From SAR202 cluster bacterium (GTDB lineage: Bacteria; Chloroflexota; Dehalococcoidia; UBA3495), in NCBI GenBank assembly GCA_009392775.1, contig VFFT01000109.1:1-21619 (forward strand): 21,619 nt of DNA, read 5' to 3'. Shown here piece after piece: positions 1 to 21,619 of this stretch. The translations under genes were made by a program, and so were the position numbers. Every line of letters begins with the position of its first letter. The stretch's first letter is position 1. The notes under the pieces were generated by a model that was not told the origin of the DNA, did not search any database, and saw only the letters and a program-made list of their open reading frames with translations.

Positions 1-763
1 ACAGCTTTTTATAAACAGCGATTATTGTTAACCCAGCGGCAAACCCGCCTATATGCGCCCAGAGTGCTACGCTGGTTTGATTTGATACTCCGACTGTACC
101 CAGTAATTGGTATAGTTGCAAGAGTAGGTAAAAGCCAAGCACATACATAGCCTGGAGTTCAAGCGCAGTTATGAATACAAACATGAACAGGACTTTGACG
201 CGGTTATATGGATATAGTAAAAAGTATGCCCCAAGCACTCCAGATATTGCGCCACTGGCCCCGATAAGTGGGACAACTGAAGATTGGAAAAAGAACCAGT
301 GACACAGAGCGGCAACGAAGCCGCATATCAGGTAGAACATCGTATACTTAACTGGTCCTAGTCGATGTTCTACGTTATCGCCGAAAACCCATAGGTAAAG
401 CATGTTGCCGGCAAAATGCAATCCACTACTATGCATGAACATGGAAGATAGAAGGGTAAGCCAGTCTGAAATCGGAGTGGCCACATCTAAGGGGGTCGTC
501 ATGGGGACAATTTGCCCCTGTGATATACCATATCCGGTAATTATAGTGATATACGTCCTTGTCTGGCCGGTCGATATCTCTGCAGGTATGAATCCCCATC
601 TATGAAATATCTGGGAGGATTCTATGCCCGACTCTCCGAAAATCATGCCTATACCGCCGAAAAGGATTTGAAGGGCGAAGATGACAGTATTGATGCTAAT
701 GAGCGCAATCGTCACCGCAGGCTTAGACTGGTAATGAGTGGTGGCGTCACTGAAGGGAATCAA
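1..763 (-). CDS. Rhomboid family intramembrane serine protease (3' end cut by window edge)
   Basis: Predicted polytopic inner-membrane protease of the rhomboid family, which cleaves transmembrane segments inside the bilayer. I translated this by hand because the frame runs off the left edge with no stop; about 254 codons are visible. Family marks are an HSSGLHFAGNMLYLWVFGDN segment (about residues 111-130), the catalytic serine motif GASGAISG (Ser170) and the catalytic histidine in AHIGGFAAG (His237), with hydrophobic helices between. The residues after the first helix form a long luminal-type loop, as in bacterial GlpG-like or GluP-like proteins. The start is TTG at 763, giving an N-terminus MIPFSD like the usual MIPxxD of this family; an in-frame TGA lies four codons upstream and no better start exists. 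The Shine-Dalgarno is weak. It lies downstream of the kinase-like gene on the same strand. The substrate is unknown. Confidence 0.88.
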   Translation of the reverse strand, partial: MIPFSDATTHYQSKPAVTIALISINTVIFALQILFGGIGMIFGESGIESSQIFHRWGFIPAEISTGQTRTYITIITGYGISQGQIVPMTTPLDVATPISDWLTLLSSMFMHSSGLHFAGNMLYLWVFGDNVEHRLGPVKYTMFYLICGFVAALCHWFFFQSSVVPLIGASGAISGVLGAYFLLYPYNRVKVLFMFVFITALELQAMYVLGFYLLLQLYQLLGTVGVSNQTSVALWAHIGGFAAGLTIIAVYKKL

Positions 764-802
764 TGGTGTGTGTCACGTTATCCTAGAATGCGGAATAATT
801 TT

Positions 803-808
803 ATTATA
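803..808 (-). promoter_or_regulatory. Possible -10 element for the rhomboid gene
   Basis: A perfect TATAAT (read on the minus strand) lies about 40 nt before the TTG start of the rhomboid gene and just after the stop codon of the gene upstream. No convincing -35 hexamer lies 16-18 nt further up, so this may be a weak internal promoter or chance in AT-rich spacer. Confidence 0.3.
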
Positions 809-817
809 ACGCGGAGA

Positions 818-1513
818 CTAAATATCTCCTATGGTATGACAAATCATATCTGCTGCATTCTTCTGGGTTAACACTCCCATGTTTAATATCATGTGGTAGA
901 GTTCGGGATCGCTCGGACTTACCTTGAAAAACTTACGGTAGAATGTAATTCTAGCCTGTTCTAATTCCTTAGCATATGACTCAGCTTCAGACTCTGTTAA
1001 ATGTTCTCGTGCCTGGACAGTGGTAGACCGTATCTCAATTGGTGCTACCAATCCTATGTGGATCACACCGGGTACACCTTGCAATATCATGTTTGAGCCT
1101 CTCCCGATGATCACAACATTCCCAGATGCAGCTAATCTGTTTACGACTAAGGTAGTAGCCTCTATAAAGGCGGTATCATTTAGGCGTTGACTTGGATTTG
1201 ATGGGTCTCCAGCGAGCTCCTCGTAAGTCTCGGCAGGCAACATCTCCATGCCGCGGCCAAAATAGGCTTCTCCACTAATACCAGATGCAGCTGACCTTTC
1301 CAATACATCTTGTAGAAATCTACCTAGTTTCTCTCGGAAACTAATCACTTTCTGTTCTTTAGCCATCATGGCCCCTACTGGAGCCCCGGCTAACTTGGCA
1401 GCTTCGGCAAATACCATGCGGTCTACGTAGTCAAGTTTAAGACGTTCAGCTATTAGTTGCCCTACTTCAATGTTTCCTGCCCCGATTGGGCCGTTTATTG
1501 TGATGACTGGCAT
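818..1513 (-). CDS. Cytidylate kinase-like P-loop family protein
   Basis: A 231-aa protein resembling the cytidylate kinase-like family, a group of P-loop NMP-kinase relatives usually without an assigned substrate. The N-terminus MPVITINGPIGAGNIEVG occupies the P-loop position. The loop lacks the Lys-Ser/Thr of a standard Walker A, and also the Arg of the GSGGREIG form common in this family. Further conserved-looking pieces are the YVDRMVF segment after the first helix (about residues 29-35), VVIIGRGSN (about 132-140) and a C-terminal helical domain with FYRKFFKVSPSDPELYH. The start has a good GGAGGA ribosome binding site 4-5 nt upstream. It follows the acetyltransferase gene by 22 nt and is probably cotranscribed with it. 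True CMP kinase activity is doubtful; a regulatory or nucleotide-binding role is equally possible. Confidence 0.75.
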   Translation of the reverse strand: MPVITINGPIGAGNIEVGQLIAERLKLDYVDRMVFAEAAKLAGAPVGAMMAKEQKVISFREKLGRFLQDVLERSAASGISGEAYFGRGMEMLPAETYEELAGDPSNPSQRLNDTAFIEATTLVVNRLAASGNVVIIGRGSNMILQGVPGVIHIGLVAPIEIRSTTVQAREHLTESEAESYAKELEQARITFYRKFFKVSPSDPELYHMILNMGVLTQKNAADMICHTIGDI

Positions 1514-1535
1514 AAAGTCCTCCGGCCATTGTGTC

Positions 1536-2108
1536 CTATGACTGAATTAGTCTGGCGCGTCTTCTTGTGTATTCTTCTTGTAGTAGACCCATCGCTGAGG
1601 AGTCATACCAGGATTCATTTTTTCTATGCGTAGCGCGTAGATGCCCTTCAAGAACGAAACCAACATGATTGAACATGGTAAGTGCGTGATTATTGTATTC
1701 AGGTACATCTACCCAAATTCTATGGAGTTGCAAATTTTGGAAGGCCTCGTCTAATAGTGATATGAGAGCAGACGTCCCATAATGATGGTGCCATAGGTCC
1801 TTACGTCCGATTAATATAAACAGCTGGGCTTCTTGTAGAGCCCATTCAATCACTAGTTGGGCTTCTCCGATGTGGCCTTCTTCTTTACTATATAGTGAAA
1901 ATATTCTTCTGGAATTACTCTGGATGTGTTTCAATGGTGGTTCGTCTCCAGAGGACATCAACAGGGCAGGTGAATAGCCTATATGGATAGGTTGTTCATC
2001 CTCATCTAAGCCATACCAGGATTCGCTTATTTCTGAGTCTTCCAGCCACATATGGATTCGTTGTATATCTTCCAGATTAACAGGCTGTAGTGTGATATTG
2101 GGAATCAT
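1536..2108 (-). CDS. GNAT family N-acetyltransferase (RimJ/RimL-like)
   Basis: A 190-aa predicted cytoplasmic acetyltransferase that would transfer acetyl from acetyl-CoA to an amine, either a protein N-terminus or a small molecule. The sequence has the GNAT order: an N-terminal strand with LEDIQRIHMWLED, a central FSLYSKEEGHIGEAQLVIEW strand pair, the acetyl-CoA loop region GRKDLWHHHYGTSALISLL (where Q/RxxGxG/A is usual), and the C-terminal LHRIWVDVPEYNNHALTMF followed by NHVGFVLEGHLR. That last block is typical of RimJ/RimL-type members. The CoA pyrophosphate loop is less canonical than usual (HHHYGTSA). The ATG start has GGAG 7 nt upstream and a strong promoter behind it. It is probably the first gene of a unit with the kinase-like gene. 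Confidence 0.85.
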   Translation of the reverse strand: MIPNITLQPVNLEDIQRIHMWLEDSEISESWYGLDEDEQPIHIGYSPALLMSSGDEPPLKHIQSNSRRIFSLYSKEEGHIGEAQLVIEWALQEAQLFILIGRKDLWHHHYGTSALISLLDEAFQNLQLHRIWVDVPEYNNHALTMFNHVGFVLEGHLRATHRKNESWYDSSAMGLLQEEYTRRRARLIQS

Positions 2109-2163
2109 CTAACCACTCCAAAACCTTCCCTGACAGAAAACAGGTGTCTCCAAAGTGAGGAGC

Positions 2164-2192
2164 ATTATATCAACGACTGAAAGGCCTTGCAA
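2164..2192 (-). promoter_or_regulatory. Sigma70-type promoter, acetyltransferase/kinase-like unit
   Basis: On the minus strand TTGCAA (2187-2192) and a perfect TATAAT (2164-2169) are separated by 17 nt. An extended -10 TG stands one base before TATAAT. The predicted start near 2157 leaves a leader of about 48 nt before the acetyltransferase ATG. Confidence 0.65.
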
Positions 2193-2300
2193 GACTGGAG
2201 ACGTAAACCGGCACGGGTAGCATACTAACAACGATAAACGTAGTCGCAGGTCACATGTCTAACGTATTACGTATAGAATGTAAATTGAGGTGTGAGAAGA

Positions 2301-2328
2301 AAAAAGCCTCTCCAAAGAGAGGCTTTTT
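2301..2328 (-). terminator. Intrinsic terminator downstream of DAHP synthase gene
   Basis: A perfect 12-bp inverted repeat (AAAAAGCCTCTC / GAGAGGCTTTTT) with a 4-nt loop, flanked by a T-run in either direction. It lies 25 nt beyond the DAHP synthase stop codon. Its symmetry would let it act on both strands. Confidence 0.92.
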
Positions 2329-2352
2329 GAATGCTCAAGACAAAATCTGAGT

Positions 2353-3426
2353 CTATCGGACAGCAGCTGGTTTGCCACTTCCTAATTCCTCGTGAGCCCA
2401 GCCAAGCAGGTCAACTGTTTCCTGCCAACCTATGCAAGCGTCCGTAATGGAAACACCATATTCTAGTTGTGAGAGGTCTTCACAGAGTTTTTGATTTCCA
2501 GGATTAAGATTACTCTCTAGCATACACCCAATGATGTCTGCGTCACCGGAGGCGCGTTGAGAGACTACGTCTTTGAACGCCATGCCCTGTTTGGTATGGT
2601 CTTTATAAGAATTCCCGTGGCTGCAATCTACTACTAGTTGAGATCGCACTCCTCCAGCAGTTAGTCGTTCTTTGGCATCTGCTACGTCGTCGGCGTGATA
2701 ATTCGGGCCGCTGTTACCGCCTCGCAACACTAAGTGCCCGTCGGGGTTGCCCGTTGTTTTGATCAGGGCTGTACGACCATCGGTATCTAAGCCAATAAAT
2801 CCATGAGGGCTTCGGGCCGATAACATGGCGTCCACAGCTATTTGCGCATTACCATCAGTGCCGTTCTTGAATCCCACGGGCATGCTTAATCCACTAGCCA
2901 TTTGCCTATGTATTTGACTCTCGGTAGTTCTTGCGCCAATTGTAGACCATGTAATCAAGTCGGCCAGGTATTGTGGAACTATCGGGTCTAAGAATTCTGT
3001 ACCTGCGTACATTCCCATCTCGTTTATCTTAAGTAATAGGGAACGAGCTGTTTTGAGACCGCCCTCGATGTCAAAGCTATCATTCAGATGTGGATCATAT
3101 ATTAGACCTTTCCATCCTACTGTAGTACGGGGTTTCTCAAAGTAGACTCGCATGACAATCAGCATTGTGTCGGATACCTTTTTGGACAATTCAACTAATT
3201 GAGATGCGTACTCAAGGGCAGATTCTTCGTTATGTATCGAGCAGGGTCCTGCAACAACAAGCATACGATCATCTTGACCGTCGAGAATTTTACGAAGTTG
3301 CTCCCGTCCAGAAAGGACGACCTCTTTGGCTTTATCTGACAGGGGTATCTCTTTAATCAATTCTATAGGTGTTATTAAAGGTTGTGTATCCATTACGTGT
3401 ACATCCCTTGTTGATGACGACTGCAC
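2353..3426 (-). CDS. aroF: 3-deoxy-7-phosphoheptulonate (DAHP) synthase, class I (AroF/AroG/AroH type)
   Basis: Condenses phosphoenolpyruvate with erythrose 4-phosphate, the first step of the shikimate pathway to Tyr, Phe and Trp. At 357 aa it matches the E. coli type in length. Visible signatures are GPCSIH (residues 60-65, with the metal-ligand Cys), RVYFEKPRTTVGWKG, EFLDP, GARTTESQIHRQMASGLSMP, GFKNGTDG, LRGGNSGPNY, DCSHGNS and ESNLNPGNQ. The start is GTG at 3426 with GAGGAG 6 nt upstream; a small 6-bp hairpin (3443-3458) sits directly before that site. The gene has its own promoter and a Tyr-rich attenuator leader, so its expression is probably tied to tyrosine supply. Chorismate mutase and trpA lie immediately upstream on the same strand. 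The symbol aroF is used for the enzyme class; which E. coli paralogue it equals, and which amino acid inhibits it, cannot be read from sequence. Confidence 0.96.
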   Translation of the reverse strand: MQSSSTRDVHVMDTQPLITPIELIKEIPLSDKAKEVVLSGREQLRKILDGQDDRMLVVAGPCSIHNEESALEYASQLVELSKKVSDTMLIVMRVYFEKPRTTVGWKGLIYDPHLNDSFDIEGGLKTARSLLLKINEMGMYAGTEFLDPIVPQYLADLITWSTIGARTTESQIHRQMASGLSMPVGFKNGTDGNAQIAVDAMLSARSPHGFIGLDTDGRTALIKTTGNPDGHLVLRGGNSGPNYHADDVADAKERLTAGGVRSQLVVDCSHGNSYKDHTKQGMAFKDVVSQRASGDADIIGCMLESNLNPGNQKLCEDLSQLEYGVSITDACIGWQETVDLLGWAHEELGSGKPAAVR

Positions 3427-3505
3427 GGTAGACTCCTCTTTAAAGTATTTTTATACTTCGGATGTTTATTATTTAACTAGGTCAGAAGTATGTTTCCCTT
3501 GAAGC

Positions 3506-3535
3506 AAAAACCCCAACCTGTTTGGCTGGGGTTTT
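3506..3535 (-). terminator. Attenuator terminator in the DAHP synthase leader
   Basis: On the minus strand AAAACCCCAGCC pairs with GGTTGGGGTTTT (12 pairs, one G-U, 5-nt loop), followed by a five-T run. It lies between the leader peptide stop (3563) and the DAHP synthase start (3426), so it is an attenuator and not a gene-end terminator. Its 5' arm is also claimed by the antiterminator at 3531-3577. Confidence 0.88.
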
Positions 3536-3577
3536 GGTGTATTTCTGACTTTGGGGTGGTTTCTATAGCACCAAAAC
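3531..3577 (-). promoter_or_regulatory. Antiterminator pairing of the DAHP synthase attenuator
   Basis: GTTTTGGTG (3569-3577), inside the last codons of the leader peptide, is perfectly complementary over 9 bp to CACCAAAAC (3531-3539). The latter contains the 5' arm of the terminator. A mismatch and two further G-C pairs extend the helix. Pairing here and terminator formation exclude each other, as in trp/phe-type attenuators. Confidence 0.8.
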
Positions 3578-3643
3578 TCCGCTGGTCCGGTCGGTACCAG
3601 TAAAGTAATAATAGTATTCGTATGAACCCAACAAGTTAAACAT
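3563..3643 (-). CDS. Tyr-rich attenuator leader peptide for DAHP synthase
   Basis: A 26-codon ORF from ATG at 3643 to TAG at 3563-3565. Residues 7-14 read SYEYYYYF, that is five Tyr and one Phe within seven codons (3602-3622). The peptide ends in VLVL, and those end codons form the antiterminator strand. A ribosome stalled at the Tyr codons would leave that strand (3569-3577) free to pair with the terminator 5' arm and allow readthrough. A ribosome reaching the stop would cover it and permit termination. The predicted transcription start coincides with the A of the ATG (7 nt after the -10 box), and there is no room for a Shine-Dalgarno, so translation is probably leaderless. Expected regulators are charged tRNA-Tyr and, secondarily, tRNA-Phe. 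This is read from sequence and classical attenuation logic; no homologue was looked up. Confidence 0.82.
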   Translation of the reverse strand: MFNLLGSYEYYYYFTGTDRTSGVLVL

Positions 3644-3650
3644 CAATGGG

Positions 3651-3680
3651 ATTATACGAGATACGTCCGGGAAGTGTCAA
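3651..3680 (-). promoter_or_regulatory. Strong sigma70-type promoter of the DAHP synthase transcript
   Basis: Perfect TTGACA (3675-3680) and perfect TATAAT (3651-3656) on the minus strand with an 18-nt spacer. It lies just beyond the chorismate mutase stop codon, giving DAHP synthase a transcript independent of trpA-aroH. The predicted start is at about 3643. Confidence 0.85.
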
Positions 3681-3721
3681 TCGAGCGCCGGGACAAGTTT
3701 GAGATGAAACTCAGTATATGG

Positions 3722-4090
3722 TTATTCGGGTAGTCCTTGAGAACGAAGGGCGTCAGTCCCATTTAGATATATGTTTGTGACTTCTGATTGGGGAGTATCT
3801 GTGTTGTAGAGGATCAATATCCTTACACAACCCTGCATGCTTCCTGGGACGGGTATTTCGCGTGCGCACATCAATGCTGTAGTGTTCCAGCCCAGTTGTC
3901 GTGCCGCAGCTGCCGGAAAAACTGCATCTAGGTCCTCCGTCACAGTGAAGAAAACCATAGCCACGTTGGGTTCTTCCAGATGATTGGCCTCGATTAATTC
4001 AGAAAGTAGTTCCTTCGTAGCCCCATAGATTTCCTCTGCTGTATTTCCGGATGCTCGCGTAGCACCACGTATTCCTCTACATTCTGTCAT
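3722..4090 (-). CDS. aroH: Chorismate mutase, monofunctional AroH type
   Basis: Converts chorismate to prephenate, the branch step toward Phe and Tyr. The 122-aa product matches the trimeric Bacillus subtilis AroH fold along its length, not the all-helical AroQ class: RGIRGATRAS at the N-terminus, AVFPAAAARQLGW in the middle, and CAREIPVPGSMQGCVRIL. Expected active-site residues are present at the equivalent places: Arg8 (B. subtilis Arg7), Glu78, Arg90 and Tyr108. The frame stays open upstream to 4228, but that part overlaps trpA in another frame, has Arg-rich nonsense composition and is not part of the family. ATG at 4090 has AGGA 9 nt upstream and is chosen. The gene begins 11 nt after the trpA stop, so the two are probably cotranscribed. 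(In enterobacteria the symbol aroH means a DAHP synthase; here it means the Bacillus-type mutase.). Confidence 0.94.
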   Translation of the reverse strand: MTECRGIRGATRASGNTAEEIYGATKELLSELIEANHLEEPNVAMVFFTVTEDLDAVFPAAAARQLGWNTTALMCAREIPVPGSMQGCVRILILYNTDTPQSEVTNIYLNGTDALRSQGLPE

Positions 4091-4101
4091 TGCACTTCGT
4101 C

Positions 4102-4896
4102 CTAGGATTTCTTGCCTGATAGATTTGATACAAGATCGGCCACGTTTGCGATTATTTTGTCTTCGGGGGAATCCAACATCGTACGAATCAGCGCGCTTCC
4201 TACAACTGCTGCGTCGGCTTCGTTGCATACTTCTAATACATGCTCACGGCTGGAGATGCCAAAACCGACGGCGAGAGGCAATGATGTATGACCTTTAACA
4301 CGCTGGATGAGATCTAACCCACGATCGGAGACATCTTGCCTAGAACCGGTTACTCCGGTCACACTTACGCAGTAAATAAAGCCTGATCCGACGGTAAGGG
4401 TCCCAGCTATCCGGTCTGCAGCGCTTGTTGGAGCCAATAGAGGAATGATATGAAGCCCGTGTTCTGAGCATGCACTCTGAAGAGGAGTGATTTCCTCCCA
4501 TGGTAGGTCCACTACTATGAGTCCATCAACTCCAACGGAAGAACATTTGTGAGCGAATTCTGCTATCCCGTAGTTAAAAATCGGATTGTAGTAACCCATT
4601 AGGATTAGTGGAGTCGTTGGTATGTCTTTCCGAACCGCCTCGACGATATTTAGACAGTCATCAATAGTGATACCGTTTTCGAGGGCGATGTTGGTTGATT
4701 CTTGAATAACTGGACCGTCTGCCAACGGATCACTAAAAGGTATACCGAGCTCAATTAGATCGGCCCCATTCTCTACTAAAACTGGTATAAGCTTTTTGGT
4801 TATATCTAGGCTAGGGAAGCCTGATGTGATGTATGTGACCAAACCGGTACGCCCGGATTGTCGTATGGATGCAAAAGTTTCTGTTACTCGGTCCAC
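4102..4896 (-). CDS. trpA: Tryptophan synthase alpha subunit
   Basis: Cleaves indole-3-glycerol phosphate to indole and glyceraldehyde 3-phosphate, passing indole to TrpB in an alpha2beta2 complex in the cytoplasm. The 264-aa TIM-barrel protein is of normal length. Catalytic Glu49 (in LIELGIPFSDP) and Asp60 (in LADGPVIQ) are at the standard positions. Other family blocks are LMGYYNPIFNYG, GLIVVDLPWEE, PLLAPTSAADRI, IYCVSVTGVTG, PLAVGFGISS and VVGSALI. The start is GTG at 4896 with GAGG 8 nt upstream. No trpB lies beside it in the window; the gene upstream (29 nt away) is a membrane protease. That suggests that the trp genes are dispersed or that trpB lies elsewhere. It continues into aroH, pairing a Trp gene with a Phe/Tyr gene. 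Confidence 0.97.
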   Translation of the reverse strand: MDRVTETFASIRQSGRTGLVTYITSGFPSLDITKKLIPVLVENGADLIELGIPFSDPLADGPVIQESTNIALENGITIDDCLNIVEAVRKDIPTTPLILMGYYNPIFNYGIAEFAHKCSSVGVDGLIVVDLPWEEITPLQSACSEHGLHIIPLLAPTSAADRIAGTLTVGSGFIYCVSVTGVTGSRQDVSDRGLDLIQRVKGHTSLPLAVGFGISSREHVLEVCNEADAAVVGSALIRTMLDSPEDKIIANVADLVSNLSGKKS

Positions 4897-4925
4897 GGCC
4901 TCTACCTCAACTGAGTCAATCTACA

Positions 4926-5579
4926 CTATGAGCCTATTGATGTCCATACGGGTATGAAGGTTATTGCTAACGTGAGGCAGTTGTTAACACTGTGCGCTAA
5001 TATGCATGGCCAAATCGAATTCGTGGCCCGATATAGATAGGTGAGGAATAAACTCATTACAAACGTTGGAATTAGAACTCCAATATGGGCGTGCATCCCA
5101 CTAAACATCAGGGAGGTGATTATTACCGACGTGTGCGGTCCAAAGCGAGTTCGCAAACCAGAGAAAATAAACCCTCGAAATAGTATCTCTTCGGTGAATG
5201 GTGTCCATACACCAATCATGCAAAATGTAGCAACTGCGAGATAGCCTTTCGGGAGGACGATAACACTTGCTACATCCGGTGGCAGCAAGAACGTCCATCC
5301 GACTGCGGACACCGCTAGTGAATATACCATCACGAATACCAAGAATAGGAATACCGACATGATAGACAAGCCGGACCAGATTATTAATCGGCAAGTTGGT
5401 AACCTAAGGCCAAATGAATTCCATGAGCATTTATAAACGATCTTTGTGGGAAGACATACGACCGCTAGTATAATTATTCCCATAAGAAGACTAAGGAGTA
5501 TCTCTGATAAGCCGTCTTCGCGCTGGAATAATCTGCTTAGAGAGAGCAGTATTATGGCCATACTGCTGAGGAAGGCCAT
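4926..5579 (-). CDS. CPBP family intramembrane metalloprotease (CAAX protease-like)
   Basis: Predicted membrane protease of the CPBP/Abi family, the group of Rce1-like glutamate proteases; bacterial members often act in membrane protein processing or self-immunity. The 217-aa frame holds several hydrophobic helices and the three motifs: EEILFRGF (EExxxR), FSGMH in the next helix, and HSVNN near the C-terminus. The start is uncertain. The first ATG in frame (5579) has no Shine-Dalgarno and lies inside what should be the first membrane helix. Upstream the frame stays open and encodes KDAPWGPLAVAIGI, an N-terminus typical of the family, but it has no ATG, GTG or TTG. An ATA at 5657 preceded by AAAGG at 8 nt would give 243 aa. 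The gene is followed by trpA after 29 nt, without obvious functional link. Confidence 0.85.
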   Translation of the reverse strand: MAFLSSMAIILLSLSRLFQREDGLSEILLSLLMGIIILAVVCLPTKIVYKCSWNSFGLRLPTCRLIIWSGLSIMSVFLFLVFVMVYSLAVSAVGWTFLLPPDVASVIVLPKGYLAVATFCMIGVWTPFTEEILFRGFIFSGLRTRFGPHTSVIITSLMFSGMHAHIGVLIPTFVMSLFLTYLYRATNSIWPCILAHSVNNCLTLAITFIPVWTSIGS

Positions 5580-5702
5580 AATGCCAATTGCTACTGCTAA
5601 CGGCCCCCAAGGAGCATCCTTGACAATAGGTTTAGATGTATGTTGTTTTGTCTCTATGCGTGGTGCCTTTCAAGAAAGTAAATTCTCAGGTATATGCAAG
5701 TT

Positions 5703-5732
5703 TTGAGTTCACATGAATATAGACCGTAATAT
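5703..5732 (+). promoter_or_regulatory. Weak candidate promoter
   Basis: TTGAGT (5703-5708) and TAATAT (5727-5732) with 18 nt between them. The -10 overlaps the direct repeats AATATAGAC. It is an alternative or additional start for the plus-strand unit; the site at 5799-5827 looks better. Confidence 0.3.
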
Positions 5733-5736
5733 AGAC
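5716..5736. repeat. Two 9-bp direct repeats, AATATAGAC
   Basis: AATATAGAC occurs at 5716-5724 and again at 5728-5736, a 12-nt period, in the divergent control region. Direct repeats with about one helical turn spacing are common as binding sites for dimeric regulators. Confidence 0.5.
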
Positions 5737-5769
5737 TGTTCTGTAACTCCCAACTGGACCCGCGGCAGT

Positions 5770-5812
5770 ATATCAGCTAGCGTAACACAATAAGGGGTTT
5801 GCCAGCTGATAT
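5770..5812. repeat. 9-bp inverted repeat overlapping a promoter -35 box
   Basis: ATATCAGCT (5770-5778) and AGCTGATAT (5804-5812) are perfect inverted copies separated by 25 nt. The right arm starts within the -35 hexamer of the candidate promoter (5799-5804). It could be an operator for a two-site dimeric regulator or a hairpin in a longer transcript. Confidence 0.45.
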
Positions 5813-5827
5813 GCATTGGGTAATAAT
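5799..5827 (+). promoter_or_regulatory. Candidate sigma70-type promoter of the amidase unit
   Basis: TTGCCA (5799-5804) and AATAAT (5822-5827), each matching consensus at five of six positions, are 17 nt apart. The predicted start near 5834 leaves a short leader before the ATG at 5871. Confidence 0.5.
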
Positions 5828-5870
5828 GTGGCCAGACTGGTCATACATGCCTAGGGAGGGATCATTCATA

Positions 5871-6074
5871 ATGGTGTCGAATACAAACGAATTATCACAT
5901 GAAGCTTTTCTATATTTGATCCGGCAATCAGGGATCGATTTGGACACTGGCCATGATAAAGAATTATTCGATTACGTAAAAAGCGTTTTGTCGAGTCTCG
6001 ATCCTTTGAGAAGTATTGATGTCGGTAGCACTGAACCGCCAATGATGTTTATCCCTGCCCAGGAGGATGTTTAA
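5871..6074 (+). CDS. Small GatC/AtzG-like amidase partner protein
   Basis: A 67-aa protein directly before an amidase gene. The C-terminal half reads VKSVLSSLDPLRSIDVGSTE then PPMMFIP. That is the pattern of GatC-like and AtzG-like subunits: a helix, then a conserved Asp-x-x-x-x-x-Glu-Pro strand that wraps round the amidase partner. I choose ATG at 5871 because GGGAGG stands 11 nt upstream; the frame is open back to 5799 but that part has low-information Trp/Met-rich content. The stop overlaps the amidase start in TAATG, and the amidase ribosome binding site AGGAGG lies within this gene, so the two are translationally coupled and probably form a complex. It could be a true GatC of the tRNA amidotransferase, but no gatB is in the window. 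Confidence 0.72.
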   Translation: MVSNTNELSHEAFLYLIRQSGIDLDTGHDKELFDYVKSVLSSLDPLRSIDVGSTEPPMMFIPAQEDV

Positions 6075-7492
6075 TGACTGACGTTAACTTATGTTACGCC
6101 AGCGTGCGTGCACTATCCGAATTAGTCTCGAAGAAGCAAGTCTCTCCCGTGGAGATTATTGAAGCGCACCTGCAACGTATATCTGAAACTGAGCCAGTGC
6201 TCAATTCTTTTATAACTTTACTAGCCGATGAAGCTCAGGAGGCCGCTAGGCGAGCCGAGGCGATGATAAACAGAGGAAATCATTTGGGACCCCTGCACGG
6301 AATACCTGTGGGCCTAAAAGACCTTTTCAATACTGGAGGAGTTAAAACTACTTCAGGATCACGCATTTTTGATAATTATGTACCTATCGAAGATTGTACA
6401 GTCGCGTCTAAGTTCCGGGCGGCAGGCGCTATATTAATCGGTAAACTGAACATGCATCAGTTTGCTTATGGTCCGACAGGTGAAAATCCTGATTACGGAC
6501 ACATGCACAATCCCTGGGACCCTGAGAAAATAGCGGGTGGTTCGAGTGGTGGGTCAGGATCAGCGGCAGCTTCTGGCCAATGCACTATAACAATGGGAAG
6601 TGACACCGGTGGTTCAGTGCGGATTCCCAGTTCATTCTGTGGAATCGTTGGTCTGAAGCCAACCTATGGCCTCGTTAGTCGTAACGGGTTGACCCCATTG
6701 TCGTGGTGTCTAGATCATCCAGGTCCTATGGTTAGGACAGTAGAAGACGCGGCATTGACTATGAATGTCATAAGTGGTTTTGATCCAAAAGATGTAGCTT
6801 CCGCTCGGGTAAATATTCCGGACTATACCGAAAATCTTAATAAATCTATTCAAGGGTTACGAGTTGGTATAGTTAAAGAGTTTTTTGATGCACCTTTGGA
6901 TGCTGAGGTAGAATCTATAGTCAGAAAGGCGATCTCGCATATCGAGAGTATGGGTGCGGAAATCCATGAGGTTTCTATGTCTATGTTTGAGCAGTCACAA
7001 GCGATCTCAGGCACTATACTCATGTGCGAAGCGGCTGCATACCATAGAGAATTATTAAAAGATCATGCAGAAGAATTATATGCACCTGTGCGTCTGAGGT
7101 TAGAGTCGGGTTTGCTTATAACTGCTGCAGACTACCTCAAAGCCCAGCAAGCGCGTGCTTTGTTTAATACATCCGTGAATGCGTTATACCAGACTGTAGA
7201 CGTCTTGGTTGGTCCTAGCCAACCGATTACAGCACCGACCCTATTGGCGCAGAGTGTAGAGATTAACGGTACTAGAGTCGGTACAACTGCCGCTGTTACG
7301 CAATATAGTCGGCCCTACAATATCACAGGAACTCCTGCAATCACGGTACCGTGTGGCTTTTCTGCATCTGGGATGCCAGTCGGTCTTCAAATCGCTGGTA
7401 AGGCCTTCGATGAATCGACTGTTCTGCAGGTCGCGCATGCCTATGAATCGACAACTGATTGGCATCTTAAGCATCCGGACATCGCGTCCTAG
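6074..7492 (+). CDS. Amidase signature family hydrolase (GatA/AtzE-like)
   Basis: A 472-aa amidase signature enzyme hydrolysing a carbon-nitrogen amide bond. The Ser-cisSer-Lys triad is complete: Lys82 in GIPVGLKDLF, cis-Ser157 in the GGSSGGSGSAAA loop, and nucleophile Ser181 in GSDTGGSVRIP. The spacings of 75 and 24 residues equal those in GatA. Further marks are CGIVGLKPTYGLVSRNGL, DHPGPMVRTVEDAA and the C-terminal NITGTPAITVPCGF and GMPVGLQIAGKAFDE. It is coupled by TAATG to a small GatC/AtzG-like protein, which argues for a two-subunit amidase of the AtzE-AtzG or GatA-GatC kind. The absence of gatB and the generic C-terminus make a small-molecule amidase more likely than a tRNA amidotransferase subunit. 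The substrate cannot be read from sequence. Confidence 0.9.
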   Translation: MTDVNLCYASVRALSELVSKKQVSPVEIIEAHLQRISETEPVLNSFITLLADEAQEAARRAEAMINRGNHLGPLHGIPVGLKDLFNTGGVKTTSGSRIFDNYVPIEDCTVASKFRAAGAILIGKLNMHQFAYGPTGENPDYGHMHNPWDPEKIAGGSSGGSGSAAASGQCTITMGSDTGGSVRIPSSFCGIVGLKPTYGLVSRNGLTPLSWCLDHPGPMVRTVEDAALTMNVISGFDPKDVASARVNIPDYTENLNKSIQGLRVGIVKEFFDAPLDAEVESIVRKAISHIESMGAEIHEVSMSMFEQSQAISGTILMCEAAAYHRELLKDHAEELYAPVRLRLESGLLITAADYLKAQQARALFNTSVNALYQTVDVLVGPSQPITAPTLLAQSVEINGTRVGTTAAVTQYSRPYNITGTPAITVPCGFSASGMPVGLQIAGKAFDESTVLQVAHAYESTTDWHLKHPDIAS

Positions 7493-7515
7493 GCCATTAG
7501 GGAGTATGCATAGAT

Positions 7516-8268
7516 TTGTTTGATGTCATCACTTTTGATTTATGGCAAACATTGTTGATAGATTCTTTGGGTCATGGGATTCGCCGCGGTGAACTCAGAT
7601 TGTCAGGCGTTAAAGATGAACTATCCAAGGCTGGTAAGACCTATAGTGAGAGCGAACTCACAGAGGCATATAGCGAATGTATCACACAGTGCAGATCTCT
7701 TCGGAGTGACAATAGGGACATGCATTTTGATCGCCAAGTAAAGATTTTTCTGGATCTGCTGGAACCCGATTTAAGTGAGACATTAGGAAAGCGGGTCTTT
7801 GATTCTGTAACTGAGATCTATTCTGACGCTTTCTTCCTATCACCTCCCGTATTGCATGATAACTGTTTGGAAGTATTATCAAAGATAAAGGATATGGGGC
7901 TCAAGATTGCGTTGATCTCCAACACTGGAATGACACCTGGGGTGGCGTTTCGCAGATTCTTAAGAGAGACAGGAGCACTTGATTTCTTTGAAGAGACCGT
8001 ATTCTCAGATGAAGAATTGTTGAGTAAACCTTCCCCCGAGATATTCCATCGAACGCTTCTTCGCGTGGAAGGGCGGGCTTCTATGTCTGTTCATGTGGGT
8101 GATAGTATCCAGCATGATGTCCTCGGTGCCCATTTGGCTGGTATGAAAGCTATCTGGATTGAAGGATTCTCAGAACGTGGTGACTTATCCGATCCTAAGA
8201 TGGTACCTGACGTTACCGTTGCAGATTTGGCGCAGGTCCCCGACGCTCTGGTTGATATGCTGGGATAA
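7516..8268 (+). CDS. HAD superfamily hydrolase
   Basis: A 250-aa cytoplasmic HAD-fold hydrolase. Motif I is FDLWQTLL with nucleophile Asp8, motif II is the Ser/Thr in LISNTGMT, motif III is the Lys in LLSKPSPEIF, and motif IV is HVGDSIQHDVLGAHLAG. The residue two after the nucleophile is Trp where phosphatases carry the general acid Asp; haloacid dehalogenases and the FDxWGTL group share an aromatic there. A helical cap (about residues 20-110) is type C1. The start is TTG at 7516 with GGGAG about 11 nt upstream; no ATG is available at this N-terminus. It lies 23 nt after the amidase and before the trehalose-6-phosphate synthase gene. It is not an OtsB-type trehalose phosphatase by motif I, though a phosphatase role beside that gene cannot be excluded. 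Confidence 0.85.
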   Translation: MFDVITFDLWQTLLIDSLGHGIRRGELRLSGVKDELSKAGKTYSESELTEAYSECITQCRSLRSDNRDMHFDRQVKIFLDLLEPDLSETLGKRVFDSVTEIYSDAFFLSPPVLHDNCLEVLSKIKDMGLKIALISNTGMTPGVAFRRFLRETGALDFFEETVFSDEELLSKPSPEIFHRTLLRVEGRASMSVHVGDSIQHDVLGAHLAGMKAIWIEGFSERGDLSDPKMVPDVTVADLAQVPDALVDMLG

Positions 8269-8327
8269 GGCGACTAGTGGACTGTCCACACATGCTTATG
8301 CTATTCTCAGTTAGTACGAATAGCCTC

Positions 8328-8366
8328 CCTCCACCGAGGGGTTGCGGTGAGGATGAGGTAGTGGAG
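8328..8366 (+). promoter_or_regulatory. Possible RNA switch covering the trehalose-6-phosphate synthase ribosome binding site
   Basis: CACCG (8332-8336) pairs with CGGTG (8345-8349), extended past a bulged C by CCT/AGG. Alternatively CTCCAC (8329-8334) pairs with GTGGAG (8361-8366), which contains the Shine-Dalgarno GGAG of the next gene. The two pairings share the same 5' strand and exclude each other. Confidence 0.35.
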
Positions 8367-8372
8367 TAGGAC

Positions 8373-9860
8373 ATGGCTGAATTGGCTCAGCTGTGTATCG
8401 ATATAACAGAGCGGTACTCCTTAATAGTCGCTAGTAATCGCGGTCCTGTCGAATATCGGTCAGCTGATAATGGAGAATTGGTACCTCGTCACACGAGTGG
8501 AGGGGTAGTTACTGCCTTGGGGGCACTGCCCGATGGGACTGACCTAACATGGGTCTCCAGTGCTCTTGGGGAGGCCGATAGGCGCGCATCCAGCAGTGCT
8601 GGTCTTTCTAAGATTCCTAAACCTATTCCCCAGTTCACCGGATCCATAAAATTTGTGAAGCCGTCCCGGCGTGTATACCATAAATACTACAACATCATTT
8701 GTAATCCGCTGTTGTGGTTTCTACATCATTACATGTGGAATACTCCCTATAGCCCCAATGTGGACTCGACAGTGTATGATGCTTGGTCTTCAGGGTATCT
8801 CCAGGTGAATCAAACGTTTGCTTCAGGTATCATCGAAGAAGTGGATGCATCCTCTAAGCCTGGTTTGGTAATGTTGCACGATTATCATCTCTATCTATGC
8901 GCTGGAATGCTACGTAAGATGCGACCAGACCTGATGATTCAACATTATGTTCATGTACCATGGCCTGAGGCTCGATATTGGAACATGTTGCCCCAAGACA
9001 TCGTTAATGAAATCTGTGCATCATTATGCAAAACGAATATACTCGGATTTCAAACTATGGCAGATAGTCGTAACTTCTTGTCCACAGTGGAGCTTTCCGA
9101 TTTGGACACCACAATCGATTGGGGTAACCAGACGATCAGCATGGATGGGCATACATGTAAGCTTAAGATATATCCGATGGGAATAAATCCTAGTGAAGTA
9201 GTTTCAATAAGCCAGTCACCGAGGGTTATTGAACGACGACGGACGCTGATGGAATCTTCTACTGATATCTCCATTGTTCGTATTGATAGGGCTGAACCAA
9301 GCAAGAATATAGTCCGAGCCCTCAAGGCGTACGAAATTCTGTTGAAGAACCGGAAAGACTTATGTGGGCGTGTAACGTTTTGGGCTTGTATTGTTCCTTC
9401 TAGATCGCATATCAGGCAATATCAACGTTACTTGGAAGAAATTCGTCAGGAGATTGCTCGCATCAATACGGGTTATAGCACTGATACATGGGCGCCAGTG
9501 GTAGCACTTATAGAGAATAACTATCTGCAAGCTGTTGCGGCTATGACCTTTTATGATGTTTTGCTAGTCAATACCATCTCCGAGGGAACTAATTTGATTG
9601 CCCAAGAGGGTCCCCTGATTAATTCCAGAAATGGAGTGGTGGTATTGTCAAATACGAGTGGGGTGTATCCTTCTCTTAAGGAAGGGGTTATCAGTGTTAG
9701 CCCTGCTGACTTGGAGGGTACTTCTGATGCTCTTGCGAGAGCCATATCACTAACACCCGAGGAGCGCGAATCGAAACAAATCCTACTGCGTAATTCGATA
9801 CAAGCAATGAGCTTATCCAATTGGTTGTCGGTACAGTTTGCTGATTTGATGGACATATAA
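8373..9860 (+). CDS. otsA: GT20 family glycosyltransferase, trehalose-6-phosphate synthase-like
   Basis: Predicted cytoplasmic retaining glycosyltransferase that would join a nucleotide-sugar glucose to glucose 6-phosphate to give trehalose 6-phosphate, a stress and compatible-solute pathway. The 495-aa length fits OtsA. The N-terminal domain has IVASNRGPVEYR and the HTSGGVVTAL glycine loop, then VMLHDYHLYL (the HDYHL acceptor motif) and HYVHVPWPEARYWNMLP. The C-terminal domain begins VRIDRAEPSKNIVRALKAYE (the donor-phosphate Arg and Lys) and carries ISEGTNLIAQEG where E. coli has DGMNLVAKE. The divergence in this donor loop means that a related product such as glucosylglycerol phosphate is possible. 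The ATG start has GGAG 6 nt upstream. No OtsB-like phosphatase is adjacent; the neighbouring HAD protein lacks the OtsB signature. Confidence 0.85.
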   Translation: MAELAQLCIDITERYSLIVASNRGPVEYRSADNGELVPRHTSGGVVTALGALPDGTDLTWVSSALGEADRRASSSAGLSKIPKPIPQFTGSIKFVKPSRRVYHKYYNIICNPLLWFLHHYMWNTPYSPNVDSTVYDAWSSGYLQVNQTFASGIIEEVDASSKPGLVMLHDYHLYLCAGMLRKMRPDLMIQHYVHVPWPEARYWNMLPQDIVNEICASLCKTNILGFQTMADSRNFLSTVELSDLDTTIDWGNQTISMDGHTCKLKIYPMGINPSEVVSISQSPRVIERRRTLMESSTDISIVRIDRAEPSKNIVRALKAYEILLKNRKDLCGRVTFWACIVPSRSHIRQYQRYLEEIRQEIARINTGYSTDTWAPVVALIENNYLQAVAAMTFYDVLLVNTISEGTNLIAQEGPLINSRNGVVVLSNTSGVYPSLKEGVISVSPADLEGTSDALARAISLTPEERESKQILLRNSIQAMSLSNWLSVQFADLMDI

Positions 9861-9878
9861 TCGGGTTACTTCCGCTAG

Positions 9879-9907
9879 TTGGTTGGAGTCACTAGAGCAG
9901 GTATAAT
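9879..9907 (+). promoter_or_regulatory. Candidate sigma70-type promoter before the 191-aa gene
   Basis: A perfect TATAAT (9902-9907) with TTGGTT (9879-9884) 17 nt upstream. It would give a separate transcript for the hypothetical gene, the oxidoreductase and the phosphoesterase, with a leader of about 45 nt. Confidence 0.5.
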
Positions 9908-9959
9908 TGTAGTTTTACGGTAGGAACTTGTTAGAATAGGATGTAGAGTAGATAAATTG

Positions 9960-10535
9960 ATGGAAGATTTATTTAAAGGTCAGGTGCCGGAAGGTGAAGA
10001 ATGCGACTTGCAGATCTTCATATTTCCTCATTTAAAAGAGTTTATGACGGTTGATCTTAGATATTCTGATCCAATAGTGAATCTCTTAAACACTGAAGAC
10101 ATTTTTACAGACAGATTTTACTCTGCTGTCGAGCATGAATTCTCCTTAGTTGCCCGTCGGGAGACGGGGTCACCTTTCTCCCATCTCATCAACTTGCCAC
10201 TCAGAATGGAGGAACTTATACGGGACATTTCTATGTCCTTTATATTGGAAAGCTTGGGAATCGATCCGGATGACGATGAATCCGTGCCTTCTGTTGTTGT
10301 ATTCGTTATAAGCGGAGGTGCCTTGGCTGTTCAGTCCGAGCGACTTGTCGATAATCTCAATTCGCTGATTGGGTCAGAGATGCTGAAATCCAATGGATAT
10401 GAATGGGAAGGCGTACTGTCGAGGCTCGTGGCCGAAGAGAATGAAGCTCTAAACAAGATTAATCGAGATGAGTTGTCGGAAGCATTTGGTGGCGATTCTC
10501 ACGACTATTTTACTCTCTGGGAGAATCGGAACTGA
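9960..10535 (+). CDS. Hypothetical acidic cytoplasmic protein, 191 aa
   Basis: I do not recognise this protein. It starts MEDLFKGQVPEGEECDLQIF, is acidic (many Glu and Asp, including DPDDDE near residue 110) and has no signal peptide or membrane helix. A hydrophobic strand-like stretch VPSVVVFVISGGALAVQSER (about residues 114-133) is the only strongly patterned segment; the rest looks helical. The C-terminus FTLWENRN is short and polar. ATG at 9960 is preferred; a TTG stands directly before it. The Shine-Dalgarno is poor. It has its own candidate promoter and is followed 30 nt later by the LLM oxidoreductase. The codon pattern and the lack of overlap with other frames support a real gene. No function is proposed. 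Confidence 0.72.
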   Translation: MEDLFKGQVPEGEECDLQIFIFPHLKEFMTVDLRYSDPIVNLLNTEDIFTDRFYSAVEHEFSLVARRETGSPFSHLINLPLRMEELIRDISMSFILESLGIDPDDDESVPSVVVFVISGGALAVQSERLVDNLNSLIGSEMLKSNGYEWEGVLSRLVAEENEALNKINRDELSEAFGGDSHDYFTLWENRN

Positions 10536-10565
10536 GGTAGTTTATTTTAGAAGTCCTCCAAATAA

Positions 10566-11600
10566 TTGCGTTGCGGTGGTTTGAGGTTGGCATCAGAAGA
10601 ACTTGGTATAGCTTACGGAAGCCGTCAGGATACGACGAATGCGGAGCTGCTCGAGATTGCTCGATTAAGTGAGGAATACGGTTATTCGACGTTCTTTACA
10701 GGAGAATCGTGGGGGAGAGATGCGCTAACTCTTCTAACATTTGTAGCATGTAATACCAGTTCATTGAAGCTTGGGACGGGCATATTGCCCATTTATAGTA
10801 GAACACCGGCTTTGATCGCGCAAAGTATAGCTTCGTTGGATTCTATTTCAGGCGGTAGGGCAGTATTGGGTCTAGGAACCAGTGGGAAAACAGTCATCGA
10901 AAACTGGCATGGTGTACCGTTCAAAAAGCCAATTGAAACCACAGAAGAGTATGTTTCCATTATTAGACGAGCGCTTTCGGGCGAGAGACTGGACTACGTA
11001 ACGAAAGATTTCGCTCTTCAAGGCTTCCGCCTAAATATAAACCCTGTCCAAAAAGAAATTCCGATATATCTCGCTAGCTTAGGTCCACGTAATCTCGCTC
11101 TGACCGGTAAGGTTGCAGACGGATGGATACCCATTTGGGTGCATTATGGATATCTGGGCATGTTGAAAGATGAAGTTGAAGCGGGGGCCGCATCGGTTGG
11201 GCGTACTCGTGATTCTGTTAAAGTTTGTCCCCAGATTTTGTGCTATGTTGTGGATAGGTCTCAAGAACGTGAGAGAGCGCGTGACCTAATTAGGCGCCAC
11301 ATTGCGTACTATGTAGGTGGTATGGGCACATACTATTACAACCTGTTCTGTCGGTATGGATATCAAAGTGAATCAGACAATGTTCGCAAAGCGTGGGTGC
11401 GCAATGATCGAGAGAAAGCATCTAGATTAATATCCGACGAAATGGTGGATGGGATCGCGGTTACTGGGGATCCGAACGAATGTAAATTTCAAATAGAGCG
11501 ATTTAGGTCATGCGGAGCTGATGCTCCTGTCGTAGCTTTCCCTCACGGAATGGACCAACGTTCTGTGGTGAGTACGATAAGGGCATTAGGAAGCATCTAG
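10566..11600 (+). CDS. LLM class (luciferase-like) F420- or FMN-dependent oxidoreductase
   Basis: A TIM-barrel oxidoreductase of the bacterial luciferase-like superfamily, which uses reduced F420 or FMN. Family blocks in order are ELLEIARLSEEYGYSTFFTG (barrel start), LKLGTGILPIYSRTPALIAQ (the cofactor-binding region with the cis bond), LDSISGGRAVLGLGTSG, PIYLASLGPRNLALTGKVAD with GWIPIW, and VTGDPNECKFQIERFRSCGA near the C-terminus. That set resembles methylene-tetrahydromethanopterin reductase-like members. The start is uncertain: TTG at 10566 is the longest, while TTG at 10581 or 10587 would remove 5-7 residues, and none has a good ribosome binding site. At about 344 aa the length is normal. 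Large numbers of such enzymes are known in SAR202-type marine Chloroflexota, where they are proposed to oxidise recalcitrant organics; that link is inference. Confidence 0.88.
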   Translation: MRCGGLRLASEELGIAYGSRQDTTNAELLEIARLSEEYGYSTFFTGESWGRDALTLLTFVACNTSSLKLGTGILPIYSRTPALIAQSIASLDSISGGRAVLGLGTSGKTVIENWHGVPFKKPIETTEEYVSIIRRALSGERLDYVTKDFALQGFRLNINPVQKEIPIYLASLGPRNLALTGKVADGWIPIWVHYGYLGMLKDEVEAGAASVGRTRDSVKVCPQILCYVVDRSQERERARDLIRRHIAYYVGGMGTYYYNLFCRYGYQSESDNVRKAWVRNDREKASRLISDEMVDGIAVTGDPNECKFQIERFRSCGADAPVVAFPHGMDQRSVVSTIRALGSI

Positions 11601-11610
11601 AGGAACAATA

Positions 11611-12168
11611 ATGTTAGTTGGAGTTATATCAGATACTCATTCTGCAGGGTCAGGCAGAGACCTACCGGAAACGATATTGTCTCATTTGTCTGGTGTCGAC
11701 CTTATCTTGCATTGTGGGGATCTCGAATGTCTAGGGGTTCTTGATGTATTGGAACAAGTTGCACCGGTTTTGGCGGTAAGAGGATACGAAGATCCGATCG
11801 AACCAGGCGATAGGTTAGCTAATGTGACCAGGGTTGTGAAAGTTGAGTCAGTTTCGATTGGAATGGTTCACGATATTCAATGGCCAATAAAAGGTATTCT
11901 GACTAACGCTGATGGTACTGAATTGGTCTTTGAGGCTAACGATGTAGCAAAGATCGTTGCAAAAAAGTTTGGAGATTCGGTAGATCTAGTGCTTTTTGGA
12001 GACACTCATGAAGAGTTGGTTTGTGAACAGGAGGGAGTCATGTTCTTGAATCCTGGAAGTCCTACCTATCCGGGTAGTAAACATGCAGTGGGATCTCTCG
12101 GCACTTTAGCAATATTAGATATTAGAGGGAAAGTAATCCAGCCACAAATCATTGATCTAGAGCGTTAG
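11611..12168 (+). CDS. YfcE/MJ0936-like metallophosphoesterase with altered metal ligands
   Basis: A 185-aa calcineurin-like phosphoesterase of the small YfcE family, usually an Mn2+-dependent phosphodiesterase. The fold signatures are in order: VISDTH (Asp8, His10), LHCGDLE (Asp37), AVRGYEDP, VHDIQ (His87), FGDTHEE and FLNPGSPTYP. Two positions differ from the family. The GNxD motif is GYED (Tyr59 in place of the metal-bridging Asn) and the GHTH motif is GDTH (Asp131 in place of the first His). Asp10-type residues elsewhere are intact, so the fold is sure but the metal site may be changed or weakened. The ATG start has AGGA 8 nt upstream. It follows the oxidoreductase by 10 nt and is convergent with leuA. 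Confidence 0.85.
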   Translation: MLVGVISDTHSAGSGRDLPETILSHLSGVDLILHCGDLECLGVLDVLEQVAPVLAVRGYEDPIEPGDRLANVTRVVKVESVSIGMVHDIQWPIKGILTNADGTELVFEANDVAKIVAKKFGDSVDLVLFGDTHEELVCEQEGVMFLNPGSPTYPGSKHAVGSLGTLAILDIRGKVIQPQIIDLER

Positions 12169-12172
12169 TCTA

Positions 12173-12216
12173 GGAGAGTAAGTCCATAAATGACGGTATA
12201 GAGGATCTTACTCTCC
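12173..12216 (+). terminator. Stem-loop between the convergent phosphoesterase and leuA genes
   Basis: A perfect 10-bp inverted repeat (GGAGAGTAAG / CTTACTCTCC) with a 24-nt loop, 4 nt after the phosphoesterase stop. A six-T run follows only 14 nt later (12231-12236), overlapping the leuA stop region, and there is no T-run on the minus side. It probably marks the 3' ends of both units, but it is not a textbook terminator. Confidence 0.5.
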
Positions 12217-12234
12217 GATAGTTTCAGTTGTTTT

Positions 12235-13791
12235 TTAATCTGGCGTGCTGCCAATCGCAGGGCTATTAGCTTCATCATCTGCAGCTAATAGCCGGTTAAC
12301 CGCGCTAAGGTAAGCTTTGGCGCTTGCCACTACGATATCAGTCGAAGCTCCTCTACCTGAGAAGGTCCTGCCTGCACTTTCGATGCGAATCGTAACTGTT
12401 CCAATAGAATCGAGACCTTCGCTAATTGACTGTACATTGAAGTCCACAAGTCGGGTTGAGGATCCGATGACCCTGTCTATGGCTTTACAGACGGCATCGA
12501 CTGGCCCGTTTCCGGTGGAGGCGTCAGTGGAGATACCATCGGGGCCGTGCAGTCTCACAGTAGCGGTTGGTATATCGTGGTCCCCGCTGGAGAAGTGCAC
12601 CTGATCCAGAGTGTAGCTGATTGGTTCACCAGCTTCCCTTTTTTCCTCATCCATTAAGATTTCCAAGTCACGGTCGGTAACCTCCCGTTTCTTATCTGCT
12701 AGGACCTTGAAGGACTCGAAAACATTAGAAATCTCTTCGCGAGATAATGTGTATCCTAGATCTTCAAGACGAGACTGTAATCCAGCTCGCCCGCTAAGTT
12801 TACCCAAGACTAGACTGTTACTTGGAACTCCAACTCTAGCTGGATCCATTACCTCATATGTGCTTCTGTTTTTCAAAACTCCATCTTGGTGTATGCCAGA
12901 CGCATGTCTGAATGCATTTTCCCCTACAATGGCCTTATTTGCTTGAACTGCCATACCCGTAATACGGCTAACGAGACGACTGGCTGGATATAGTTGGGTA
13001 GTATCAATGCCCATGTCGATCTGGAAGAGATCCCTACGGGTATCGAGTCCCATAATTATTTCTTCTAAGGACGCGTTTCCTGCTCGTTCTCCGATGCCGT
13101 TTATACATCCCTCAATTTGTCGCGCTCCCGCTTCGACGGCAGCCAGGCTATTAGAGACCGCAAGGCCAAGGTCATTATGACAATGGACACTCAAGGTAAC
13201 GTTCTCAATTCCGGCTACCCGTTCCTGGATGTCCTGCAAAAGGGTCGTAAAATTGGAGGGGATGGCATATCCCACCGTGTCCGCGACGTTGATAGTAGTC
13301 GCCCCTGCCCGTATTACAGCTTCCAGCATGTCATATAGATATTGGGGCTCTGTTCGCGTGGCGTCCATGGGGGAAAACTCGACGTCATTACAATATCCCT
13401 TCGCACGTTCAACCATGCTGACGGCTAGTTCCATAACTTCTTCCCGATTTTTGCGCAACTGATGCATCACGTGGATTTCTGATGAGGATAAAAACACGTG
13501 TATGCGAGGTGCTTGAGCGACTTTAATCGCCTCCCAAGCCTGATCGATGTCGTTAGGATGGGCCCGAGCAAGTGAACAAATTTGTGCGTCTTTTACTTCT
13601 TTAGCTATATTGTTCACAGCTTGGAAGTCACCAGGGGAGCTTGCAGCGAACCCTGCCTCTATTATGTCGACACGTAGTCTTTCCAGCTGTTTCGCAATCT
13701 CCATTTTTTCTTCACCGGTCATTCCAATACCGGCTGATTGCTCGCCGTCTCTGAGGGTCGTATCTAGAAATCGTACTCTGTTGTTAGCCAT
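12235..13791 (-). CDS. leuA: 2-isopropylmalate synthase
   Basis: Condenses acetyl-CoA with 2-oxoisovalerate, the first committed step of leucine synthesis. The 518-aa protein has the full layout: an N-terminal HMGL-like TIM barrel starting RFLDTTLRDGEQSAG, VEFSPMDATRTE, TTINVADTVGY and the metal motif HCHNDLGLAV, then GERAGNASLEE and the linker GIHQDGVLKN. The C-terminal LeuA dimer domain (from about residue 370), where leucine feedback usually binds, carries VRLHGPDGI and GNGPVDAV. ATG at 13791 has AGGAAG 8 nt upstream. It is the last gene of ilvB-ilvN-ilvC-leuA but is set apart by a 205-nt gap holding a small ORF and a hairpin. No leuB, leuC or leuD follows in the window; the next gene is convergent. 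Expression probably depends on the upstream leucine T-box and perhaps on the local leader. Confidence 0.96.
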   Translation of the reverse strand: MANNRVRFLDTTLRDGEQSAGIGMTGEEKMEIAKQLERLRVDIIEAGFAASSPGDFQAVNNIAKEVKDAQICSLARAHPNDIDQAWEAIKVAQAPRIHVFLSSSEIHVMHQLRKNREEVMELAVSMVERAKGYCNDVEFSPMDATRTEPQYLYDMLEAVIRAGATTINVADTVGYAIPSNFTTLLQDIQERVAGIENVTLSVHCHNDLGLAVSNSLAAVEAGARQIEGCINGIGERAGNASLEEIIMGLDTRRDLFQIDMGIDTTQLYPASRLVSRITGMAVQANKAIVGENAFRHASGIHQDGVLKNRSTYEVMDPARVGVPSNSLVLGKLSGRAGLQSRLEDLGYTLSREEISNVFESFKVLADKKREVTDRDLEILMDEEKREAGEPISYTLDQVHFSSGDHDIPTATVRLHGPDGISTDASTGNGPVDAVCKAIDRVIGSSTRLVDFNVQSISEGLDSIGTVTIRIESAGRTFSGRGASTDIVVASAKAYLSAVNRLLAADDEANSPAIGSTPD

Positions 13792-13822
13792 TACAATTAC
13801 TTCCTTTATAACGTAGATTTGT

Positions 13823-13854
13823 CTGTTACCAAGCGACTAACAAATGGGTAACAG
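13823..13854 (-). promoter_or_regulatory. 8-bp hairpin between small ORF and leuA
   Basis: CTGTTACC (13847-13854 on the minus strand) pairs perfectly with GGTAACAG (13823-13830) round a 16-nt loop. The small ORF stop TAG (13837-13839) lies in that loop. The loop also contains ATTTGTT, complementary over 7 positions to GACAAAT just beyond the 3' arm. GGTAGC inside the small ORF can pair with GTTACC of the 5' arm. There is no T-run, so it is not a transcription terminator. Confidence 0.45.
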
Positions 13855-13935
13855 TGCCCCGCAGTCCACCGCTACCAGCCTTGCCAAGACCAGACCGCGA
13901 TGGTGAACTGCTCTGAACTCCACCTCTTTCTGCAT
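13837..13935 (-). CDS. Small Leu/Val-rich ORF upstream of leuA, possible leader peptide
   Basis: A 32-codon ORF with an excellent ribosome binding site (AGGAG, 7 nt before ATG at 13935), ending in TAG within the loop of the hairpin at 13823-13854. It holds five Leu, five Val and one Ile, with a cluster GLVLARLVAV at residues 14-23, which suits a branched-chain leader peptide ahead of leuA. Against this, no run of consecutive Leu codons occurs and no terminator follows, so control, if any, would have to be translational or through another element. A TTGACA (13955-13960) lies upstream, but its -10 partner is poor (TAATAT at 15 nt or TATGCA at 18 nt). Confidence 0.42.
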   Translation of the reverse strand: MQKEVEFRAVHHRGLVLARLVAVDCGALLPIC

Positions 13936-13996
13936 ATTAGAACTCCTATATCTGTGTCAACTCCAAATGCCTAAATGTTTCCAGAAGAAACGATAT

Positions 13997-14998
13997 TTAC
14001 ACCTCTTTGGCGTCTAGCCAAGGCATCATGGCGCGCAACTCGCGACCCACTTCGTGGATCTTGCTACCCCTTGCTTCCTCGCGTAGAGGTCTAAAACGAG
14101 GGCGTCCTTCGTGATTCTCTGTAATCCACTCTCTGGCAAACGTACCATCTTGTATGTCCGCCAGAACCTTCTTCATATTATCTTTTACATGGTCGTCAAT
14201 CACTCTCGGACCACGGGTCAGATCGCCATATTCAGCGGTATCGCTGACTGAATAGCGCATGTAATTGAAGCCACCCTGTTGAACTAAGTCCACGATTAAC
14301 TTCATCTCATGGAGAACTTCGAAGTATGCTATCTCGGGTGGGTATCCTCCCTCAACGAGGGTTTCAAAAGCGGTATTGATTAACGAAGTAATACCGCCAC
14401 AAAGGACTGCCTGCTCTCCAAAGAGGTCGCTCTCGGTTTCGTCTTTGAAAGTCGTTTCTAAAACTCCGGATTTGGTACAGCCAACACCTTTCGCGTAGGC
14501 GAGCCCTATTTGCCTGGCGTTACCTGTTGCGTCCTGGTGGACTGCCAGTAGACCAGGGACTCCAATGCCATCTACAAATTGTTCCCGCATTCTGTGGCCA
14601 GGAGCTTTTGGAGCTACCATCATTACGTCGACGTCGGGAGGTGGTACCACTTCCTTGTAGTGGATGCTAAATCCGTGAGCAAACATTAGCGCTGCGCCAG
14701 ATTTAAGATTGGGTGAGATTTCTTGCCTGTAGATCTCTCCTTGGATATGGTCAGGAATAACGACCATCAGAACGTCCGCCTCTCGGGCTACTTCGGGGAC
14801 ATCTGCTACCTGTAGTCCGGCTTCTTGGGCCGCAGCCCGACTATTGCTTTCAGGATAGAGCCCAACTATCACATTTTGACCGCTATCCTTTAGGTTCAGG
14901 GCATGTGCATGTCCCTGGCTTCCGTAACCAACCATTCCGATAGTTTTTCCCGCTAGCGCGGATAAGTCTGCATCTTTATCGTAGTATACTGTTACCAT
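13997..14998 (-). CDS. ilvC: Ketol-acid reductoisomerase, class I
   Basis: Catalyses the Mg2+-dependent isomerisation and NAD(P)H reduction of acetolactate and acetohydroxybutyrate, the second common step of Val, Ile and Leu synthesis. The 333-aa short (class I) form has the Rossmann motif GYGSQG (residues 24-29), the [10 protein letters not shown] block, and metal ligands Asp191 and Glu195 in [11 protein letters not shown]. The C-terminal knotted domain carries [19 protein letters not shown]. The cofactor-specificity loop after the second strand reads GLYPESNSR (46-54): Tyr where NADPH enzymes often have Arg, and Glu where Gly or Lys is usual. NADPH preference is therefore uncertain. The ATG start has AAAGGA 7 nt upstream. 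It lies 42 nt after ilvN in the ilvB-ilvN-ilvC order. Confidence 0.97.
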
Positions 14999-15040
14999 CT
15001 TATTATCCTTTCGGTGTGATTCTTTTTTCCATTGGTCCCG

Positions 15041-15619
15041 TTAGTACGATCCGACCTCACGGGCTAAAGCCCGGTTTTTGTTACCGTCTATAGAATTTGT
15101 AGAGTAATCGTCGCTAATCTCTCCAGTGGATTTACCCCTCACCATAGCAACTCTCCCCGTACGCATCAGTTCTGTTATGTTGAAAGGTTGTAGCAATTCG
15201 ATTAACGCATCAATTTTCGCTTCTTCACCAGTCGTTTCTACGACTAGTGACATGGTTCCTACATCAACAATCTTGGCTCGAAAAAGTTGGACTATCTCAA
15301 TAATTTGACTCCTGGTCTGATCGGTGATGGAGACTTTAATGAGCGCCAATTCGCGTGCGACGACGTCCGCTTCGCTAATGTCAGATACTTTTACGATGTC
15401 TACTAGTTTGTCCAATTGCTTAGTTGCCTGGTCGACCGTGTACTGGTCTCCGTCAACAACAAATGTCATTCTAGATAAGCCAGGTTCCTCGCTATGGCCA
15501 ACTGCCAGACTCGCTATATTGAATCCCCGCCGCCTGAAGAGACTCGCCACACGGGCTAGCACTCCCGGTTTATCCTGAACGAGAGAAATAATAGTGTGGT
15601 AATTGTTTTGTTTCGTCAT
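15041..15619 (-). CDS. ilvN: Acetolactate synthase small (regulatory) subunit
   Basis: Regulatory partner of IlvB, stimulating the large subunit and conferring feedback inhibition, usually by valine. The 192-aa protein opens with an ACT domain: ISLVQDKPGVLARVASLFRR, then GFNIASLAVGHSEEPGLSRM, with the Gly of the KPGVL turn that takes part in the effector site. A second domain follows with ELALIKVSI, AKIVDVG and the C-terminal FNITELMRTGRVAMVRG. An unusual 30-residue polar tail follows after the last conserved block. The ATG overlaps the ilvB stop in ATGA (4 nt), so the subunits are translationally coupled for balanced synthesis. The symbol ilvH would be equally fitting; ilvN is used for its place beside ilvB. 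Confidence 0.96.
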   Translation of the reverse strand: MTKQNNYHTIISLVQDKPGVLARVASLFRRRGFNIASLAVGHSEEPGLSRMTFVVDGDQYTVDQATKQLDKLVDIVKVSDISEADVVARELALIKVSITDQTRSQIIEIVQLFRAKIVDVGTMSLVVETTGEEAKIDALIELLQPFNITELMRTGRVAMVRGKSTGEISDDYSTNSIDGNKNRALAREVGSY

Positions 15620-17313
15620 CTGGACACTGACTCAGGTGATGGTTCTTCCATAATTTCATTCACTGACTCGCCCGCCGGTATCATGGGGAAAACATGTTCA
15701 TCCTGCTTTACGATAAAGTCTATTATTACGGGACCAGGCGTATCCATGGCGGTTTGAATCGCTTGGGCGACCTGACTCTTATCAGTTACTTTTATTCCTG
15801 TGATGCCATATGCTTCAGCCAATTTGACAAAATCAGGGTTGCCCGAGTAAAGAGATGCTACGAACCCGTTTTCATAGAATAGATCCTGCAGCTGCCTAAC
15901 CATGCCCAGTGTGCCGTTATTGAGTATGGCAAATTTGACTTCTATATTGTTCTCTACCGCGGTGGCTAAATCACACATAGTCATTTGGAACCCACCGTCT
16001 CCAGCTACTGACCATACAACTTTCTCTGGTCGCGCTAGCTTTGCGCCCAAAGCAGCTGGGACCTCGAATCCCATGGTCCCGAGCCCGCCGGAAGTTATCC
16101 AAGTATTCGCTTCAGTGAAGTGATAATGTTGTGCAGCCCACATCTGATGCTGGCCGACACCAGTAACCACTATAGCGTCGCCCTTGGTGATTTCTGATAG
16201 TTGTTGCATAACAAACTGAGGTAGGATTTCTTTGTCTTCCCTGATATGCAGAGAGGGGTGTTCAGTTTTGAGTTGTTCGATGTTTTGCATCCAGTCTAAT
16301 CGAATGGTTTTGTTGATTGATGGGATTATTTGTGTCAATGTTTGCTTAAGATCCCCCAATACGGGTGCCGCTACCCTAACATTTTTGTTAAATTCTGATG
16401 GGTCTATGTCAAAATGGACAATATTCGCATTTGGGGCAAAGTCTGAAATTCTTCCAGTGACCCTGTCGTCGAACCTAGCACCTAGAGAAATAACCACGTC
16501 AGCTTGGTCAATCGCGAGACTCGCATACGCCATCCCGTGCATACCAGGCATTCCTACATTTAAAATGTGATCAGTTGGAAAGGAACTTATTCCCAGTAGA
16601 GTGGTTATGACTGGGATCTGGGCTTTTTCTGCCAATTCCTTCAATTCATCGAATGCCCTAGAAATAATCACCCCGTGGCCAGCCAGTATAACCGGCCTGT
16701 GCGCGTTGTTAATCACTTCAGCGGCTTTTAATATCTGGGCCTCAGGAGCAGAACCAGCTGGCTTGTATCCAGGAAGATCAAGTTCCTGTGGCCAGTTAAA
16801 GTCTATCCTTTCCCCAAGCAATACGTCTTTTGGTATATCAACTAGGACTGGACCTGGCCTTCCCGAGCGTGCTATATAGAAAGCTTCCTTAATGGCAGGA
16901 GCAACGTCATGCACATCCATCACTAAATAATTATGTTTAGTTATGGGCAGTGTAAGGCCAGTTAGATCTGTCTCTTGAAATGCGTCTCTACCTATTGCCG
17001 CCCTTGGCACTTGCCCAGTTATGGCTACTATAGGCACTGAATCCATCTGTGCCGCTGCAATACCAGTAGCCAAGTTAGTTGCGCCTGGCCCTGAAGTAGC
17101 TGTACATACGCCGACTTTACCACTAGCCCTTGCATAACCGTCGGCTGCCATTGAAGCTGCTTGTTCGTGTCGGACAAGAACGTGGCGTAATGCTGGATAT
17201 TTACCTAATGCATCGTAAAAGGGCAATACCGCCCCTCCAGGTATTCCAAACAATAGGTCAACACCTTCTTTAAGAAGACTTTCACATACTATTTCAGCAC
17301 CGGTCAGCTTCAT
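15616..17313 (-). CDS. ilvB: Acetolactate synthase large (catalytic) subunit
   Basis: ThDP- and FAD-dependent enzyme joining two pyruvates, or pyruvate and 2-oxobutyrate, at the start of branched-chain amino acid synthesis. The 565-aa protein has the three domains of the family. The N-terminal part has LLFGIPGGAVLPFYDAL and catalytic Glu50 in VRHEQAASMAADGYAR, then GPGATNLATGIA and QVPRAAIGRDAFQE. The central FAD domain has SLGARFDDRVTG. The C-terminal part has the ThDP motif starting GDGGFQMTMCDLATA and closing AILNNGTLGMVRQ. The frame is open to 17388, but those 25 extra codons run through the T-box and its terminator, so ATG at 17313 with GAGAGGG upstream is the start. It is the first gene of ilvB-ilvN-ilvC-leuA, controlled by the leucine T-box. 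Signature residues for the anabolic rather than catabolic form fit its operon. Confidence 0.97.
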   Translation of the reverse strand: MKLTGAEIVCESLLKEGVDLLFGIPGGAVLPFYDALGKYPALRHVLVRHEQAASMAADGYARASGKVGVCTATSGPGATNLATGIAAAQMDSVPIVAITGQVPRAAIGRDAFQETDLTGLTLPITKHNYLVMDVHDVAPAIKEAFYIARSGRPGPVLVDIPKDVLLGERIDFNWPQELDLPGYKPAGSAPEAQILKAAEVINNAHRPVILAGHGVIISRAFDELKELAEKAQIPVITTLLGISSFPTDHILNVGMPGMHGMAYASLAIDQADVVISLGARFDDRVTGRISDFAPNANIVHFDIDPSEFNKNVRVAAPVLGDLKQTLTQIIPSINKTIRLDWMQNIEQLKTEHPSLHIREDKEILPQFVMQQLSEITKGDAIVVTGVGQHQMWAAQHYHFTEANTWITSGGLGTMGFEVPAALGAKLARPEKVVWSVAGDGGFQMTMCDLATAVENNIEVKFAILNNGTLGMVRQLQDLFYENGFVASLYSGNPDFVKLAEAYGITGIKVTDKSQVAQAIQTAMDTPGPVIIDFIVKQDEHVFPMIPAGESVNEIMEEPSPESVSR

Positions 17314-17334
17314 TGAACCCTCTCTGTTAATCAC

Positions 17335-17370
17335 AAAAAGACCCATCCCTATGAAGGGACGGGTCTTTTT
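17335..17370 (-). terminator. Terminator of the ilvB T-box leader
   Basis: On the minus strand GACCCGTCCCT pairs with AGGGATGGGTC round a TCAT loop, followed by a five-T run. The 5' arm competes with the antiterminator, in which AGGG and GCGGG of the T-box element pair with CCCGT and CCCT. Confidence 0.93.
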
Positions 17371-17598
17371 AATTTCCCGCGGTACCACCCTTCTTTCTCG
17401 ATCCCATAGAGACGCTGGTTAGCAATCAAAATCGAGACAGCTTGGAGACTGTTAACGGTGTCTGCCGCTCTCCCTACTCTAGTTCAGGAAAGCCACTCCT
17501 GGGCGAGTTCAGAGGTTACGCGTAACCGGAATCACACCATTCTCCGGCTCTCTGGTACGGTAATATCTCCTACTACTCCCATTCTAAGTGGGATATAC
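17335..17598 (-). ncRNA. T-box leader (leucine specifier) upstream of ilvB
   Basis: The minus-strand leader carries the T-box element AAGAAGGGTGGTACCGCGG (17377-17395), whose UGGU would pair with the ACCA end of an uncharged tRNA. Stem I has AGAGAG and GGTGTGA in its upper part, with CCGGA/TCCGG pairing. The specifier loop has AGTAG on one side and GAACTCG on the other, putting CTC (17505-17507), a Leu codon, at the specifier place. CCACT/AGTGG closes the base. Stem II shows the CTGAA and AGTAG turn strands. Stem III is CTCGAT/ATCGAG (17431-17436 with 17397-17402). Uncharged tRNA-Leu should stabilise the antiterminator and allow transcription of ilvB-ilvN-ilvC-leuA. This is an established transcription-type T-box architecture, and the match is unambiguous. 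Confidence 0.95.
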
Positions 17599-17604
17599 AC
17601 TAAA

Positions 17605-17633
17605 ATGTTACCAATCTGGTGCTTGATTGTCAA
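17605..17633 (-). promoter_or_regulatory. Sigma70-type promoter of the ilvB operon
   Basis: Perfect TTGACA (17628-17633) and TAACAT (17605-17610) on the minus strand with a 17-nt spacer. The predicted start is near 17598, giving a leader of about 285 nt that includes the whole T-box. Confidence 0.85.
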
Positions 17634-17716
17634 TCGTCGGGAAACTAATTTTACCTTGTCTCGCACTAGTGAAAATCAATGACAACTCGATTCATGACGA
17701 ACCGAAGTGGCTATTG

Positions 17717-17725
17717 TGCTAAAAT
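17717..17725 (+). promoter_or_regulatory. Candidate extended -10 promoter for metG
   Basis: TGCTAAAAT on the plus strand is an extended -10 (TGn plus TAAAAT at 17720-17725). No good -35 is seen at 16-18 nt. It would leave a leader of about 110 nt before the metG start in which I see no riboswitch or T-box. Confidence 0.4.
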
Positions 17726-17844
17726 AAATCATCGTCCTGATTACCAACATGTAATATCGCTGCGTGTACGTCGATTTCTAGCGTGAAGTCCACGGGGCCG
17801 TGAAGATTTTACGGTCGGAACTTGGGTTAATGAAGGATTCCTCA

Positions 17845-19527
17845 GTGTCAGAAAACGTTTTTATTGGGGTTGCTTGGCCATATGCAAATGGGCCGCTTCA
17901 TATGGGCCACATAGCGGGTTGTTATCTGGGCGCTGACGTATTCGCGCGGTACAACCGAATGCGCGGCCGGCGAGTATTAATGGTCTCTGGGAGTGACTCA
18001 CACGGGACACCGATCACTGTAAGAGCGGACCAAGAAGGGATAACACCGGAAGATGTACTAAACAGATTCCACCCTCAATTCGTGGAAACATGGAATAAGC
18101 TTGGCATAAGCTTTGACTTGTTTACCACAACTCACACAGATAACCACCAAGCAGTTGTCCAAGATATATTTTTGGACTTACTACAGAAAGGCTACATATA
18201 CGAAGCAAATATGCTCCTGGCTTATTGCCTACAATGCACAAGGTTTTTACCTGACCGGTATGTCGAAGGCACATGTCCACATTGCCAGAATGAGAAGGCC
18301 AGAGGAGACCAGTGCGATCTTTGTGGGCGAACTCTGGATCCACAGGAGTTAGTTCATCCGTTATGCACATTATGCTCGGGAACTCCGGAGTTCAGGGAGT
18401 CCCAGCACTACTTCTTGAAACTGTCTGCCTTCCAGGACGATTTGCTCGACTGGATGGAACACCAGCCTCATTGGCGTACTAACGTTTTGAACTCGAGTCG
18501 GAGCTTTCTGCAAAGCGGATTGAAGGACAGAGCAATAACGCGGGATTTGAATTGGGGTGTTCCGATCCCAATGGAAGGATATGAAGACAAGCGCATCTAT
18601 GTCTGGTTCGAAGCGGTAATCGGCTACCTGTCCGCCGCGATAGAATGGGCTGGGCAATCCGACGACTCTAGCGCTTGGTTGGATTTTTGGAAGGATAAAA
18701 ATACAAAAAGCTATTACTTTATTGGGAAAGATAACATACCTTTCCATAGTATTATTTGGCCGGCCATAATTATGGCATACGGCCATGATCTTAACTTACC
18801 CTATGACGTCCCTGCCAATGAATTCCTCAGCTTGGAAAGTCGCAAATTCTCTACAAGTCAAAACTGGGCCCTATGGGTGCCTGATTATCTGGAATATTAT
18901 GATCCTGACCCCCTCAGATATATGTTAACGATGAACATGCCAGAGACCGGAGATTCGGACTTCAGCTGGGCAGAATTCATTCGCAGAAATAACGATGAAT
19001 TGGTCTCTACCTACGGCAATCTTGTAAACCGGATATTATCTTTCACGTATCGGAACTTTGATGGCTTAGTGCCTGAACCCAATGACTTACATGAGTCTGA
19101 CCTCGGTTTATTAAAGACCTCTGAAGACGTGTTAGCTAGTGTGCTAGAGACCCTGGAAGCCGTGAAGATACGACAGTCACTGAACCAGATCTTCAGTTTG
19201 GCTCAAGAAACCAATAGGTATTTAGATGCCAAAGCGCCTTGGAAAGAAATTAAAACGGATAAAGCTTCTGCAGGGACTACCTTGTGGGTTGGGATAAATA
19301 TTTTAAACAGACTCAAGATTATGTTAACTCCGTTTCTACCGTTCACCAGCCAGAAGCTTCATGAATTCTTAGGCTTTCAAGGGGATGTTAGCTCTGAACC
19401 CTGGCCCGACGATTGGAGCACAACTCTCGTCTCTGGCGGAACTCCCTTGGCATCTCCCACTCCGTTGTACTCCAAGCTAGATGTTGATGTAGGAATCCCA
19501 GGTGAATCTGCCTTGGAGAGAGGATAA
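17845..19527 (+). CDS. metG: Methionyl-tRNA synthetase
   Basis: Charges tRNA-Met and initiator tRNA with methionine in the cytoplasm. The class I catalytic domain opens FIGVAWPYANGPLHMGH (HIGH motif as HMGH at residues 19-22). The zinc insertion has four knuckles CLQC, CPHC, CDLC and CTLC, as in the larger MetRS subgroup. WFEAVIGYLSAAIEW and FIGKDNIPFHSIIWPA follow, then the second signature KFSTS (in place of KMSKS), a form used in that subgroup. The anticodon helix bundle ends near residue 530, and no C-terminal tRNA-binding (EMAP-like) domain is present. The frame is open to 17800 (GTG), with an ATG at 17830. GTG at 17845 is preferred: it has AAGGA 7 nt upstream and gives MSENVFIG, where the family begins. 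It is divergent from ilvB and followed by a prenyl synthase gene. Confidence 0.95.
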   Translation: MSENVFIGVAWPYANGPLHMGHIAGCYLGADVFARYNRMRGRRVLMVSGSDSHGTPITVRADQEGITPEDVLNRFHPQFVETWNKLGISFDLFTTTHTDNHQAVVQDIFLDLLQKGYIYEANMLLAYCLQCTRFLPDRYVEGTCPHCQNEKARGDQCDLCGRTLDPQELVHPLCTLCSGTPEFRESQHYFLKLSAFQDDLLDWMEHQPHWRTNVLNSSRSFLQSGLKDRAITRDLNWGVPIPMEGYEDKRIYVWFEAVIGYLSAAIEWAGQSDDSSAWLDFWKDKNTKSYYFIGKDNIPFHSIIWPAIIMAYGHDLNLPYDVPANEFLSLESRKFSTSQNWALWVPDYLEYYDPDPLRYMLTMNMPETGDSDFSWAEFIRRNNDELVSTYGNLVNRILSFTYRNFDGLVPEPNDLHESDLGLLKTSEDVLASVLETLEAVKIRQSLNQIFSLAQETNRYLDAKAPWKEIKTDKASAGTTLWVGINILNRLKIMLTPFLPFTSQKLHEFLGFQGDVSSEPWPDDWSTTLVSGGTPLASPTPLYSKLDVDVGIPGESALERG

Positions 19528-19534
19528 AATTCAA

Positions 19535-20518
19535 GTGATTAGTGGTTTAGACTCTGCAACGTCAGCGATATATGAGCCGATTCTGTCACGGTTACAACGC
19601 GTTGAGGATCGTTTGTTAACATTGAGGAACGATTCACTACCGGATTTGGATTTGTTGATAAAACATATTCTGAACAGCGGTGGAAAACGAGTCAGACCAG
19701 CTGTTACCTTACTGGCATCGTCCGTTCATGAAGAACAATCGGATACGTCCGTAACCATGGCTGCCGCGATAGAATTACTACACATCGCAACCTTAATACA
19801 TGACGACACCGTTGACGACGCGGAGACTCGTCGGGGCGTTGCCACTGTTAGTCAGAAATGGGGAAGTAATATCGCTGTGTTATTCGGGGATTATGTCTTT
19901 GCCACTTCGGCTACGTGGGTCTGTGAAACTGAAAATGTCAGGGTAATCAGACGATTTTCAGAGACAATAATGGAATTGGCTAGCGGCCAAATTAGTGAGT
20001 TTTTTAGCGGCTTCGATGCCTTTAAAGCTCGTTCGGATTACGAGGACCGTATATACCGGAAAACGGCTTCGCTATTTTGTACAGCTGGGGAAACGGGCGC
20101 AATATTAGGGAGCGCGCCAGAACAAAGTATACAGAGTTTGCGGTCCTACGGGTATTCGATTGGAATGGCCTTTCAAATCATGGATGACGTATTGGATTTC
20201 GAGGGCAATTCTGACCATATAGGTAAGCCTGTAGGCAGCGACCTATGCAATGGTGTGTTAACATTGCCAAGTATCACCTTTCTAGAGAAATATCCGGATA
20301 ATAACCCTGTTAGGAAATGGTTTTCCGATGCTCGAGATCCGGAGCAACTAAAGCTTGCGATAGATATGATCATGAATTCGGACGCTATCGCAGATTGTTA
20401 TTGTGTTATTCAAAAGCATTGTGCCAGTGCGCAGGCGAGTTTAAGAGAACTTCCCAAGGGACCATCTACAGAATCACTCAATTTGTTGACCGAATACATA
20501 ATGTCCCGAACGAAATGA
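19535..20518 (+). CDS. Polyprenyl diphosphate synthase (trans-prenyltransferase)
   Basis: Elongates an allylic diphosphate with isopentenyl diphosphate to make the chain used for quinones or cell-wall lipid carriers. The 327-aa protein has the trans-prenyltransferase marks: LNSGGKRVRPAVTLLASS (about residues 46-63), the first Asp-rich motif in LIHDDTVDDAETRRG (DDxxD at 90-94), a helix with GDYVFATSA, and the second Asp-rich motif QIMDDVLDFEG. The length and the absence of extra inserts favour a long-chain (hepta-, octa- or nonaprenyl) enzyme, but chain length cannot be told from this. GTG at 19535 with GAGAGGA about 10 nt upstream is chosen. An alternative GTG at 19502 would add 11 residues and overlap metG by 26 nt. 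It is probably cotranscribed with metG. Its stop is 6 nt from the stop of the convergent amidohydrolase gene. Confidence 0.92.
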   Translation: MISGLDSATSAIYEPILSRLQRVEDRLLTLRNDSLPDLDLLIKHILNSGGKRVRPAVTLLASSVHEEQSDTSVTMAAAIELLHIATLIHDDTVDDAETRRGVATVSQKWGSNIAVLFGDYVFATSATWVCETENVRVIRRFSETIMELASGQISEFFSGFDAFKARSDYEDRIYRKTASLFCTAGETGAILGSAPEQSIQSLRSYGYSIGMAFQIMDDVLDFEGNSDHIGKPVGSDLCNGVLTLPSITFLEKYPDNNPVRKWFSDARDPEQLKLAIDMIMNSDAIADCYCVIQKHCASAQASLRELPKGPSTESLNLLTEYIMSRTK

Positions 20519-20524
20519 AGTGAT

Positions 20525-21619
20525 CTATTCGGGTAAGTCGTCATGTACTACAACACCGTCTATTACCGTGAGTATCGCATAATTAGACTCTGGCGGAGGA
20601 AGATGAGGGCCTGGAGACCATGGAAACATCGCGAGGTCAGCTTTTTTACCGATAGTTATTGAACCTTTCTCCATGTGGGTATTGTCCGAATATGCCGCGC
20701 CCAAAGTGTAAGGATATATTGCTGCTTTCAGTCGGCTTAGTAGCGGAGCGTCAGTTGGCAATGTCCCCCTGTAAAACGGAGGGCGACCGTTTAGGATAGC
20801 ATCGATGCCACACCACGGGTTCGGGTCTATGACCGGTGCATCAGAGCTGAATGCATACGGGATATTATTCTCTGCGAATTTGGGAATCGGATATATATAG
20901 GGCTGCATGTCTTCTGGAACAGTTTCTTTATACCGCTGATGCCTCCAGTACAGGAATCCAGGCTGGGTTACAACCATAGCTTGGCTCCTAGCAATTGTTC
21001 CAATGATCGCGCTTGGGGCTTCCGAACAATGTTCAATTCGGTCATGACGGCTTATGGATTTTTCGTCATGCAGGACACCTAAAACTTCTGCAGCTGCCTG
21101 GACAGCCTGCCATTCTACTGCGTGAATTGCTACAGGGAAGCCCAAGTCATGACTTGTCTGGACCTGATACTGCAGTTCATCTTGGCTCGGGCTTAATCTT
21201 CCGGTCGTGCTCCCTAAAATGATCTTTGTGTGCCCGAGGCGGAGACGATCATGGCATGAACCAAACGTCATTCCCTTAGTTTTAAATTGCTCTATAGAAT
21301 CGATCCCAACCATCATTGTGGTTTTCAGTTGCCATGCCCCGGATTCTATGAGGTCTACATATGTATCCCAGTGAGACTGGCCGTTTGTATAGCTCGCGTC
21401 TTGGACCGAGGTAATACCGTATTTGATGAGGTGTTCATTGGTGTTATGCATCGCGTCTCTAAATACGCGGTGGTCTAGAGTATGGCCCAAACGGTCTTTT
21501 AGAAATCTTTCACAGTCTAAAAATACTCCACTTGGGGTAGTTGAACCATCATATCGGAAGATAATACCCGACATAGGATCCAGTGTTTCAGCATTGATAT
21601 TAGCAAGCTCCATCGCTTT
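20525..21619 (-). CDS. YtcJ-like metal-dependent amidohydrolase (5' end cut by window edge)
   Basis: Predicted zinc- or iron-dependent hydrolase of the amidohydrolase-3 (YtcJ/AepA-like) family, with unknown amide or cyclic-amide substrate. About 364 codons are visible and the frame remains open at the right edge; the segment at the edge (ELANINAETLDPMSG, then PSGVFLD) matches the middle of the family, so roughly the first third, including the first HxH metal motif, is missing. The visible metal and active-site blocks are HLIKYGITSVQDAS, VAIHAVEWQAVQ (His ligand), RIEHCSEA (His ligand), and YAFSSDAPVIDPNPW (the Asp that activates water). The C-terminal beta-sandwich strand ITIGKKADLAMF is typical of the fold. 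The ATG at 21613 is internal, not the true start. It is convergent with the prenyl synthase gene, 6 nt apart, with no terminator between. Confidence 0.9.
   Translation of the reverse strand, partial: KAMELANINAETLDPMSGIIFRYDGSTTPSGVFLDCERFLKDRLGHTLDHRVFRDAMHNTNEHLIKYGITSVQDASYTNGQSHWDTYVDLIESGAWQLKTTMMVGIDSIEQFKTKGMTFGSCHDRLRLGHTKIILGSTTGRLSPSQDELQYQVQTSHDLGFPVAIHAVEWQAVQAAAEVLGVLHDEKSISRHDRIEHCSEAPSAIIGTIARSQAMVVTQPGFLYWRHQRYKETVPEDMQPYIYPIPKFAENNIPYAFSSDAPVIDPNPWCGIDAILNGRPPFYRGTLPTDAPLLSRLKAAIYPYTLGAAYSDNTHMEKGSITIGKKADLAMFPWSPGPHLPPPESNYAILTVIDGVVVHDDLPE

Follow-up and report, generated by a model that had tools for sequence, protein, structure and literature searches.

Aromatic-codon leader peptides and a predicted transcription attenuator in front of DAHP synthase in Chloroflexota

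DAHP synthase is the opening step of the aromatic pathway, and the locus described here raises the question of how expression of this enzyme is controlled in a bacterium of the phylum Chloroflexota. The window, by which we mean the whole 21,619-nucleotide stretch of DNA that was analyzed, comes from a SAR202 cluster bacterium (GenBank assembly GCA_009392775.1, contig VFFT01000109.1). A leader promoter, a short Tyr-rich ORF and an intrinsic terminator are found on its minus strand between the genes for chorismate mutase and DAHP synthase. Judged by sequence comparison, this element is very probably a ribosome-mediated leader-peptide transcription attenuator, whichever aromatic amino acid is its main signal.

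The preliminary description of the locus had named a consensus promoter, a 26-codon leader containing SYEYYYYF, a 9-bp antiterminator and a 12-bp terminator with a T-run, and all of these parts were recovered at their coordinates on the minus strand. The sigma-70-type promoter (3651..3680) matches the consensus at 12 of 12 positions, with TTGACA at 3680-3675, an 18-nt spacer and TATAAT at 3656-3651. Seven nucleotides separate the -10 box from the ATG at 3643 of the leader peptide ORF (3563..3643), which encodes MFNLLGSYEYYYYFTGTDRTSGVLVL in 26 codons and ends with a TAG at 3563. Tyr is found at residues 8 and 10-13 and Phe at residue 14, and the aromatic control codons Y-E-Y-Y-Y-Y-F occupy 3602..3622; Tyr is also enriched in the leaders of relatives. 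Codons 23-25 hold the 5' strand of the antiterminator, GUUUUGGUG / GTTTTGGTG (3569..3577). On the minus strand GTTTTGGTG (3577-3569) is complementary at 9 of 9 positions to the 3' strand of the antiterminator, CACCAAAAC (3539-3531), which overlaps the 5' arm of the terminator. The intrinsic terminator (3507..3535) is a stem-loop of 12 pairs (3535-3524 with 3518-3507) with the loop AAACA, a folding energy of -19.2 kcal/mol and a z-score of -3.3. Its T-run (TTTTTGC, 3506..3510) is short, with five T only, four of them within the stem. The terminator was absent from the output of a simple terminator scanner.

A hairpin of segments 1 and 2, CUGGUACCGACCGGACCAG, is predicted by folding at 3582..3600, and its counterpart helix covaries in 24 aligned leaders. 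In the window this hairpin (3600-3582) does not overlap the 9-nt antiterminator strand, and folding of 3525-3600 shows the two side by side. In the loop part of segment 3 the window lacks complementarity (2 of 6 pairs), leaving only the lower 9 pairs. The regulated gene (2353..3426, minus strand) encodes a type-I, aroFGH-type DAHP synthase (PF00793, E 3e-85; NCBIfam aroFGH, E 1.2e-142) with a GTG start and AGGAG upstream. The upstream neighbor (3725..4150, minus strand) encodes an AroH-type chorismate mutase (PF07736) and falls outside any transcript begun at the leader promoter.

The stretch from 3501 to 3690 is identical to locus L081 of genome G001, the nearest genome compared (90% of sampled words in common with the window), and L081 served as a stand-in for the window in the shuffle and ribosome-position computations. 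Compared with the nearest relative, L083, the leader codons show five non-synonymous and two synonymous differences, which leave the Tyr codons of the window unaffected. The same upstream scan found no Tyr-rich ORF before the second DAHP synthase of G001 (L082). A search of G001 for TAYTAYTAYTAY gave four sites against five for the reversed control pattern, and Tyr runs alone are therefore uninformative in this genome. Elsewhere in the window a T-box leader (17352-17595, minus strand; 119 bits against a gathering score of 93) lies directly upstream of the acetolactate synthase gene ilvB, so the genome uses T-box control too.

The upstream regions of 139 Chloroflexota DAHP synthase genes were compared; the set covers 128 of 141 matches at the level of the order and 11 of 21 further ones at the level of the class, contig ends and the weakest matches being left out. 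An ATG ORF with at least three Tyr in eight codons was found within 350 nt upstream in 59 of the 139 regions, against a mean of 2.0 and a maximum of 7 in 20 shuffles, and 27 regions had at least four Tyr in eight codons, against 0.1-0.4 in shuffles. When all 20 residues were tried at four in eight, the excess of Tyr was by far the largest, followed by those of Phe (4 versus 0.6) and Val (3 versus 0.4). The control set comprised 69 DAHP synthase loci from other records, with eleven Chloroflexota-titled ones set apart. It contained one locus with at least three Tyr in eight codons (1.4 expected) and two, L017 and L029, with at least six aromatic residues in eight (0.1 expected).

A laxer ORF filter (at least two Tyr and at least four aromatic residues) was passed by 70 of the 139 regions. 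Sixteen were then dropped: four had no terminator, eleven had one weaker than -8 kcal/mol, and L136, in which the hairpin overlaps the ORF and is not followed by a T-run, was rejected by hand. The remaining 54 loci combine a Tyr/Phe leader with an intrinsic terminator at or below -8 kcal/mol, and within the order they carry 12 different family labels (f1, f5, f6, f7, f22, f28, f30, f33, f34, f37, f39, and f41). Of the 11 loci that belong to the class but not to the order, none passed this leader-plus-terminator filter. Across the leaders of the order the aromatic cluster is kept while other peptide residues drift. Thus two hallmarks of an attenuator recur as they do in the window, namely a short ORF that clusters codons for amino acids of the regulated pathway (Tyr and Phe before DAHP synthase) and an intrinsic terminator between this ORF and the gene.

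By the filter, 85 of the 139 regions have no such pair, although some of these (L088 and L141) carry the element according to the covariance model described below. L100 has kept a similar terminator with a leader that has no Tyr cluster. In L085 and L086 the standard arrangement is absent; what can be read there by eye is a short FYY-containing ORF that encloses a hairpin. Fifteen aligned loci of family f28 have longer ORFs and no convincing intrinsic terminator; in 11 of them (L130, L133, L177, L181, L185, L189, L190, L192-L194, and L201) the ORF ends with YGRSYRS or similar, and a few further loci have an ORF ending with RRRRA or a related sequence. The long-ORF loci of f28 and the RRRRA-type loci may use another mechanism. 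The YGRSYRS-type ORF is conserved, about 50 codons long, contains Tyr codons and lies ∼140-330 nt upstream of DAHP synthase, with GGACG..CGTCC complementarity visible by eye around its stop codon.

The start of the leader was characterized by the position of its promoter. In 49 of the 54 loci an in-frame start codon lies 3-12 nt downstream of the end of a promoter matching at least 8 of 12 consensus positions; 48 of these promoters score at least 9, and 45 lie 7-10 nt before the start codon. Random anchors scored at least 8 in 86 of 1080 cases, a comparison that favors the real search somewhat because it could pick among several in-frame starts. Three loci (L094, L213, and L219) have no candidate promoter, and two (L105 and L135) have promoters scoring below 8. 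With the start codon this close to the -10 box, the leader mRNA is probably leaderless. The arrangement differs in this from the E. coli trpL, pheL and pheST leaders, which carry Shine-Dalgarno sites. Leaderless leader peptides are described for Actinobacteria in the accessible portions of reports on ilvBNC of Corynebacterium glutamicum (PMC11857589), on trpL, ilvL and leuL of Streptomyces lividans (PMC8079986) and on mycobacterial poly-Cys leaders (PMC9031893). Like these actinobacterial leaders, the present ones would be leaderless short ORFs with repeated control codons that serve attenuation; the amino acids, the genes and the phylum differ here.

To evaluate the antiterminator, the region from the footprint of the last Tyr codon to the terminator was shuffled 500 times. 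The best antiterminator duplex of L081 has an energy of -17.8 kcal/mol, whereas the shuffles averaged -7.5 kcal/mol and none of the 500 was as good. Ranked among its shuffles, the real duplex belonged to the best 5% in 41 of the 54 loci and to the best 1% in 30; the 13 loci outside the best 5% include six of the ten with a YYRPFYFYAYR-like leader. An antiterminator that excludes the terminator is thus found within reach of the stalled ribosome, which is a further hallmark of an attenuator.

Covariation was counted on an alignment of 24 leaders and compared with 500 shuffles and six slid registers. The terminator helix 3:4 had 93.6% of cells paired, seven double-change pairs and a covariation of 0.349 (0.217 shuffled); helix 1:2 had 77.3% of cells paired, four double-change pairs and a covariation of 0.236 (0.159 shuffled); and the antiterminator helix 2:3 had 73.1% of cells paired and a covariation of 0.242 (0.176 shuffled). 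No shuffle out of 500 reached the covariation of any of the three helices, and each outscored all six slid registers, comparisons to be read with the caveats that related sequences can beat shuffles without structure and that the helices were chosen from the same sequences. For helix 2:3 neither the double-change pairs (5 versus 6.2) nor the further pair types (16 versus 17.7) were above the shuffles. Between clades the aligned antiterminator is displaced by one base (registers AT1 and AT2), and column-wise covariation therefore understates it. The three-way relationship is illustrated by L089, where segments 1, 2 and 3 read ACCGGC, GCCGGT and ACCGGC, and by L108, where they read ACCGAC, GTCGGC and GCCGAC. 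Adjacent helices are mutually exclusive wherever they have a segment in common. The proposal had been made dependent on finding Tyr-rich ORFs with covarying arms in related upstream regions, and with 12 family labels represented and covarying arms it survived that comparison.

For the ribosome-position computations a stalled ribosome was assumed to cover 13 nt from the first base of the A-site codon. With the Tyr codons of L081 in the A site, a fraction of 0.57-0.70 of the terminator 5' arm was paired upstream before the 3' arm was made, and with the ribosome at the stop codon this fraction was 0.00. Given the assumed footprint, these values agree with the earlier suggestion that a ribosome stalled at the Tyr codons leaves the antiterminator strand free and one at the stop codon covers it. 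Early pairing of the 5' arm at the last Tyr codon had a mean of 0.73 over the 54 loci, against 0.45 with shuffled spacers, and was lower at the stop codon than at the Tyr codons in all 54, which is partly expected from the smaller amount of exposed RNA. At equilibrium the finished terminator of L081 was favored at every ribosome position (0.90-0.99), and any control would therefore have to be kinetic, acting during RNA synthesis.

In the mechanism that we infer from these parts, the attenuator would make expression of DAHP synthase depend on how far aromatic tRNAs are charged, chiefly tRNA-Tyr and probably tRNA-Phe as well. Transcription would begin at or a few bases from the leader ATG, and ribosomes would start on the leaderless message. 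A shortage of Tyr-tRNA (or Phe-tRNA) would stall the ribosome on the Y/F codons and keep codons 23-25 (segment 2) accessible; where a relative has a competing 1:2 helix, segment 1 would be masked as well if the ribosome stopped at the last Y/F codons. The free segment 2 could then pair with the emerging 5' arm of the terminator (segment 3), allowing the polymerase to continue into the DAHP synthase gene. When charged tRNA is plentiful, the ribosome would reach the stop codon and cover segment 2, the terminator 3:4 would form, and transcription is predicted to end near 3506.

In 197 genomes of the order, the element was searched for with a covariance model (R1) under strict filters, and 18 candidates were scored in each genome. 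The model gave 45 matches at E 1e-5 or better, a count biased towards the 22 matched loci on which the model had been trained. Forty-four lie directly before DAHP synthase and one before pheS (TIGR00468), the gene context of matches at contig ends having been read by eye. The pheS copy (L254 of genome G100; G100:C121:1200-3600, element at ∼298-422) encodes MCNTSITNFFTRFRFIG, with Phe and no Tyr. It has 149 of 198 aligned bases in common with the DAHP synthase element of a congener (L108), and the terminators are near-identical. In three congeners whose pheS is 90-93% identical, the model had no match at this place and the ORF scan found no such leader. Among 29 pheS upstream regions, the Phe-only element was found only in L279, which is the same place as L254; one of the 29, L307, was matched only from residue 124, and its upstream region is not the true one. 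A Phe-only copy in one genome is a lead rather than a proof. Elsewhere among the pheS loci, L281 has another ORF with PFFLDRF, and L282 has an ORF with three Phe in eight codons.

Five of 30 trpE upstream regions contain an ORF with two Trp in eight codons. By eye, the ORFs of L315, L322, L324 and L334 lie out of frame inside the apparent end of the upstream coding sequence. That of L321 (G066) adjoins AGGGTGGCACCGCGG, which we take to be a T-box motif, followed by a terminator-like stretch just upstream of trpE. On this basis we claim no Trp leader before trpE in these 30 regions. Sixteen of the weaker matches of the covariance model appeared by eye to be mostly bare terminators or chance, L258 excepted. 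L258 (290-414, G066:C21) has six consecutive Cys codons (..LCCCCCCLTGVRG and a stop codon) and then a terminator; it has no clear start codon, and the ORF downstream of the Cys codons has no Pfam match. The Cys run resembles the poly-Cys leaders of mycobacteria, reportedly described by Canestrari et al. in 2020.

The preliminary description had called the element tyrosine-responsive. The clusters of the 54 loci contain 192 Tyr codons (TAT 107, TAC 85), 105 Phe and 13 Trp codons; there are 2-6 Tyr codons per eight-codon cluster, Tyr is usually dominant, and Tyr equals or exceeds Phe and Trp together in 48 of the 54. The responsiveness itself we infer. Phe is present in every one of the 54 clusters (Trp in 12), and for that reason codon content does not establish specificity for Tyr; the element may best be regarded as an aromatic, Tyr-dominated gauge. 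The same attenuator could instead answer mainly to the charging of tRNA-Phe or to aromatic charging in general, a rival on the signal and not on the mechanism, which we hold to be a serious possibility though not the favored one. Besides the presence of Phe throughout, it draws on the alignments, in which segment 1 is usually preceded by a Phe codon, the position at which a stalled ribosome would mask it best, and on the DAHP synthase leaders of two proteobacterial MAGs, described below, in which Phe dominates. It also has a parallel in the aroR leader of C. glutamicum (Phe-Tyr-Phe), which according to the accessible part of PMC11802643 answers to Phe and not Tyr. The excess of Tyr over Phe codons argues the other way, as does the pheS copy, whose lack of any Tyr suggests that the codons are matched to the gene under control.

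Other readings dispense with attenuation by aminoacyl-tRNA supply altogether. The peptide sequence itself might stall the ribosome in response to a small molecule, as an arrest peptide or by another leader-peptide mechanism, and the leader is indeed kept as an ORF with a YxYYF-T-G core that recurs in part of the loci. The leaders of the different clades (YEYYYYFTG, YYRPFYFYAYR, YYYFSSL, YFTYYYYF, and WFAFYFYYG) have little beyond aromatic codons in common, however, which is a matter of codon content and not of a fixed motif in the peptide and makes this reading improbable. We consider it very improbable that the element is a riboswitch, T-box or protein-binding leader with an incidental short ORF. 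The genome does have the T-box before ilvB, but this is the sole T-box of the window and the T-box covariance model gave no match at 3400-3760. Rfam assigned no family to the element at gathering or permissive thresholds, the best score being 27.8 bits against a cut-off of 55 and on the opposite strand, and a leader of this type would not explain the excess of Tyr or its position beside promoters. The position between the two genes could also suggest a constitutive terminator of the chorismate mutase gene next to a chance Tyr-rich ORF. A 12/12 promoter and the ORF intervene between that gene and the terminator, and 54 of 139 loci show the same arrangement, where shuffles yield about 2 of 139 for ORFs with three Tyr in eight codons, so that hardly any weight is left to this explanation. 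The leader-peptide attenuator is the reading that we adopt.

A leader called aroR, located before the DAHP synthase gene aroF of C. glutamicum, was reportedly described by Neshat et al. in 2014. The earlier supposition that an attenuator of this type before DAHP synthase is uncommon does not hold within the order, where the element is common (54 of 139 loci), and aroR is a published precedent. In the accessible text of the sources, aroR is a Phe-Tyr-Phe leader that responds to Phe and not Tyr (PMC11802643, PMC4046766). Like the present element it is a leader-peptide attenuator with aromatic codons before DAHP synthase, but it is actinobacterial, whereas the leaders of Chloroflexota, another phylum, are usually Tyr-dominated. 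We regard the likeness as one in the way of working and do not file aroR as a homologue. The accessible part of one source lists trpL, pheL and pheST of E. coli as classical leader-peptide attenuators and describes E. coli aroF and aroH as controlled by TyrR and TrpR instead (PMC11802643). The classical attenuators have competing RNA segments, control codons, an intrinsic terminator and an aminoacyl-tRNA signal in common with the element proposed here.

According to the accessible text of a 2010 terminator survey, leader-peptide systems were known only from Proteobacteria and Actinobacteria, and the survey added Firmicutes; the words tyrosine, DAHP and Chloroflex are absent from its main text as accessible (PMC2965389). 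An actinobacterial survey, in its accessible portion, did not find conserved RNA elements in front of Phe or Tyr operons (PMC1262725), and PMC9413887 mentions Chloroflexi in a reference title only. In the open-access literature, seen in part and with subscription papers mostly outside its range, we found no leader-peptide attenuator of Chloroflexota and no Tyr-codon leader. It is well supported by the comparisons that the element is a known kind of switch, here biased to Tyr and in a phylum for which we found no earlier report. Leader-peptide systems would thereby be extended to Chloroflexota. The Tyr-rich, Tyr/Phe, Trp/Phe/Tyr and Phe-only leaders form a natural series, some members of which stand on closely related RNA scaffolds, and the series is suited to testing which codon position and which aminoacyl-tRNA set the response. 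Regulation by aromatic amino acids in uncultured bacteria would become readable from sequence.

Aromatic leaders were also found beyond the order. A run of the model over 400 genomes of the phylum gave a match in G795 of family f121, where MLSSVRFYFAYYFNGLRSVAVGCA and a terminator precede genes for chorismate mutase (PF07736) and for a DAHP synthase with the ferredoxin-like domain PF18152. We take the PF18152-bearing DAHP synthase of f121 to belong to the type-I-beta subfamily. The family was sampled as the 30 best matches of 119 genomes (L338-L367), 27 of which have at least 700 nt upstream; an aromatic leader with Phe and Tyr, often also Trp, and a terminator were found in 25 of these 27 readable type-I-beta loci among the best matches. 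L364 and L365 have no leader, and the upstream regions of L341, L343 and L351 are too short.

The two control loci mentioned above also carry candidate leaders, MRFVSSLFYFWFYFINDKERFTRGI in L017 (a Pseudomonadota-titled MAG) and MIRPISALFFFWFYFSKDKDRFAWGD in L029 (a Deltaproteobacteria-titled MAG). Their clusters, LFYFWFYF and LFFFWFYF, are located ∼140-240 nt ahead of the DAHP synthase gene, and in both loci a GC-rich hairpin and a T-run come next. These leaders look real, and Phe-dominated aromatic leaders before DAHP synthase would thus not be confined to Chloroflexota. Taking these observations together, we lean towards the view that leaderless attenuation by aromatic codons is a standard control of shikimate entry in large parts of Chloroflexota. 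It would have arisen more than once, on both type-I DAHP synthase subfamilies there and apparently also in some proteobacterial lineages, with Tyr and Phe (in some clades also Trp) read as one gauge. Copying of the element to another gene would bring a change of control codons, of which the Phe-only pheS copy would be an example. In four loci of family f135 (L273-L276), a Val/Leu/Ile-rich frame recognized by eye (..ERVFVLITGSRRE..) and then a terminator lie before an ilvB-like gene, which in L273 encodes TPP enzyme domains.
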